Positions 1-64,000 of a stretch of 64,000 nucleotides of DNA are shown in pieces (position 1 is the stretch's first letter; each line of letters begins with the position of its first letter). This stretch comes from Pseudomonadota bacterium. GTDB lineage: Bacteria; Pseudomonadota; Gammaproteobacteria; Burkholderiales; Sulfuriferulaceae. The translations under genes and the position numbers were made by a program. The notes below the pieces were generated by a model. It did no database searches, had not been told where the DNA came from, and saw nothing but the letters and a program-made list of their open reading frames with translations. The DNA is taken from positions 62,001 to 126,000 of the forward strand of contig JAJYYK010000003.1 in NCBI GenBank assembly GCA_021801025.1. Reading direction: 5' to 3'.

Positions 1-500
1 ATCATACTCTGGTCTATGAGCAACGACAATGATATTAGACACGGCAGACATTGCGTTTTCAAGATGCACGTCCATTTGGTCTTTGTGACAAAATACCGCC
101 GTGGCGTATTCACAAAAGCCGTTCTGGATGACCTTAAAGAAATCTTCACCAGCGTGTGTACCGATTTTGAAGCCGAGTTGGTGGAATTCGACGGCGAGGA
201 CGACCATGTGCATCTTTTAGTGGAATATCCGCCCAAGATGGCGGTGTCGAAACTGGTTAACAGCCTTAAAGGTGTGTCCAGTCTCCTTATCCGAAAAAAG
301 AACTATCCCAGCATTAAGAAGAAACTATGGGGCGGCGCTCTTTGGTCGCCCAGCTACTTCGCCGGAAGTTGCGGTGGTGCGCCGATTGAAATCATTCGGC
401 AGTACATCGAGCAACAGCAAACCCCACATTAGATTCAAAGGACGGCGCTGCCGTCCGCGCTATTCATCCCCGCCCTGAACGACGGGGCTTTTCGCGCATT
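1..500 (+). mobile_element. IS200/IS605-family element, left end cut by the window edge
   Basis: The element is defined by a TnpA gene followed within about 60 bases by two short hairpins that look like an IS200/IS605 right end. The first pairs GGACGGC (440-446) with GCCGTCC (450-456). The second pairs CCCCG (468-472) with CGGGG (483-487) and is followed by TTTTCGCGC. Elements of this family have subterminal hairpins instead of terminal inverted repeats and make no target duplication, so the outer boundary cannot be fixed by eye. The left-end hairpin would lie in the 15 bases before the gene or outside the window. No TnpB gene follows, so this is an IS200-like (tnpA-only) arrangement. Confidence 0.75.
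16..432 (+). CDS. tnpA: IS200/IS605-family transposase TnpA (Y1 HUH type)
   Basis: This 138-residue protein has the normal length for an IS200/IS605 TnpA, which cuts and rejoins single-stranded DNA at subterminal hairpins using one tyrosine. The HUH metal-binding motif is visible as HVHLL near residue 65, after the family-typical N-terminus with VFVTKYRR near residue 23. The probable nucleophilic tyrosine is in the C-terminal helix, in EIIRQYIEQQ near residue 129. No frameshift or internal stop is present, so the gene appears intact. RAYT (REP-associated) transposases are relatives; the short length and the adjacent end hairpins favour an ordinary IS. Confidence 0.9.
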   Translation: MSNDNDIRHGRHCVFKMHVHLVFVTKYRRGVFTKAVLDDLKEIFTSVCTDFEAELVEFDGEDDHVHLLVEYPPKMAVSKLVNSLKGVSSLLIRKKNYPSIKKKLWGGALWSPSYFAGSCGGAPIEIIRQYIEQQQTPH

Positions 501-621
501 CCGGTAAATTCCATCGTTTCATACTGCTATCAATAATTCTTCAAAATCATCACCAACAGATGTATCGGTTTGCCACTTGATTGAAAATCATGATTATTTT
601 GTGATAAAATTGCACACCACA

Positions 622-650
622 CTGAGCGCTGTCAGGAGTAAAAAATGAAC
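622..650 (+). repeat. 29-bp direct repeat, copy 1 (leader plus start codon of the antitoxin pseudogene)
   Basis: The 29 bases are identical to 1360-1388. They contain the ribosome-binding sequence AGGAG, a short A run and the ATGAAC start of both antitoxin-like genes. This shows that the two genes arose by duplication including their translation initiation region. Confidence 0.9.
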
Positions 651-820
651 GCAACACTGGCGTCAGGGGTATCTGAATTTGGCATTTGAATTTAAAATGG
701 AAGAACGGGAAGCGAGTGACACCGCCTGACTAAAAACAAAAGCAGCGGATAGCTTGAGCGATACGCGCCCAAACATACCTCACGATCAAGTGATGGCAGA
801 GATGAGCGCTTTACTTACTT
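645..820 (+). pseudogene. decayed PaaA2-type antitoxin gene
   Basis: Translation begins MNATLASGVSEF and then meets a stop after a short insertion (GGCATTT) relative to the intact gene at 1383. In the shifted frame the similarity resumes (KMEEREASDTA) and is broken again by TGA where the intact copy has TGG for tryptophan. It then continues through a recognisable SDTRPNIPHDQVMAEM, which matches ADQRPNIPHDEVMAKM of the intact copy. The gene therefore carries one frameshift and one nonsense change. Its leader is identical to that of the intact copy. The 3' boundary is approximate. Confidence 0.82.
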
Positions 821-862
821 CGTGCAACAGCGAGAAACGATGCTTACACTATAGGGTAAAAA

Positions 863-1105
863 ATGCCTGTCATTTTTCGCTACAAAGGATTTCGATTTTT
901 CTTCTACTCGAACGAAGGCAGCCCAAGAGAGCCTGTACATGTGCATGTTCGTGGCGCAGGAGGCGAAGCGAAATTCTGGTTGAACCCCACCGTTTATTTG
1001 GGGGATAGCAATGGTTTTGATGCGCAAACGTTGCGCGAACTGGTGGAAGCCATTGAGCAAAATGCCGCGCTTATTGAAAGGGCATGGAATGAATACTTCA
1101 GCTAA
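863..1105 (+). CDS. DUF4160 family protein
   Basis: This 80-residue protein matches the DUF4160 pattern: an N-terminal MPVIFRYKGFRFFFYSNE, then PVHVHV near residue 25, then a short helical end (LRELVEAIEQNAALIERAW). DUF4160 proteins are small cytoplasmic proteins commonly found directly before a DUF2442 gene, as here, where the next gene overlaps by 17 bases. The pairing and the accessory setting suggest a toxin-antitoxin-like or regulatory module, but the biochemical role is not established. The start is preceded by TAGGGTAAAAA, a modest ribosome-binding sequence. Confidence 0.85.
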   Translation: MPVIFRYKGFRFFFYSNEGSPREPVHVHVRGAGGEAKFWLNPTVYLGDSNGFDAQTLRELVEAIEQNAALIERAWNEYFS

Positions 1106-1337
1106 ATCAGTACGGTTTGATAATCACAGCATGTGGATTGAATTATCGGATGGGCGTACGCTCGGCATTCCTCTGGCGTGGTTTCCCCGGTTGTTGCACG
1201 CGATGCCTGAACAGCGTCAGAAATGGGAGTTGTCGATCGCAGGCATTCATTGGGACGAACTGGACGAAGACATTTCAGTGGCAGGACTTCTGGCCGGGCG
1301 TGGTGACGCTACGCACAGCACAGGCATTGCGGCTTGA
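1089..1337 (+). CDS. DUF2442 family protein
   Basis: The ATG at 1089 gives MNTSAKSVRFDN and an 82-residue protein with the DUF2442 features: a short beta-rich start, IELSDGRTLGIPLAWFPRL near residue 18, then WELSIAGIHWDELDEDISVAGLLAG. A longer reading from 1011 only extends into the preceding gene and is not expected. The overlap of 17 bases with the DUF4160 gene implies translational coupling. DUF2442 proteins are usually partners of DUF4160 proteins and have been discussed as antitoxin-like; no function can be shown from sequence. The tail after LLAGRGD looks variable. Confidence 0.85.
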   Translation: MNTSAKSVRFDNHSMWIELSDGRTLGIPLAWFPRLLHAMPEQRQKWELSIAGIHWDELDEDISVAGLLAGRGDATHSTGIAA

Positions 1338-1359
1338 TCTGGTTGCTGCTTAATCCACG

Positions 1360-1388
1360 CTGAGCGCTGTCAGGAGTAAAAAATGAAC
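1360..1388 (+). repeat. 29-bp direct repeat, copy 2 (leader plus start codon of the intact antitoxin gene)
   Basis: Identical to 622-650; it supplies AGGAG and the ATG of the intact PaaA2-like gene. The DUF4160/DUF2442 pair lies between the two copies, so recombination between them would delete that pair. Confidence 0.9.
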
Positions 1389-1577
1389 ACAACATTATCG
1401 CCACTCGTATCCGAATTTGAAACGGAAGAACAGGAAGCGAGTTACACCGCCTGGCTGCGTGCCAAGGTCACGTCAAGTTTGGCCGATCAGCGACCAAACA
1501 TTCCGCATGACGAGGTGATGGCCAAAATGGACGCGATTATTGCAGAAGCGAAAGCAATAGCCCAGAAGAGGAAGTGA
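1383..1577 (+). CDS. PaaA2-type antitoxin (orphan)
   Basis: The 64-residue product closely follows the pattern I recall for the PaaA2 antitoxin of enterobacterial ParE2-associated systems: LSPLVSEFETEEQEASY, then WLRAKVTSSLADQRPNIPHDEVMA. Such antitoxins are largely disordered proteins that bind and neutralise a ParE-type gyrase toxin. The start ATG has AGGAG 6-7 bases upstream. No ParE gene follows: after the stop, TTGCTACCGCTGG could encode the first residues of a ParE2-like toxin (LLPL), but the similarity ends at once. The gene therefore looks like a surviving antitoxin whose toxin was lost. Family assignment is from recalled sequence similarity. Confidence 0.8.
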   Translation: MNTTLSPLVSEFETEEQEASYTAWLRAKVTSSLADQRPNIPHDEVMAKMDAIIAEAKAIAQKRK

Positions 1578-1794
1578 TTTGCTACCGCTGGCAATCCACT
1601 CAGAAAAAAACACCTTTCATAATCTTACCTTTGAAACATTTATTAAAATTCCTTGCTGGTTTACCAAAAATGTCAAATGTAATGCCTGACCCTGTTTCTT
1701 TCAGCCACCGCCAATTCAGGTACACTGGGCAGCACGACTTATGTTGAACGGCAAATACAAGCCACAATTGCGAATTGAAATGGAAGGGAAACGG
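1578..1794. other. intergenic region between the antitoxin and the mshQ-like gene
   Basis: No supported gene is seen. The stretch includes TTCCTTGCTGGTTTA at about 1650, a short sequence that recurs at the 5' edge of other intergenic hairpin elements in this window (near 14428, 36523 and 60912). At 1741-1794 an in-frame upstream extension of the next gene is open but lacks a ribosome-binding site. Confidence 0.5.
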
Positions 1795-4700
1795 GTGAAA
1801 CAAACGGTCTGCCGCATGAGACAATTTTTGTTATTCGGTTTGGGTATGCTGCTGGCACACACTGCGCTGGCGACCAACTACAGTTTTCCAAGTAATATGC
1901 CTGCCGGATGCAGCAATGCAGGTGGAGGTAACTATACCTGTGGTAGCGTCAGCCTGAACTGGGGCGACACGATAACCATCAGCGGCCAAAAACTCGCCAG
2001 CATCGCCTTCGGTGGTAATTTGTCTATCCAAAATACACAAATCAACACCACTGGCTCGGCTTCAAATTTGTTCATAACCGTCAACGGAACACTCTTCTCA
2101 AACACCGGTGCCGCCATCATCGCCAATCTGACAGTGAACGGCGCCGCGAACTTTGGTTACCAGAACCAGATTACCGGCAACGTCAATGCGGTTTCAGTGA
2201 ACGACGGTGGAAATACGACATTCAACGGCAACATCACAGCAAGTAATGGTGTAAGCGTTGGCTATGGCACCCAAATCACCGGCAATGTCACGGCGGCATC
2301 GGTAACCGATGCTGGAAACGCGACCTACACCGGCAACATCACCGCAACCAATGGCGTAACTGTTGGTTATGGCACCCAGGTCACCGGCAATGTCACAGCA
2401 GGATCAGTCAGCGACAGCGGCGGTGCCCAGTACGGCGGCTCGGTAACGGCAACCAGCGGTTCTATCGCCCTGCAGAGCGACGACCAGGTAACCGGCAGCG
2501 TGACAGCCAAGGCAAATAACGGCGGGAACATCACCCTCGCCAGCAACACCCAAGTGTCAGGATGCGTCCAAACTCCCAGCAATAACAGCATCAGCCTCGC
2601 CTGGAATGCTGGCGCCGGTGGAGTATGCTGTCTCAGTGGCAGCAGTTGCGGAACCAGTTGCGTATCGAACAACAGCGGACAGCCGACGCCACCTACCTGT
2701 GGTACCTCGTCGCTGTCATTGCTCTCGCAATACCACATGGATGAACCCCAGTGGACAGGTGCACCGGGGCAAGTCGCCGACAGTTCAGGTAGCGGTTACA
2801 ACGCCACTGCCGTGAATGGCGTCAGCACTGCGAACACCAATCCTTCCCCTGCCATCGCGGGCAACCCTGGCACCTGCGGTTATGGCGCATTCAATCCCAA
2901 TACGAAGGACTATTATGTCGCGCTTCCTGCCAACTTTCCTCATCTGACTTCCGATTTTACCATCACCGCGTGGATGTATACCTTGAACAATAGCCAGCCT
3001 GGGCAACGCATTCTGGAAGATGACCAAAATAACAGTGGCGGCTATGGCTTTTCTTTGGGCGACGGCGGAACGGGAACAGTACGTTTTTTCGCGCGCGGTT
3101 CAAACCCGGTCATTCTCGACACGCCTGCTGTGATCAACAACAACACATGGTATTTTGTCGCCGCAGCAGTATCTGGTATCAGCCAGAACCAGAATGGATT
3201 CTGCAATTTTTCCCCCTTTTCCTGTCAGAATACCCGTTACATTTATGTTTTTAACGCCAATGGCAATTTGATTACCAGCGTCAATACCAATGCCAGCGGA
3301 TGGGGAACAGACACCGGCACAGTGTCCATTGGAGGCGAAGTCAATAACGCCTGCTGCGATGAAAACAACCCCAGATTCCACTTTGATGGCAGTCTGGATG
3401 AGGTTCAGGTTTTTAACGGTGCACTCACTCAGCAGCAGATTTCTGTGATCGCACAACAAACCCACCCCTGCCCCAACACCATCGTCACGCCAGGCAGCTT
3501 CAACGCCTACGACCACTCCACCCCGGCGGGCGCGATCACCGGCAACATCACCACCAAGATTTCCGGCGCGTCTTTCGGCACTGACGGCACGACCAGCGTT
3601 GATATCATTGCGCTCAACCCCACCAGAACGGCCATTCTTACCACTTTCACCGGCCCCGTCAAAGTTGACTTGCTCGACAGCAGCAGCGGCGGCGTACCCG
3701 ACAGCAACGGTTGCAACGCAGGCTGGCCGATCATCCAGACTCTCGTGCCCAATCCGATCTTTACACCTCCTGATAATGGTCGCCTCACAGTCAATGTCAC
3801 CGAAAACAACGCCTGGCCCAACGTGCGGGTGCGCATCACCTATCCTGCCTTCGGTCCCGCTGTTGCAACAGGTTGCTCCACCGACAATTTCGCCATCCGG
3901 CCCTACAGCTTCGACCCGGTCAGCGCCAGCGATCAAGACTGGGCCACGGCGGGCACGGCACGTCCGCTATACAATACTTCAGCCACCGGCGGCGATGTGC
4001 ACAAAGCCGGCCAGCCTTTCACCCTTGGTGCGACAGCAATCAATGCGGCAGGCAACACGACCACCAACTACGCCGGCAACCCTGCCGCCGTACTGACCGC
4101 ATGCATACTGCCCGCCAGCTGCACCCCAGGCATACTGGGCACCGGCACCTGGAGTAGCGCGTCAGGCGTCATCACCACCAACACCGCCACTTACAGCGAT
4201 GTGGGCGCATTCACTGCGCAGCTGGTGGACAGCACGTTTGCCAGCGTCGATGCTTCGCAAGAATCGGCAACGCTGCTGGACATCACCTCAGTATCCTTTA
4301 ATATCGGCCGCTTCGTACCCGACCATTTTGATCTGCTTAACCCCAACACACCTTGGTTGCAAACCTTTGGCACCAGCGATGCGCAGTGCAATACCCCTGT
4401 CACGCCTCCCACTCCCAAACGCAGCTTCACCTACATCGGTCAGGCCTTCGGTTATCTCACTGTGCCGCAAGCCACCGTATACGCCCGCAATGCAGGCGGC
4501 GGCACCACGCTCAACTATGTGGGTAATTTATGGCACATCCCTGCCGGCACCACACCGCCATTGCAACCGCCGCCAGTTTATTCAAGCACCACCCTGCCCG
4601 TCAGCACAAACACTCTGGACACCGGTCTGGTCACCCCACCGACCGTTGCACAAAATAACGGTGTTGCACCCAACAACAGCGGCCCCGGCACCGGACTGGT

Positions 4701-5430
4701 CAGCGTCAATCCCACTGATCAACTGGCCTACAACCGTAACCTGACAGTGCCATTACAACCTCCCTTCAACGCCAGTATCTCGCTCACCCTCAGCGTGACC
4801 GACAGCAGCGAATCTGCCGTGACGGGCAATGGCACCATCAATACGCTTAACCCCGGCACGTTTTCCAATATCGCATTCGACTCCGGCAACCTGTTTTACT
4901 ACGGAAGGCTCACCCTCAGCAATGCCAGCGGCTCGGTCAACTTGCCCCTGCCGGTGCCGATGCAAGCGCAATACTGGAATGGGACGAATTTTGTGACCAA
5001 TGTGGCAGACAATTGCACCGACATTGCGGCCGGCAATATTGTCATGGGGAATTACCAGAAAAACCTCGCACCGTGCAAGACGGCCGCCGCCATCAGCAAC
5101 CCTTTGCTGGGCGGCAAAGGCAATCTGACCTTGAGTGCGCCGGGAGCGGGGAATAACGGTAGCGTGGATTTGGCGGTGAATCTGGCACCGCTGGCAAACG
5201 GTCAAACCTGCTCGGCCCCTGACGGTTCAATTTGCCTGACCGCATCACCGCCCAACGATCAAACTTGCCTGATCAGCGGCGGCACACAGAGCACCTCCAG
5301 CGTAGCAGGACTGTCCTGGCTTCAGGGCAAATGGTCGGGCACCAGTTACGACCTTGACCCCATTGCACGCGCCACTTTTGGGATTTACAAAAACGCGAAT
5401 CAATTCATCTTTATGCGTGAAATGTATTAA
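1795..5430 (+). CDS. mshQ: MshQ-like surface protein (repeat region, LamG-like domain, DUF6701)
   Basis: This protein of about 1210 residues is probably secreted or pilus-associated. The GTG at 1795 is preferred over the ATG at 1741 because it follows GGAAGGG at good spacing and gives a clean signal peptide (MRQFLLFGLGMLLAHTALA). The order is: signal peptide; beta-helix-like N-terminal part with three 35-residue repeats (roughly residues 126-231); a Cys-rich stretch; a LamG/concanavalin-like domain around residues 310-550 (DFTITAWMYT, NTWYFVAAAVSG, DGSLDEVQVFNGAL); and a long C-terminal DUF6701 region ending RATFGIYKNANQFIFMREMY, the usual end of MshQ proteins. In Vibrio-type loci mshQ is the last gene; here it precedes mshI. 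The role is inferred to be adhesion or pilus tip function. About 300 bases separate it from the next gene. Confidence 0.85.
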   Translation: MKQTVCRMRQFLLFGLGMLLAHTALATNYSFPSNMPAGCSNAGGGNYTCGSVSLNWGDTITISGQKLASIAFGGNLSIQNTQINTTGSASNLFITVNGTLFSNTGAAIIANLTVNGAANFGYQNQITGNVNAVSVNDGGNTTFNGNITASNGVSVGYGTQITGNVTAASVTDAGNATYTGNITATNGVTVGYGTQVTGNVTAGSVSDSGGAQYGGSVTATSGSIALQSDDQVTGSVTAKANNGGNITLASNTQVSGCVQTPSNNSISLAWNAGAGGVCCLSGSSCGTSCVSNNSGQPTPPTCGTSSLSLLSQYHMDEPQWTGAPGQVADSSGSGYNATAVNGVSTANTNPSPAIAGNPGTCGYGAFNPNTKDYYVALPANFPHLTSDFTITAWMYTLNNSQPGQRILEDDQNNSGGYGFSLGDGGTGTVRFFARGSNPVILDTPAVINNNTWYFVAAAVSGISQNQNGFCNFSPFSCQNTRYIYVFNANGNLITSVNTNASGWGTDTGTVSIGGEVNNACCDENNPRFHFDGSLDEVQVFNGALTQQQISVIAQQTHPCPNTIVTPGSFNAYDHSTPAGAITGNITTKISGASFGTDGTTSVDIIALNPTRTAILTTFTGPVKVDLLDSSSGGVPDSNGCNAGWPIIQTLVPNPIFTPPDNGRLTVNVTENNAWPNVRVRITYPAFGPAVATGCSTDNFAIRPYSFDPVSASDQDWATAGTARPLYNTSATGGDVHKAGQPFTLGATAINAAGNTTTNYAGNPAAVLTACILPASCTPGILGTGTWSSASGVITTNTATYSDVGAFTAQLVDSTFASVDASQESATLLDITSVSFNIGRFVPDHFDLLNPNTPWLQTFGTSDAQCNTPVTPPTPKRSFTYIGQAFGYLTVPQATVYARNAGGGTTLNYVGNLWHIPAGTTPPLQPPPVYSSTTLPVSTNTLDTGLVTPPTVAQNNGVAPNNSGPGTGLVSVNPTDQLAYNRNLTVPLQPPFNASISLTLSVTDSSESAVTGNGTINTLNPGTFSNIAFDSGNLFYYGRLTLSNASGSVNLPLPVPMQAQYWNGTNFVTNVADNCTDIAAGNIVMGNYQKNLAPCKTAAAISNPLLGGKGNLTLSAPGAGNNGSVDLAVNLAPLANGQTCSAPDGSICLTASPPNDQTCLISGGTQSTSSVAGLSWLQGKWSGTSYDLDPIARATFGIYKNANQFIFMREMY
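2170..2487 (+). repeat. three tandem 105-bp in-frame repeats in the mshQ-like gene
   Basis: Units start at 2170, 2275 and 2380. Each encodes about 35 residues of the form [IV]TGNV-A-SV-D-G--T--GNITA-NGV-VGYGTQ; the third is diverged and one residue longer, and a shorter fourth partial unit follows. The Gly/Asn/Thr pattern is like a right-handed beta-helix or bactofilin-like polymer fold. Length variation by slippage or recombination between units is possible. Confidence 0.85.
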
Positions 5431-5529
5431 TCCGAACATTTCAACAATATCCGGGGCAGGATTTTTCAACTACGCGGTGCTACAGCAATTCACCATTTCA
5501 AAAATAACGACATTATTCTTTCACTTTAA

Positions 5530-5569
5530 GCAAGGAGGTCACCGGTCTAAAGGCCGGTGACCTCCTTGC
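5530..5569. terminator. 16-bp perfect hairpin after the mshQ-like gene (terminator or REP-like repeat)
   Basis: The arms GCAAGGAGGTCACCGG (5530-5545) and its exact complement (5554-5569) enclose an 8-base loop. No T run follows on the + strand, so a simple rho-independent terminator is not certain. The right arm and next bases (AAGGCCGGTGAC-TC-TTGCTGCG) match the end of the intergenic element at 14425-14527, so it may belong to the same dispersed repeat family. The left arm also contains a perfect anti-anti-Shine-Dalgarno-like AAGGAGGT. Confidence 0.7.
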
Positions 5570-5714
5570 TGCGTGAAACGTATTAGCAAAAAACAATTTG
5601 TCCCCCGCGCAATCGGGAATGATGATGGCGAAGTTAAAAACCACATTCATCTATATCAAAATCATCCATGACACATCATTCTGGAAACGACCATTGAAAA
5701 TCCTTTTAATTCAT

Positions 5715-5743
5715 TTGACAAAAACAGATAACTGCTTTAATTT
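5715..5743 (+). promoter_or_regulatory. possible sigma-70 promoter of the msh operon
   Basis: TTGACA at 5715-5720 is separated by exactly 17 bases from TAATTT at 5738-5743. Transcription would begin near 5750, only a few bases before the TTG start used for mshI and inside its ribosome-binding sequence. Either the true -10 is elsewhere or mshI starts at the downstream ATG codons (5771 or 5774). Confidence 0.35.
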
Positions 5744-5755
5744 ACAAGGAGTAAA

Positions 5756-6721
5756 TTGAACATAATTGTGATGATGATAAGCATTTTCTCGAAAACAAAA
5801 AAAAGCTTGGGATGGCTGGTGCTGGAACTGCAAACTGACGGAATTTGCGTTCTTCATCTGACGACAGGCAACCCACCACAGGTTCAGTTTGCGCTATTTT
5901 ATCCCCTGACTCAAGACGACATCCCGGTCGTATTGTTGCGCATCAACAAGGCCTTGCAACTCAACCATTATCATTGCAGCCATCTGCTTAGCCAGAATGA
6001 TTATCAGATTTCACTGATTGAAACACCCAATGTACCGCGCGAAGAACTCAAAACCGCCGTTCGCTGGCTCCTTAAGGACATGCTCGATTATCACGTTGAC
6101 GATGCCACCATCGATGTGCTGGACATCCCGATCGACAAAAGCATGAATACACGCAAGGCGATGATGTATGTCATCAGTGCCCGCGACCAACTGATTGCAC
6201 AACGGCAAGCATGGTTCAACAGTGCAAAAATTCCCGTGACAGTCATCGATATCCCCGAGCTTGCGCAGCGCAATATTGCCAACCTGATCACACCGGCCGG
6301 ACGAGGCATCGCGTTGCTTTCACTTAACTCATCGGGCTGTTTACTGACAATCAGTTATCAGGATGAATTGTACTTGTCGCGTCGGCTGGATATTCAGCTC
6401 ACTCAGCTCGACACCCTGCCAAGTGAGCAAAAACAATTTATTTTAGATAAAGTTAGCCTGGAATTACAGCGCACCTTTGACCACATTGACCGCCAATATA
6501 ATTTTATCAGTCTCGCAAAATTAGTGGTCACTCCACCGGTAGCCGAAGGGGCAGAACTCATGGCTTATCTGTCCGCTAACTTGCATATTCCGGCAGAAAG
6601 CCTGGATTTGTCCACACTGTTTGATTTTAGTCTCAGCCCTGAACTACAGGCACCTGCGCAGCAAATGAGGTTCCAAATGTGTCTGGGTGCAGCGTTACGA
6701 GACGAAGGGAAAACGCCGTGA
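5756..6721 (+). CDS. mshI: MSHA biogenesis protein MshI (PilM-like)
   Basis: This protein of about 321 residues begins with SIFSKTKKSLGWLVLELQTDGICVLHL, the usual MshI start, and keeps the PilM-like actin-fold layout (VPREELKTAVRWLLKDML near residue 90, and a late QMRFQMCLGAALR). MshI is a cytoplasmic inner-membrane-associated component of the mannose-sensitive haemagglutinin pilus assembly platform. TTG at 5756 follows AAGGAG with 4-base spacing; ATG at 5771 or 5774 gives the more family-like N-terminus but has no clear ribosome-binding site. Its last codons overlap the next gene (GTGA). It is the first gene of the mshI-N run. Confidence 0.85.
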   Translation: MNIIVMMISIFSKTKKSLGWLVLELQTDGICVLHLTTGNPPQVQFALFYPLTQDDIPVVLLRINKALQLNHYHCSHLLSQNDYQISLIETPNVPREELKTAVRWLLKDMLDYHVDDATIDVLDIPIDKSMNTRKAMMYVISARDQLIAQRQAWFNSAKIPVTVIDIPELAQRNIANLITPAGRGIALLSLNSSGCLLTISYQDELYLSRRLDIQLTQLDTLPSEQKQFILDKVSLELQRTFDHIDRQYNFISLAKLVVTPPVAEGAELMAYLSANLHIPAESLDLSTLFDFSLSPELQAPAQQMRFQMCLGAALRDEGKTP

Positions 6722-7398
6722 GCCAGCAGATTAACTTATGCAATTCTCTGTTTCATCAGCAAAAAAAATATTTTTCCGCCATGACCATGGTACAATCCAT
6801 CGGATTAATCCTGCTCGGCATTCTATTTTTTTATGGTTATCTGACTTACCAGACGCGTGCACTGACTGCACAAACCAGGCAAATGGCCCAACTCTATGAC
6901 AACGCAAAGACCCAATTGGACACATTGGTCCGCCAGGTGAACCAACGCCAGCCCAGTCCACTTCTGGTCGAGCGTATCGCGCAAACAGAACAAGCCCTGC
7001 ATGCGCAGCAGTTGATTCTGAATTTGCTCCAGCATGGAGAACTGGGTAACCAGACCGGATTTTCACCCTACTTTACCGCCTTGTCCCATCAAACGGTAAC
7101 CGGCCTGTGGCTGACCGGATTCAGCATAACGGGCCAAGCCGACCAGCTCAGCCTGACAGGGCGGGCGCTACAACCCGAGCTCATTGCAAAACTGATACAA
7201 CAACTCAAAAGCGAAGCGATTTTTTCCGGCATTCAATTTACCACCCTCACGATTCAACGCCCGGTCATTGCCGACAAAAACGCCCCGGACAATAAAAAAA
7301 CGACTACCGATCATTCCGCGAACAGCACGGTGCCTTACATCGAATTCACACTCACCAAAGCCACTGCCGCCCAAGCCACTGCGGAGCCATCTAAATGA
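6718..7398 (+). CDS. PilN-like MSHA platform protein (MshI2 type)
   Basis: The GTG at 6718, after AAGGGA and overlapping the mshI stop as GTGA, gives MSQQINLCNSLFHQQKKYFS, the typical PilN-like opening. A single transmembrane segment follows at about residues 22-45 (MVQSIGLILLGILFFYGYLTY), then a periplasmic coiled-coil region (RALTAQTRQMAQLYDNAKTQ) and an alpha/beta domain with GLWLTGFSITGQADQLSLTGRA. It would bind MshI through its N-terminus in the inner membrane. The longer reading from 6679 runs back into mshI and is not used. A Lys/Thr-rich linker occurs near the C-terminus. Confidence 0.83.
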   Translation: MSQQINLCNSLFHQQKKYFSAMTMVQSIGLILLGILFFYGYLTYQTRALTAQTRQMAQLYDNAKTQLDTLVRQVNQRQPSPLLVERIAQTEQALHAQQLILNLLQHGELGNQTGFSPYFTALSHQTVTGLWLTGFSITGQADQLSLTGRALQPELIAKLIQQLKSEAIFSGIQFTTLTIQRPVIADKNAPDNKKTTTDHSANSTVPYIEFTLTKATAAQATAEPSK

Positions 7399-8099
7399 CC
7401 GCGCTGAAAATACACTGGCAGCGCATGGTCGATCGTATTGATGCGTTGAGTTTCCGCGAACGCAGCATGATTTTTATCGCTGCGACAGCCGTTTTGCTTA
7501 GCGTCGCCAACAGCCTGCTGATTGATCCGTTACTAACGAAACAAAAGGCATTGTCAGCACAGATCGTGCAGACGCAACTCACCACATCCGCATTGCGATC
7601 ACAAATTCAGACGCTGCTGAAAATCAGCAACACCGATCCCAATATAGCGCTCAGACTCAAGCTGAATGGGCTCCTCGCGCAATCCGAAAGTAGCGGTAAA
7701 ACTTTGGGCGACATTCAAAGCAGGCTGGTTTCTCCGCAGCAAATGCCCGCCCTGCTGGAAGACCTGTTAAAACAAAATAAAAATGTACATTTGCTTGCGT
7801 TAAAAACGCTGCCTGTCGAAACGCTGGATGCCAGCACAGGCGACAAATCCGCACCCAAAACGACCACGCCATCCAAACCGGATACGGCGGGTAACCCTTT
7901 GATATACAAACATGGGGTAGAAATCACCCTAAGCGGCAATTACTTTGATTTATTGCATTATTTAAACGCAATCGAAATGCTGCCATGGCGCATGTTCTGG
8001 GGTAAAGTCGACCTAAGCGTCGATGACGACACGCACATGATTCAACTTACCTTGCGGCTCTACACCCTAAGTCAGGATCAGGCATGGCTCAGCACCTAA
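7395..8099 (+). CDS. mshJ: MSHA biogenesis protein MshJ
   Basis: This 234-residue protein starts with an amphipathic cytoplasmic segment (WQRMVDRIDALSFRERSMIF), one transmembrane helix at about residues 25-45, a coiled-coil segment, and a periplasmic domain with GVEITLSGNYFDLLHYLNAIEMLPWRMFW, which is the conserved MshJ/PilO-GspM-like core. It would pair with the PilN-like protein in the alignment complex. The ATGA overlap with the previous gene and the 16-base overlap with mshK indicate tight coupling. Confidence 0.87.
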   Translation: MTALKIHWQRMVDRIDALSFRERSMIFIAATAVLLSVANSLLIDPLLTKQKALSAQIVQTQLTTSALRSQIQTLLKISNTDPNIALRLKLNGLLAQSESSGKTLGDIQSRLVSPQQMPALLEDLLKQNKNVHLLALKTLPVETLDASTGDKSAPKTTTPSKPDTAGNPLIYKHGVEITLSGNYFDLLHYLNAIEMLPWRMFWGKVDLSVDDDTHMIQLTLRLYTLSQDQAWLST

Positions 8100-8452
8100 C
8101 CCTTGGCGTCATGTGCGTGCTGTTTGCTGGCTTCGTCCATGCGGCACGGGCTGACGACGTCCTGCGCGACCCCACTATGCCGCCCGCTGGCCTGAACGCC
8201 CCAACGGACAAAAGCACCAATACGACCACACCGATACAGCTCATCACAATCAACAATCAGGGTCGAAGCGCGGTTGTTCGAGGCACAACAGTGCGGGTCG
8301 GAGACACGATCACCGAAGGGCGCATCACCGGCATTACCGGCACGGGCATATGGGTAAAATCCGGTGAAGGGTTGAGCGAATTAAAATTATTTCCTGATGT
8401 GAACAGGCAAACGCCGAATCGACAACCGCCAATACACCGCACTCAAAGGTAG
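8084..8452 (+). CDS. mshK: MSHA biogenesis protein MshK
   Basis: This is a small periplasmic protein of 122 residues with a signal peptide (LGVMCVLFAGFVHAARA) and the family signature DVLRDPTMPP directly after it. The core IQLITINNQGRSAVVRGTTVRVGDTI resembles the PilP/GspC homology region that contacts the secretin. The C-terminal 20 residues are Pro/Gln/Arg-rich and probably disordered. It overlaps mshJ by 16 bases and ends 4 bases before mshL. Confidence 0.85.
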   Translation: MAQHLTLGVMCVLFAGFVHAARADDVLRDPTMPPAGLNAPTDKSTNTTTPIQLITINNQGRSAVVRGTTVRVGDTITEGRITGITGTGIWVKSGEGLSELKLFPDVNRQTPNRQPPIHRTQR

Positions 8453-8456
8453 CATC

Positions 8457-10220
8457 ATGCATACACCCCCTCATTCCGTTATCAAGCATGTTTTGTCTGT
8501 TCTGGCTGGCCTCGCGGCACTGGGTTTAAATGGCTGTTCCACAGTGCAACCACCGCCCGACAACACCCAGGTCCAGATCAACAAGGAACTGGACAACGCC
8601 ATTAAAAATCAGGTGCCAGTTGCTCAACCCGGCGAGATCGACAAAGCACTGTTGCCACCACTGCAAATCACCCTGCCTGAACTCACCCATGCCGTAGAAC
8701 CCAGATTCGATCTGGTCATCAATAATGCGCCGGCAGCCCAAGTATTTATGGGTATTGTCTCTGGAACGCGTTACAGCATGTTAATCCCGCCCGATTTGTC
8801 AGGCAATATTTCGGTGAGTCTGAAAAACGTCAGCGTCCCTGAAACGCTGGATGCGATTCGCGAACTTTACGGATACGACTACAAAATAGAAGGCAACCGC
8901 ATTTTTATCCAACCAATGACCATGCAGACCCATGTTTTCAAGATAAATTACATCTCTGCAGAACGCAAGGGTTCGTCTGATATTCGCGTCACCTCCAGCT
9001 CTGTCAGCGACTCACAGTCATCACAGAATAATGGCATTCCCAATGCCGTGCCCATGCCGACCACGACGCCCACAGGCGGAAAGTCGGTGCAAACCAGCAA
9101 AATCAACACCACCACCGACAATGATTTCTGGGTGGCTTTAAGCGATTCGCTGAAAGAAATTATCGGTGACAAAGAGGGTCGCAAAGCGATTGTCAACCCG
9201 CAATCCGGCGTAGTACTAATCCATGCCATGCCCAATGAGATCCGCCAGGTGGAAAACTACCTCAAGGCCATGCAGTTGTCCGTAGACCGTCAGGTCATGC
9301 TGGAAGCCAAAATTATCCAGGTTCAACTCAACGACAGTTTCCAGACCGGGATAAACTGGGCAGCGTTCAACAACAGTGGGCAAAGCACCTTTTCCGTCGG
9401 CGGCGATCCCGCCAGCATCGGTGTCCCCGGCGGCGTTCCAGGGTCAAGCGGCATAACTGGCGGTTTACCCGTGGCTGGCAGCACGCTTGGTAGCCTGTTT
9501 ACGGCCGGTATGGCGACTCACCCCGGTTTCACCACCACCGCAGGCTTGCTCAATGTTACAGCGTCATCCAATAATTTTGCCGCATTGCTGAATTTTCTGT
9601 CCACTCAGGGTCGAACCAGGGTCTTGTCAAGCCCGCGCATTGCCACCATGAATAACCAGATGGCGATATTGAAAGTCGGTACGGATGATTTTTTCGTCAC
9701 CAACGTGACCTCAACGGTGACCGGGGTGAGCACCACTACGACCACGGCGACGCCTAACGTGACGCTTCAACCTTTCTTTTCCGGTATTGCACTGGATGTG
9801 ATGCCGGAAATTTCCGAAGATGGTGAAATCACCTTGCATATTCATCCTTCCGTCAGCAATGTGGTGGAAAAAGACACCGTCATCAATCTGGGACAATCAC
9901 TGGGCACCCTGACGCTTCCCCTTGCTTCCAGCACCATCTCGGAAACCGACAGTGTCGTTCGCGTTCAGGATGGCAGCATTGTTGCGATAGGCGGCCTGAT
10001 GACGGAGTCCAGCAACGACGATAAAGTCGAAATTCCCGGTGTGGGCGATGTGCCTTTGTTGGGCGCATTATTTCGCCACACCAACCGCATCACCCAGAAA
10101 AGCGAATTGGTTATTCTGCTGAAAACCACCGTCGTACAGGACAATAGCGACTGGACCCAGGACGTGTTGCGCAGCCGCCAGCAAATGCGGCGTATACAGC
10201 CCAACGATGAGGATCAATAA
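8457..10220 (+). CDS. mshL: MSHA secretin MshL (outer-membrane lipoprotein)
   Basis: This 587-residue secretin has a lipobox-like signal (LAALGLNGC, Cys near residue 24), a STN/N0-like domain around residues 80-160 (GNISVSLKNVSVPETLDAIREL), an N1 domain, and a C-terminal secretin beta-barrel (VDRQVMLEAKIIQVQLNDSFQTGINW, TQGRTRVLSSPRIATMNNQMA, and the late VPLLGALFRHTNRITQKSELVILL). It would form the outer-membrane pore for the MSHA pilus. The Ser/Thr/Gly-rich stretch near residues 180-220 is a low-complexity linker. It lies 4 bases after mshK. Confidence 0.93.
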   Translation: MHTPPHSVIKHVLSVLAGLAALGLNGCSTVQPPPDNTQVQINKELDNAIKNQVPVAQPGEIDKALLPPLQITLPELTHAVEPRFDLVINNAPAAQVFMGIVSGTRYSMLIPPDLSGNISVSLKNVSVPETLDAIRELYGYDYKIEGNRIFIQPMTMQTHVFKINYISAERKGSSDIRVTSSSVSDSQSSQNNGIPNAVPMPTTTPTGGKSVQTSKINTTTDNDFWVALSDSLKEIIGDKEGRKAIVNPQSGVVLIHAMPNEIRQVENYLKAMQLSVDRQVMLEAKIIQVQLNDSFQTGINWAAFNNSGQSTFSVGGDPASIGVPGGVPGSSGITGGLPVAGSTLGSLFTAGMATHPGFTTTAGLLNVTASSNNFAALLNFLSTQGRTRVLSSPRIATMNNQMAILKVGTDDFFVTNVTSTVTGVSTTTTTATPNVTLQPFFSGIALDVMPEISEDGEITLHIHPSVSNVVEKDTVINLGQSLGTLTLPLASSTISETDSVVRVQDGSIVAIGGLMTESSNDDKVEIPGVGDVPLLGALFRHTNRITQKSELVILLKTTVVQDNSDWTQDVLRSRQQMRRIQPNDEDQ

Positions 10221-10226
10221 TCCCCT

Positions 10227-11153
10227 ATGTACCTTGAACATTTCGGTTTACGCGAGTTTCCGTTTACACTGACCCCTGATACGAGTTATTTTCTGGCCAG
10301 CAACCATTATCAGGCAGCGCTCAACACTTTGCTCGTTGCTATTCATACCGGCGAAGGGTTCATTAAAATCACTGGCGAGGTCGGCACTGGAAAAACCTTG
10401 TTGTGCCGACAATTTCTGGCCTGCGTTGAACAAATCAATGCGACACAACCGCATGCACAATATGTCACGGCTTATATTCCCAATCCCTATTTAACGCCTC
10501 AGGGCTTGATGCTGTCACTGGCGGATGAGCTGGGGATTGCTTTGGAGCCGAATGCCGAACAACACCACATACTCAAAACCATCACCCAAACCCTGTTAAC
10601 GTTTGCCCGGCAGAATCAGCAGGTAATACTCTGCTTCGATGAAGCTCAGGCGATGCCACTGGAGACACTGGAAGCACTGCGTTTGCTCACTAACATGGAA
10701 ACCGAAAAACGAAAATTGTTACAAATCATTTTATTCGGTCAGCCCGAACTCGATCAGAATCTACAACAAAATCAGATTCGCCAGCTGAATCAGCGCATTA
10801 CCTTTCACTATCAGCTTGGCACGCTGAAACAGGGAGAAGTCGATGATTATGTCATGCACCGCCTGCACATTGCAGGCTATCAGGGACGCCCCATTTTCAC
10901 ACGCTCTGCCATCAAGGCGCTGTACCGTGCAAGTCGCGGTACGCCCCGCTTAATCAATATCCTTGCGCACAAGGCGCTGATGGCCAGCTTCGGCAAGGGT
11001 GAAATGATTGTCCACAAGCAACAAATCTTCAAGGCCGCAAGCGATACGGAATCCGCGCATCAGCGCGCACATTATTGGCCCTATATTATCGCAATCTTGT
11101 TGATTGTGGCGGTTGTCGTGATGGCAAGAACAGGATGGGTGATGCTGAAATGA
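10227..11153 (+). CDS. mshM: MSHA biogenesis ATPase MshM (ExeA-like)
   Basis: This 308-residue AAA+ protein starts MYLEHFGLREFPFTLTPDTSYF, the usual MshM/ExeA opening. The Walker A motif is GEVGTGKT near residue 50 and Walker B is VILCFDEAQ near residue 138. The AAA+ lid contains RGTPRLINILAHKAL. One transmembrane helix sits at the extreme C-terminus (YIIAILLIVAVVVMARTGW). ExeA-type proteins help insert or assemble secretins, so MshM probably assists MshL. Its stop overlaps the mshN start (ATGA). Confidence 0.92.
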   Translation: MYLEHFGLREFPFTLTPDTSYFLASNHYQAALNTLLVAIHTGEGFIKITGEVGTGKTLLCRQFLACVEQINATQPHAQYVTAYIPNPYLTPQGLMLSLADELGIALEPNAEQHHILKTITQTLLTFARQNQQVILCFDEAQAMPLETLEALRLLTNMETEKRKLLQIILFGQPELDQNLQQNQIRQLNQRITFHYQLGTLKQGEVDDYVMHRLHIAGYQGRPIFTRSAIKALYRASRGTPRLINILAHKALMASFGKGEMIVHKQQIFKAASDTESAHQRAHYWPYIIAILLIVAVVVMARTGWVMLK

Positions 11154-12268
11154 GTTTAATCAATAAAATGCTGCAGGATTTGGCCCAACGCCAGGCGCCG
11201 CCGTCAAGCAACGCGCCCAGCCAGATCAACCCGCTTAGTCCACCGCGCAAGCGTAAAACCGTACCCACATGGGTGTGGATTGCATTGATGCTGCTGATAA
11301 ATATCGCCACCGTGACATGGTTCTCATGGCATGCAAACCGGCAATCCGTTTCCAGTACGCAGCGTACTGTACAGCAGCCCAAGCCTGCCCAACCAAACAA
11401 ACCGGTGACGCCTGCTGGCTCCCTGGCGCAAACCAGACCGGCTCCGCCGCTTCCCGCCACACCTCCGGCAACACCGCTCGTGGCACCCAGCACGGCGGTT
11501 TCATTGCCCATGCCTGAACCAAAACCCATTGCAACGCCATTAAGTAACACGGCACCATCAGCCCTGCCAACCTCCCCCAGACCAACGGATCATCCAGCCC
11601 CCTCAACGGATATGCAGCCTCCCCCAGTCAACAGTCAGGCCGCGCCATCCATACCCCCTGCCGGCACCATAGCGATCAAGAAGCAGGCCAAACAGCTTAC
11701 CCCTGCACAACTGGCCCAAAATGAATACCTCAAAGCACTCAGTTTGGCCCAGCAAGGCGACAGGGAGGCAGCGATCACCGGCTTTGATCAGGCATTATCA
11801 CTTGACCCCCAGCTTCATCAAGCGCGCTTAATGATGGTGGGGCTGTTGATAGAAAGCAAACGCGTCGCTGAAGCAGAACGTCGCTTGCAAGAAAGCCTGA
11901 CCGACAACCCGAAACAAATTGATTTTGCCATGCTGTTAGCTCGCTTGCAGGTAGAACATGAGGGCGTCAGCACCAGCATTGCAACATTGATGCGCAGTTT
12001 GCCATTTGCGGCGAATCAGGCCGACTATCAAGCTTTTTTGGCCGCACTTTTGCAACGTGCGGGTCAAAACGACCAAGCCATAGAACATTATACAATCGCA
12101 CTGAAACAAAATCCTCAATCCGGCCTCTGGTGGATGGGGCTGGGCATTTCAGAAAAAGCTGCCATGCATCCAAATGCAGCGCATACGGCATTTGCCCGTG
12201 CCAAAGCGACCAACAGCCTGAGTCCGGATTTGCAAGCGTTTGTTGATCAACAGTTACAACAACCGTAA
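11150..12268 (+). CDS. mshN: MSHA biogenesis protein MshN (TPR protein)
   Basis: The ATG at 11150, overlapping the mshM stop, gives MSLINKMLQDLAQRQ, the conserved MshN start; the longer frame from 11075 is not needed. A transmembrane helix lies near residues 43-62 (WVWIALMLLINIATVTWF), then a Pro/Ala/Thr-rich linker of about 120 residues, then tetratricopeptide repeats to the end (EYLKALSLAQQGDREAAITGFDQAL and later copies). It probably acts as a periplasmic scaffold. This is the last msh gene here; the next gene, wrbA, is convergent, so mshE, mshG and the pilins do not follow. Confidence 0.9.
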   Translation: MSLINKMLQDLAQRQAPPSSNAPSQINPLSPPRKRKTVPTWVWIALMLLINIATVTWFSWHANRQSVSSTQRTVQQPKPAQPNKPVTPAGSLAQTRPAPPLPATPPATPLVAPSTAVSLPMPEPKPIATPLSNTAPSALPTSPRPTDHPAPSTDMQPPPVNSQAAPSIPPAGTIAIKKQAKQLTPAQLAQNEYLKALSLAQQGDREAAITGFDQALSLDPQLHQARLMMVGLLIESKRVAEAERRLQESLTDNPKQIDFAMLLARLQVEHEGVSTSIATLMRSLPFAANQADYQAFLAALLQRAGQNDQAIEHYTIALKQNPQSGLWWMGLGISEKAAMHPNAAHTAFARAKATNSLSPDLQAFVDQQLQQP

Positions 12269-12300
12269 AATTCTTTCACCTTCCAGAAGTGGTGCGGCAC

Positions 12301-12906
12301 TCAGTGTCCGGTTAAGCGCTTTGCGATTTCCGCGACATGTTTGCCCTGAAAACGCGCAATACCCAGCTCGTTGACCGATGGCATGCGTTTTCCGTCGCCA
12401 CCGGTGATCGTGCTGGCGCCGTAGGGCGAACCACCCGTTATTTCATCAATACGCATCTGGTCTGTGCAAGAATATGGCACACCGACGATCACCATACCGT
12501 GGTGCAACAAGGTGGTGTGAAAAGAAAGAATGGTACTTTCCTGACCGCCATGTTGGGTAGCAGTGGACGTGAATACACTGCCGACCTTGCCGATCAGTCC
12601 ACCGTTCTGCCATAATTTGCCTGTCTGGTCGAGGAAATTGCGCATCTGTGCAGTCATGTTGCCAAATCGGGTGGGTGTGCCAAAAATGATCGCATCATAA
12701 TTCACTAGCTCTTCGGTGGTGGCGATTGGGGCGGGTTGATCGAGCTTCACGCCAATCACTCGCGCATGGTCTTCTGAGATAGTCTCAGGTACGCGCTTGA
12801 CAACAACTTCCACACCCGCCACCCCGCGCACACCTTCAGCCACAGCCTGTGCCATCACTTCGATATGTCCGTACATGCTGTAATAGAGAACAAGAATTTT
12901 GGTCAT
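12301..12906 (-). CDS. wrbA: NAD(P)H:quinone oxidoreductase WrbA
   Basis: This 201-residue flavodoxin-fold protein starts with [26 protein letters not shown], whose YYSMYGH loop binds FMN phosphate in WrbA. It continues with the WrbA markers [24 protein letters not shown] and [10 protein letters not shown]. It reduces quinones by two electrons at the cost of NAD(P)H and is generally an oxidative-stress protein. The start has AGGAG upstream (seen as CTCCT at 12913-12917). It is transcribed toward mshN, which ends 32 bases away. Confidence 0.96.
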
Positions 12907-13073
12907 GATTTACTCCTTTTATTCTAAAAATAACAAATCAACCCGCGACATGCCTGTCCGTTAACAGACAGGTGAAACAGAAAAAAGCTTTCATTACACA
13001 TTGCTATCTTAATCTATCCTGGCTCGATGACCCCAACCGGCCTGACCGGCCCGGCAGACGTGTCGAACCTGCG

Positions 13074-13568
13074 TCACTTAAACCGGTTCACAGTGCTGTC
13101 AATGGCTTTCTGCATTTCATCGAGCGCCCTTTCCGCGCCCTCTTTCATGTCTTCCCAGGCATCCTCGCTGCGGTGACGCAAACCCTGCAACTTCTCGTGG
13201 GCCACCACACGCCGTGCATGAAGGATTTCTAATTGCGTCTCAAGTTCGTGACGAAGCTGGTCCTTCATTTTTTTCGCTTTATTCTTCAGCCCAGCAAATT
13301 TTTGATCCCATTTTTTTAGTTGCGCCTCAAGTTTTGTCTGAAAATCTTCTTTTGCAGTGATTGTCTTAACAGGATTGGCAATTTCACACCACATGGCATC
13401 AATTTCATCCTCGGCCTCCAACCAGTCCTTCACGGGATTGCCGCACCAAAACCCGCGATGTTCGGCACGGTAATACGCGGCTTCGGCAATCATCAGATGA
13501 CGCTGTAGCTGCTCGTCCTTCACCCGTTTCTCATTATCGCAAAACGTCTCTTTGTATGGCTCATTCAT
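13074..13568 (-). CDS. DUF2934 protein with a C-terminal coiled coil
   Basis: The start at 13568 is chosen because ATG follows AGGAGGTGTGTC, a strong ribosome-binding site; a seven-residue upstream extension has none. The product has 164 residues. The N-terminal part contains a DUF2934-like segment (IAEAAYYRAEHRGFWCGNPVKDWLEAEDEID). The rest is highly charged and predicted helical or coiled coil (KLEAQLKKWDQKFAGLKNKAKK and AWEDMKEGAERALDEMQKAID). There is no signal peptide or membrane segment. DUF2934 proteins are widespread in betaproteobacteria and of unknown function. Confidence 0.82.
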   Translation of the reverse strand: MNEPYKETFCDNEKRVKDEQLQRHLMIAEAAYYRAEHRGFWCGNPVKDWLEAEDEIDAMWCEIANPVKTITAKEDFQTKLEAQLKKWDQKFAGLKNKAKKMKDQLRHELETQLEILHARRVVAHEKLQGLRHRSEDAWEDMKEGAERALDEMQKAIDSTVNRFK

Positions 13569-13723
13569 GACACACCTCCTGACATACAATCAATAAACCG
13601 ATGTTGCGTAGCCAGTGGGACTTGTAAGTCGGCCTGGGCGTAATTTTTTCGGTTTGCTTTTTTTCCAGCGGAAAATCGGTCCATCACACACCGAAACACG
13701 GCCTCCGCAAAAATGTATACGTC

Positions 13724-14323
13724 TTATTTCCACGCAAGGACAAAAGGGGCCTTTCGGTCAGTCACAGCAGTTTCCCCACGCGGCACACCCACAATCATCG
13801 CTGCCACCACCTTGAATTCCGCTGGAATATCGAGTTTTTCTTTCGCGATACGGGTATTCAAGGCTTCAATTGAAGACCCAATCACACAGGTTCCTAACCC
13901 GGCTGCAACCGCCGACAACATAAGATTTTCGGCAGCCATCCAGCAGTCCGCTTCAACAAAAGGGCCAGAAAGTTTGGCACAAATCAGGATAAGGGTGCCT
14001 GCATCATAGAACAGATTAAATGCCGGATCGGCAAACCGGTCAATGGCATGACTGCCAGCTTGCGGGCTATGGTGCAAACGCTCAATAAAAAACGGTTTGG
14101 CCAAATCAGACAATTGCTTCAGCAATGGTTTATTCTGTACCACAACGAAGGCCCAGGGTTCTTCATGCATGGCTGTGGGGGCATGCACGGCGGCATTGAG
14201 TAAAGCGTGAATAGTGTTGCGGTCAAGTTCATCCGGCGCATAAGCGCGTACTGAGTGTCGCGCAAGAAGAATGGCCTCAAACAGACGGGGGTAAGGGGGA
14301 GGTTCCGTTGCAGATGGGTTCAT
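13724..14323 (-). CDS. nitroreductase family protein
   Basis: The ATG at 14323 follows AGGAGATCAAGATC and gives about 199 residues. The FMN-binding nitroreductase pattern is visible: ILLARHSVRAYAPDELDRNTIHALLNAAVHAPTAMHEEPW near the N-terminus and DCWMAAENLMLSAVAAGLGTCVIG in the centre. Such enzymes reduce nitro compounds, quinones or flavins with NAD(P)H. The specific substrate is unknown. An upstream in-frame ATG at 14350 lacks a ribosome-binding site. It is followed after 155 bases by the DUF2934 gene on the same strand. Confidence 0.9.
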   Translation of the reverse strand: MNPSATEPPPYPRLFEAILLARHSVRAYAPDELDRNTIHALLNAAVHAPTAMHEEPWAFVVVQNKPLLKQLSDLAKPFFIERLHHSPQAGSHAIDRFADPAFNLFYDAGTLILICAKLSGPFVEADCWMAAENLMLSAVAAGLGTCVIGSSIEALNTRIAKEKLDIPAEFKVVAAMIVGVPRGETAVTDRKAPFVLAWK

Positions 14324-14424
14324 GATCTTGATCTCCTGAAAAACAGACATCGGATATCACCACCGGTCATCATACTACTTTTTAGTGCTGCAGATAAAAT
14401 TTAAGTTTCTGGTTATTTATCCTT

Positions 14425-14527
14425 TTTCCTTGCTGGTTTATTTAAAGGCGCGGTCAGGGAGGGGATGCACACCCCTCCCTGACTAAATATCCACCGGCCT
14501 GAAGGCCGGTGATCTCATTGCTGCGCT
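14425..14527. repeat. intergenic structured repeat, copy C (two hairpins)
   Basis: After TTCCTTGCTGGTTTA (about 14427-14441) comes GGCGCG and a perfect 12-bp stem, GTCAGGGAGGGG (14453-14464) with its complement at 14472-14483, enclosing the loop ATGCACA. A second stem, CACCGGCCT (14492-14500) with 14503-14511, follows, then TCTCATTGCTGCG. The same order with a different but equally perfect 12-bp stem and the same loop occurs at 60997-61027, and the second hairpin resembles the one at 5530-5569. The element lies between the start of the nitroreductase and the end of the HIRAN gene. Confidence 0.75.
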
Positions 14528-14556
14528 AACAGCCTGACTTCAGCTGTCATGCCACC

Positions 14557-15021
14557 TCATGTCAATGGCCGGTAGATTTCAAACAACACACGGCGCCAGG
14601 GGTTTCTGCCCGGAATAAGTCGCACAATGCGCGCCTTCAGCTGCACACCATGATCCATCAATCTCGCCAAGGCAGCGTTTTCACGCCGGGGCACATACCC
14701 CAGCTTGTATTCATGCCATTCCACGCGGATGGCTTTGGCGTCCCAGGCATTTGTCGGTTCACGCACCAGCACCAGCGCATCACCCTCATGCATGCTTTGC
14801 CAAACCGATTTCCCGGCATAATAACGAAACCCCGCCAACGGCGAAGTTTGTAACAAAATTTCGGCCTGCACCGACGTTGTTGCCGCCCAAACTGGCAAAA
14901 GTGTGCCCAGCAGCAGCAACCACACTGCCGTGTTGAGAACCCATTTCTTGCCCCCTAACGGGCAACAATACGCCGAAAAACGCGCTAACAGCGGGCTAAT
15001 AGGTAATGGAGCGCCAATCAT
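14557..15021 (-). CDS. HIRAN-domain protein with an N-terminal signal or membrane segment
   Basis: This 154-residue protein has a hydrophobic segment near residues 31-46 (TAVWLLLLGTLLPVWAA) that reads as a signal peptide with a long n-region. A HIRAN-type domain follows (LAGFRYYAGKSVWQSMHEGD, REPTNAWDAKAIRVEWHEYKLGYVPRRENAALARLMD). HIRAN domains are best known as DNA-end binders in helicases, but free-standing exported versions like this are common in betaproteobacteria and are probably not DNA-binding. It overlaps the DsrE gene by 26 bases, which suggests coupling. Confidence 0.85.
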   Translation of the reverse strand: MIGAPLPISPLLARFSAYCCPLGGKKWVLNTAVWLLLLGTLLPVWAATTSVQAEILLQTSPLAGFRYYAGKSVWQSMHEGDALVLVREPTNAWDAKAIRVEWHEYKLGYVPRRENAALARLMDHGVQLKARIVRLIPGRNPWRRVLFEIYRPLT

Positions 15022-15373
15022 TATCCATCACCCGGTTAATATAGGCCGCAGCACCCGCCATCCCTGTGCATTCCGGGATCATTTCCGCCTCTTCTACGCC
15101 GTTGGCCGCCAGGGCACCACCGCACGCATAAAATTTGGCGCCCAGTTCAGCCGCATCACACATGAACTCGTACACCGATTTAGCCCGGTTATCGGACGGA
15201 TAAATCTGATTGGCCACACCCTTTTTCAGCAATTTTACTGCAGAACTGGCAAAATAAATTTCCACTTCAACATCCATTGCGGCCGCAGTTGCCGCCTGAA
15301 AAAATGGGGTACCACACAAGTTAGGCCTGTCGGGACCGATTGTTAACAACATGATGACCAACTTTTCTGCCAT
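14996..15373 (-). CDS. DsrE/DsrF-like family protein
   Basis: This 125-residue protein starts MAEKLVIMLLTIGPDRPNLCGTPFFQAATAAAMD and has the Rossmann-like DsrE fold pattern with VEIYFASSAVKLL and a late IPECTGMAGAAAYINRVMD. Cysteines at about residues 20, 72, 83 and 102 include one in the position often carrying sulfur in DsrE-type proteins (IPECTG). It may take part in sulfur transfer or be a peroxiredoxin-like protein of the wider family; the specific role is unknown. It is divergent from purL, 113 bases away. Confidence 0.87.
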   Translation of the reverse strand: MAEKLVIMLLTIGPDRPNLCGTPFFQAATAAAMDVEVEIYFASSAVKLLKKGVANQIYPSDNRAKSVYEFMCDAAELGAKFYACGGALAANGVEEAEMIPECTGMAGAAAYINRVMDNDWRSITY

Positions 15374-15486
15374 ACCTATCCTTAGAACCCGTTATTCGGC
15401 CAATACGTCAATGAAACTCACCCTGCCACGGGCAAGCCACGTTAATTTCAGGTAAAATTACACATTATTTTATCTCAAGTCGCATT

Positions 15487-18400
15487 ATGCCAGATTTTAC
15501 GTCTATCCCGGGCGGTGTTGCGCTGTCTCCATTCCGCCTCCAAAAATTGCATGCGGCGCTGCCTGATTACCTGTGCGAAGGTGCGCGTTTCTGGCACTTT
15601 ATTGAGACTGCGACGCCGCTGAACGCTGCGCAACAACAATTACTGTCGCAATTGCTGCATTATGGCACGCCATGGAACGCGACGGCACAGAGACAAGGGT
15701 TACTGGTTGCACCGCGTTTAGGCACGATTTCGCCCTGGTCATCCAAAGCGACTGAAATAGCCCTGCAATGCGGACTCAATACGATGCTACGCATTGAACG
15801 CGGTACAGTGTATTACTTCCACCGCCGCGATGGTGCGCCTTTTAGTGACGCTGACCGTCAGCACGTTGCGCCGCACATTCATGACCGCATGACCGAAACG
15901 CTGCTTGATGATTTAAGCCTCGCTCAATCCCTGTTTCAACATTTGCCTGCCCGTCCGCTGCTTGCCATTGATATTCACTCGGGTGGCCGCGCAGCATTGC
16001 AGACCGCCAATGAACAGATGGGCCTGGCTTTATCCCGTGATGAGGTGGATTATTTGCTGGAACAGTTTACCGCCATTGGCCGCAATCCGACCGATGTTGA
16101 GTTGATGATGTTCGCCCAGGCCAATTCAGAACATTGCCGTCACAAGATTTTTAACGCCAGCTGGACCATCGCAGGTGAGGCACAGCCGAATACCCTGTTT
16201 GGCATGATCCGCCACACCCATGCCCAGCATCCACACGGTACGATTGTGGCGTACTCGGACAATTCTTCGGTCATCGCAGGGGATCAGGCACAACGTTTTT
16301 ACCCGGATGCACGGGGGCAATACAGCCGTCATCCCGCGCTCACCCATATTTTGATGAAAGTGGAAACACACAACCACCCTACCGCAATTTCTCCCTTTGC
16401 AGGGGCTGCTACCGGTTCAGGCGGCGAAATTCGTGACGAAGGCGCAACTGGCACCGGTTCCAAACCGAAAGCCGGTTTATGCGGCTTTTCGGTTTCCAAC
16501 CTGCATATCCCCGCTTTCCTTCAACCCTGGGAAACGCATCACGGTGACACTGAAGGCTATGGCCGCCCTGCCCGCATCGCATCTGCCTTGCAGATCATGA
16601 TCGAAGGACCAATTGGTTCAGCTGCATTTAATAATGAGTTTGGCCGCCCCTGTCTGGCGGGTTACTTTCGCACTTTTGAGATGGAAAGTGAAGGTCATGT
16701 GCGCGGCTATCACAAACCCATCATGTTAGCGGGTGGCGTAGGAAATATTGATGCAGACCAGTGTTTCAAACATGACATCCCCGCCGGCGCATTACTGATT
16801 CAACTGGGCGGCCCGGGTATGCTGATCGGTTTGGGCGGCGGTGCCGCGTCCAGCATGAATACCGGCAACAACAGCGAAGCACTCGATTTTGATTCAGTAC
16901 AACGCGGCAATCCGGAAATGCAACGACGCGCGCAAGAAGTCATCGACCGTTGTTGGCAAATGGGCAATAACAATCCGGTTTTATCTATCCACGATGTCGG
17001 TGCAGGCGGCATTTCCAATGCTTTACCCGAATTGATCGATGGCGCTGGACGCGGCGCGCACATCGAACTTCGCCACGTCCCGCTGGAAGCCAGCGGCCTG
17101 TCGCCGCGAGAAATCTGGTGTAACGAAGCACAGGAACGCTATGTGTTAGCCATCTCCGCACACCGCCTGGACGAGTTTCGCCTGTTGTGCGAACGCGAAC
17201 GCTGCCCCTTTGCCGTGGTCGGTACGGCTCAAACCACATCGCACCTCACCGTGACCGACAGTTTGTTAGGTCAGCCTGCGGTGGATGTCGATTTGTCGGT
17301 GATTCTGGGCAAGCCACCACGCGTAAGCCGTGATACCGCTCGTCATGTCCCGCAATTAAACGCGCTCAACCTGACAGGGATCGCGCTCACGGAAGCCGCC
17401 TTGCGCGTCCTGCAACTACCCAGCGTGGCCTCCAAAGCTTTCCTGATCCATATTGGTGACCGCACGGTTGGCGGATTAACTGCTCGCGACCAACTGGTAG
17501 GGCCCTGGCAAGTGCCTGTCGCAGACGTAGCAGTGACCCACATGGATTTTGAAGGGCATCACGGCGAATGCTTTGCGCTGGGTGAGCGCACACCCCTGGC
17601 TTTAATCAACGCACCGGCCTCCGGGCGCATGGCCATTACTGAAGCACTGCTGAATATCGCTGCAGCGCGAATCAAAGACATCAGCGATATCAAGTTGTCC
17701 GCAAACTGGATGGCCGCAGCGGATTTCCCGGGCGAAGACGCAGCGCTGTTCGACACAGTACACGCAGTGGGCATGGAACTGTGCCCCGCACTGGGGATCA
17801 GCATTCCCGTCGGCAAGGATTCATTGTCCATGCAAACCCGTTGGGAGGATACGGGTGAAAACAAAGCCGTCACCTCACCGCTATCGCTGATCGTCAGCGC
17901 GTTTGCACCCACCCCCGATGTGCGCCACACTTTAACGCCCCAACTGCGCACTGACCAGGGTGAGACCGATTTAATTCTGATTGACCTCGGGCGCGGACGC
18001 GCCCGGCTGGGTGGCTCTGCACTGGCGCAGGTTTACCAACAAATCGGCGACCAAAGCCCGGACTTGCATTCCGCTCAACAGCTGCGCGCCGCTTTCCGTA
18101 CCCTGCAACACATCAACGCCCAGGGCTGGGTACTGGCCTACCATGACCGCTCAGACGGCGGATTATGGGCAACGCTGTGTGAAATGGCCTTTGCCGGACA
18201 TTGCGGCCTCACCATCGACACAGATGAACTGTGTTTGGACTACGTACGTGTTGAACTGGAAGCGAATGAACAACTTGACCTTGATGATACGTACACCCCA
18301 AGTCCTGAACAAATTCGCCAGCAATTATTACGCATTTTGTTCAATGAAGAACCTGGTGTGGTATTACAGGTACGGCGTGAATATACGACCTCGGTCATGA

Positions 18401-19449
18401 ATGCTTTTTTTGAGGCCGGTTTACGCAGTGAGTTTCACGTCATCGGTACACTCAACCTGCATGACCGCATCACCGTGGTACGCAACAATCAGCCCGTGAT
18501 GGATTTTGAACGCGCAACACTTTACACTGCATGGAACGCAAGCAGTTACCATATTCAGCGCCTGCGCGACAACCCGGAATGTGCCGAGAGCGAGTTCGCT
18601 CAAATACAAAACCCCAACGATCCGGGACGTTTTGTACGACTCAACTTTGACCCGGAACAAGTCTTTACCATCGGCGGACACCGGCCACGCATTGCCATTT
18701 TGAGGGAACAAGGCGTTAATGGACATACCGAAATGGCTGCAGCGTTTGATCGGGCCGGATTCGATGCCATCGATGTGCACATGAGCGACATACTTTCTGG
18801 CCGCATTTCGCTGATGGAGTTTCGCGCTTTGGCTGCCTGTGGCGGGTTTTCCTACGGTGATGTCCTGGGCGCGGGCGAAGGCTGGGCAAAATCGATTTTG
18901 TTCAACCCTCGCGCACGCGAACAATTCGAAGCCTTTTTTCATCGCCATGACAGTTTAACGCTCGGGGTGTGCAACGGTTGCCAGATGATGAGCAATCTCA
19001 AATCCATCATTCCTGGCGCGCAACACTGGCCGAAATTTACCCGTAACCGTTCGGAACAGTTTGAAGCGCGTTTGGTCTTGGTCGAAATCGACCCCAGCCC
19101 TTCCGTATTCCTGCGAAACATGGCAGGCAGCCAAATGCCTGTCGTCATCGCTCACGGCGAAGGTTTGGCCGATTTTAGCCTTACCGGCGACGACGCCCAG
19201 CGTATCGATGTGATGCACTATATCGATCATCACGGTCAGTCCACGGAAACTTATCCCTGCAACCCCAACGGTTCACCGCGAGGTTTAACGGGTGTAACGA
19301 CTGAAGATGGACGTGTAACCATCATGATGCCTCACCCAGAACGCCTGTTCCGTCGCAGCCAGCACAGCTGGTATCCTGACGGTGCCGGAGAAAACGGTCC
19401 TTGGTTACGTATGTTCCAAAATGCCCGCACATGGATAGGTGAAGCATGA
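15487..19449 (+). CDS. purL: phosphoribosylformylglycinamidine synthase PurL (large, fused form)
   Basis: This 1320-residue enzyme has the full proteobacterial large-PurL layout and makes FGAM from FGAR, glutamine and ATP in purine synthesis. An N-terminal PurS-like domain precedes the AIRS-like synthase core ([50 protein letters not shown]). A C-terminal class I glutamine amidotransferase follows, with nucleophile Cys in [13 protein letters not shown] and the His/Glu pair in [11 protein letters not shown]. Length and motifs are normal. The stop overlaps the start of the next gene (ATGA). Confidence 0.98.
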
Positions 19450-19880
19450 TTACAACCACTCCCTTACGCCGTTTTACTGCCGAAGAACTCCGGGCACGCG
19501 ATACCGAACTGGGTGTCGCTGACGAACATTGGTATAACGATGATGAACTTGATGCGCTTGAACAGCAAAACCCTCTGCTGTCCGCTCGCATCGCACAACG
19601 GCAAACCAGACTTGCTCGCTTACAGGGCCACATTGCGCCCGGCGATGCCCCGCCGCTGACAACGGAAGGATTGACAATCGTTCTGGAAGAAGCGCGCAGC
19701 GTACTTTTACGTGATGGCGGAGACCTGGAGCTGGTGGATTTTTCTGGTACCGTTGTGCGTGTACGCCTGAAAGGTGCCTGCACTGGTTGTCCCAACTCTG
19801 TGCTTGATTTAAAAAACGTGGTCGAAACCATCGTGCGGCGCACCTATCCGCAGGTGACGGACGTGAGAAACACCTATTGA
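19446..19880 (+). CDS. NifU C-terminal-domain protein (Fe-S scaffold-like)
   Basis: This 144-residue protein has a variable N-terminal half (charged helices, [22 protein letters not shown]) and a C-terminal NifU-like domain: [44 protein letters not shown]. The CxxC in ACTGCPNS is the Fe-S-binding motif. It probably delivers or stores [4Fe-4S] clusters. Coupling to purL (4-base overlap) is curious, because the large PurL is not an Fe-S protein; purF-type enzymes of the pathway can be. The end is convergent with the DUF3106 gene. Confidence 0.9.
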
Positions 19881-19936
19881 ACGACAAAGTCTCTGTTGTA
19901 GATGCGTGCTGAAATTCGGGTTAATACCACTCAAGC

Positions 19937-20422
19937 TCAAGGGTGGGCAGGGAAAGTCGTCCGAACCGGGTTATTGTGGGCAGGAACAGGACTTGCAACG
20001 GTCGTCGTCGCAGAAACTGTCGTTGTGGCAACTGGCATACCCGGCGCAACAATAGGCGGATAAGTTTTCATCAGTTCTTTTTTAACGATCTGCCGTTTTG
20101 ATTTGGGTAACTGCTTAAATTTCAGATAGTTTTTCCGTGCCAATTCACGCTGCTCGGGTGTCATTGAGCTCCACACAATCAGGCGCCGCTGAAAACGCTG
20201 TTGTTGTTCGGGTTTCAGTTTGGGGTACTTCGCCGCGACGGCCAACAGACGGGAGCGCTGCAAGTCGGACATACCCGCCCACTTCTGCGCCACGGGTGCC
20301 AGCACCGATTGTTGTGCGGGCGTAAGCCCCTGCCACGATGGCGTAGCAGCCCATGCCCATCCGGACACGAGCAGCCAGCCGCCCAGCAACAGGGCTAGTT
20401 GTTGGAGTCGCCGCTGGTCCAT
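19937..20422 (-). CDS. DUF3106 family periplasmic protein
   Basis: This 161-residue protein has a signal peptide (LALLLGGWLLVSGWAWAATP) and the DUF3106 core WQGLTPAQQSVLAPVAQKWAGMSDLQRSRLLAVA, with repeated WxxLTPxQQ-type helices (SSMTPEQRELARKNYLKFKQL). The C-terminal 40 residues are Val/Thr/Pro-rich and probably disordered. The helical pattern resembles Spy/CpxP-like periplasmic proteins, but the function is unknown. It is the last gene of the sigma factor-DUF3619-DUF3106 operon, overlapping DUF3619 by 28 bases. Confidence 0.9.
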   Translation of the reverse strand: MDQRRLQQLALLLGGWLLVSGWAWAATPSWQGLTPAQQSVLAPVAQKWAGMSDLQRSRLLAVAAKYPKLKPEQQQRFQRRLIVWSSMTPEQRELARKNYLKFKQLPKSKRQIVKKELMKTYPPIVAPGMPVATTTVSATTTVASPVPAHNNPVRTTFPAHP

Positions 20423-20775
20423 TTGTTCAGATGGTTGTCCAAATAAGCATTCACTGGCAAATCGCCGGTCAACAAAGCCGCATCGACATCTGCCGTGTCA
20501 TCATTGCCATTGGACGAAGATTGCCACATCGCCACGGCAACACCCAACAACAAAACCAGCAACATCCCCACAGTACCCGCACGATGTTGTCGTACCCACC
20601 CAATCACCGCCAAGCCATGTGCTGAGTGCACCGCATGTTCATGCGACTTCAACCGCGCAAGATCACGGGCACGGAAACGGGCAGACTCCAGCCGCTCCAC
20701 CACTTCCGGGCGTAACTCAGTCAGACCCACGTCAAGTTTCATCACCAATTGTTTAGCGAAAGCTTCTTCATTCAT
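20395..20775 (-). CDS. DUF3619 family membrane protein
   Basis: This 126-residue protein has a cytoplasmic N-terminal half (MNEEAFAKQLVMKLDVGLTEL, then SARFRARDLARLKSHEHA) and one transmembrane helix near residues 68-83 (GTVGMLLVLLLGVAVAMW), then a short periplasmic tail with DVDAALLTGDLPVNAYLDN. The topology and position directly after an ECF sigma gene (8-base overlap) make it a candidate anti-sigma or sigma-linked membrane sensor; this is inference. Confidence 0.9.
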   Translation of the reverse strand: MNEEAFAKQLVMKLDVGLTELRPEVVERLESARFRARDLARLKSHEHAVHSAHGLAVIGWVRQHRAGTVGMLLVLLLGVAVAMWQSSSNGNDDTADVDAALLTGDLPVNAYLDNHLNKWTSGDSNN

Positions 20776-21331
20776 AGCTCGAGCCTTTATTTTTTAACAT
20801 CGTAGCCAAAGCATGTACCGCCCGGGAACAGTGGGTTTTCACACTGCCTTCGGAACACCCCATTACTGTGGCCGTTTCTGCAACATCCATCTCTTCCCAG
20901 TAACGCAGCAGAAACGCTTCTCGTTGACGTCCCGGCAATTTTTCTATCGCTTTTTGGATAGAAGCCAAACTTTTATCCGTTGCCAACACATAAAATGGGT
21001 CTGAATTAACATCGGTGGCTTGCACATGCTCCATCGGATCATGATCTTCCTGACCTTCTTGCCCTGAAGCAAAAAAAGACATGGGACTCACCCAGAAATT
21101 GCGCACTTTTTGCCGTCGATAATAATCGCGGATCGTGTTTTGCAAAATCCGCTGAAACAGCAAAGGCAATTCATTTTCGGGGGCATCGGGGTATTTCTCA
21201 GCCAATTTCATCATGGCATCTTGCACAATATCCAAAGCACCCTGCTCGTCACGCACGGCATAAACTGCCTGACGAAAAGCCTTTCGCTCCACGCCCGCCA
21301 AAAAGTGCGACAATCGGTCCGCTGCGTTCAT
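20768..21331 (-). CDS. RNA polymerase sigma factor, sigma-70 family ECF type
   Basis: From the ATG at 21331 the protein has about 187 residues. Region 2 is seen in LDIVQDAMMKLAEKYPDAP and RILQNTIRDYYRRQKVRNFW, and region 4 in AIEKLPGRQREAFLLRYWEEMDVAETATVMGCSEGSVKTHCSRAV, with a helix-turn-helix. A 40-residue acidic linker (GQEGQEDHDPMEHVQATDVNSD) separates them. It initiates transcription of an unknown regulon, probably linked to envelope stress given its DUF3619/DUF3106 partners. The start is uncertain: ATG codons at 21343 and 21331 are both possible, and neither has a strong ribosome-binding site. Confidence 0.92.
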   Translation of the reverse strand: MNAADRLSHFLAGVERKAFRQAVYAVRDEQGALDIVQDAMMKLAEKYPDAPENELPLLFQRILQNTIRDYYRRQKVRNFWVSPMSFFASGQEGQEDHDPMEHVQATDVNSDPFYVLATDKSLASIQKAIEKLPGRQREAFLLRYWEEMDVAETATVMGCSEGSVKTHCSRAVHALATMLKNKGSSYE

Positions 21332-21404
21332 GGACGAAACCATTGATAGCAAAATGCGCTGACACCCGCATTTCCGGTGCCACAAAATAATGTAGACTGA
21401 ACGA

Positions 21405-22343
21405 TCAATGCAAACTCATCCCGGCCCAAGCCAATGGGTTAACATTATTGGCCAGGGTCATACCAATTTTACGGGTTAACCGGTCGGCCAAGCCATTTTG
21501 TGGTGTGTAATCAACCAGTTTTTTTGCATGAATGACATCACGCGCAACATCATCAACGCTACCAAAGCCATCGGCCAAACCCAGTTTCACGCTGGTCGCA
21601 CCGGTCCAGACCAAACCACTGAACATCTCCGGTGTTTCTTTCAAACGTGCACCACGACCATCACGCACAGCCTGAATAAATTGCTGATGTATTTCCTCAA
21701 GCATGGTCTGCGCATAAGCTTGTTGTTTGGGGTTTACCGGCGAAAAGGGGTCCAAAAAGCCTTTATTCGCGCCCGCTGTCAACAAGCGGCGTTCCACGCC
21801 CAGCTTATCCATGGTCCCGGTGAAACCAAAGCCATCCATCAACACGCCGATAGAACCCACCAGGCTGGCTTTGTTCACATAAATACGGTCTGCCGCCACC
21901 GCAACGTAATACCCCCCTGATGCGCAAAGGTCGTCGACCACCACATACAGCGGTATATCTGGATGCTGTTTACGCAAGCGAAGCATGGCGTCATAAATTT
22001 GCCCTGCCTGTACCGGACTCCCTCCTGGACTGTTAATACGAAGAATCACGCCTTGTGTGTCTTTGTCATGAAATGCAGCTGTCAATCCTTCAATGATGTC
22101 GTCAGCATTGACCTCATTGCTGGCGATGGTGCCTTTGAGATTCACCAGGGCCGTGTGCTTTCCACCGACATCCAAACCATTGTCGCTCAACCAGCCCGAT
22201 GCAGACAAAATGGAAAACACCACAAAAATAACCAGCAAGGATTTAAAGAAAATGCCCCAGCGTCGGGCAAGTCTTTGTTCCTTCACCGTCGCAAGCAGCA
22301 CCTTTTGCACCACTTCACGTTCCCAATGATTCTCGGATTCAGC
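21405..22343 (-). CDS. sppA: signal peptide peptidase SppA-type S49 protease
   Basis: The ATG at 22343 follows GAGGAAAGTGGCT, giving 312 residues; an upstream in-frame start lacks a ribosome-binding site. A transmembrane helix lies near residues 38-55 (FFKSLLVIFVVFSILSASGW). The S49 core has the catalytic serine in CASGGYYVAVAADRIYVN and the GSIGVLMDGFGFTG motif that follows it. It digests leftover signal peptides in the inner membrane, with the active site in the periplasm. It is a short SppA of the kind that forms octamers. It is transcribed after gph. Confidence 0.93.
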   Translation of the reverse strand, partial: AESENHWEREVVQKVLLATVKEQRLARRWGIFFKSLLVIFVVFSILSASGWLSDNGLDVGGKHTALVNLKGTIASNEVNADDIIEGLTAAFHDKDTQGVILRINSPGGSPVQAGQIYDAMLRLRKQHPDIPLYVVVDDLCASGGYYVAVAADRIYVNKASLVGSIGVLMDGFGFTGTMDKLGVERRLLTAGANKGFLDPFSPVNPKQQAYAQTMLEEIHQQFIQAVRDGRGARLKETPEMFSGLVWTGATSVKLGLADGFGSVDDVARDVIHAKKLVDYTPQNGLADRLTRKIGMTLANNVNPLAWAGMSLH

Positions 22344-22423
22344 CATAGCCACTTTCCTCTGCAAGTATTAACACGATCCAACCAGAATTTCGTAAATGCC
22401 GCAAGTGCACATTAAACCATCAC

Positions 22424-23098
22424 TCACGCATGTTGCGCCAGCCAGGACGCCAATTCCAGAAAACTTTTGACCACACACAACGGCTCATATTCCTGCAAAG
22501 TGCTTTCATCATGTGCGCCGTAACTGACCCCCACAGCCGGGACGCCCGCATTGCGCGCCATTTCGAGATCATGACTGGTGTCGCCAATCATTAAAGTTCT
22601 TTCAGGGGTGACATCGCACAAGGCCATAAGCTCTTGCAACATTGCCGGGTGCGGCTTGGAAAAACTTTCCTCACCACAGCGTGAGGCATGAAAAAACTTG
22701 CGCAGGCCACTCTGATCCAGCGCGCGGTCCAAACCATGACGATTTTTCCCCGTCGCCACAGTCACCCAATAACCTGCATTATGGAGGCGCGGAATCGTTT
22801 CGGCAACGCCTTCGAATAAAGGCAGTGCGTGGTCATTTCCCAAAAAATGAAACCGGTAACGCGCTGCCAGCGCAGGATACTCATCCGGCGACAACTGCGG
22901 CTGTAATTGGGCGATGGCCTGGTTCAAGCCTAAACCGATGATATGACGGGCTTCCGCTTCGCTGGGTACCGGCAAATTTAAATCTGCACAGGCCGCACGT
23001 ATGGATGTTGCAATCACAGCCGTTGAGTCCATGAGCGTACCGTCCCAATCAAAAACCAGCAAATCAAATTGCCTGGTATTTTTCGAATCCTTAGCCAT
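22424..23098 (-). CDS. gph: HAD-family phosphatase, Gph-like
   Basis: This 224-residue HAD hydrolase shows motif I DLLVFDWDGTLMDS, a Lys in VTVATGKNRHGLDRAL and motif IV MIGDTSHDLEMARNAGVPAVGVSYG. The cap domain and length fit phosphoglycolate phosphatase-like enzymes. Phosphoglycolate removal would suit an organism with RuBisCO, but related enzymes have other substrates and this context (after rluC, before sppA) is conserved in betaproteobacteria for a general HAD gene. Its start overlaps the rluC stop by 8 bases. Confidence 0.88.
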   Translation of the reverse strand: MAKDSKNTRQFDLLVFDWDGTLMDSTAVIATSIRAACADLNLPVPSEAEARHIIGLGLNQAIAQLQPQLSPDEYPALAARYRFHFLGNDHALPLFEGVAETIPRLHNAGYWVTVATGKNRHGLDRALDQSGLRKFFHASRCGEESFSKPHPAMLQELMALCDVTPERTLMIGDTSHDLEMARNAGVPAVGVSYGAHDESTLQEYEPLCVVKSFLELASWLAQHA

Positions 23099-24053
23099 TT
23101 CTTTTATTACCTTTCAATCCATCCATAAATTGTTGCAAGTTTGAAGGCAAAGGTACTTCCAGTTCCAGAAATTCACCCGTGATGGGATGAGAAAAGGCAA
23201 CCCGCCACGCGTGCAAAAACATACGTTTTAGCCCACGACGCGCCAACTCGTGATTCAGGCTGAAATCACCATATTTATCATCCCCCGCGATCGGAAAACC
23301 ATTGTGCGCCAAATGCACACGAATTTGATGCGTGCGTCCCGTTTTCAACTCGGCCTCCAACAGGGCAAAATCATCACGTGATTCTTGCAATCGAAACACC
23401 GTATGCGAAGGTTTCCCATCGGCGCTCACCATGACACGCCGTTCGCCCTCGGGGTTCAAATACTTGTGTAATGCCAGCGTCACATGCTGCACCGGATTTG
23501 TCCAGTGGCCGTGCACCAGTGCCAAATAACGTTTATTGATTTTTCCTTCCCGAAACATATCATGCAAACGTACCAGGGCACTGCGGCGACACGCCAGCAA
23601 CAACAGACCGGAAGTGTCCCGATCGAGGCGATGCGCCAACTCCAAAAAACGGCACTCTGGCAATTCAGCACGCAGCTGTTCAATCACACCCAAACTGATC
23701 CCGCTACCGCCATGCACGGCCATCCCTGCCGGCTTGTTCAGCACAATTATTGACTCATCGCGGTAAACGATATGTGGAACCAGACGTCGGCTACTCCAGG
23801 CATTGACAGCGGGTGCAGCAGGTACTTCTCCTCTGCGAACGGGAGGAATACGCACAGCCTCACCCAGCAGCAATTTATACGACGCATCCACGCGCGCCTT
23901 GTCGACGCGCACTTGTCCCGTTCTCAACAAACGGTAAATGTGACTTTTTGGCACACCTTTAAGGTGAGACAACAAAAAATTATCGATGCGCTGGCCTTCG
24001 GATGTCTCATCAATTTTGACAAATGTGACAGATTCTTTGCGTAAATCATTCAT
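23091..24053 (-). CDS. rluC: 23S rRNA pseudouridine synthase RluC
   Basis: This 320-residue protein has an N-terminal S4 domain (QRIDNFLLSHLKGVPKSHIYRLLRTGQVRVD) and a RluA-type synthase domain with the catalytic aspartate in ELAHRLDRDTSGLLLLA. RluC makes pseudouridines 955, 2504 and 2580 of 23S rRNA (E. coli numbering). It is divergent from rne across 736 bases, as in many proteobacteria. The end includes GLKRMFLHAWRVAFSHPITGE. Its stop overlaps the HAD gene. Confidence 0.95.
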   Translation of the reverse strand: MNDLRKESVTFVKIDETSEGQRIDNFLLSHLKGVPKSHIYRLLRTGQVRVDKARVDASYKLLLGEAVRIPPVRRGEVPAAPAVNAWSSRRLVPHIVYRDESIIVLNKPAGMAVHGGSGISLGVIEQLRAELPECRFLELAHRLDRDTSGLLLLACRRSALVRLHDMFREGKINKRYLALVHGHWTNPVQHVTLALHKYLNPEGERRVMVSADGKPSHTVFRLQESRDDFALLEAELKTGRTHQIRVHLAHNGFPIAGDDKYGDFSLNHELARRGLKRMFLHAWRVAFSHPITGEFLELEVPLPSNLQQFMDGLKGNKRNG

Positions 24054-24789
24054 TTTGCTTATACTGTCAACTCTTATTGTGATGGCTACCGCTTTGTTCA
24101 GCTTAATTTTAAATTGTTGATCAGGCTGTTATTATCTTTAAGTCATAACACACCGGTTAATTTCGCTCACCGGAACCTTGAATCAAGCAGGATGCGGAGA
24201 TTATACACCTCATCATGCCCCAGCATGGTAAGCGCAGCACCTTCGGTAAGGCGCACGCTCTCAAGTAGCGATCGATGTTATACAATTTAAGCGCGCGAAA
24301 CGCTACAAAACTGATTCGCGTTCATTCGCACCTGCCGTATGGGTGAAGAGTAACCCGTTTGTATTGAAGGCATAAAGGCGCCTCTAAAATTTTTTGGATA
24401 TCATGTCAGACGCACAAAACGAAATGCTTGAACAATGCTGTTTCGGTGCAGACTAACCTGAACGTAGCAAATGTCTTGCGGAAACCAATACCGCGCAACA
24501 TGGCAATGTACCCAAGTAATCAATTTTAGATGTGCCAACAAAACCAATGAACCAAAATAATTTGCCCCATCTACCGACCGCTTACCCTGTTCACGCCATC
24601 TGTTTGGACGTGCGGCATGAATTGCCAAGCAGTGCATTGCTCCAGTCTGTTCACTGGATCAAAGACCATGCTAAGCACCCCCATATTTTACGGACGTCAT
24701 ACATTGCTACACAAACAAAGCATGTCACACGTCCCGATTGGTGGAGGCAGGCCTGAACCCGTGCTATCGCGCGCGGGAGAATTTACACA
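24054..24789 (+). promoter_or_regulatory. divergent rluC/rne intergenic region and long rne leader
   Basis: No supported gene lies in these 736 bases. In E. coli the corresponding region holds the rne promoters and a 361-base leader with hairpins through which RNase E controls its own mRNA. Here a hairpin CCGGT (24153-24157)/ACCGG (24169-24173) and a hairpin next to the rne start (24758-24777) are visible. A 74-codon open frame at 24532-24756 has no known similarity and is judged to be chance. Autoregulation is by analogy. Confidence 0.6.
24758..24777 (+). promoter_or_regulatory. hairpin overlapping the rne ribosome-binding site
   Basis: CCCGTGC (24758-24764) can pair with GCGCGGG (24771-24777) with one G-U pair and a 6-base loop. 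The right arm overlaps GGGAGA (24775-24780), the ribosome-binding sequence 9 bases before the rne ATG. This could limit rne translation. Confidence 0.5.
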
Positions 24790-27609
24790 ATGAAACGCAT
24801 GTTATTTAACGCAACGCAAGCAGAAGAACTGCGCGTCGCCATTGTCGATGGACAAAAACTCATCGATCTCGATATCGAATCTGCCAGCAAGGAGCAACGC
24901 AAAAGCAATATCTACAAAGGCATCATCACCCGTGTCGAACCGGGTCTTGAGGCAGCCTTTATCGATTATGGCAATGATCGGCACGGATTTTTACCCTTTA
25001 AAGAAGTAGCACGCAGCTGTTATCTGAATAACGGGGGTGATTCAAGCCGTCCACGCATTCAGGATGTAATGCGCGAAGGCCAGGAAGTCGTGGTACAGGT
25101 TGAAAAAGAAGAACGCGGTAACAAGGGTGCTGCACTGACCACCTATGTCAGCCTGGCGGGGCGCTATCTGGTGCTGATGCCTAACAATCCTCGTGGCGGC
25201 GGCGTTTCACGCCGTATTGAAGGCGATGACCGCAATGAATTGCGCGATGTGATGGCGCAGCTGGAAATCCCTAACGGCATGAGCATTATTGTACGCACTG
25301 CGGGGATTGGCCGTGGCGTAGAAGAACTGCAGTGGGACTTAAACTACTTGCTACAGTTATGGTCCGCAGTGGATATTGCCGCCAGCAGCCAAAAAGGGGC
25401 TTTTTTGATTTATCAGGAAAGCAGTTTGGTCATTCGGGCAATTCGTGACTACTTCCAGCCCGACATCGGCGAAATTTTAATCGATACTGAATCCGTGTAT
25501 GAGCAGGCCCATCAATTTATGAGCCATGTCATGCCGGGTAATGTCAACAAAGTAAAACTTTACCGCGATACGGTACCCCTGTTCTCCCGCTTTCAAATTG
25601 AACACCAGATTGAAACTGCCTACGCACGCGAAGTTAACCTGCCGTCCGGCGGCGCCATCGTGATCGATCATACCGAAGCTCTGGTTTCGGTGGATGTGAA
25701 TTCCGCACGATCCACCCGTGGTGCAGACATTGAGCAAACCGCATTCAATACCAATCTGGAAGCAGCCGAAGAAGTTGCCAGACAAATGCGTTTACGCGAT
25801 TTGGGCGGCCTCATCGTCATTGATTTTATTGACATGGAAAACCAGCGCAACCAGCGTGATGTCGAAAATCTTCTGCGTGACGCATTACATCATGACCGTG
25901 CCCGCGTGCAATTTGGCAAAATTTCCAAGTTTGGCCTCATGGAGCTGTCGCGCCAACGCCTGCAACCTTCCCTGGGCGAGTCTAGCCACCAACCCTGTCC
26001 GCGTTGCAGCGGTACCGGATTTATTCGTGGCATTGAATCTACCGCCTTACACATCCTGCGTATTATTCAGGAACAGGCAATGAAAGACCAAACTGGCGCG
26101 ATACACGCGCAAATTCCAGTTGAAGTTGCGACCTTCCTGCTCAACGAAAAACGTGCAGACATCGTTGCGATTGAATCGCGCCTAAAAGTCAATATTATAT
26201 TGATCCCAAACATTTATTTGGTGACGCCGCACTACAAAATTACCCGCTTGCGTCAAGATGAACTTGGCGCACTGGACCAACTCGTTCCCAGCTATCAAAT
26301 GGGTGAAACCATCGAGGAAGCCGCAGCGGCAGAACCGCGCAAAGAAACCCGTGCAACAGTTCAAATACCTGTGGTACAGGGCATCACCCCGTCCAGGCCA
26401 GCGCCGGTCGTTGCGGACAAAATTGCTGCGTCGACAGCCAATGCTTCTGCCACCCTTACTGGCAAACCGGGTTTAATCAACCGGATTTTTGGTTGGCTGC
26501 AAAAACTTGTCGAAGAAAATCCAGCGCCGGTTGCCGCACCCACTGCGACGCTTCAAACCGTTCCCGAATCCAGATCGTTGGCAACATCCTCCGTGCAACG
26601 TGGGCGCCAACCTCGTTCCAATGATCGCCGCGAACCACGTCCAGCACAACAGGAATCACGTTCAAACAGAAATGACTCCCTGGAAACCACACCGCGTAAC
26701 GAGCGGCCTCCTCGTCAGGAACGCGCGCCGAGACCAGTCTCTGCCACTCCTGTTGAAAGTGAAACCCCGGTTGCAGACAAACCTGTCCGCGCCGAAAATA
26801 AACGTGCGCCGAGACCCCCCCGCACGCCGCGCCCCCAGGTGGAATCTCAAGCGGAACCTGCAGTAGAAACGACTGAGAATGGCAACGCGCAAGAAGCTGC
26901 TGTACAGACGGCTGCTGCAACAGGCACATCCGAATCACGTAGCCGACGCGGTCGACGCAACCGTCGTGACCGCAAACCTGACCAGGTTAACGGAGAGCAA
27001 CCTTTGGTCGATCAACATTCAGAACAGGGCCTGCTGTCAGACCAAACTCAGCTTGACCTGACCACGACTCGCGACGTGATTGCCGCCGAGACACACACCA
27101 TAGAGCACTCGGTGCCTGCGGTAGTTACACTGCCCGTTGCAAACGAAAACCAGGGGGAAGAACGAAACCCTTCCATCGAAACGGCTGACGACACGCAATC
27201 AGCAAATGAAGGTGTCACGTCGATCAAAACGACTGCCACTGCCAAGCCAGCGAATGAAGGCGTCACGCAACTTGACCATGTCCCGGCACATCACGACATC
27301 GCCACACTGGTAACCCCTCAACCTGAGCCAGTAATGATCCCTGAATCTCGAACCACCGAAATTCCAGTGGCAGAAGCGACAGAGGCACAAGCAGCCAAAC
27401 CACCCATTGAGCAGTTATTGGCTGAGTTGTTGGCACCTTCCAGTGAAGGGGGAAATTTGCAAATGGTGGAAACGCAAAACAAAGAAAATGTGGTCGTTGC
27501 AGACACAGTAACTTCCGCCAAACCGCCGCGCCCACCCCGTCAACGCCGTACAGCCAAAACGGCAGTCGAACCAGTGGCGGAACCTCTGGTACAAATCGAA
27601 ACGCGATAA
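24790..27609 (+). CDS. rne: ribonuclease E
   Basis: This 939-residue endoribonuclease starts MKRMLFNATQAEELRVAIVDGQKL, typical of RNase E. The S1 domain (about residues 37-120) is followed by the 5'-sensor and DNase I-like domain with VSVDVNSARSTRG and IVIDFIDME, which hold the Mg-binding aspartates. The Zn-link CPRCSGTGFIRG is near residue 402. The C-terminal half (after about residue 510) is Pro/Arg/Glu-rich, with RSRRGRRNRRDRKPDQ as an RNA-binding arginine patch, and would scaffold the degradosome. It includes a short amphipathic segment GLINRIFGWLQKLV near residue 566, which is a likely membrane anchor. Length is typical for betaproteobacteria. Confidence 0.97.
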   Translation: MKRMLFNATQAEELRVAIVDGQKLIDLDIESASKEQRKSNIYKGIITRVEPGLEAAFIDYGNDRHGFLPFKEVARSCYLNNGGDSSRPRIQDVMREGQEVVVQVEKEERGNKGAALTTYVSLAGRYLVLMPNNPRGGGVSRRIEGDDRNELRDVMAQLEIPNGMSIIVRTAGIGRGVEELQWDLNYLLQLWSAVDIAASSQKGAFLIYQESSLVIRAIRDYFQPDIGEILIDTESVYEQAHQFMSHVMPGNVNKVKLYRDTVPLFSRFQIEHQIETAYAREVNLPSGGAIVIDHTEALVSVDVNSARSTRGADIEQTAFNTNLEAAEEVARQMRLRDLGGLIVIDFIDMENQRNQRDVENLLRDALHHDRARVQFGKISKFGLMELSRQRLQPSLGESSHQPCPRCSGTGFIRGIESTALHILRIIQEQAMKDQTGAIHAQIPVEVATFLLNEKRADIVAIESRLKVNIILIPNIYLVTPHYKITRLRQDELGALDQLVPSYQMGETIEEAAAAEPRKETRATVQIPVVQGITPSRPAPVVADKIAASTANASATLTGKPGLINRIFGWLQKLVEENPAPVAAPTATLQTVPESRSLATSSVQRGRQPRSNDRREPRPAQQESRSNRNDSLETTPRNERPPRQERAPRPVSATPVESETPVADKPVRAENKRAPRPPRTPRPQVESQAEPAVETTENGNAQEAAVQTAAATGTSESRSRRGRRNRRDRKPDQVNGEQPLVDQHSEQGLLSDQTQLDLTTTRDVIAAETHTIEHSVPAVVTLPVANENQGEERNPSIETADDTQSANEGVTSIKTTATAKPANEGVTQLDHVPAHHDIATLVTPQPEPVMIPESRTTEIPVAEATEAQAAKPPIEQLLAELLAPSSEGGNLQMVETQNKENVVVADTVTSAKPPRPPRQRRTAKTAVEPVAEPLVQIETR

Positions 27610-27628
27610 ACCAGTCACGCGTTAATCC

Positions 27629-27671
27629 AAACGCTGCGGGCATGGCACTGAGTGCCATGCCCGCAGCGTTT
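27629..27671 (+). terminator. 20-bp perfect hairpin terminator after rne
   Basis: The arms 27629-27648 and 27652-27671 are exact complements over 20 bp (AAACGCTGCGGGCATGGCAC) with a TGA loop. The stem ends in A/T triplets on both sides, so it could work in both directions, although there is no long T run. Confidence 0.8.
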
Positions 27672-28094
27672 GTGTGGCTGATATCTCGCACAAATTCATG
27701 TATTGATCATACTGTGTATCGTTGTAATGATTTTACGGGCTGGTGCTATGCAGCAGCATCGCTATTGCTACTCCCCCTGAATTAAGCGATTCGGCTCAGA
27801 GCCCGTTAATGAGTCTTTAGTCGTCGTCGTCCTCCTCCAGAAAATTTCTCCATCTCATCAGCAGGCAGTATGCTGTTATGTGTTATCTAGAGTCTACTGA
27901 ACAAATCTGGATTGAACTAAAGCCCTTAATTTCTCGTTATTTAACCGGGTGTTAGGGATACATTCAGCAATTTCCCGCAATATGGCAAATGGTTGATTTC
28001 TATAGGTTGGGTAAAAAATCTACAATTCCAAATGAACCCGTTAACCATAAAAAGCAGAAGGACAGTATAATTAATAAATTTATGAGAAGCTCCC
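27672..28094. other. 423-bp intergenic region between rne and rdgC
   Basis: No supported gene is seen. On the minus strand a very short frame (27858-27817) reads MRWRNFLEEDDDD; it is only 13 codons long and lacks a known match. The rdgC promoter presumably lies in the A/T-rich 150 bases before 28094, but no convincing -35/-10 pair was found. Confidence 0.5.
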
Positions 28095-29000
28095 GTGTGG
28101 TTTAAAAATATCTTCATTTATCGCCTACCTGTCAACGCCGCCATGACTGCCGCCTTGTTGGAGGAAAAACTGGCCATTAGGCCGCTACAAGCGTGTACAG
28201 GGCTGGACAAACAAAGCCGTGGATGGGTTTCCTGTCGTGGTGACGACCGTCTTGTCCACACCGCAAATCAACAAATACTGTTTGCCTTGGGTGTAGAGCA
28301 AAAATTATTGCCAGCTCCCATCATTAACCGGTTTACCAAAGAGCGCATCGCTGATATTGAAGCGCAACAAGGTTACAAAGTGGGCCGGAAGGAGAAGAAG
28401 GACATCAAGGAAGCGATCACTGAAGAACTGCTCCCCAGGGCCTTTGCGCTGCTACGCACTACCTATGCATGGATAGACCCGATCCATGGCTATTTGATCG
28501 TAGATGCGGCTGCTTCAGCGAAAGCGGAAGAATTACTGGATCAACTGGATAAGACATTGGATGACCTGCCGGTTAAATTGCTGCACACCAAAAAATCACC
28601 TGTTGCGGCCATGACTGACTGGCTTGCCGGAGCGGATGCTCCATCGGGTTTTACGATAGACCGTGAATTGGAGTTGCGTGCCACAGGTGAAAGCAAGGCA
28701 ACGGTTCGTTATGCCAATCACACCCTGGAAGGTGATGAAATTCTTGCCCATATCACAGCAGGTAAACGCGCCACCCGATTGGGAATGACATGGAATGACC
28801 GAATTTCCTTTGTTCTCACCGAACAACTACAAATTAAGCGACTTGAATTTTTGGACATCATCAAGGATGAATCAACCACTTCGGCCGACACTGCCGAAGA
28901 AATGTTTGATTCCGATTTTACCCTGATGACAGGCGAACTCGCCAGTATGCTGACCGACTTGACCGAAGCGCTCGGTGGAGAAGAATTCAATGTGCTGTAA
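28095..29000 (+). CDS. rdgC: recombination-associated protein RdgC
   Basis: This 301-residue protein begins with GTG and MWFKNIFIYRLP, the family start. It keeps the RdgC hallmarks: KQSRGWVSCRGD, IINRFTKERIADIEAQQGYKVGRKEKKDIKEAITEELLPRAF, and the late WNDRISFVLTEQLQIKRLEFLDII. RdgC forms a ring around duplex DNA and limits RecA loading. Its length is normal. The following 29-codon frame and the RIO kinase are on the same strand. Confidence 0.96.
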   Translation: MWFKNIFIYRLPVNAAMTAALLEEKLAIRPLQACTGLDKQSRGWVSCRGDDRLVHTANQQILFALGVEQKLLPAPIINRFTKERIADIEAQQGYKVGRKEKKDIKEAITEELLPRAFALLRTTYAWIDPIHGYLIVDAAASAKAEELLDQLDKTLDDLPVKLLHTKKSPVAAMTDWLAGADAPSGFTIDRELELRATGESKATVRYANHTLEGDEILAHITAGKRATRLGMTWNDRISFVLTEQLQIKRLEFLDIIKDESTTSADTAEEMFDSDFTLMTGELASMLTDLTEALGGEEFNVL

Positions 29001-29031
29001 TAGGTCTTTGACAACAACGGGAGCCAGCCAC

Positions 29032-29121
29032 ATGCTCAACGACGCAAACCGGCTGCAACGGTTGTCATCGGCACATCCTTATGACGATCAAGTCTATTTA
29101 GCGACGGGTACCCATCCATGA
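29032..29121 (+). CDS. possible 29-residue upstream peptide coupled to the RIO kinase
   Basis: ATG at 29032 follows CGGGAGCCAGCCAC and encodes MLNDANRLQRLSSAHPYDDQ and nine more residues. Its TGA overlaps the ATG of the RIO kinase gene (ATGA). The ribosome-binding sequence GGGAG and the exact stop-start overlap suggest translational coupling, but no family is known and the frame is short. It may instead be a leader without a functional product. Confidence 0.4.
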   Translation: MLNDANRLQRLSSAHPYDDQVYLATGTHP

Positions 29122-29969
29122 AGACGCCAAAAAGAATTGAACCCCTGATCCAGGACGGTCTGGTCGACGAAGTCATCCGCCAACTGATGAGCGGCAAGGA
29201 AGCAACGGTCTACGTGGTACGCTGCGGGGAAGAGATACGCTGTGCGAAAGTCTACAAAGAAGCCAACAAGCGCAGTTTCCGTCAAAGCGTGGATTACACG
29301 GAAGGCCGCAAGGTTAAAAACAGTCGCCGTGCCCGCGCCATGGAAAAAAACACTCGCTATGGGCGCAAAGCGAAAGAAGAATCCTGGCAAAATGCCGAGG
29401 TGGATGCTTTATACCGCCTCGCTGCTGCAGGTGTGCGCGTGCCCAAACCATACAACTTTCATGAAGGGGTCCTGTTGATGGAGTTAGTAACCGACAGTGA
29501 AGGTAACGCAGCACCACGGCTTAACGATCTGGTACTCACGCCGGAACTGTCCCGTGAATACCACGGCATCCTGATGGCGCAGGTGGTGCGTATGCTCTGC
29601 GCCGGGACCATTCATGGCGACCTGTCTGAATATAACGTGCTGGTCGACAGTGCAGGTCCAGTCATCATTGATCTGCCGCAGGCCATTGATGCGTCCACCA
29701 ACAATCAGGCGTGTAAAATGCTGTTGCGAGATGTCGGGAACATCACCAATTTCTTTGGTCGCTTTGCGCCTGATCTGATGACTACTGAATATGGCATGGA
29801 GATCTGGTCGCTCTACCAGAGCAGTCAGCTCAGGCCGGAAAGCCCGTTAACCGGACACTTTAAACACAGTGAGAAATCAGTTGACCTGAACAGCATCATG
29901 CGTGAAATCAACGATACGCTCAAGGAAGAAAATGCACGGCAACTTGCCCGTGCATCACGGTTAATTTAG
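29118..29969 (+). CDS. RIO1-family serine/threonine protein kinase
   Basis: This 283-residue protein has the RIO fold: MSGKEATVYVVRCGEEIRCAKVYK (ATP loop and lysine), the RIO flexible loop region with NSRRARAMEKNTRYGRKAKEE, the catalytic loop IHGDLSEYNVLV and the metal-binding aspartate in VIIDLPQAID. RIO1 kinases mature the small ribosomal subunit in archaea and eukaryotes; bacterial forms exist in several proteobacteria with unknown roles. All key catalytic residues are present. It ends 23 bases before a convergent gene. Confidence 0.93.
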   Translation: MKTPKRIEPLIQDGLVDEVIRQLMSGKEATVYVVRCGEEIRCAKVYKEANKRSFRQSVDYTEGRKVKNSRRARAMEKNTRYGRKAKEESWQNAEVDALYRLAAAGVRVPKPYNFHEGVLLMELVTDSEGNAAPRLNDLVLTPELSREYHGILMAQVVRMLCAGTIHGDLSEYNVLVDSAGPVIIDLPQAIDASTNNQACKMLLRDVGNITNFFGRFAPDLMTTEYGMEIWSLYQSSQLRPESPLTGHFKHSEKSVDLNSIMREINDTLKEENARQLARASRLI

Positions 29970-29992
29970 ACCGCTACCGGACCTGTTTTGGC

Positions 29993-30466
29993 CTAATGGT
30001 CACGGCCATTACCCTGGTCATTACCGTTACCGTGGTCATTGCCATGGCGGCCATTACCATGATGATCATTGCCGTACCCATCTTGATGATCACCCCAACG
30101 TCCGTCACGATGATCGCCGCCACGGTGCATCTCCTGGTAACGAGGGGCATATTCACGGTTGTACCAACTGTCTTGCACAAAATAAACGCGCTCACCGCAA
30201 GCATTATATTGGCGACAGTAACGGTGCCAATGCCTGATTTGACCGGGCGGCACGCGCAGGTAGACGGGCGGACGATTCATGTATCCTTGCTCAACCATCA
30301 TCGGCTGGGAATAAATCACCTGTGGCGGCGGGAATCCTCCCACATCGAGTTGACCATAAAAACCGGGCTGGCCGATGTTGACAGAAATGCCGACATCAGC
30401 AACAGCGAGCAGCGGGGTACCGAGCGTGGCGGCAGCAACTGCCGCTGCAATCAGAAAAAGTTTCAT
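29993..30466 (-). CDS. exported protein with a His/Gly/Asn/Asp-rich tail
   Basis: This 157-residue protein has a signal peptide (LIAAAVAAATLGTPLLAVA) and a conserved core seen in many betaproteobacterial proteins of unknown function: VGISVNIGQPGFYGQLDVG, PVYLRVPPGQIRHWHRYCRQYNACGERVYFV. Two cysteines in the core (YCRQYNACG) may form a disulfide. The C-terminal 45 residues are mostly His, Gly, Asn and Asp and could bind metal. It is an isolated gene convergent with the RIO kinase; the start has GGAGAAACAGT upstream. Confidence 0.85.
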   Translation of the reverse strand: MKLFLIAAAVAAATLGTPLLAVADVGISVNIGQPGFYGQLDVGGFPPPQVIYSQPMMVEQGYMNRPPVYLRVPPGQIRHWHRYCRQYNACGERVYFVQDSWYNREYAPRYQEMHRGGDHRDGRWGDHQDGYGNDHHGNGRHGNDHGNGNDQGNGRDH

Positions 30467-30639
30467 ACTGTTTCTCCAGACAAAAATGGCGGGTTATTGG
30501 AAACGATGTTAACGGTGATCGTTTTACAACGATTGTTGACACACCCATCACTGTGAATAACGCACTGCAATGCCGATGCGTTGACGACACAGACCTTCAC
30601 ACAAGTTATAACTGTCAGCGAATACTGTCTGTGCTGCAG

Positions 30640-30657
30640 GTCGGGTTAAAACCCGAC
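30640..30657. terminator. short perfect hairpin beyond the uup 3' end
   Basis: GTCGGGTT (30640-30647) pairs with AACCCGAC (30650-30657). The hairpin lies 37 bases past the uup stop on the minus strand. No T run follows, so its role as terminator is uncertain. Confidence 0.45.
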
Positions 30658-30693
30658 AAGCTGCATTCCGGCTTCAACCCGCGCAAAACAACT

Positions 30694-32619
30694 TCAATCG
30701 GCTTCCAGCGCCTCCCATTCAAGCAGCATTTGTGCCATTTCATTTTCTATCAACGCAAATTCTTTCTGCACAGCATCACGTTGCTCGGGTGCGCCATTGT
30801 AAAACGCCGCATCGGTCATCATCTGTGCCAATTCTGCCTGACGGGTTTCCAATCTGGCAATCTCTGCAAGCACCTGCTCCAAGCTCCGTCCACCTTTTCG
30901 GACAACAACCCGGGGACTGTTCGTTACCGGCTTGTTCACTACTGGTTTGCCCGATACAGGTTTGGCAACATTCAGTACCGGTTTTACTGCAGATTTTTCA
31001 GGTGAATCAATTGTGCCACGCCCACGTTGCAACAACCAGTCTTCATAGCCACCTACATATTCTTTCAAGTGACCATCACCTTCAAAAGCAATCACGTGCG
31101 TCACAATATTATCCAAAAATTCGCGGTCATGAGAGACCAGCAGCACGGTTCCCGGATAGTCTTGCAAGAGCACTTCCAGCAACTCCAGGGTATCAATATC
31201 CAAATCATTGGTGGGTTCATCCAGCACCAGAATATTGGCAGGTCGCGTAAACAACCGGGCCAGCAACAACCGGTTACGTTCGCCCCCTGACAAGGACTTG
31301 ACTGGGGAACGCGCACGCTCAGGCGCAAACAGAAAATCTTCCAGATAGCTGATCACATGCTTGCGCGCGCCACCAATTTCCACGAAATCGCCACCCTGGC
31401 TAATTACATCAATCACACTGGATTCTTCATCCAACTGTTCACGGAATTGATCGAAATAGGCCACACTAAGCTGAGTACCCATTTTTACCTGGCCGCTGTC
31501 AGGCTGCAACTCACCCAAAATCAATTTAATCAGTGTACTTTTACCTGCGCCATTCGGACCGATCAGTCCCACCCGGTCACCACGCTGTATCACGCCGCTG
31601 AAATCACGAATCACCACGCGTCCGTCGAACGCCATATTGATCTTGACCAATTCAGCCACGCGTTTTCCAGAACGCACCCCGCTGTCAATATTAAGATTGA
31701 CCTGTCCACTGTGCAAGCGCCGTTCACTGCGGGTTTGGCGCAGGCTTTCAAGGCGGCGAACGCGACCTTCATTTCGGGTACGGCGAGCCTCAACCCCTTT
31801 GCGTATCCAGACTTCTTCTTGCGCCAGAAATTTGTCAAAACGGGCTTGCTCTGTGGCTTCGATCGCCAACTGCTCTATTTTTTGCTGCTGGTAAGCAGAA
31901 AAACCACCGGTGAAACTGCGCAAACGCCCACGATCCAATTCCACAATTTGCGTGGCCACATGGTCAAGAAAACGCCGGTCATGGGTAATCACCACCACCG
32001 TACCGCCAAATTCGCGCAACACGGTTTCCAACCATTCAATTCCTGTGAAATCCAAATGATTGGTGGGTTCATCCAACAATAACAGTTCCGGTTCAGCCAC
32101 CAAGGCACGCGCCAAAGCCACACGTTTTTTCATCCCGCCTGACAACGTCTCGATGCGTGTGTCCGCATCCAGCCCCATACGGTTCAATACCTGATCCACC
32201 CTGGCTTGCAAACGCCAACCATCCTGGGCTTCCAGTTCGGATTGCAGCGTCTGCATGTGTGCCAGCAAAATCTCAAAATCTGCATCTGCATGGGACAATT
32301 GTTGCGTTAACTCATGGTATTCCAACAATAATCGACACACCTCTCCCACACCTTGCGCCACGGCTTCAAAAACGCTTTGCGTCAAATCCAGATTGGGTTC
32401 CTGCGCCACATAAGCCATGCGCAAACCTGGCTGCCGCCATACCAACCCATCATCGGGATGACAGTCGCCAGCCAATATTTTAAGCAAACTGGATTTTCCT
32501 GCGCCGTTACGACCGATCAATCCCAGACGCACACCCGGCTCAATCACCCAACTTGCTTTGTCCAACAGGCTCACATGGCCGAAAGCCAGAGAAACCCCAT
32601 CTAATGTCATCAGTGGCAT
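30694..32619 (-). CDS. uup: ABC-F ATPase Uup
   Basis: This 641-residue protein has two ABC cassettes. Walker A motifs are GRNGAGKSS near residue 37 and GPNGAGKST near residue 350; signatures are LSGGMKKRVALARAL and LSGGERNRLLLARL; both are followed by LLLDEPTNHLD or LVLDEPTNDLD. The ABC-F linker and a C-terminal coiled coil (LEQVLAEIARLETRQAELAQ) match Uup, which acts on ribosomes or on DNA precise excision. There are no membrane segments. It is followed by a gap; upstream are rnhA and the YafS-like gene on the same strand. Confidence 0.95.
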   Translation of the reverse strand: MPLMTLDGVSLAFGHVSLLDKASWVIEPGVRLGLIGRNGAGKSSLLKILAGDCHPDDGLVWRQPGLRMAYVAQEPNLDLTQSVFEAVAQGVGEVCRLLLEYHELTQQLSHADADFEILLAHMQTLQSELEAQDGWRLQARVDQVLNRMGLDADTRIETLSGGMKKRVALARALVAEPELLLLDEPTNHLDFTGIEWLETVLREFGGTVVVITHDRRFLDHVATQIVELDRGRLRSFTGGFSAYQQQKIEQLAIEATEQARFDKFLAQEEVWIRKGVEARRTRNEGRVRRLESLRQTRSERRLHSGQVNLNIDSGVRSGKRVAELVKINMAFDGRVVIRDFSGVIQRGDRVGLIGPNGAGKSTLIKLILGELQPDSGQVKMGTQLSVAYFDQFREQLDEESSVIDVISQGGDFVEIGGARKHVISYLEDFLFAPERARSPVKSLSGGERNRLLLARLFTRPANILVLDEPTNDLDIDTLELLEVLLQDYPGTVLLVSHDREFLDNIVTHVIAFEGDGHLKEYVGGYEDWLLQRGRGTIDSPEKSAVKPVLNVAKPVSGKPVVNKPVTNSPRVVVRKGGRSLEQVLAEIARLETRQAELAQMMTDAAFYNGAPEQRDAVQKEFALIENEMAQMLLEWEALEAD

Positions 32620-32631
32620 ATTATTCCTGTT

Positions 32632-33078
32632 TTATTTACTGATGATGCCCATATTGGCAAGTGCATCAGCACGCTCATTACCGGAATGTCCGGCATGACC
32701 TTTGACCCAAACCCATTTAATCTCATGTGCAGCAACGATCTCATCCATCTGCTGCCATAAATCCACATTCTTTACCGGCGCGTTAGTGCTGCTGCGCCAG
32801 CCACGCCGTTTCCATCCGGCTATCCATTCGGTCATGCCTTTCAGCACATACTGCGAGTCGACATACAGGGTGACGCGACTGCGTTGTTTAAGACTCTGCA
32901 ACGCCATAATCACCGCCATCATTTCCATGCGATTATTGGTGGTCATCGCCTCGCCGCCACATAATTCTTTACGATGCTCACCACACATTAATAATGCACC
33001 CCAACCACCCACGCCCGGATTGCCTTTGCACGCACCATCCGTATAAATTTCCACGTGGGGTAAATCAGTTTCTTTCAT
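32632..33078 (-). CDS. rnhA: ribonuclease HI
   Basis: The ATG at 33078 follows GAGGGAGTTAAA and gives [21 protein letters not shown], about 148 residues; a seven-residue extension back to 33099 is possible and would overlap the upstream gene as ATGA. Catalytic acids are visible in [29 protein letters not shown] and NERADALAN. The enzyme cleaves RNA in RNA-DNA hybrids. The gloB-methyltransferase-rnhA neighbourhood matches that of E. coli (gloB-yafS-rnhA). Confidence 0.96.
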
Positions 33079-33095
33079 TTTAACTCCCTCATGAC

Positions 33096-33809
33096 TCATT
33101 GCATCGCACGCGTTGCAGGACGCAGCACCGGCGCGATTTCAACTTGATCCGACCAACGGGGTGTAATCAACCGCACGCCCTGCACCCGTTTTATCGCATG
33201 GACAAAATACACCCCGCCCAGCGGCCACCCACGCTCGCCAATCATTTCCAAACGCTCAAACCAGGACATCCAGCGCTGGGGCACGACAGGTGGCACATAA
33301 CAACACGACATCTGTGAGACCACTTCACAACTCAACAAGGCCAACCAGTCACGCAAACGCCCTGCAGCAACGAAATCCCCATGCCAGGGGAATTGTCCAC
33401 GCCATTGTTTATAACGATGGTATATGCCCCATAAACTATAAGGATTAAATCCGCTCAACAACAGATTACCTTCAGGGATCAGCACACGCTCCGCTTCTCG
33501 CAACAGTTGATGAGGAAACACTGAAAACTCAAGCGCATGGGGCAAAACAAGCAAATCCAGCGATTGACTGGGAAAGGGTAAATGCAGTGGATCCGCTTGC
33601 ACATCTCCCATAGAAGACATATCCACATGACAACGTCTGCTTATGCGACTGGCACGCAACAAATCCAATTGTGGCAAACCGATCTGTGCAGCATTATAGC
33701 CGAACATGTCCGCCACCATACGGTCAAAATAGGCTTGCTCTCGCTGGCGTAAATATTCGCCCGAACTATCGCTTACCCATTCTGCAAATGAAAAATAACG
33801 GTCGATCAT
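33096..33809 (-). CDS. class I SAM-dependent methyltransferase, YafS-like
   Basis: This 237-residue protein has the methyltransferase-11-type core: [26 protein letters not shown] near the middle, then [30 protein letters not shown]. The N-terminal glycine-rich SAM loop is degenerate, as is usual for the YafS group. The substrate is unknown. It sits between gloB (divergent, 103 bases upstream) and rnhA (3-base contact or short gap), the same order as yafS in E. coli. Confidence 0.88.
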
Positions 33810-33912
33810 CCTGAAAACGGCAAAATAATGAAAATCTTTTTACGTGACATATCGTTACTCCCACAAATGAGCGGTTAACTGCTTTTTTCAGGATCATGCT
33901 ACCATAGCATCC

Positions 33913-34695
33913 ATGAATACCCCTCTGCTTATTAGCCCGGTACGTGCTTTCAGTGACAATTATATATGGGTGATACACAATCAGCGATATGCTGCGGTCA
34001 TTGACCCCGGCGATGCCGGCCCTGTGCATGATTTTTTGATTCAAAACAACTTAACGCTGTGTGGCATTCTCATCACCCATCACCATGCCGATCATACCGG
34101 CGGCATCACAGAACTGGTGCGGACCTGCCATGTTCCCGTGTTTGGTCCTGCGACAGAAAACATTCCCAGGATGGATCACCCGCTCACCGAAGCGGAGACC
34201 GTTCACCTCGCCCCGCTGCAACTGACCTTGCAGGTCATTGAAGTTCCCGGTCACACATTGGGGCACATCGCCTATTTTGGCCATGGCTGGTTATTTTCCG
34301 GCGACACCCTTTTTGGTTGTGGTTGCGGCCGGCTGTTTGAAGGTACGCCCGCACAAATGCTGACTTCACTGGAAAAACTGTGTCAATTGCCCGCCGGGAC
34401 CCAGGTATTTTGTGCCCATGAATACACATTGGACAACATTGCATTCGCTTTGACTGTGGAACCCGACAATCCTGTTTTGCGCACTCGCTCACAACAGGAT
34501 CACGAACGCATTGCCAACCACCAACCCACTTTACCATCCAGTTTGGGTTTGGAAATGGCTACTAACCCCTTTTTGCGTTGCAATGAACCAACAGTACGCC
34601 AATATGTCCAACACCTCGCCGGAAACAATATCAATCATCCCGTTGAAATATTTAGCCACCTACGACAAATGAAAAACCACTTTCACCTTTCATGA
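33913..34695 (+). CDS. gloB: hydroxyacylglutathione hydrolase (glyoxalase II)
   Basis: This 260-residue metallo-beta-lactamase-fold enzyme shows ITHHHADHTGG, the dinuclear metal site, then VIEVPGHTLGHIAYF, LFSGDTLFGCGCGRLFEG and FCAHEYTLDNIAFAL. It hydrolyses S-lactoylglutathione to lactate and glutathione, completing methylglyoxal detoxification. The length fits GloB. Its end overlaps the start of the transglycosylase gene (ATGA), so they may be co-transcribed, although their roles are unrelated. Confidence 0.97.
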   Translation: MNTPLLISPVRAFSDNYIWVIHNQRYAAVIDPGDAGPVHDFLIQNNLTLCGILITHHHADHTGGITELVRTCHVPVFGPATENIPRMDHPLTEAETVHLAPLQLTLQVIEVPGHTLGHIAYFGHGWLFSGDTLFGCGCGRLFEGTPAQMLTSLEKLCQLPAGTQVFCAHEYTLDNIAFALTVEPDNPVLRTRSQQDHERIANHQPTLPSSLGLEMATNPFLRCNEPTVRQYVQHLAGNNINHPVEIFSHLRQMKNHFHLS

Positions 34696-36290
34696 TACAG
34701 CTTGATTCACGCACAGTGTTGCGCGCCACGCTCTCTTCACGCGGAAAATCAACACTTTTAAAGCTGTTACTGACGACTTTCGTTTTGACCTGCATGTCTG
34801 TCAGTCAGGCTGATGATATGTCATCGGCTGCCGCAACGGTTGCGCCTGTGCCCCCAACCATGAGTACGCCCTCAAACATGAGTACGTCTCCCAACATGAG
34901 TCGCATTGAAACCACCGCTTTAATCACCCTGTTCGCACCTGATGACACGCAGGACTTATCGCAATTCTGTCAAGCAATCCCTTCACTTGCAAACGCCACC
35001 ACACCCGGCCCCAATGACGGCGAGCACTCAACAAATCCAGAAATGGACTTGCTGCTGTCTACCGCACAAAACCTCAATGTCCCTTACGACGCCACAACGG
35101 CAGGGCCACCTGCCAATTTGTGGCAACGGTTGCGCCTGGGTTTTGGAATGAGACCGTCAGACAACCCGCGTATTGCAACCCAGGTCAACTGGTTTACGCA
35201 ACACCCCAATTATCTGATCCGCACCGTGGGTCGCAGCAAACAGTACCTTTACCATATCGTGAATGAAGTACAAAAACGGGGCATGCCAACTGAAATAGCC
35301 TTGTTGCCCATGATAGAAAGTGCTTATAACCCAATGGCTTACTCAGCAAGTCATGCCTCAGGGATTTGGCAGTTTATCCCGTCCACCGGAAAAAACTTCG
35401 GTTTGCGCGAAAACGGCTGGTATGACGGACGGCGCGATGTGGTGGCTGCCACCAAAGCCGCGCTCGATTACCTTGAACGACTGCACCAACAATTTGGTAC
35501 TTGGGAGCTGAGTTTGGCCGCATACAATTGCGGAGAGGGGTGTGTGCAAAATGCCATCGCCAAAAACCAGCGGCTCGGATTGCCCACCGATTACCAGAGC
35601 CTAAGCTTGCCCGCCGAAACACGGGATTATGTCCCAAAATTGCTGGCACTCAAGCAAATTGTAACGACCCCATCCGATACAGGCGTCAATCTGGACAACA
35701 TTCCCAATCAGGCTTATTTCGCCTCAGTCAATCTGAAAAAATCCATGGACGTCCGCGTCGCCGCCAAACTGGCCGATATGCCCATCAAAGACTTTATTTC
35801 ACTTAACCCGGCCTACAACAAACCTGTTATCCTTTCAAATTCCTCTACACAACTTCTGTTGCCTGTCGATAAGGTAGATGTGTTTTCAGATAATTTAAGT
35901 CACTATGCTGACCCGCTGGTCAGCTGGAAAATGTGCGCAGGGCACCGTGGTGAAACTTTAAAAAATGTTGCACTGTCTTGTCATGTGAGCCTTCATACAC
36001 TTCTGGCAGACAATCATATCTCCTTAACAAGAAAAAGAAAACTTGACACTGAGCAATCTTTGTTGATCCCCCTTGCCGAACACACGACGGATTCCCCGAT
36101 CCAGATCGCACTCAATCAATCCACTGAGTTTGACCACCACAAACATAAACAGAGGCACGCGACGTCACATACACGCCGTACGCCACATGGGATCTCAAAA
36201 CACAACACGCATCACATCACACACCCAACCAGGCACGGTTCAATCGCCCACAAATCCAAACCGAAATACAAACACTCACACACGTCTTAA
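34692..36290 (+). CDS. mltD: membrane-bound lytic murein transglycosylase, MltD-like
   Basis: This 532-residue protein has a hydrophobic export signal near residues 20-42 (STLLKLLLTTFVLTCMSVSQA), a disordered Thr/Ser/Pro/Met stretch, and an SLT domain with the catalytic glutamate in ALLPMIESAYNPMAYSASHASGIWQF near residue 200. A LysM-like region follows (ETLKNVALSCHVSLHTLLADN). The C-terminal 50 residues are very rich in His, Lys, Thr and Arg (HHKHKQRH, HTRRTPHG), a peculiar basic tail that could bind peptidoglycan teichoic-like polymers, metal or nothing. It cleaves glycan strands to 1,6-anhydro ends. Confidence 0.92.
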   Translation: MIQLDSRTVLRATLSSRGKSTLLKLLLTTFVLTCMSVSQADDMSSAAATVAPVPPTMSTPSNMSTSPNMSRIETTALITLFAPDDTQDLSQFCQAIPSLANATTPGPNDGEHSTNPEMDLLLSTAQNLNVPYDATTAGPPANLWQRLRLGFGMRPSDNPRIATQVNWFTQHPNYLIRTVGRSKQYLYHIVNEVQKRGMPTEIALLPMIESAYNPMAYSASHASGIWQFIPSTGKNFGLRENGWYDGRRDVVAATKAALDYLERLHQQFGTWELSLAAYNCGEGCVQNAIAKNQRLGLPTDYQSLSLPAETRDYVPKLLALKQIVTTPSDTGVNLDNIPNQAYFASVNLKKSMDVRVAAKLADMPIKDFISLNPAYNKPVILSNSSTQLLLPVDKVDVFSDNLSHYADPLVSWKMCAGHRGETLKNVALSCHVSLHTLLADNHISLTRKRKLDTEQSLLIPLAEHTTDSPIQIALNQSTEFDHHKHKQRHATSHTRRTPHGISKHNTHHITHPTRHGSIAHKSKPKYKHSHTS

Positions 36291-36729
36291 CTGAAATGGT
36301 GTGTCCTGCAGGCCACTGCGGGCAAGACATAATCTGAAATTTCTGCAACGCGCCAGAGTAAAAAGGAATTGCTTTGCTTTGTGTGCAGGCCAGGACTTAT
36401 CCCGACAATTCACCGCATCGATCACCACAGTGTCAGGCCGAAGCCTCCCTGCTCAACCCACTATTTAATCCATGGTACTTCAGGTTTCTGCTGTGCCATA
36501 TGAACGACCCTCCTCATTCCTTGCCGGTTTACTCCCAGACTCCGGACCGGCAGAAGCGCCGAACCCCGCCTTTTAGAGGCGGGGTTCGGCGCTTTGAACG
36601 AAGCTACCCATTACGAATCAGACAGAACTGTCACGATGAATACCGGCATTCAGGCAAGCTGATCCGCTTGCCCCCTCCTGACGCAAAGCTGGCATAGAAT
36701 GCGACCAGGAAGGGGAATGCACAGACAAA
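36291..36729. other. 439-bp region between mltD and cytochrome c4, convergent genes
   Basis: No gene is supported. It contains a structured element at about 36523-36594 (described separately). The rest is unremarkable sequence with an open frame of about 100 codons that matches nothing I know. Confidence 0.6.
36523..36594. repeat. intergenic structured repeat, copy D, with a 17-bp perfect hairpin (also a terminator candidate)
   Basis: TTCCTTGCCGGTTTA begins the element, followed by GGACCGGCAGAAG, which matches GGACAGGCAGAAG of the copy at 60908. The hairpin arms are 36554-36570 (AAGCGCCGAACCCCGCC) and 36578-36594, exact complements, with a 7-base loop. Lying between convergent genes, it could also end transcription from both sides. 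Its CCCCGCC/GGCGGGG core resembles IS200/IS605 end hairpins. Confidence 0.7.
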
Positions 36730-37383
36730 TCAGCGTTGAACAGATAAATAGGCGGCCACTGCTCGTGCCTGATCCCCTGACAAATTGTACGCAACCGGAG
36801 ACATCATCGCTCCCATGCCAGCATAACGATCATTGGTATGCTTAAACACGCTCAATTGCTTCAGGATATAATCCTGATGCTGTGACGCCAGACGCGGAAA
36901 CCCATCGTGACCGTGGCCTTGAGGACCGTGACATGACGCACAAGCCGGTACACTGGTTGCTTCGACGCCATGATGGAAAATTGCGTCGCCCTGCGCCACC
37001 AAACCAGCATTCTTCGCCGCGCCTGGAATGGGAGTTTGCCCTTTGTAATACGCTGCCAATTCATCAATCTGTTTATTGGTCAGGTTACGGGCAATGCCCC
37101 ACATATATTTATACCCAAGCACATCACTGCGATCATGTGAGCGGAAGGCTTTCAACTGCTCGGTCAGGTAAGCAGGTTGCTGCCCAGCCAAACGGGGAAA
37201 AACCGGATTTGTCGAATTACCATCTACGCCGTGACAAATAGCACACACCTGCTCAGCCAGCGTTCTGCCTGACACACTGGGATCGTTCAAGTCGCGGGTC
37301 GATTCGGTATCGGATTTCAGATTGCTACACCCTGTCGCCAGCAGTGCAGCCCCTAACACAACTGAAAGGATTGCTTTGTTCAT
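36730..37383 (-). CDS. diheme cytochrome c4, predicted lipoprotein
   Basis: From the ATG at 37383 the protein has 217 residues and begins MNKAILSVVLGAALLATGC, a lipoprotein signal with Cys19. Two heme motifs are visible, CAICH (residues 47-51) and CASCH (residues 148-152), with probable distal methionines in GYKYMWGIARNL and GAMMSPVAYNLSG. Cytochrome c4 carries electrons in the periplasm, usually to terminal oxidases; a lipid anchor is a variation. It lies 64 bases after the cytochrome-porin gene on the same strand, so electron flow from outer membrane to c4 is a reasonable inference. Seven residues upstream of the chosen start are also open. Confidence 0.93.
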   Translation of the reverse strand: MNKAILSVVLGAALLATGCSNLKSDTESTRDLNDPSVSGRTLAEQVCAICHGVDGNSTNPVFPRLAGQQPAYLTEQLKAFRSHDRSDVLGYKYMWGIARNLTNKQIDELAAYYKGQTPIPGAAKNAGLVAQGDAIFHHGVEATSVPACASCHGPQGHGHDGFPRLASQHQDYILKQLSVFKHTNDRYAGMGAMMSPVAYNLSGDQARAVAAYLSVQR

Positions 37384-37447
37384 CGTCTCATTCTCCCAAT
37401 TCAATTAAATTCGAATCGCACAGAGGGCGCGATTCGAGCGTTCGTCA

Positions 37448-38872
37448 TTAAAATGCGGTCCACGCATAAAGGAAGGTGGTGTCATTTTGTGATGCATTCA
37501 AAGTGGTGCCATTATCCCTGCTGAACAGGGTGTACTGGAGACCAATCCGAACGTTCCGTACAGGCATGAAGAAAACTTCTGGTGTCCATCCTTCCGAGCC
37601 TAGATTCGCTGTTTGAAATGCCCCAAAACCATTGGCCAGAGTACCGCTCGGATTGGCGGCAGTCACATTGTTGCTGGAATTAGTTACATTGAAGTAAGAC
37701 AATGCTGTCCCGTAATGCGCCTCATAGGTGTAGGAGGCTTTGGCCTGAAAAGCATTACTGCTGTCTGACGCGCCGCCGCCACCATATAAAACCTGCTCAT
37801 TGGCATCCTCCATCTCGACAGTGACCACATGCGGATCCGACAAATATTGATACTGGAAATCCACCATGTTGTCGCGATGTTCATCAGTGGGTCCGCCAAC
37901 ATTACCAAAAGCACCAAAATTAGATTCATAGACATTGGCATCGAGATAAGTGTAACCAATCATGGCATTGCTCGTGCCCCAGTCATGGGTAAGCGCCACG
38001 CGCACATAGGGATTCGTGCCCTGAATGTAAGTTTGCTGCCCGTTGTAATTATGCGTCAGGAAAGAAAATACGCCATCCCCGGTACGATACCCGGCCAAAT
38101 CCACATACAGCGTTTTATTCCAATAGGCATAAGCACCTGCACCCACTACCGATTGCCCCAGTTGTTGGGACAACAGCATGGGCAGCAAAGCTGAACCTGT
38201 GCCCGTTGCACCCGGCACCACACCATACCCGTACACACCCGAACTGTTCCACACGTCTTCGAAGCCGGGGTTATTGTTCACATCAATACCCCAAACGAGA
38301 TCTGTTTGATCGTTAACGATGTGTTTCGCATAACGGATATCAGCGTTATTGGAATACATACGCCCTGATTGGTGACCCGAACCTGCATAATTGTTAAAGG
38401 TATATTGCGCCATCGCACCGATGCTGTCAGTTAACTTGCCGCCCGCAAACAAACTGGCTTTATCAAAGGTTGGGGTGCCATTGGCCTGCGTCCCAGTGCC
38501 GCCATTTTGGGCGCCACCAGGCGCACCTGAGGCTGAAGGTGCAGAAGTACTGGAAAATGACAGTGTTGCCGCAATCGGGATTAACTGACGTTTTCCCAAG
38601 GTATACCCGGTCAACTTGAACATGCGGCCATAGGGCGTCAACTCCGGAAATTTTCCACCCGCATGACATGCCTGGCAATTCTGGCCGGTTTGCCGCGCGA
38701 ACAACGGCAATGCAGCAGCATCCATTGATGCCACGGTGCTGACGGCGGTCAGCAATGCAATGGATACGCCCTGCCAGGTTACCTTTTGCGCTACTGCACG
38801 CCACATGGGCGCCGCCATTGATTCAATCTTGTGCAACAAATTGAATTTTTTCTTAAAAGTTAAGACATTCAT
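37448..38872 (-). CDS. monoheme cytochrome fused to an outer-membrane porin-like barrel (Cyc2-like layout)
   Basis: The ATG at 38872 follows GAGGGAAAGA and gives 474 residues; an in-frame extension to 39013 lacks a ribosome-binding site. A long N-terminal signal (SIALLTAVSTVASMDAAA) is followed by ARQTGQNCQACHAGGKFPEL with a single CxxCH at residues 66-70, then YGRMFKLTGYTLG. The remaining 380 residues are rich in Gly, Asn, Tyr and alternating patterns typical of beta-barrels, ending in the aromatic TTFLYAWTAF. Iron-oxidising Cyc2 proteins share this layout (CxxCH, then FP-L---GR-FK--GYT). Related heme-porins of unknown substrate occur in many betaproteobacteria, so oxidation of iron is possible, not shown. 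Confidence 0.85.
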   Translation of the reverse strand: MNVLTFKKKFNLLHKIESMAAPMWRAVAQKVTWQGVSIALLTAVSTVASMDAAALPLFARQTGQNCQACHAGGKFPELTPYGRMFKLTGYTLGKRQLIPIAATLSFSSTSAPSASGAPGGAQNGGTGTQANGTPTFDKASLFAGGKLTDSIGAMAQYTFNNYAGSGHQSGRMYSNNADIRYAKHIVNDQTDLVWGIDVNNNPGFEDVWNSSGVYGYGVVPGATGTGSALLPMLLSQQLGQSVVGAGAYAYWNKTLYVDLAGYRTGDGVFSFLTHNYNGQQTYIQGTNPYVRVALTHDWGTSNAMIGYTYLDANVYESNFGAFGNVGGPTDEHRDNMVDFQYQYLSDPHVVTVEMEDANEQVLYGGGGASDSSNAFQAKASYTYEAHYGTALSYFNVTNSSNNVTAANPSGTLANGFGAFQTANLGSEGWTPEVFFMPVRNVRIGLQYTLFSRDNGTTLNASQNDTTFLYAWTAF

Positions 38873-39653
38873 TCTTTCCCTCACTCCCCAAGTTAAAAGA
38901 CCGTCCACAAAAAACCCAATCACACCATCGCATCGCACAAAATAAACATAAAAGGATATTAAAGTATCTTTATATGTTAAAAAAAATTTCTTCACTGACT
39001 CAATAGCAGCCATATCAATGCATTACCGTTACAAATCAGCTTTTCTTACACCGAACGGGCGTCACACACGCCATCTCAGCCACAATTCGCGATACCCACG
39101 CATCGAAATTTTCTCAATTCGGCATACGCCATGATTCACAAGAAAGCCATTTTGCGCGTAGGTAATGTAACAAATAACGCTGACATAAACCTTACACCCA
39201 CAAAATTTGGGATGCGCACGCACTTCAAAGGCAGGTATAACCTGCGCCGATCCGGGCATTAGCGCTTGTGCAAGCCTTTCATCTTTAACATCAATGATAT
39301 TAAAAATCATGCAGATAATATTTCATACAGCAGGGGAACTTCATGCCAAATCTTGCAACAGCGGTATGCCAGCGCCGAAACGGGCAAGTCAAAAACAGAC
39401 ACCGGCCTCTCGAATGATTGAGCGTGTAGGGGAAATTTTTGGATGTTTTGCTGATCGACGAAAAAACATCCATTCAAATAATGGAAGAAAAATTGGTGAC
39501 GTTTACACGAGTAGCGGTAAAATTGATCATGGGATGACAAACGTTCCCAAACGAACGGATTTAGCCAACACAGGTCCGATGAGGCAAAATAACTGACATG
39601 CTGGTCAGCACATCAACGGTGTACTGACTTGTCAATAAAAGGAAAACACACAT
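38873..39653. other. 781-bp divergent intergenic region between the cytochrome-porin and the aldo-keto reductase
   Basis: I see no supported gene. A minus-strand frame at 39310-39062 (82 codons) and an overlapping plus-strand frame at 39207-39596 have no ribosome-binding sites and no recognisable family. They could be remnants. The region must hold the promoters of both flanking genes; none was convincing by eye. Confidence 0.5.
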
Positions 39654-40691
39654 ATGGATTACCGCACACTGGGTCACAGCACACTCAAAGTTTCGGCTGT
39701 TTGTTTGGGCAGCATGACATGGGGAGAACAAAACAGTGAAACCGATGCGCATGCCCAATTGAACATGGCGCAGGAACATGGCATTAATTTCATCGATACC
39801 GCCGAAATGTATCCGGTCCCGCCTCGCGCCGAAACCTGCCACCGGACTGAAACATTTATCGGTCATTGGCTAAAACACCAGGCCCGCGACCAATGGATCA
39901 TTGCCACCAAAGCCGCTGGGCCACGCCGGGCCATGAACTGGATACGCAGTGGGCCAGCGGCGTTTGATCGCATCAACCTGCGTGCCGCAGTCGACGCTTC
40001 GCTGACCCGACTACACACGGACTATATCGATTTGTACCAGTTACATTGGCCAGAACGCAACGTACCGATGTTTGGACAGTACCAGTTTGACCCATCACAA
40101 GAAACCGCCGCCGTCAGCATCCATGTCCAGCTTGAAGTACTGGCTGAGTTGGTCAAAGAAGGAAAAATACGCTACATCGGGCTGTCGAATGAAACGGCAT
40201 GGGGCATCATGGAATTTTTGCGTCTTGCTGATCAATACGACTTACCCCGAATAGTTTCAGTACAAAACGCTTACAATCTCATCAACCGAAGCTACGAATT
40301 TAGTTTGGCTGAAATCAGCTTTCGTGAAAATGTAAGCCTCCTGGCATATTCGCCTTTGGCATTTGGCCTGCTCACAGGGAAATACCTGGATAATCCACTG
40401 TCACACGGGCGAGTCAACGATTTTACCGGGTTCGCTCAACGTTATGCCAAGCCCAATGTCGCCCCGGCCGTCGCTGCATACGCAGCCCTGGCGCGCGAAC
40501 AGGGACTCAGTGCAGCACAACTGGCGTTGTCATTCGTCTATCACCGCTGGTTTGTCACCAGCACCATCATCGGCGCCACCAGTCTGATACAACTGGAAGA
40601 AAATCTGGCCGCATGGGAAACGCGCTTATCGATTGAACAAATACAACAAATTGAAGCCATTCATCTTCGTTTCATGAACCCTGCCCCCTGA
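39654..40691 (+). CDS. NADP(H)-dependent aldo-keto reductase, Tas-like
   Basis: This 345-residue enzyme starts MDYRTLGHSTLKVSAVCLGSMTWGEQN and matches Tas of E. coli. The aldo-keto reductase tetrad is seen as Asp and Tyr in FIDTAEMYPVP, Lys in WIIATKAAGP and His in LYQLHWPERN. A late STIIGATSLIQLEENLAAW helps bind NADP. The substrate is unknown. The start has AAAAGGAAA upstream. It is alone on this strand, convergent with the barstar-like gene. Confidence 0.93.
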   Translation: MDYRTLGHSTLKVSAVCLGSMTWGEQNSETDAHAQLNMAQEHGINFIDTAEMYPVPPRAETCHRTETFIGHWLKHQARDQWIIATKAAGPRRAMNWIRSGPAAFDRINLRAAVDASLTRLHTDYIDLYQLHWPERNVPMFGQYQFDPSQETAAVSIHVQLEVLAELVKEGKIRYIGLSNETAWGIMEFLRLADQYDLPRIVSVQNAYNLINRSYEFSLAEISFRENVSLLAYSPLAFGLLTGKYLDNPLSHGRVNDFTGFAQRYAKPNVAPAVAAYAALAREQGLSAAQLALSFVYHRWFVTSTIIGATSLIQLEENLAAWETRLSIEQIQQIEAIHLRFMNPAP

Positions 40692-40759
40692 CAGGCAATC
40701 CGAATTGCCGCCAAAAATCATGAAAAGGCACAGTCGTTATACCTGTTTCTGCCCGGTAG

Positions 40760-40786
40760 CTCACTCTCCTGGAGGAAAAGAGTGAG
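40760..40786. terminator. hairpin between convergent aldo-keto reductase and barstar-like genes
   Basis: CTCACTCT (40760-40767) pairs with AGAGTGAG (40779-40786), with an inner CTCCTGGAG that can extend the fold. It lies between two convergent genes. There is no T run, so the terminator call is moderate. Confidence 0.45.
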
Positions 40787-40839
40787 GACATCCGGTTACG
40801 CGAGTTTCTCAGCAGCAAAGGTCAAAATTCAGGTTAGGC

Positions 40840-41103
40840 TCAACGCAAAGTAAAACTAAAATCATCACGCTCAGCGACAGCGTCCGCCAAAATTTCCAGC
40901 AACATCCAGTAATCTTCACCCAGCGCATCCCGGCTAAGACCGGGACGCTCCCAAATCAATTCCAAAGGACCTTCCACAACGATCAGCGTTTCCCACAACG
41001 CGTCCATATCTCGTTCGAAATCAACAGGAAAATTAAAAGCAACACTCAGTTGCTGATAAAAACTGTCAAGCTTCGTCAATTGTTGCAATCGGCAAGTCTT
41101 CAT
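40840..41103 (-). CDS. barstar-family protein (orphan inhibitor)
   Basis: This 87-residue protein has the barstar pattern: LTKLDSFYQQLSVAFNFPVDFERDMDALWETLIVVEGPLELIWERPG, with the conserved phrase F-(F/Y)--N/D-DALWE-L. Barstar inhibits the ribonuclease barnase; many bacteria carry barstar-like genes without a nearby RNase, and no barnase gene is visible in this window. It lies 25 bases after the PhoH gene on the same strand, so the two may share a transcript. Confidence 0.88.
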   Translation of the reverse strand: MKTCRLQQLTKLDSFYQQLSVAFNFPVDFERDMDALWETLIVVEGPLELIWERPGLSRDALGEDYWMLLEILADAVAERDDFSFTLR

Positions 41104-41128
41104 ATTTATCCTCCAAAGTTACCTTGAT

Positions 41129-42529
41129 TTAAAGCACTTCTCCCGCATAATCCGCCAAACGGGACCTTTCACCGCGCGCTAAAGTAATATGCCCACCATG
41201 TGCCCACCCCTTAAAACGGTCAACCACATAAGTCAAACCTGAGCTGCCTTCAGTCAGATAAGGGGTATCAATCTGTGAGATGTTGCCCAAACACACCACT
41301 TTAGTGCCGGGCCCAGCACGGGTAATCAATGTTTTCATTTGTTTTGGCGTCAGATTTTGCGCTTCGTCAATAATCAGCAACTTGTTAAGAAAAGTGCGTC
41401 CGCGCATAAAATTAAGCGATTTAATTTTGATGCGTGAACGAATCAGATCCTGTGTTGCCGCACGTCCCCAATCCCCAGCGGCATCATCGGTCTTGTTGAG
41501 TACATCCAGATTATCTTCCAAAGCCCCCATCCATGGACTCATTTTCTCTTCTTCCGTACCCGGCAGAAAACCAATGTCTTCACCCACCGGCACAGTCACC
41601 CGCGTCATAATAATTTCTGTGTACCGCTTATGCTCTATGGTTTGGGTCAATGCTGCGGCCAGGGTCAGTAATGTCTTGCCGGTTCCCGCTTGTCCCAATA
41701 AGGTGACAAAATCGATTTCGGGGTCCATCAGTACATTCAAAGCAAAATTCTGTTCACGATTCCGCGCCACAATGCCCCAAATATTATTTTTTTGGTGCGT
41801 ATAGTCTTTAATGGTTTGCAGTCGTGCCGTTTTACCATCCACTGCGCTCACTACTGCATAAAATGGCACGTCATTTTCCAGATAAACGAATTCATTCACC
41901 AACAATTGGCTCACCAGTGGGCCACGAATATTGTACCAAGTCCGACCATCGGTCTGGCCAGACTCCATGCCCTGACTGTGGCTGTCCCAGAAATTGGCTG
42001 GCAATTCACGCATCCCGACATACAACAAGTCGGTGTCTTCCAATACCTTGTCGTTAAAATAGTCTTCTGCTGCCAACCCCAGTGCCCGCGCCTTGATCCG
42101 CATGTTGATGTCTTTGGAAACCAAAATCACCGCACGTTCGGGATAGGCATCGCGCAGCCCGAGCACCACGCCCAGGATTTGATTGTCCACTTTCGCAGAG
42201 GGCAGACTATCGGGCAAATGACCATGTACGGCACGCGTTTGCAAAAACAGTCGCCCTGTGGCCGATTTCCTGGTTTTGCTTCGCAAGGGGATGCCATCGT
42301 CAATGGCGGTTTCGAAACCGGAAACAATTTCATCGAGAAAACGGCTGGCCTGACGTGCATTGCGAGCCACCTCCGTCATGCCTTTTTTATTCTGGTCCAA
42401 CTCTTCCAGCGTCGCCATGGGGAGAAACACATCATGTTCCTCAAATCGAAATAAACTGGTTGGATCGTGCATCAGCACATTGGTGTCCAACACAAACAAC
42501 TTGCTCGCTACGACCGTTTTCCTGGGCAT
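41129..42529 (-). CDS. PhoH-family ATPase with an N-terminal PIN domain (PhoH2-like)
   Basis: This 466-residue protein begins with a PIN nuclease domain (KLFVLDTNVLMHDPTSLF, then ARNARQASRFLDEI, and VILVSKDINMRIKARALG), about residues 10-150. A PhoH-type ATPase follows with Walker A LLGQAGTGKTLLTLAAAL near residue 280 and Walker B LLIIDEAQNLTPKQMKTLI. PIN-PhoH proteins unwind and cleave RNA in the one studied case, and are often linked to toxin-antitoxin systems. It lies 3 bases after the bcp gene on the same strand. Confidence 0.94.
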   Translation of the reverse strand: MPRKTVVASKLFVLDTNVLMHDPTSLFRFEEHDVFLPMATLEELDQNKKGMTEVARNARQASRFLDEIVSGFETAIDDGIPLRSKTRKSATGRLFLQTRAVHGHLPDSLPSAKVDNQILGVVLGLRDAYPERAVILVSKDINMRIKARALGLAAEDYFNDKVLEDTDLLYVGMRELPANFWDSHSQGMESGQTDGRTWYNIRGPLVSQLLVNEFVYLENDVPFYAVVSAVDGKTARLQTIKDYTHQKNNIWGIVARNREQNFALNVLMDPEIDFVTLLGQAGTGKTLLTLAAALTQTIEHKRYTEIIMTRVTVPVGEDIGFLPGTEEEKMSPWMGALEDNLDVLNKTDDAAGDWGRAATQDLIRSRIKIKSLNFMRGRTFLNKLLIIDEAQNLTPKQMKTLITRAGPGTKVVCLGNISQIDTPYLTEGSSGLTYVVDRFKGWAHGGHITLARGERSRLADYAGEVL

Positions 42530-42532
42530 TGA

Positions 42533-42982
42533 TTATTTCTCCGTAAGGGATTTCAAGGTTTCCAATACATTTTCAACATGCCCGCTGGCGCTAATGCCAC
42601 GCCATTCATTGATCAATTGACCTGACTCATCGAACAAAAAGGTGCTGCGTTCTATCCCCCTGACATCTTTGCCATACAGCTTCTTTTGCTTCATCACCTC
42701 AAACAGTTGGCACACTTTTTCTTCGGTGTCTGCCAGCAGTGCGAAGGGCAAACCTAACTTGGTCCTGAATTTTTCGTGTGAATTCAAACTATCGCGCGAA
42801 ATGCCCACAATTTCAGTACCAAGACGTTCAAATTCAGGATACCGGTCACGAAAATCGGCGCTTTCCATGGTGCAGCCCGACGTGTCATCCTTCGGATAGA
42901 AATACACCACCAGTTTTTTACCCCGGGCATCCTGCCAATGAAAAGTTTTGCCGCCGGTTGCGGGTAAAGAAAAATCTTGCAT
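42533..42982 (-). CDS. bcp: peroxiredoxin, Bcp/PrxQ type
   Basis: The ATG at 42982 follows GGAGATGATGAC; the frame upstream overlaps smr and is not needed. The product has 149 residues: MQDFSLPATGGKTFHWQDARGKKLVVYFYPKDDTSGCTMESADFRDRYPEF. The peroxidatic Cys is in TSGCTMES. The resolving Cys five residues later, present in many Bcp proteins, is absent (Ala), so resolution may use the later Cys (KVCQLFEVMKQK) or an external thiol. It reduces peroxides with thioredoxin; trxB lies 600 bases away on the same strand. Confidence 0.95.
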   Translation of the reverse strand: MQDFSLPATGGKTFHWQDARGKKLVVYFYPKDDTSGCTMESADFRDRYPEFERLGTEIVGISRDSLNSHEKFRTKLGLPFALLADTEEKVCQLFEVMKQKKLYGKDVRGIERSTFLFDESGQLINEWRGISASGHVENVLETLKSLTEK

Positions 42983-42996
42983 GTCATCATCTCCGT

Positions 42997-43548
42997 TCAA
43001 ACAATTTTTAGTAATACAACAACAGCCCCTGAGCCACCATCGGAGGGCGGGGCAGGACAAAACGCCAACACGGCATCACGCTGCGCCAACCAGGCAGGTA
43101 ATAATTGGCGCAACACACCCAAACCATCAGGAGAGTTCATGCCCTTACCATGTATGATCCGCACGCACCGGATGTGCTGGTGACCACAATGTTCAAGAAA
43201 CCGCACCAGACTTGTCCGCGCGGCATCTCGCGTCAAACCGTGCAGATCCAGCTCGGCTTGCACACCCCAATAGTCCCGGCGCAAGCGGCGCAACACTTCT
43301 TTTTGCAAACCGGAGCGCGCGAATACGCCTGTTTCAGGATCATATCTGCCTTTCAGGCCAGCCATAGAATCCGTCAAACCATCAAGTTCGACCACCTCTT
43401 TTATCCGTGATTTTGCCTGTTGTTTGGGCAAGACCACTTCAGGCGCGATTCGCCCGGCATCCGCTAACGGACGCACATCCTGCATCAGGTTGCGGAAAAT
43501 ACTCGCCTCATCAAGCGAATTGATCTGTAATGGCGTTTTATCAGGCAT
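42997..43548 (-). CDS. Smr-domain protein (SmrA-like)
   Basis: This 183-residue protein has a helical N-terminal region and a Smr domain with LDLHGLTRDAARTSLVRFLEHC and RCVRIIHGKGMNSPDG. The LDLHG and HGKG motifs are those of nicking or RNA-cleaving Smr proteins. It is likely a nuclease involved in RNA or DNA processing. It lies between trxB (48 bases) and bcp (14 bases) on the same strand. Confidence 0.92.
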   Translation of the reverse strand: MPDKTPLQINSLDEASIFRNLMQDVRPLADAGRIAPEVVLPKQQAKSRIKEVVELDGLTDSMAGLKGRYDPETGVFARSGLQKEVLRRLRRDYWGVQAELDLHGLTRDAARTSLVRFLEHCGHQHIRCVRIIHGKGMNSPDGLGVLRQLLPAWLAQRDAVLAFCPAPPSDGGSGAVVVLLKIV

Positions 43549-43596
43549 GATCGGCCAGTTTCAGGTGTAAAATTCGGCGTAACACGAGACTTCCGA

Positions 43597-44890
<1,294 letters not shown>

Positions 44891-47191
44891 ATGATTAAAC
44901 TATTTTCTCGAACTCGCCCGGCGGAAAAACGTGCCTATGCAGTCAATCGCGCTCAAGCAACCCATCGTCTGCTGCATGGCGCTGGCGGTGTGTTGGGTAT
45001 CCTTCTGACTGTTGCACTTACACTGGTTTTACTGACCTATACACCTACAGATCCAGGGTGGTCTCACAACAGCGGTCAACCGGCACACAATCTGGCTGGC
45101 GCACCAGGCGCTTATTTGGCTGATGGACTGCTCAGCGTATTTGGATTTTCTGCTTACTGGTGGACAGCGCTCGGCGCCATGCTGGCCTGGCGCACGATGC
45201 GCGATAATTTTGGTACGGGTAACGCCACACCCACGACAGCACGCCGTTCTTTTGCCCACGGTGCCGGTTTTGCCTTATTACTCCTGAGCAGTTGCGCGAT
45301 CGAGTCTATACGACTGCACCATTTAGACCGGTTTTTACCCGAAAAATCCGGTGGCATTATCGGCACATTAATCGGGGATGCCTTAACGCATCTGCTGGGA
45401 TTTAACCTCGCAACGCTGGTATTACTGGTGATAATAGCCGTGGCATTGCGCCTTTTCTCAGGCATCTCCTGGACCGCAGCGACAGAAACCACCGGTGCAT
45501 TCCTTGAAAACGGTTTCATTCAGTTACTGGCATGGCATGGGGAGTTGAAGCTGAAATTAATCGGCGCAGACGCCTTGAGACAACGCGAATCAGCCGTGCA
45601 AGCACATCGACAACGTACCGCACACCATGAGCCTGTCATCATCGAACCTGGTTCTCCTGTGATCGAAAAATCCGAACGGGTAGAAATTGAAAAGCAGGCA
45701 CCTTTATTTGTTGAGTTACCCGACTCGCCTTTACCTCCCTTGCATTTACTGGACATCGCCAAGCCCTCTGGCGAGATACCGGCACATGACATTCTGGAAT
45801 TTACTTCGCGACTCATCGAAAGGAAACTAAACGAATTCAATGTCCAAACACGGGTGGTGGCCGCATTGCCCGGCCCCGTGATTACGCGTTATGAAATCGA
45901 ACCTGCCTCAGGTGTCAAAGGCAGCCAGGTGCTGAATCTGTCCAAGGATTTAGCGCGCGCATTGTCCGTGGGCAGTATACGTGTGGTGGAAACCATACCC
46001 GGCAAAACCAGCATGGCACTGGAGTTGCCCAATCCAAAACGCGAGATCGTACGTTTGTCGGAAATTCTGGAATCCAAAATCTATCAAGACTCGCCCAGTC
46101 CGCTCACCCTGGCCATGGGCAAAGACATTGCCGGCAACCCCATCATCGCCGACCTGGCCAAAATGCCGCATGTTCTGGTAGCGGGCACAACGGGCTCCGG
46201 CAAATCGGTCGCCATTAATGCCATGATACTCAGTATCTTGTACAAAGCAGATGCCAGCCAGGTACGGATGATTCTCATTGACCCAAAAATGCTGGAATTA
46301 TCTATCTATAACGACATTCCCCATCTGTTAACCCCGGTGGTCACCGATATGCGTCAAGCCGCCGCTGCGCTCAATTGGTGTGTGGGTGAAATGGAAAATC
46401 GCTATAAACTGATGTCAGCACTGGGCGTCCGTAATCTCGCAGGTTACAACCAGAAATTACAGGAAGCCAAAAAAGCGGGCACGCCTTTGCGTCACCCCTT
46501 CCCGCTCAACCCTGCCGAACCTGAACCACTGGAAAATCTGCCCTTACTGGTGGTGGTCATCGACGAATTAGCAGATTTAATGATGGTGGCAGGAAAAGCG
46601 GTAGAGCAACTGATCGCCCGACTGGCACAAAAAGCCCGCGCCTCCGGCATTCATCTTATTCTGGCCACTCAGCGCCCATCGGTTGATGTGATTACCGGCC
46701 TCATCAAAGCCAATGTCCCCACCCGCGTAGCGTTCCAGGTATCGAGCAAAATCGATTCACGCACCATACTCGATCAAATGGGCGCCGAAGCACTGCTTGG
46801 ACAAGGCGACATGCTGTATTTACCGCCCGGAACCGGTTACCCGCAACGGGTACACGGCGCTTTTGTGGCCGATCACGAAGTACATAAAGTGGTCAATTAT
46901 CTCAAAAGTCTCGGTGCGCCGCACTATCAGCTCGGCATCCTCGAAACGGCAACAGGCTCAGATGAAAATGAAGACCATTCAAACAGCGATGCTGAATCCG
47001 ACCCGCTATATGATGAAGCGGTGGCCCTGGTGCTTAAAAGTCGCCGCGCTTCGATTTCCTGGGTACAACGTGAATTACGCATCGGCTACAACCGCGCAGC
47101 CCGTTTAATTGAAGCCATGGAAAAAGCGGGGCTGGTCAGTGCGCAACAAGGCAATGGCAACCGTGAAGTCATTCTTCCCAACCAGGAATAA
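44891..47191 (+). CDS. ftsK: DNA translocase FtsK
   Basis: This 766-residue protein has four likely transmembrane helices in the first 190 residues ([18 protein letters not shown] and others), a short linker, and the motor: alpha domain with [17 protein letters not shown], Walker [16 protein letters not shown] near residue 435, Walker [19 protein letters not shown], and a C-terminal winged-helix gamma domain ([23 protein letters not shown]) that reads KOPS sequences. It pumps chromosomal DNA at the division septum. The linker is much shorter than in E. coli, as in other betaproteobacteria. Confidence 0.97.
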
Positions 47192-47197
47192 AACCTT

Positions 47198-47812
47198 ATG
47201 AAATTAATTTTGATCCTCGCCTTGTTCAGTCTGTCGTCTTCTGCTTCTGCCAACGGTATCGATGTATTGCACGCTTTCATTGCTGACACCCACACTGCAC
47301 AAGCGCAGTTCACCCAAACCGTGTATGACCGGCACCATGCTGTTCGGCAACAGTCCAGCGGCAGCATGGCGTTTTCGCGCCCGAGTAAATTTCGTTGGGT
47401 ATATCAGAAACCCTATGCGCAAATTATCGTCGGGGATGGCAAAAAAATTTACCTCTATGACGAAGACTTATCCCAAGTCACCATCAAAAGCATGAATCAT
47501 GCCTTGGGTAGCAGCCCGGCAGCCCTGCTTGCTGGCGACAATGCCGTTGAAAAATACTACCAATTCAGTGATTCCGGTAACCACGGCGACCTGACCAGCC
47601 TGATTGCCACCCCCAAAGACAAAGAAAGCCCCTATCAACACATCGAAATGGACTTTGATCACACACAACTGGTGCGTTTAATCATTCAGGACAATTTTGG
47701 CACGACCACTGAACTGAATTTGAATCACTGGGTGCGCAATCCAAAACTGCCGGCCAGCGATTTCACCTTCACCCCCCCTGCGGGCGTAGATGTGGTATCT
47801 GATCAGCCGTGA
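47198..47812 (+). CDS. lolA: outer-membrane lipoprotein carrier LolA
   Basis: This 204-residue periplasmic protein has a signal peptide (MKLILILALFSLSSSASA) and the LolA pattern: AQAQFTQTVYDRHHAVRQQSSGSMAFSRPSKFRWVYQKPY, then IYLYDEDLSQVTIKSMNHALGSSPAALLAG, ending FTPPAGVDVV. It moves lipoproteins from LolCDE to LolB. It follows ftsK by 6 bases and overlaps rarA (GTGA). Confidence 0.95.
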   Translation: MKLILILALFSLSSSASANGIDVLHAFIADTHTAQAQFTQTVYDRHHAVRQQSSGSMAFSRPSKFRWVYQKPYAQIIVGDGKKIYLYDEDLSQVTIKSMNHALGSSPAALLAGDNAVEKYYQFSDSGNHGDLTSLIATPKDKESPYQHIEMDFDHTQLVRLIIQDNFGTTTELNLNHWVRNPKLPASDFTFTPPAGVDVVSDQP

Positions 47813-49128
47813 ACAGGTCTTTATTCCCGCCTGCAGAAATGTATGTGCCCCTGGCGGAACAATTGCGGCCTCAAACGCTGCGTGAGGTGATCGGTCAGCA
47901 CCATCTGCTTGACGCCGGACAAGTATTAAGCATTGCTTTTTCCAGCCACCGCGCGCATTCCATGATTCTGTGGGGACCACCCGGCGTAGGGAAAACCACT
48001 TTGGCACGCTTGGCCGCGACAGAATTTGATTGCAACTTTATTGCAATGTCTGCCGTGATGGCTGGGGTGAAAGACATTCGTACCGCCGTCGAATCAGCAC
48101 AACACATGCGCGAGCAATATGGCCGGCAAACTTTATTGTTCATCGACGAAATTCACCGCTTTAACAAAGCGCAACAGGATGCCTTGCTGCCCTACATCGA
48201 ATCGGGTCTGGTCATTTTTATCGGTGCCACCACAGAGAACCCATCATTTGAAGTCAATGCCGCCCTGCTTTCACGCGCGCAAGTGTATGTACTCAAACCT
48301 CTCGACGACACAGACTTGCGTCAATTACTTTCACGCGTGCATGACAAGGCGCTGTCCCATTTGAGTTTTGAAGAGTCCGCCATTGAAAGTCTCATTCGGC
48401 TGGCTGACGGTGATGCACGGCGGTTGTTAAATGTGTTGGAACAACTCAATGCCGCCGCACAAACCCAGCATTTTCGCCATATTGATCAAGCCGTACTCAA
48501 CCAGGTCACAACCAGTAACCCACGCCGCTTTGACAATGGTGGAGACAATTTTTACGACCAAATTTCTGCCCTGCACAAATCAGTTCGCGGTTCACACCCT
48601 GATGCCGCACTTTATTGGCTCATGCGCATGCTGGATGGCGGTGCAGACCCACGCTATCTGGCGCGCCGCATCATTCGTATGGCTTGGGAAGACATCGGCC
48701 TGGCAGATCCGCGTGCGATGCAAATCACCAATGAAGCCGCGCAAACCTATGAACGCCTCGGCTCTCCAGAAGGGGAGCTGGCCTTGGGACAAGCAGTGAT
48801 TTACCTGGCCATTGCCGCCAAAAGCAATGCGGGATACAACGCAGTTAATCAGGCAAAAGCGTTCGTCAAACAAGACCGCTCACGCGAGGTGCCTGTCCAT
48901 CTGCGCAACGCGCCTACACCACTTATGAAAGACTTGGGATATGGCCAAGCCTACCGCTATGCTCACGAAGAACCTGATGCCTATGCGGCGGGTGAAACCT
49001 ATTTGCCAGAAGGCATGGAAGAGCCGCGCTGGTATCAACCCGTAGCACGCGGCCTGGAAACAAAAATTGCTGAAAAACTGGCCGAATTACGTCGAGCCGA
49101 TGATGAAGCACAGGACAGATCAGGGTAA
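47809..49128 (+). CDS. rarA: replication-associated recombination protein RarA (MgsA)
   Basis: This 439-residue AAA+ protein starts at GTG overlapping the lolA stop. It shows RPQTLREVIGQHHLLDAG, Walker A GPPGVGKTTLARLAA near residue 56, Walker B LLFIDEIHRFNKAQQDALLP and the clamp-loader-like Arg finger region ALLSRAQVYVL. The C-terminal part has RGSHPDAALYWLMRMLDGGADPRYLARR, typical of RarA. It acts at stalled replication forks. This is the end of the ftsK-lolA-rarA run. Confidence 0.96.
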   Translation: MNRSLFPPAEMYVPLAEQLRPQTLREVIGQHHLLDAGQVLSIAFSSHRAHSMILWGPPGVGKTTLARLAATEFDCNFIAMSAVMAGVKDIRTAVESAQHMREQYGRQTLLFIDEIHRFNKAQQDALLPYIESGLVIFIGATTENPSFEVNAALLSRAQVYVLKPLDDTDLRQLLSRVHDKALSHLSFEESAIESLIRLADGDARRLLNVLEQLNAAAQTQHFRHIDQAVLNQVTTSNPRRFDNGGDNFYDQISALHKSVRGSHPDAALYWLMRMLDGGADPRYLARRIIRMAWEDIGLADPRAMQITNEAAQTYERLGSPEGELALGQAVIYLAIAAKSNAGYNAVNQAKAFVKQDRSREVPVHLRNAPTPLMKDLGYGQAYRYAHEEPDAYAAGETYLPEGMEEPRWYQPVARGLETKIAEKLAELRRADDEAQDRSG

Positions 49129-49136
49129 AACGGGTA

Positions 49137-49394
49137 TTACAAGACAGTGTTCGTTACCTGTATTGAGTGACGCGCCGATTCCAAAGCCTCCTGCAAACTG
49201 TCCTCAGACAACGCATTGAGCGATTCCGCCAACATTTCCGCCCCATTCCAGTTGGCTTTGGGCAACTGCAGGCTGTCCAATTTTTGGACAAACAGGGCTG
49301 CAGCACCGCTCACCCGCAGCAAACTTTCCCGCTCACGCATGAGCATCTCAATCTCCCGGCGTAACATCGCAATTTCTTGTTGACTTTGTGGCAT
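49137..49394 (-). CDS. small coiled-coil protein of unknown function
   Basis: The ATG at 49394 follows AGGGAGCTCGTT and gives 85 residues. An N-terminal coiled coil (QQEIAMLRREIEMLMRERESLLRV) is followed by a hydrophobic patch and helices (AAALFVQKLDSLQLP, AEMLAESLNALSEDSLQEALESA). There is no signal or membrane segment. It lies 62 bases downstream of the ERCC4 nuclease gene on the same strand and may be its partner; no family is recognised. Confidence 0.78.
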   Translation of the reverse strand: MPQSQQEIAMLRREIEMLMRERESLLRVSGAAALFVQKLDSLQLPKANWNGAEMLAESLNALSEDSLQEALESARHSIQVTNTVL

Positions 49395-49456
49395 AACGAG
49401 CTCCCTTTGTTTTTTATACTTTTCCAGTTTAAAACCCCGACAATTCAATGCCAGTA

Positions 49457-50122
49457 TTATGTTTTCACCATATATGGCGCATCCAGTATCTTGCGCACAC
49501 GTTGCGCCAGAGGCAATCCGATGACCGGTGCCAATTGTTCTGCCGACGCAGCAAATACCGCACCGGCATGACCAAACTGCGTCAACAAAGCTTGCGCCAG
49601 CAGAGGGTTGATGCCAGGTAAACCTTCTACCACGTACATTTGCGCACTGCGTGGATCAAATGGTTTACCATTACGCAACACAGGCAGTGCGGGTAAACCG
49701 TGCTGCGCAGCATTGGCCATGGCAAACAACAACTCCGCTGTATACCCTTCACTCGCGCTGGGTACCAAAGACACGCCCTGCTCTACCGTCATCCAGGCAA
49801 GGGCTTCCCGCATGCGTTGCGGATCACTGTGAAAACGCCCGGTAAACAAATCTCCTTCTACAATATACACTGCCCGGTCTGCACTGGATTTGAGCTTGGC
49901 TACCTCACCGAACAAACGCTTGTCCATGATCGCCAAATTAAAATCCATGGCGGATTTGCGTTCCACACGCAGCCCGCCACCCAAATCGAAATCACCGCAA
50001 TCCAGCTCATCCTCTTGCAAAGACAGCCCGTTGAAACTGCCTGGATAGGTATTCCAATGTATCAAAACCCCCGACTGAGTTTCACGGGGATGGTAGCGAA
50101 TGGGCGTTAAAAGTTGATTCAT
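49457..50122 (-). CDS. XPF/ERCC4-type nuclease with a helix-hairpin-helix end
   Basis: This 221-residue protein has an ERCC4 nuclease domain with the catalytic pattern of XPF/Mus81/Hef: CGDFDL (residues 42-47), RVERKSAMDF (ERK at 54-56, Asp60), and then DKRLFGEVAKLKSSADRAVYIVEGD. A C-terminal helix-hairpin-helix region follows (VVEGLPGINPLLAQALLTQFG, LAPVIGLPLAQRVRKIL). There is no helicase domain. XPF-like enzymes cut branched DNA on one strand; small bacterial versions are uncommon and uncharacterised as far as I know. All catalytic residues are present. Its function in repair or in mobile-element defence is inference. Confidence 0.88.
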   Translation of the reverse strand: MNQLLTPIRYHPRETQSGVLIHWNTYPGSFNGLSLQEDELDCGDFDLGGGLRVERKSAMDFNLAIMDKRLFGEVAKLKSSADRAVYIVEGDLFTGRFHSDPQRMREALAWMTVEQGVSLVPSASEGYTAELLFAMANAAQHGLPALPVLRNGKPFDPRSAQMYVVEGLPGINPLLAQALLTQFGHAGAVFAASAEQLAPVIGLPLAQRVRKILDAPYMVKT

Positions 50123-50238
50123 GAAACTCGACCTATAGTAAACTGTCTATTTGAGGAAGTAATCGGTGAAATTGTCCGTCAAGGCATTTTGGATGGATGG
50201 ACGGTCAGCTTGCAAAATTTTGGTCTTTGGAGTTTAGC

Positions 50239-50682
50239 ATGATACGTCTATGGGTTTTGATGATTATCAGTGGCATGACAAGCACTGCCTTCGCCGACTT
50301 TGACCCTGCGGGACCAGCCGTGGACTGGAGAGGCCAAATCGTTTCTCAAGCGCCTCAAAATGAGGACACTTGTTTTACCCTGCGTCGTTCGCAGCAGGAC
50401 ACGCCCCCCAACACACCCGAAACCTTCGAGGCTTGCGCCTTCGGCAGTTACAATTCCGACAAATTTCAAGCCGGACACTGGCTGGAAGTGCGCGGCATTT
50501 TGCAACCCAAAAATTTAAATGACTTGCCTTGGGTGGGTGCCGCCAATGCCATACCGACTCAAGATCCCGACATACCGGTCATGTATCCTGACCCCATGTT
50601 CTATCCAGCGCCATTCGGCCCATTTGGCAACCCCATGATGTACCCAGGCGGTTTTTCCTATGGCATGTCCTATCCATTTTAA
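50239..50682 (+). CDS. exported small protein, possibly OB-fold (Slp- or YgiW-like)
   Basis: The ATG at 50239 follows GGAGTTTAGC; an upstream in-frame ATG (50197) lacks a site. The 147-residue product has a signal peptide (LWVLMIISGMTSTAFA), then PAVDWRGQIVSQAPQNEDTCFTLRR, ACAFGSYNSDKFQAGHWLEVRGILQP, a pattern like Slp-type or YgiW-type OB-folds (G-I / W-EV-G). The C-terminal 45 residues are rich in Pro, Met, Tyr, Phe and Gly. The family call is weak. It overlaps the SemiSWEET gene by 23 bases. Confidence 0.75.
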   Translation: MIRLWVLMIISGMTSTAFADFDPAGPAVDWRGQIVSQAPQNEDTCFTLRRSQQDTPPNTPETFEACAFGSYNSDKFQAGHWLEVRGILQPKNLNDLPWVGAANAIPTQDPDIPVMYPDPMFYPAPFGPFGNPMMYPGGFSYGMSYPF

Positions 50683-50962
50683 TCTGCCTGTGATCACGAT
50701 TAACCTCATCGGCACATTGGCCGGTGCCCTCACCACCATCGCCTTTGTTCCCCAGGTAGTGCGCATTTGGCGCACACAACACGCTGACGACATTTCGACC
50801 AGCATGTTTGTGATTTTCATCACTGGAATCATGCTGTGGCTGTGGTACGGCATCAGGCTCAACGCGTGGCCAATTATCATTGCCAACAGCATCACCCTCG
50901 GTTTGGCGAGCATGATTTTAGTGCTTAAATTCCACTTTCACAGCAAACGGCAGAAAAATTGA
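50660..50962 (+). CDS. SemiSWEET-type sugar transporter (MtN3/saliva repeat)
   Basis: This 100-residue membrane protein has three transmembrane helices and the SemiSWEET/PQ-loop pattern: IGTLAGALTTIAFVPQVVRIWRTQHADDISTSMFVIFITGIMLWLWYGI, then NAWPIIIANSITLGLASMIL. The PQ in FVPQ is the hinge motif. SemiSWEETs work as dimers moving mono- or disaccharides down gradients. ATG 50660 has AGGCGG upstream and overlaps the previous gene; GTG at 50690 is an alternative. Confidence 0.93.
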   Translation: MACPIHFNLPVITINLIGTLAGALTTIAFVPQVVRIWRTQHADDISTSMFVIFITGIMLWLWYGIRLNAWPIIIANSITLGLASMILVLKFHFHSKRQKN

Positions 50963-51010
50963 CCACTGGTCGCCACACTGTCATTTCTCATCCTGACAGG
51001 TTATTTGGGT

Positions 51011-52522
51011 TTAATTAATCGCTTCAGACCTCATTTGCGGGAACAAGATCACATCGCGAATATTGCTGCATTCGGTCAACAACATGACCAGGCGGTCAAT
51101 ACCGATACCGCACCCTGCGGTTGGTGGCAAGCCATGTTCCAGTGCCCGAATGTAATCCGCATCATAATGCATGGCTTCTTCATTACCAGCTTCTTTTTGA
51201 CTGACTTGCGCCAAAAAGCGCTCTGCCTGATCCTCAGGGTCATTGAGCTCCGAAAAACCGTTCGCAATTTCACGTCCGGCAATGAACAGCTCAAAACGTT
51301 CAGTGATGTCGGCCTGCGCATCCGAACGCCGTGCCAAAGGAGACACTTCCGCTGGATAATCAATAATAAAAGTGGGTTGCAACAATAACATTTCGGTTGT
51401 CGCTTCAAAAAAACTCAGTTGTAAACCACCCAAACCATCTGTCGGGGTATATTGCTCTTTTGAATTGGCAAACCAATCCAGCAACCAAACGCGGTCACCC
51501 AGTTGTTCCACGCTGTATTGAGGATGATATTTGCGTACGGCGTCAACGATGCTTAAACGATCAAAGGGCTGAGCAAGGTCGATCATTACACCTTGATGCA
51601 ACACCTGTAGACGCCCGACCGCTTGTTGCGCCACCTCTCGCAGCAAACGCTCAGTAAAGTCCATCATGTAACGGTAATCGCGATAGGCCTCGTAAAATTC
51701 CATCATGGTGAATTCAGGGTTATGTCGGGTAGATAGCCCTTCATTCCTAAAATTTCTGTTGATTTCAAATACCTTTTCAAATCCACCCACCACCAGACGC
51801 TTGAGGTAAAGTTCTGGCGCGATGCGCAGGTACAATTCCATATCCAGAGCATTGTGATGGGTCACAAAAGGCTTGGCTGCCGCACCGCCCGGAATGGGAT
51901 GCATCATGGGGGTCTCCACTTCCAGAAATCCTTGTCCGGTCATCCATTGGCGGATAGCCTGCACAATGCGGGAACGGGCCAAAAATACTTGTCGCGAGGC
52001 ATCATTGGTCATTAAATCCACATACCGTTGACGGTAGGTTTGTTCCTGATTGGTTAAGCCGTGAAACTTTTCCGGTAAAGGTCGCAATGCTTTGACCAAC
52101 AATCGAATTTCATGGGCTTGAACCGTCAATTCATCGGTCTTGGTGCGAAATAAAATCCCTGTTACCCCCACGATGTCGCCCAGATCCCAATGCTTGAATG
52201 CCTGATGCTGAGCCTCACCGACCAAATCATTGCTCAAGTACACCTGCAAACGCCCACTGGAATCCTGTAGCGTGGCAAAACTGGCTTTCCCCATCACCCG
52301 CTTGAGCATCATGCGCCCAGCAAATTGCACCGGAACCGATAACTCGCCCAGAACAAGTTTGTCTGTATTCGCATAACGCGTTTGAATATCGCCAGCGAAA
52401 TCCTTGCGCTCAAAATCATTAGGGAATGCCACGCCTTCCACACGCATTGCAGCCAATTTGGCGCGCCGTTCGGCAATAATCTGATTCTCATCCTGCACAT
52501 TGATTGTTTCTGCGCCACTCAT
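51011..52522 (-). CDS. lysS: lysyl-tRNA synthetase, class II
   Basis: This 503-residue enzyme has the OB-fold anticodon-binding domain (about residues 60-170) and the class II core. Motif 2 is in [25 protein letters not shown] and motif 3 in [29 protein letters not shown]. It charges tRNA-Lys. It lies 3 bases after prfB on the same strand, the conserved prfB-lysS operon order. Confidence 0.98.
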
Positions 52523-52525
52523 AAC

Positions 52526-53630
52526 TTAAACCCCTTGTTTCAAACTGGCTTCAATGAACTCATCCAGATCGCCATCGAGCACTTTTTGCGTGTTGGCAAT
52601 CTCCACATTGGTGCGCAAATCCTTGATACGCGATTGATCCAGCACATAAGAACGGATTTGATGTCCCCAGCCTACATCGGACTTCCCTGCCTCAAGTTTG
52701 TCCTGTTCCGCCTGGCGTTTACGCAACTCAGCCTCATACATGCGCGATTTCAACATCGTCATGGCCTCAGCGCGGTTTTTATGTTGTGAACGGTCATTTT
52801 GGCACTGCACCACAATGCCGCTTGGGATATGGGTAATCCGCACCGCTGAATCTGTTTTATTGATGTGCTGCCCACCTGCACCGCTGGCGCGGTAAGTATC
52901 AACACGTAAATCTGCCGGATTGATGTCAATCTCGATGGAATCATCCACTTCCGGGTAAACAAATACGCTGGCAAACGAGGTGTGGCGTCCACCAGAAGAA
53001 TCAAAAGGAGATTTACGCACCAGCCGGTGCACACCCGTTTCGGTACGCAAAAATCCGTAAGCATACTCGCCATCCACCCGAATCGAGGCCGATTTCACAC
53101 CCGCCACATCACCGTCTGACACTTCCAGCAATTCAGCCTTAAAGCCCTTGCGCTCGCAATAACGCAAATACTGACGCAATAGCATAGATGCCCAGTCACA
53201 CGCTTCCGTCCCGCCCGCACCCGATTGAATATCAATAAAACAATTGTTGGAGTCCATCGGGTTAGAGAACATGCGTTTAAACTCCATGCTCGACACCTGC
53301 ACATCCAGCCGATCCGTGTCTTCACCCACTGCAATCAGCGTGTCTTCATCACTTTCATCGCGCGCCATATCAAACAAATCTCGCGTATCGGCCAGATCTT
53401 GTGTGATTTGCTGAATGTTGAGCACCACCGCCTCAAGCGATTTCTTCTCTTTACCCAAGGCCTGCGCGCGCTTGGGATCACTCCAGATGGCCGGATCTTC
53501 GCTTAATGCATTGACTTCTTCTAATCGCAACACCTGATTATCAAAGTCAAAGATACCTCCGTAATGCTGCCACCCTGTCTACCATACCTACGAGCAAACC
53601 ATCAATCTGATTGATACGTTCCGCTTCCAT
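52526..53630 (-). CDS. prfB: peptide chain release factor 2, with programmed +1 frameshift
   Basis: Translation starts at ATG 53630 ([15 protein letters not shown]), reads 27 codons to an in-frame TGA at 53549-53547, and continues in the +1 frame as [20 protein letters not shown] to a total of about 367 residues. The main part has the SPF tripeptide (RKSPFDSSG) that reads UAA and UGA and the GGQ loop ([17 protein letters not shown]) that releases the chain. The start is normal for RF2. The longest single open frame begins at 53533 and misses the N-terminus. Confidence 0.97.
53547..53563 (-). promoter_or_regulatory. RF2 programmed frameshift site
   Basis: Read on the minus strand the site is CGGAGGTATCTTTGAC. 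It contains the internal Shine-Dalgarno-like GGAGG, a 3-base spacer, the slippery CTT and the stop TGA followed by C, as in E. coli prfB (GGGGGTATCTTTGAC). Low RF2 makes ribosomes pause at TGA and slip to +1, so RF2 controls its own synthesis. Confidence 0.97.
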
Positions 53631-53673
53631 TTTGCTCACACCTGTCTGTTACGAAACCGTGAATTATAACAGC

Positions 53674-53811
53674 ATGAAGCCACTGAGCATATTGGGGAAA
53701 TTGATATTTGCAGCAATACCTGAGCCAGTAACAACCTGTATCGCCATCCTGGCAAGCCTTGCATACTTAACTGAAGCCATATATCCTTATCGGGATAAGC
53801 GGGTCCAGTAA
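53674..53811 (+). pseudogene. possible remnant ending in a PEP-CTERM-like tail
   Basis: An open frame ends in IPEPVTTCIAILASLAYL followed by an aromatic stretch and YRDKRVQ. This resembles a PEP-CTERM sorting tail: a PEP motif (53719-53727 encodes PEP), a hydrophobic helix and a basic end. There is no ribosome-binding site and no N-terminal domain, so at best it is the 3' scrap of a lost exosortase substrate gene. The basic cluster is weaker and the spacing longer than normal. Confidence 0.3.
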
Positions 53812-53939
53812 CGAAAAACAATCAATGACCAGGATCGAATCCATAAATCACAAAAAAGTGACTATTGAAGACCTGATTAAAACACACAGCATAGCGCTCA
53901 GCATGCGTCACGAAAATTCAGGGAAGTGACATACTAATT

Positions 53940-54737
53940 ATGGTTGAATTAAGCCTTCTGCAACACATACTGGCCATACTGTCGGGTGCAATCATAGGCT
54001 TCGCCCTTGGTCTCATCGGCGGTGGAGGATCAATTCTGGCGGTCCCCCTGTTATTGTACGTAGTGGGTTATCCCAATCCGCATGTGGTGATTGGCACCAC
54101 TGCATTGGCCGTTTCAGCGAATGCTTATCTGGCCATGATCCCGCATGCACGTGCAGGCAATGTGCGCTGGCGGGCTGCCATCACATTTGCCATACCCGGC
54201 GCGCTGGCCGCGCTGTGCGGTGCGTTGCTGGGGAAACTGGTAAACGGCCACAAATTATTGTTTCTGTTTGCACTGCTGATGCTGGCAGTCGCTTATTTCA
54301 TGGTGCACCCAAGTGCGCAACGCTTGATGAAGCCTTCCCAACACGCTCCTGCACTCGAAAAAACGGCGCTACTAATTGGTGTTGGAACGGCCACAGGCAT
54401 GCTTGCCGGTTTTTTCGGGATAGGCGGCGGCTTTTTGATCGTACCGGGACTCATGCTGGCAACCGGAATGCCTATCCTCAATGCCATTGGCTCTTCACTG
54501 TTTTCAGTGGGTACTTTCGGACTGACCACTGCACTCAGTTACGCCTGGTCCGGATTGCTGGATTGGGGAGTCGCCGCCTTGTTCATCATCGGCGGCGTAT
54601 TGGGGGGGTGGTTAGGCGTCAATCTCGCCACCCGTTTCGGACATCACAAAAACAGGTTAAATCGCATTTTTGCTTTCATTGTGATCGTCACTGCGGTGTA
54701 TATGCTGTACCGCAACATTCAAGCGTTCCATCATTGA
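53940..54737 (+). CDS. TSUP-family permease (TauE/SafE-like)
   Basis: This 265-residue membrane protein has eight probable helices and the two homologous TSUP halves, each with a glycine-rich motif: GFALGLIGGGGSILAVPLLLYVVG near residue 20 and GMLAGFFGIGGGFLIVPGLML near residue 155. TSUP proteins move sulfite, sulfoacetate or other anions across the inner membrane. The substrate is not predictable. The stop codon is directly at the edge of an inverted-repeat element (54737), which may have replaced the original downstream sequence. The start has no strong ribosome-binding site. Confidence 0.93.
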   Translation: MVELSLLQHILAILSGAIIGFALGLIGGGGSILAVPLLLYVVGYPNPHVVIGTTALAVSANAYLAMIPHARAGNVRWRAAITFAIPGALAALCGALLGKLVNGHKLLFLFALLMLAVAYFMVHPSAQRLMKPSQHAPALEKTALLIGVGTATGMLAGFFGIGGGFLIVPGLMLATGMPILNAIGSSLFSVGTFGLTTALSYAWSGLLDWGVAALFIIGGVLGGWLGVNLATRFGHHKNRLNRIFAFIVIVTAVYMLYRNIQAFHH

Positions 54738-54911
54738 ACCCAAATTATCCGTCAGGACGCGAGATGATGGCGAGGCAAGTTGCAAGACAGTTTGGGGGAT
54801 AGAGAGAAGCCTGTAGTGAACGATGAACGTCGAACAGGTCGGGGAAATGGTTGCTTGTGACCGCCAGCACGCGCGTGGGCTCGAAGAGCCGCCTGATGGA
54901 TAATTTGGGTT
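54737..54911. mobile_element. 175-bp terminal-inverted-repeat element (MITE-like)
   Basis: The ends AACCCAAATTATCCGTCAGG (54737-54756) and, inverted at 54892-54911, AACCCAAATTATCCATCAGG match at 19 of 20 bases. The interior has no open frame of note. The element begins exactly at the TSUP stop codon. The parent IS is not identified. A related half-end occurs near 50991-51010 (CCTGACAGGTTATTTGGGTT), with 16 of 20 matches. Confidence 0.75.
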
Positions 54912-54991
54912 AAAACAAAAGATCAAAAAACAGTCATTTTAAACTGGCGAGTTAAAAAGACAAATACCGGGCATTTTCATTCAAAATATCC

Positions 54992-57535
54992 TTATCGCCG
55001 CAAACGTAAATAAATTTCCGGCAATTTTTTCGGTAAATCATTGAGATGCGCCAACACCATATAATGACCCTCACCAAATATTAACGGTAAATATTCGCTA
55101 CCTGCCGCATCTAGCGTGATGCAAAAAGGGTGCACGCCCACATCCAAAGCCTCCTTGACCGCCATGCGGGTATCTTCCTGCAAATAGCGTTCATCTCCCC
55201 CATCATCATAATCGGCAGGACGCCCATCTGATAAAATCAGCAGCAAGCGACGGGACGCCGGTGCATCCTCAAATCCTGTCAGCGCATGACGAATGGCAGC
55301 ACCCATACGGGTCGCCAAACGCCCGGACAAACCACCCAACACCGCTCTGGTGTGTGCGTTAAGTCGCTCACCAAACCCCTTAATCGTGTAATAGCTTACA
55401 TTATCGCGGTATTTGGAGGCAAAACCAGCCAAACAATACGCATCCCCTACCGCTTCCATACTTTCTGCGAACAGCAACATCGCTGCGCGAATTCTATCCA
55501 CCACGCGACCGCCTTCTGGACTGATTTGCATAATGGAAGTGGACAGGTCTGCCAACAAAGTCACCGCAGTATCACGATGTTGAACACGGTGCTGACGATA
55601 GATATTGGCGGAGGGTGCCATGCCGGTGCGGCGCTCTACTGACCATGTCACGCAGGCATCCAAATCCAGTTCGTCGCCTTCAAATTGGCGTCGCTTGGGT
55701 GCGCTACGCAAAGGTTTTTGGGCACTTAACGCGCGTTTCAACCGTTTGAGTACTGAAGCATACTGCATGGACAGACGGTCAGCTTCGGTCGCATCGGATT
55801 CAGTTAATTTCTTTTCCTGCACCCATGCCCACTGACGCTTGTAACGCTTGTCGCGGTAATCCCATTCCGGGTAAGGGTGGCCTTTTTCACTGAATTCAAT
55901 ACTGCGTCCCAACCCTTCCACGTGAGCGGGTTGCGGAATCCCTACCCCAACACGCCCCCCTGACCCGGCCGTTTTTTCAGGTGGAATTTCCATATCGGGG
56001 TCTTCACCCGCTGCATGTTGAGGCAAGGTGGACGTTTTAGTCTGTTCTTTTCGCCCGGAATCATCCGGTTTGGCCTGCACATCGTTGACTTCCGGTTTGT
56101 GTTCCGCCTCATCCAGCACCACACGGGGATAAACCGGCTGCGCAGCATTGGGCGAACGTCCAGGCAAATAAGCCCAGGCACGTTCCGCCAACGTCACCGG
56201 GGGCAGCGTCGCTTCACTGTAGATCTGTTTTGCCACAGTGAAGGCATCAACGATGCTTGCGGTATCATCCAGCAAAGGGCGCAGCACTTCAAATTCCGCG
56301 TTGTGCACGGCGCCTTCTTCAAGCCAGTGCAGACTGCGTTTTGCCCATTGCCAATAGATGCCTGCGGCATCCATTGGTGCAGCGGAAGCATCGGTCGCCG
56401 CACGCAACCGATGCAAATAATTGGGAATCAACTGGCCAAGACGGGCATCCACGCGCACATCTTCGCACAAATCAAATATCAACTGGAATCGCACCATGTC
56501 TTCGCCGAATTGAGCGAACAAAGGGCGCCAGGTGATGCGTTGCGCACTGTCTAACGGCGGATGCTTCATGCCCACGGCTTGAAACAGCCCTTCAACATAA
56601 CGACGCTCATAAGAATGGAAATGCAGATGCCCCGCACTGTGCAGCAGGGCCAGCATGGCTTCTTCGCGCGCTGGCATGGCGCGCGGCAAATACAGTGTCT
56701 GCCCGTCGGTTTCAACAAAAGCTCGGCCTTTGTCTGGCGACCAATCGCTGTCTAACACCTCCAGCGTTTCACCAAACCACGCCAAAAGGATCAGCTGAAA
56801 CAGGCGGTGATGTTCGGCAAGTCGAAAACCCGGCAAATTTTCCAGTAAGATGCTCATACTTTCTTCCGATTCCAACCGGAAATAAGCTTCACCCCGTAAT
56901 CGCCCTGCCTGAAGAATATCTGCGCCACGCTTGGCCCATGGCTGCACGGCTTCAATCCCCAACAAATCACGGACACGCACCGCGCCAGTTAAATAAGTGC
57001 CTAATGCCAAATGACGCTGTTCAAACAACGTCACACTGGGCAACACGACCTCTTCGATACCTGCCAGGCCATGCACACCGGCAAACGCATTGACCGGACA
57101 ATTGAAATAAGCCGCGCCGGATTCCAAATGACGTGCGCACCAGTCCAAACCCATATCCGACCAGCGCAACATTCCCACTTCGCCCATTAAGGTGCAGGCT
57201 GCCGGCAATTGTTCCATAAACCCTGACACGGCTTTCCAGGAACCGCGCCAAGCGGTAAAACGCAGCGCTTGCCGAACCCAGGGCACGATACCCGGACAGG
57301 CCAATGCCGCTTGCGCACTGCCGCGAATAAATACCTTGCCCGCATCACGGTCATGCTCAAACATTTTTTTGCATGCCTGTAACCATTCCAGCGCGATGTC
57401 ACCCCCAGCGCGCTGAATGTCGGGCAAAGCGGCCAGACTGTCACGATGCGCCACAAAGCTAATGGCTTCCATCTCCACCAACAGTTGCTGAATAGCAACC
57501 AGTGTGGTGGCATCAGATTGATCTCGCCCGCTCAT
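54992..57535 (-). CDS. cbbO: CbbO-type von Willebrand factor A protein (RuBisCO activase subunit family)
   Basis: This 847-residue protein has a long helical N-terminal part and a C-terminal VWA domain with a complete MIDAS: ADLSTSIMQ (DxSxS), the middle Thr in RLATRMGAAIRHAL, and ILSDGRPADYDDGGDERY. CbbO joins the CbbQ hexamer and binds RuBisCO to remodel inhibited active sites; NorD is a shorter relative used with NorQ for nitric-oxide reductase. The length favours CbbO, although the protein is longer than usual. A charged linker lies near residues 480-560. It starts 6 bases after cbbQ. No RuBisCO gene is in the window. Confidence 0.85.
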   Translation of the reverse strand: MSGRDQSDATTLVAIQQLLVEMEAISFVAHRDSLAALPDIQRAGGDIALEWLQACKKMFEHDRDAGKVFIRGSAQAALACPGIVPWVRQALRFTAWRGSWKAVSGFMEQLPAACTLMGEVGMLRWSDMGLDWCARHLESGAAYFNCPVNAFAGVHGLAGIEEVVLPSVTLFEQRHLALGTYLTGAVRVRDLLGIEAVQPWAKRGADILQAGRLRGEAYFRLESEESMSILLENLPGFRLAEHHRLFQLILLAWFGETLEVLDSDWSPDKGRAFVETDGQTLYLPRAMPAREEAMLALLHSAGHLHFHSYERRYVEGLFQAVGMKHPPLDSAQRITWRPLFAQFGEDMVRFQLIFDLCEDVRVDARLGQLIPNYLHRLRAATDASAAPMDAAGIYWQWAKRSLHWLEEGAVHNAEFEVLRPLLDDTASIVDAFTVAKQIYSEATLPPVTLAERAWAYLPGRSPNAAQPVYPRVVLDEAEHKPEVNDVQAKPDDSGRKEQTKTSTLPQHAAGEDPDMEIPPEKTAGSGGRVGVGIPQPAHVEGLGRSIEFSEKGHPYPEWDYRDKRYKRQWAWVQEKKLTESDATEADRLSMQYASVLKRLKRALSAQKPLRSAPKRRQFEGDELDLDACVTWSVERRTGMAPSANIYRQHRVQHRDTAVTLLADLSTSIMQISPEGGRVVDRIRAAMLLFAESMEAVGDAYCLAGFASKYRDNVSYYTIKGFGERLNAHTRAVLGGLSGRLATRMGAAIRHALTGFEDAPASRRLLLILSDGRPADYDDGGDERYLQEDTRMAVKEALDVGVHPFCITLDAAGSEYLPLIFGEGHYMVLAHLNDLPKKLPEIYLRLRR

Positions 57536-57541
57536 CAGTAA

Positions 57542-58390
57542 TTACGAAAAATGTGCACGTGCAATTTCCAGCAATGCCTCGCTGAGTTCCGCATCGTCAG
57601 TAATCGGGTTGATCAGCGCCACCTGACACGCCTCAATGGGACTAAGCCCCGCCGCCATCATGTTGGCGGCATACACCAATGCACGGGTTGAAGTGGCTTC
57701 TTCCAGACCATGATCCTTGAGTGCACGTGCACGCTGCCCCACTTCCACCAATGGATTCAACAGCGCCTCGGGCAAATCCGGCACTTCGCTGCGCACAATG
57801 CTACGCTCCACTTCAGCGTTTGGATAGTTGAAATTAATGCCGATAAAACGCTGCTTGGTCGAGGGTTTAAGGTCTTTTAGCACGGTTTGGTAGCCCGGAT
57901 TGTAGGAAATCACCAGCATAAAATCCTCGTGCGCCTCGATCTCCTGGCCCTTTTTCTCCAGTGGCAACTGGCGGCGATGATCGGTGAGCGGGTGAATAAT
58001 AACGGTACTGTCCGTACGCGCTTCCACAATCTCATCCAAATAACAGATAGCACCGACTTTGACGGCACGCGTTAACGGCCCGTCCTGCCACACCGTCCGA
58101 TCACCTTCCAGCAAAAATCGACCAATCAAATCTGAACTGGTTAAGTCTTCATGACAGGAAACAGTGACCAAAGGCCGCTTTAAACGCCAGGCCATATATT
58201 CCAGGAAACGTGTCTTGCCACAACCAGTCGGGCCTTTCAGCATCACGGGCAAGCGCTTTTTCCATGCGGCCTCAAAGATCGCAATTTCATTGTGCTGCGC
58301 CTGATAAAACGGTGCGGCAGCGTCATCCTCCACGGGCGCTTGAACAATATCGCGCTCAACGCCCCGCAAACGGTTAAACAGTGTTTTCAT
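57542..58390 (-). CDS. cbbQ: CbbQ/NorQ-type MoxR AAA+ ATPase
   Basis: This 282-residue protein matches Cbb[44 protein letters not shown] with Walker A GPTGCGKT near residue 53, Walker [27 protein letters not shown], and [24 protein letters not shown]. It forms hexameric rings that with CbbO pull on a target protein. The close CbbQ-like sequence favours RuBisCO as target, but NorQ-type use cannot be excluded. It overlaps the upstream unknown gene by 4 bases (ATGA). Confidence 0.9.
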
Positions 58391-58800
58391 ACTATCTCCA
58401 GGCGGTTTTCACGCTCCGCACGCGATCTCATGAACAAATACACATGCCTGACCGTCCGCACCGCCATCGCTTCTGGTTTCACTGGCAAGGCATCTTGTCG
58501 ATCCATTAACAAACAGTTTTGGTAAAAGACCAATTCACGACAATTGTCACGGATCGTATTCCAGGACGGATCTCCCTTCACCAGAATTTTAAATGACTCA
58601 AGCAAATCATCCTGTTCCGTAGGTGGTTCTGTCTCACCGACATCCATAATATAGGCAACGATCATGCCCCTAACCAGGCTCATGGACTCCCTCACCAAAG
58701 GTTCAAGAGGAGGCAATTCACCTGCAAGTAGAACACGTTCAAATTGGTTGATTGCCACATCGGCGCGATCAAAAGTTTCGATTAATGCGGAATGATTCAT
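58387..58800 (-). CDS. unknown protein, first gene of the cbbQO operon
   Basis: This 137-residue, probably all-helical cytoplasmic protein has no family I recognise: [20 protein letters not shown], then [23 protein letters not shown], a Glu/Asp stretch ([11 protein letters not shown]), [18 protein letters not shown] and a basic end ([16 protein letters not shown]). Its stop overlaps the cbbQ start, so all three are coupled. An adaptor or target-specific role for the CbbQO machine is inference. It could be an N-terminal partner that replaces RuBisCO proximity. Confidence 0.85.
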
Positions 58801-58958
58801 AAGTTAGACTAGACCGGATGAAAGTTTAAGAATAAAATTACAACGATGCAGGGGTGTTCGTTCATAACCAAATAAACATATCCATTTGGTTGTTGACAAG
58901 CCTTTCGTGCACATAGAAGACTATTTTACTCAACTTTAGCCACCAACGGAATACCGAT

Positions 58959-59282
58959 ATGAAAAAGCTGGTCAAACTCATCAAACTCAACAATCTGGAA
59001 TACAACGCTAATCGCGATCCAGCCGTCTATCGTCGTTGTGCCAATGAAAATTTTCGCATTCAGGCTTTGATTGATGGCACTGGCAAGGTTGAATGCAGCT
59101 TAACCGATTCCAGCGGAAAATTACTCAACCAACAAAGCGTTGATGCCCCAGGCACCTATACCCATGAAATTGGTTTTGCTACGCCAGGCGTTCGTATCGT
59201 CACCTTGACCATCAAAGGTCAAGGCCAAACCATCACTCAAGATTTACTTCTGGATGTCATGGAACACGCTTGGCACGGCTAA
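58959..59282 (+). CDS. unknown protein, probably a single beta-sandwich domain
   Basis: This 107-residue protein has a short basic start (MKKLVKLIKLNNLEYNANRDP) without a signal peptide and then a beta-rich, Ig/E-set-like pattern: IQALIDGTGKVECSLTDSSGKLLNQQSVDAPGTYTHEIGFATPGVRIVTLTIKG. The last residues overlap the end of the convergent HolD-like gene by 26 bases. Two Cys residues are present. No known function. Confidence 0.75.
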   Translation: MKKLVKLIKLNNLEYNANRDPAVYRRCANENFRIQALIDGTGKVECSLTDSSGKLLNQQSVDAPGTYTHEIGFATPGVRIVTLTIKGQGQTITQDLLLDVMEHAWHG

Positions 59283-59751
59283 GCTGCCAAACACACCAGT
59301 CCGCCCACAACTGCGCTTTGGCGCCAGCATTTGCCAACAGTTGTTCGGGCGGCTCACTCAAAAACACAGGGCAAGATGCCTGGTAAAGCGATACACCGAT
59401 ATTTCCCGCAACCGGATTTAGCTGATCATTTTCAGATTGGCTGAGCTGCTGAAACAACTGCGGGTGACAGACCCATAGCCACTGTGGCATTTCGATCTGC
59501 ATCGTAGCACCCAACTCAACACGAACAAGTTCAAACTCTTGCTTCATACTTAACTGCAAAGCACGGAATACGTTGCCCAACAGCATAGCCGCATCATCCA
59601 CAGGTGTTTTTTCCAACACCATCCAGCCTGTCGCCCCATCAGCATCTGTCAATACCCGCACCATCCAGATGGGTTGAGGTGGGTTTTTTTGGGGTCGCAA
59701 TTGCCATATGGGGGCAAGCTCAAGCACTTCAAGCGCAGCATCACTCAACAT
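59257..59751 (-). CDS. HolD-like protein (candidate DNA polymerase III psi subunit)
   Basis: From ATG 59751 the product has about 164 residues. It follows E. coli HolD in order: SDAALEVLELAPIWQLRP at the start, DDAAMLLGNVFRALQLSMKQE corresponding to a SDVLRALTVSPDQ-type stretch, and EQLLANAGAKAQLWADWCVW matching LRANPTARAALWQQICTYE at the end. In E. coli holD is directly beside rimI, as here (7-base overlap). The psi subunit links the clamp loader to chi and SSB. The similarity was judged by eye from recalled sequence; alternatives are an unrelated conserved protein. An upstream start at 59769 is also open. Confidence 0.6.
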   Translation of the reverse strand: MLSDAALEVLELAPIWQLRPQKNPPQPIWMVRVLTDADGATGWMVLEKTPVDDAAMLLGNVFRALQLSMKQEFELVRVELGATMQIEMPQWLWVCHPQLFQQLSQSENDQLNPVAGNIGVSLYQASCPVFLSEPPEQLLANAGAKAQLWADWCVWQLSRAKRVP

Positions 59752-60203
59752 GATTTCATGTCCAAACACATTAACACTGCATCCTCGCGCCCCTGTTCTG
59801 CCGGATAATAATTTTTGCGCACGCCGACCTGAATAAAACCCAGACTGTCATACAAACGTCGTGCCACATGGTTAGACGGGCGCACCTCCAGCCACATTGA
59901 GGCATAACATTCAGCCTGTGAACAAGCGATTAAATGCCTTAACATTGCCCGACCATAACCCCATCCCTGACGGGATAAAGTCACCGTCAGATTAAGTAAA
60001 TGTATTTCGTCCACCACAGACATAGCCACCGCATAAGCAACAATTTCACCGGCTTCCTCATACACGCAACAACGATTACCCGCCATTAAGGCACTCGAAA
60101 AATTACCTGATGTCCACGGGAAAGGGTAACAATCACGGTCAATTTCTGCAATTTGCGGCAGGTCTTCCTCGCTCATTGGACGTAATAAATGCCGGAACAA
60201 CAC
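59745..60203 (-). CDS. rimI: ribosomal protein bS18 N-alanine acetyltransferase RimI
   Basis: This 152-residue GNAT enzyme starts at GTG 60203, 3 bases after tsaB, giving LLRPMSEEDLPQIAEIDRDCYPFPWTSGNF. It keeps LLNLTVTLSRQGWGYGRAMLRHLI (acetyl-CoA loop, normally QG-G-G) and LEVRPSNHVARRLYDSLGF. The FPW and EVR phrases are typical of RimI. It acetylates S18 and perhaps other N-termini. ATG at 60176 is a less likely start. Confidence 0.94.
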   Translation of the reverse strand: MLFRHLLRPMSEEDLPQIAEIDRDCYPFPWTSGNFSSALMAGNRCCVYEEAGEIVAYAVAMSVVDEIHLLNLTVTLSRQGWGYGRAMLRHLIACSQAECYASMWLEVRPSNHVARRLYDSLGFIQVGVRKNYYPAEQGREDAVLMCLDMKSC

Positions 60204-60206
60204 GCG

Positions 60207-60878
60207 TTAACGCTCACAAATTTTCAAAGCGACCCGATCACGCACGTACAAAGGCACTGCCAATTCAGGGGCAACACCACGTCCTGCAGCGAACTCTCGT
60301 GCAGCCAACCCCGCAACCTCTTTTGCTTGAGGGAAAAGTCCTGACTCAATACCAAGCAAATGCTTATTCAATTTAGCGACCAACTCATTCTCATACACCA
60401 CAAAACCATTGCCACAACCCATCCAATCCCCATCATCCGGCAGCGATACGGCTTCAGCACGACATACTCGCGGCGGAGACACTTCATGCCATCCCTGCAA
60501 GCCATGCTGGTAGCAAGCATAGTACACCTCACCCATGCGCGCGTCCAAACAGGCCAACACCCGCTCAGCTTGTGTCGCCGCAGCCAGGGCCAGCAAACTG
60601 GAAATACCCACGACCGGTACATCCAACCCAAACGCCAAACCTTGTGCCACCGCGCAGGCAATTCGCAAACCTGTAAAAGAACCCGGGCCGCTCGAAAACG
60701 CAATCGCATCCAAATCATCGAGTTCAAGCTTCGCTGCAGCCAGTACGCTCCGGCACTGGGGTAGCAACAATTGCGAGTGTCGTTGGCCTGCATGCTCGCC
60801 CTGCTGAGTCAGAAGGCCATCACGCCACAAGGCCACTGAACAATATTCGGTCGAAGTTTCTAATGCGAGCACATTCAT
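60207..60878 (-). CDS. tsaB: tRNA threonylcarbamoyladenosine protein TsaB
   Basis: This 223-residue ASKHA-fold protein starts MNVLALETSTEYCSVALWRDG and has AFSSGPGSFTGLRIACAVAQGLAFG, the TsaB markers, with LACLDARMGEVYYACY. It works with TsaD and TsaE in making t6A37 of tRNA. It leads the tsaB-rimI-HolD-like operon. Confidence 0.96.
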   Translation of the reverse strand: MNVLALETSTEYCSVALWRDGLLTQQGEHAGQRHSQLLLPQCRSVLAAAKLELDDLDAIAFSSGPGSFTGLRIACAVAQGLAFGLDVPVVGISSLLALAAATQAERVLACLDARMGEVYYACYQHGLQGWHEVSPPRVCRAEAVSLPDDGDWMGCGNGFVVYENELVAKLNKHLLGIESGLFPQAKEVAGLAAREFAAGRGVAPELAVPLYVRDRVALKICER

Positions 60879-60907
60879 GAATAATTATCCGGGTTAACTG
60901 CTTATTT

Positions 60908-61077
60908 ATCAAAATTCCTTGCCGGTTCGAGATCCCGCTCTTCAGGACAGGCAGAAGTACCACACCCCAGCGAAAGCTGGCGTGATATATGGCGCGGTTG
61001 GAAAGGCGATGCACACGCCTTTCCAACTGAATAGCCATCGACCATATGGATAATAACCTTATTACTGCGACTAAGTT
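60908..61077. repeat. intergenic structured repeat, copy E (several hairpins)
   Basis: The element begins TTCCTTGCCGGTT, has GGACAGGCAGAAG (shared with 36541-36556), a small hairpin CCAGCGAAAGCTGG, then GGCGCG and a perfect 12-bp stem GTTGGAAAGGCG (60997-61008)/61016-61027 with the loop ATGCACA, and ends TTACTGCGACTAAG. The 12-bp stem differs from that of copy C at five positions, all compensated, while loop and flanks are the same. It lies upstream of tsaB and downstream of the SUMF1 gene. Confidence 0.75.
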
Positions 61078-61164
61078 TTGCCCGTCACCCGACCGGCGAG
61101 TTCGCTACGAATTCATTCCGGGTAATTGATTCAACGTCCCTGCGAACCTGACGAATGATTCGGG

Positions 61165-62022
61165 TTAAAGTTCGCGCACCAACCGGAATCCGAGATTGAC
61201 ATCCAGTTCATCGCGCAATCTCGGCCAACGTGCGGCACTCCGTGAGACCGCAGCAGGATCAAACCAGGACCCCCCTTTGGTCACAATACGCTCATTTTTA
61301 CCTCGTGCAGGCACATCGTGTGCGTCTCGCGGCGTACGCGTGTGATCAGGATACCAGGGTGTTGCCGTGAGCTCCCAAACATTGCCATGCACGTCATGCA
61401 AACCCCACAGATTGGGTGGTTTGCCACCCACCTCCGCTGCCCAATTCAAAGAGGCGCACTGCGAAAAAAAAGGCCAGGGACGCTTTGCATTCGGTAATGG
61501 GAACATGGGTTTAAACGACACCTCTTTACAACTGACCGTGTCACCGAAATGAAATGGTCCACTGCTGCCAGAACGGGCAGCATATTCCCATTCCGCCTCG
61601 GTGGGCAAGCGATACGACTTACCTGTTTCGCGCATCAACCAGGCTAAATAAAGCTCAACATCAGCCGTCCGAACATTGACAACCGGTTCCTGTCCCTTTG
61701 ACCGGATTAACTCACGCAACGAGCGAAAACCTGTCGCCTGGGCGAATTTTTCCCATTGATCTGCGGTAACAGTGAAACGGCCTATCGCAAAAGCATGCGT
61801 CACTTGCACACGAAATTGGGGTGCTTCATTCATGTCATGCCCCACCTCTGTCGCAGGTGAACCGATTTCAAACCAGCCGGCAGGAATGACCGCCATTTCC
61901 GGCCCTTTGGATCCATCTCCCAACAGGGTATCACTAAAATACACCGACACCCCTGCCGCATGTGCCGCTTCTTGCTGTACCTTACGCAGACTCGCCGCAT
62001 CCATATCATGAACAAATCGCAT
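61165..62022 (-). CDS. SUMF1/formylglycine-generating-enzyme-like protein without catalytic cysteines
   Basis: From ATG 62022 the protein has about 285 residues; GTG 62034 is an alternative. The SUMF1 fold is clear: MAVIPAGWFEIGSPATEVGHDMNEAPQFRVQV, FAIGRFTVTADQWEKF, RLPTEAEWEYAARSGSS, LWGLHDVHGNVWELTATPWYP, KGGSWFDPAAVSRSAARWPRLRDELDVNLGFRLV. True formylglycine-generating enzymes need two cysteines near the GGS(W/Y) segment; here that region has none, so sulfatase activation is unlikely. Related domains occur in regulatory and iron-dependent EgtB-like proteins. The role is unknown. No kinase or sulfatase gene is adjacent. Confidence 0.9.
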   Translation of the reverse strand: MRFVHDMDAASLRKVQQEAAHAAGVSVYFSDTLLGDGSKGPEMAVIPAGWFEIGSPATEVGHDMNEAPQFRVQVTHAFAIGRFTVTADQWEKFAQATGFRSLRELIRSKGQEPVVNVRTADVELYLAWLMRETGKSYRLPTEAEWEYAARSGSSGPFHFGDTVSCKEVSFKPMFPLPNAKRPWPFFSQCASLNWAAEVGGKPPNLWGLHDVHGNVWELTATPWYPDHTRTPRDAHDVPARGKNERIVTKGGSWFDPAAVSRSAARWPRLRDELDVNLGFRLVREL

Positions 62023-62065
62023 AACGCAGAACACCCAATTCAGATCAAATTCAGATCAATGAAGG

Positions 62066-62593
62066 TTACGCGGAATAACGTGCCACACCGGCCATAATCT
62101 CAGCGTGAGCTGCCTCAGTATCTTCCCATTCTTCAACTTTTACCCATTTCCCAGGCTCAAGATCCTTATAATGTTCGAAGAAGTGACTAATTTGCGCCAA
62201 AGTTAACGGTGATAAATCACGCACGCTTTTTACGTTTTGATACAAAGGACTCAATTTATCGACTGGCACGGCAATCAGCTTGGCATCTACACCTGATTCA
62301 TCACTCATTTTCAACATGCCGATGGTGCGACAACGCACCACTACACCCGGCATCAATGCAAAAGGGGTAATCACTAACACATCGACCGGATCACCATCTT
62401 CCGACAATGTCTGGGGAATGTAACCATAATTGCACGGGTAATGCATAGCAGTGGACATAAAACGGTCGACAAAAATCGCGCCGCTCTCTTTATCCACTTC
62501 ATATTTTATTGGCGCCCCATTCATCTGAATCTCAATAATGACATTAAAATCATAAGGTAAATCTTTACCTGCCGACACTAAATTCAAGCTCAT
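62066..62593 (-). CDS. ppa: inorganic pyrophosphatase
   Basis: This 175-residue family I enzyme has [58 protein letters not shown] with the metal-binding aspartates, and the late [20 protein letters not shown]. It hydrolyses pyrophosphate in the cytoplasm. Length is normal. It is 43 bases upstream of the SUMF1 gene on the same strand. Confidence 0.97.
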
Positions 62594-62660
62594 TCGTCTC
62601 TTTCAAAAAGAAATTTCAAAACAGTATTATAACGCATGCTTCACCTGATTTTTTGCCAGT

Positions 62661-62913
62661 GGCTCGTAAATGAATAAATGGGCTTATGTTGTCGTGTATT
62701 CTGGATGGATGCAAGACGCAAAGTGCGGCGCGTTCCATTCACAAGTTTTGCAACGTCGCAGACGCCAGAATACGAAGCAACCCGCCTGACTGGGGTCGCT
62801 TTGTAATGCTGACCAGGGCGCGAGACGTACAGCAGTATTGTTGATAACAAGCGGCTTGCAACACAGGGATGCGTACAAAGCGACCCCAGCATAAGTCTAT
62901 TTATTTACGAGCC
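62661..62913. mobile_element. 253-bp nested-palindrome element (MITE-like or structured RNA)
   Basis: Outer inverted repeats GGCTCGTAAAT at 62661 and its complement ending at 62913 extend imperfectly to about 23-27 bases (62661-62687 and 62891-62913). Inside are two further inverted repeats: GTATTCTGG (62696-62704)/CCAGAATAC (62765-62773), and TGGGGTCGCTTTGTA (62791-62805) with its exact complement (62874-62888). No coding frame is convincing. The layout (outer stem plus two arms) could be a cruciform mobile element or an RNA. Confidence 0.65.
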
Positions 62914-62931
62914 CTAATGCATCCACCAAAT

Positions 62932-62960
62932 AAAAAACGGAGCACAGGGCTCCGTTTTTT
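62932..62960. terminator. rho-independent terminator, probably bidirectional
   Basis: ACGGAGC and GCTCCGT form the stem around a CACAGG-type loop, with A6 on one side and T6 on the other. On the minus strand it lies 19 bases after the helicase stop, so it most likely ends the helicase transcript. Confidence 0.9.
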
Positions 62961-62978
62961 ATTCACAACAAAAGGGTA

Positions 62979-64000
62979 TTAACCCCAAGAACGACCAGTC
63001 CGTGCATTACCCGTTCGGTTTCCAGTCGCTGGACGTGCGGCACGCTCATCTGAAGAACGTCGTGGAGCAACCTCCACATTACCATTCACTTCACGCTCAT
63101 GTCCCGATGCACGGCCTTGACTTAAGCCCAGAGATTGACCGGCAGAGCGTTCCTGACTGGCAGGACGGCCCTGGCCCCATGATTGACCGGCTGAACGTTC
63201 CTGACCGGCAGGACGGCCCTGACCCCAAGACTGCCCACCTGAGCGTTCCTGACTGGCAGGACGGCCCTGACCCCATGATTGACCAGCTGAAGAACGATCC
63301 TGACCGGCAGGACGGCCCTGACCCCAAGACTGCCCACCCGAGCGATCCTGCCCAGCAGGGCGGCCCTGACCCATCGTTTCATTGCCAGCACGTTCCTGAT
63401 TGCCACGATTATCGTTGTATGAACGCGCTTCACGCGGGGCACCAAAATCACCCCCACCGCGCTGCTCGCGTTGTTGACCGTAACCCGAACGCGGCTGATC
63501 ATTGCGGCCATAACCACCACGGTGCTGGCCACCTTCCGGGCGACCACGTCCGCTTGGCGCACCGCTACGCGGCTTGAATTTGGGTTCCAAACCTTCAATC
63601 ACTTGTACAGGAATGTTTTGTCCCGTGAATCGCTCAATGCGTTTCAATTGCAAAGCATCACGTGGACTGGCCAATGACACAGCAATACCATGTGCACCTG
63701 CACGGCCCGTACGACCAATCCGGTGCACGTAATCTTCAGGATTTTTTGGTAAATCATAGTTAATCACATGCGTAACACCTGGCACATCCAGGCCGCGCGC
63801 AGCCACATCAGTGGCTACCAGCAAACGTAAATTGCCGTGCCGCATTTGGGTAATCGTGCGTGTCCGCGCGCTTTGATGCATATCACCGTGTAACGCGGCG
63901 ACTTTATGACCTGCCGCAGACAAATCATCAGCCAGGCTGTCTGCATCACGTTTCGTTGCTGTGAAGATAATCGCCTGATTAATATCAACATCATTAATCA
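62979..64000 (-). CDS. DEAD-box RNA helicase, RhlE type, C-terminal part (5' end outside the window)
   Basis: The frame is open from the window edge. It starts within helicase domain 2 (INQAIIFTATKRDADSLADDL), then AALHGDMHQSARTRTITQMR, LLVATDVAARGLDVPGVTHVINYDLPKNPEDYVHRIGRTGRAG (motifs V and VI), and ends in a 200-residue tail rich in Gly, Arg, Gln and Ser with tandem repeats. RhlE-like helicases remodel rRNA and mRNA. The tail is an RNA-binding, disordered region. Domain 1 with the DEAD box is not visible. Confidence 0.93.
   Translation of the reverse strand, partial: INDVDINQAIIFTATKRDADSLADDLSAAGHKVAALHGDMHQSARTRTITQMRHGNLRLLVATDVAARGLDVPGVTHVINYDLPKNPEDYVHRIGRTGRAGAHGIAVSLASPRDALQLKRIERFTGQNIPVQVIEGLEPKFKPRSGAPSGRGRPEGGQHRGGYGRNDQPRSGYGQQREQRGGGDFGAPREARSYNDNRGNQERAGNETMGQGRPAGQDRSGGQSWGQGRPAGQDRSSAGQSWGQGRPASQERSGGQSWGQGRPAGQERSAGQSWGQGRPASQERSAGQSLGLSQGRASGHEREVNGNVEVAPRRSSDERAARPATGNRTGNARTGRSWG
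63129..63371 (-). repeat. five tandem 48-bp repeats in the helicase tail
   Basis: The units encode GQGRPA[GS]Q[DE]RS-GQSW of 16 residues (one unit has 17). DNA conservation between units is high, suggesting recent expansion by slippage; copy number may vary among strains. Confidence 0.88.

What the first reader, a model, noticed from the sequence alone, without database searches (positions are those of the whole stretch)
14425..14527. Dispersed intergenic hairpin element with compensated stem changes (copies at 14.4 and 61.0 kb)
Seen directly: two loci 46 kb apart share TTCCTTGC[TC]GGTT, GGCGCG, a perfect 12-bp stem, the loop ATGCACA, and an end with CTGCG. The two stems (GTCAGGGAGGGG and GTTGGAAAGGCG) differ at 5 of 12 positions, and every change is matched on the other arm. 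That is the signature of selection on a folded DNA or RNA, not of simple drift. Both copies lie between genes and outside coding frames. Candidate meanings: a mobile single-stranded DNA element moved by a Y1 transposase (one is present at 16-432), or a regulatory RNA family.
Basis: partly seen in the sequence, partly recalled or inferred. Interest (0 to 1): 0.72.

Follow-up and report, generated by a model that had tools for sequence, protein, structure and literature searches.

The report
Miniature single-strand jumping DNA family
The two hairpins are copies of a short gene-free jumping element that inserts next to the letters TTTAT without copying its target, a pattern best explained by a borrowed single-strand transposase, and it joins a known but little-studied class of elements.

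Summary
The 14.4 kb and 61.0 kb loci are two of at least 61 places (E <= 0.001) that match one interspersed repeat in this 2.38 Mb betaproteobacterial genome. Five of 18 genomes of the genus carry it; relatives sit on a Polaromonas plasmid and at the end of a viral-collection contig. The full element is about 157 bp with four hairpins whose stems covary. Sister-species empty sites show the element, C...TTGCT, directly 3' of a TTTAT that stays single (3 readable exact joins of 14 unoccupied sites, 1 join without TTTAT). Copies with left guide GGTTTAAA sit at TTTAT (67 of 72), those with GGTTTGAA mostly at TTCAT (7 of 12), as the guide-target pairing of IS200/IS605 (Y1) transposons predicts. I read it as a PATE-like non-autonomous IS200/IS605-type element; copy 1 lost its first two hairpins. 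The mobiliser is not identified: the Y1 gene at 16-432 belongs to an IS605 with another right end, and the sister genome G004, with 17 homogeneous full-length copies, has no detected Y1 gene. A cis-regulatory RNA reading is not supported.

The parts
14416..14420 (+). TTTAT target pentanucleotide, left of copy 1 (not part of the element)
   Evidence: empty sites show that TTTAT belongs to the target
14421..14522 (+). copy 1: core-deleted element (hp1 and hp2 lost; hp3 and hp4 kept), ends C...TTGCT
   Evidence: alignment to the 162-nt consensus (positions 1-24 and 80-162), R1 E 3.0e-25
14453..14483 (+). copy 1 hp3, 12-bp stem with loop ATGCACA
14492..14511 (+). copy 1 hp4, right near-terminal palindrome CACCGGCCTGAAGGCCGGTG
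60905..60909 (+). TTTAT target, left of copy 2
   Evidence: TTTAT is also present at this place in sister genome G004
60910..61066 (+). copy 2: full-length element of subfamily B, decayed at hp1, hp4 and right end (TTACT for TTGCT); its guide reads GGTTCGAG
   Evidence: 83.9% to the B consensus over 161 positions, R1 E 1.0e-29
60967..60980 (+). copy 2 hp2 (CCAGC GAAA GCTGG)
60997..61027 (+). copy 2 hp3, 12-bp stem with loop ATGCACA, 5 of 12 pairs changed against copy 1, all compensated
36511..36586 (+). decayed copy (left part); the same site is also occupied in G004
5529..5570 (.). near-perfect palindrome made of two right ends head to head (AGCAAGGAGGTCACCGG...CCGGTGACCTCCTTGCT)
1639..1663 (+). 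left-end-only fragment TTTATTAAAATTCCTTGCTGGTTTA

Best explanation
It is a non-autonomous transposable element of the IS200/IS605 (single-strand, Y1) kind: a palindrome-associated transposable element (PATE). Shown: about 157 bp, too short for a transposase gene; no terminal inverted repeats; hairpins near both ends; insertion 3' of TTTAT without duplication at the readable empty sites; homogeneous copies in a sister species; stems that covary; a guide motif at the foot of the left hairpin that covaries with the third base of the target; core deletions. Inferred: a Y1 transposase supplied in trans binds the left and right hairpins on single-stranded DNA, the left guide pairs with the target, the element leaves as a single-stranded circle and joins 3' of a new TTTAT. 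The two copies in the window are relics of such insertions, copy 1 having lost its left hairpins.
For: Copies: 61 places at E <= 0.001 in the own genome (150 of 601 candidates scored). Relatives: 5 of 18 genus genomes, 0 of 43 others of the order. Sister-species comparison: 14 unoccupied sites, of which 3 join at a single TTTAT (L275/L305, L282/L300, L287/L279), 1 has TTTAT plus 4 bases, 2 keep TTTAT on the left with the right side diverged; 6 further sites are occupied in both. TTTAT precedes 44 of 61 left ends against 0.14% of positions. Right end TTGCT in 50 of 58. Guide base A: third target base T 67, C 3, G 2; guide base G: C 7, G 3, T 2; Fisher p 6e-8 (32 left ends without TTNAT left out). 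Stems: 94.5% of cells paired, 11 pairs changed on both sides; 4 of 5 measures reached by 0 of 500 shuffles, the fifth by 46 of 500. Core-deleted copies: 26 of 41 own copies with both ends are 111 bp or shorter. PATE definition in passages of PMC3119063.
Against: No mobiliser is identified. G004, G005 and G015 carry the element but have no Y1_Tnp match, while 8 genus genomes with Y1 matches (G001, G007, G008, G011-G014, G017) have no element match. None of the 5 Y1 genes of the own genome is flanked by the element within 1.5 kb; only a left-end fragment lies 1.2 kb from the one at 16-432. In one search, site L273/L286 joins without TTTAT and 7 of 14 unoccupied sites could not be read (flanks diverged, or gap too long and not printed: L357, L359); in L286:2306 no TTTAT stands where the left flank ends. 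No orientation bias to GC skew, 29 of 48, although IS608-like elements favour the lagging strand (recalled). The right end TTGCT differs from the TCAA end of the local IS605. The guide/target table counts related copies, so its p value overstates independence; one of the two G-guide copies at TTTAT is copy 2 of the window.
Confidence: 0.78

Rival explanations
1. A REP/BIME-like repeat spread by a REP-associated tyrosine transposase (RAYT) rather than a PATE.
For: Four RAYT-size Y1 genes are in the own genome (229-309 aa). The right end finishes in CT, the dinucleotide cut by E. coli TnpAREP (passages of PMC8266576). GGAG stands before hp2 in most rows of A1.
Against: No GTAG tetranucleotide at the foot of hp1 or hp4. 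Most short copies have lost the hairpins behind GGAG. RAYT-size Y1 genes do not follow the element: G008, G012, G013 and G017 have them without the element, G004 the reverse. None of the four has the element within 1.5 kb.
Confidence: 0.1
2. A dispersed functional RNA (cis-regulatory leader, terminator or sRNA family) whose stems are kept by selection on the RNA.
For: Compensated stems; loop GATGCA[CA]AC kept in Polaromonas, L360 and G146; a four-hairpin core beyond what the termini need.
Against: Own and sister species differ in which sites are filled. No fixed orientation to neighbours: 18, 13, 9 and 9 of 49. No Rfam family at gathering score. 25 of 41 own copies with both ends are 111 bp or shorter and lack the hp3 loop.
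Confidence: 0.07
3. Spread by an IS110-type (bridge RNA) recombinase or by another unidentified recombinase that leaves no duplication.
For: An IS110 gene lies about 440 bp from the Polaromonas copy. IS110 elements also leave little or no duplication (recalled).
Against: The shared part of that IS110 with a second Polaromonas plasmid stops about 21 bases before the record's end, some 240 bp short of the element. No IS110 match in G004, G005 or G015. A short left-only target with a covarying left guide is the IS200/IS605 pattern.
Confidence: 0.05

Closest known systems
PATEs (palindrome-associated transposable elements) of Haloquadratum walsbyi, PMC3119063 (passages read)
   Same: No terminal inverted repeats, near-terminal palindromes alike at both ends, no target duplication, a 4-6 nt target on the left, too short for a transposase, longer spacing at the 5' than at the 3' end, repeat-mediated core deletions down to about 52 bp, and insertions in a genome whose IS200-type transposase genes are all broken.
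   Different: Betaproteobacteria instead of haloarchaea; a conserved internal core of two more hairpins with compensated stems; no transposase-bearing parent found.
IS200/IS605 family; local IS605 at window 16-432 (tnpA) with tnpB outside the window
   Same: By eye, no empty site: target TTTAC here (TTTAT and TTGAT in L092 and L094) on the left, first element base C, A-rich foot of the left hairpin, right hairpin about 10 nt from the right end.
   Different: The local IS605 ends in GTCAA and encodes TnpA and TnpB; the element ends in TTGCT and encodes nothing.
REP / BIME / RAYT (REPtron) systems, PMC8266576 (passages read)
   Same: Intergenic palindromes, Y1 enzyme, CT cleavage.
   Different: No GTAG tag, two near-terminal palindromes, defined 157-bp unit.
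BRE, Beta-proteobacterial repeat element, PMC3110155 (passages and section 14 read)
   Same: Dispersed, usually intergenic repeat in Betaproteobacteria, also counted in Polaromonas JS666.
   Different: About 90 bp, 69% GC, often in tandem, chromosomal only. Its sequence is in a figure that I could not see, so kinship is untested.

Membership tests
PATE / non-autonomous IS200/IS605 | no terminal inverted repeats | tested here: met
   left end CCTTTTTCCTTGC and right end GACCTCATTGCT are not inverted repeats (read from alignment A1)
PATE / non-autonomous IS200/IS605 | palindromes close to both ends | tested here: met
   hp1 and hp4 in A1; copy 1 has lost hp1
PATE / non-autonomous IS200/IS605 | no target duplication; insertion 3' of a fixed 4-6 nt target | tested here: met
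   3 joins at a single TTTAT of 14 unoccupied sites; 7 unreadable, 1 without TTTAT
PATE / non-autonomous IS200/IS605 | too short to encode a transposase | tested here: met
   157 bp
PATE / non-autonomous IS200/IS605 | guide at the foot of the left hairpin matched to the target | tested here: met
   third target base covaries with a guide base, p 6e-8, related copies counted
PATE / non-autonomous IS200/IS605 | palindromes similar to those of a transposase-bearing IS200/IS605 element | tested here: inconclusive
   left hairpins look alike by eye (AAAACC...CCTTCAGG) but right ends differ, and no Y1 gene of G000 is flanked by the element
PATE / non-autonomous IS200/IS605 | moved by a Y1 transposase | not testable with these tools
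   needs an enzyme assay; no Y1 match in G004, G005, G015
REP (RAYT) | GTAG-type tetranucleotide directly 5' of the palindrome | tested here: not met
   feet of hp1 and hp4 read AAAA and TATC; GGAG only before hp2
REP (RAYT) | REPs near a RAYT gene | tested here: not met
   4 RAYT-size genes of G000, no element match within 1.5 kb
classical MITE | terminal inverted repeats and target duplication | tested here: not met
known Rfam RNA family | match at gathering score | tested here: not met
   window 0 matches; L255, L361, L363 0 matches

The most novel reading that the evidence does not exclude
The conserved core (hp2, and hp3 with the loop GATGCA[CA]AC) is a functional structured nucleic acid carried as cargo, kept across bacterial families by compensated changes and not needed for transposition. 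The element would then be a mobile vehicle for a structured RNA or a protein-binding DNA, or be moved by an enzyme that is not a known Y1 transposase.
Probability: 0.15. Interest if true: 0.75.

Novelty: new member of a known kind. Interest (0 to 1): 0.5.

Why it matters
PATEs are described from Haloquadratum (PMC3119063), with mentions from cyanobacteria, Salmonella and Halanaerobium (passages of PMC4853749 and PMC7290912). This family has many copies in sister species and shows natural covariation between target and left guide, so the rule by which IS200/IS605 elements choose targets can be read from genomes. It repeats the puzzle met in Haloquadratum: homogeneous copies in a genome without a visible Y1 transposase. 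The conserved core asks what those two hairpins are for.

Tried and rejected
Considered and dropped. (1) The Y1 gene at 16-432 as proven mobiliser: its element is an IS605 with tnpB and another right end. (2) IS110: shared part stops short of the Polaromonas element; none in G004, G005, G015. (3) RAYT/REP: no GTAG tag, no linkage, distribution does not match. (4) Rfam families: none at gathering score; 11 weak hits lie far below theirs. (5) Autonomous version in G015 contig C159: several broken copies and another repeat, no transposase recognised among the ORFs by eye. (6) Replication-strand bias: 29 of 48, not significant. (7) Phage or viral carriage: no BLAST match in phages at E 0.01, none for the left-end pattern in viral contigs; two hp3 patterns gave four loci, of which one, L360, holds a partial copy. 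(8) 1251 plasmid records at E up to 10: the rows shown match a single hairpin only, except Polaromonas JS666. (9) Organism name: the PurL scan gives Thiobacillus sp. UBA2487 at 70% as nearest named record, so only 'Betaproteobacteria' is claimed. (10) Whether core-deleted copies move by themselves: undecided. Subfamily A, first 45 nt, median difference: core-deleted G000 4.4% (10 copies), G004 4.4% (6); full-length G000 8.9% (4), G004 4.4% (17). An earlier table mixed subfamilies and held one copy twice. (11), a first guide/target listing, was too loose and is replaced. (12) One copy (G000 C14:57888) was counted twice; one search recounts without it.

Papers: passages of PMC3119063, PMC8266576, PMC7290912, PMC4853749 and PMC10969869; passages and section 14 of PMC3110155; all others only as search listings. 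PMC2570305 is not held.

Full report
Observation. The two loci are as described: same left motif, GGCGCG, a perfect 12-bp stem with loop ATGCACA, 5 of 12 pairs changed and all compensated, both between the long ORFs.

Copies. The left motif TTCCTTGCYGGTT occurs 32 times exactly in the 2.38 Mb genome, against 0 for the reversed pattern; some of these are fragments or unrelated (for example L016, L020 and L024). A covariance model from 29 near-full-length copies (A1; R1) finds 61 places at E <= 0.001 and 73 rows at E <= 0.1 in the own genome (150 of 601 candidates scored, so a lower bound).

Relatives. Consensus DNA search: 5 of 61 genomes, all in the same genus (5 of 18), 0 of 43 others. R1 rows at E <= 0.001: G004 53, G006 28, G015 20, G005 8, and 0 in G002, G003, G010 and G017; some rows are antisense hits to the same copy. 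In 300 genomes drawn from the order, G000 and G004 match strongly and three others weakly (G146, G287, G136, with stricter filters and 9 candidates scored per genome, so distant copies may be missed). G146 shows the four hairpins and the loop GATGCAAAC. A search of 31 relatives of G146 with its own copy found no second full copy. A clear relative (R1 85 bits) lies on Polaromonas sp. JS666 plasmid 2, and a partial one at the end of viral-collection contig L360.

Structure. On A1 the named stems (hp2 interior left out, because the two subfamilies use unrelated sequences there) pair in 94.5% of cells, with 11 pairs changed on both sides. Four of the five measures are reached by 0 of 500 shuffles; 'further pair types' is reached by 46 of 500. 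Slid controls pair in 26-50% of cells. The counts treat related copies as independent and the structure was drawn from these sequences. As single-stranded DNA all four tested copies fold better than every shuffle (z -3.9 to -9.8).

Boundaries and insertion. Sister genome G004 is about 92% identical. Comparing flanks in both directions leaves 14 unoccupied and 6 jointly occupied sites. Of the 14, three join at a single TTTAT (CATGTTTAT|GTGCTCC and CGCTTTAT|GACGAAAGG; in L287/L279 the right flank aligns from its first base with substitutions), one has four extra bases after TTTAT, two keep TTTAT on the left with a diverged right side (L298:8772, and copy 2 of the window, where G004 holds about 150 bp of other sequence), one joins without TTTAT (L273/L286), and seven could not be read; two of these (L357, L359) were not printed because of long gaps, and in L286:2306 no TTTAT stands where the left flank ends. 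So the element starts at C and ends at TTGCT, and TTTAT belongs to the target. TTTAT precedes 44 of 61 left ends (background 0.14%), TTGCT ends 50 of 58 and G follows in 35 of 56. For copy 1, the two G004 contigs that carry its flanks both stop beside the site, which suggests an unassembled copy there.

Guide and target. IS200/IS605 elements choose their target by pairing it with a guide at the foot of the hairpin (passages of PMC7290912, and PMC8266576). Here copies with guide base A (as in GGTTTAAA) have targets TTTAT 67, TTCAT 3, TTGAT 2; copies with G (as in GGTTTGAA) have TTCAT 7, TTGAT 3, TTTAT 2 (Fisher p 6e-8; 32 left ends without TTNAT left out). The ten G copies at TTCAT or TTGAT come from G005, G006, G015, Polaromonas, L360 and G287 (the last, L242, is doubtful); the two at TTTAT are copy 2 of the window and L374. 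Relatedness inflates the p value.

Deletions. Many copies lack the core: length classes near 109, 90 and 59 bp; 26 of 41 own copies with both ends are 111 bp or shorter, and of these only copy 1 of the window keeps the hp3 loop. Joints lie at short direct repeats such as CCCTGA (sequence). Copy 1 lost hp1 and hp2. The same behaviour is described for PATEs, down to 52 bp (PMC3119063).

Context. Of 64 copies longer than 50 bp in the fetched G000 and G004 stretches, 49 are intergenic with both neighbours in view, 9 lie at stretch edges and 6 inside ORFs, 5 of which are shorter than 500 bp; the crude caller marks 88% of sequence as coding. Orientation to neighbours is mixed: 18, 13, 9, 9. No bias to GC skew, 29 of 48.

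Mobiliser. The own genome has 5 Y1_Tnp genes: one TnpA of an IS605 with divergent tnpB (window 16-432) and four RAYT-size ones. None is flanked by the element (a left-end fragment lies 1.2 kb from the first). G004, G005 and G015 have no Y1 match and no IS110 match; G005 is 93% and G015 77% complete. Either the enzyme was lost, or it sits on an unbinned contig (several G004 copies lie near contig ends), or it is of another kind. This is the main gap.

Conclusion. In kind it works like, and meets the descriptive features of, a PATE of the IS200/IS605 type; similarity to a transposase-bearing parent is inconclusive and movement by a Y1 enzyme is inferred. The library searches listed no paper that I recognised as describing this family, but most listed papers were seen only as titles and abstract starts. 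BRE (PMC3110155) could not be compared because its sequence is only in a figure.

Noticed in passing
window 16-508 and upstream (G000 C12, L031): Complete-looking IS605: tnpA at 16-432, divergent tnpB mostly outside the window, left-end hairpin at 468-487 beside target TTTAC (minus strand), right end ...GGATGTCAA.
   Followed up: partly
window 5529-5570: Palindrome of two right ends of the element placed head to head.
   Followed up: no
L090 (G015 C159), L126 and L131 (G006), L069 (G005): A second dispersed repeat, with edges like GGAAGCACTGATTAATTC in some copies, lies next to element copies.
   Followed up: no
L282:8653-8762 (G004) and L300:10000-10110 (G000): The same site is occupied in both species, yet the G004 copy carries variants seen in other G004 copies and not in the G000 one, as if by conversion or repeated insertion.
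   Followed up: no
window 1741-5430: 1229-aa protein with bactofilin, laminin-G-like and DUF6701 domain matches.
   Followed up: no
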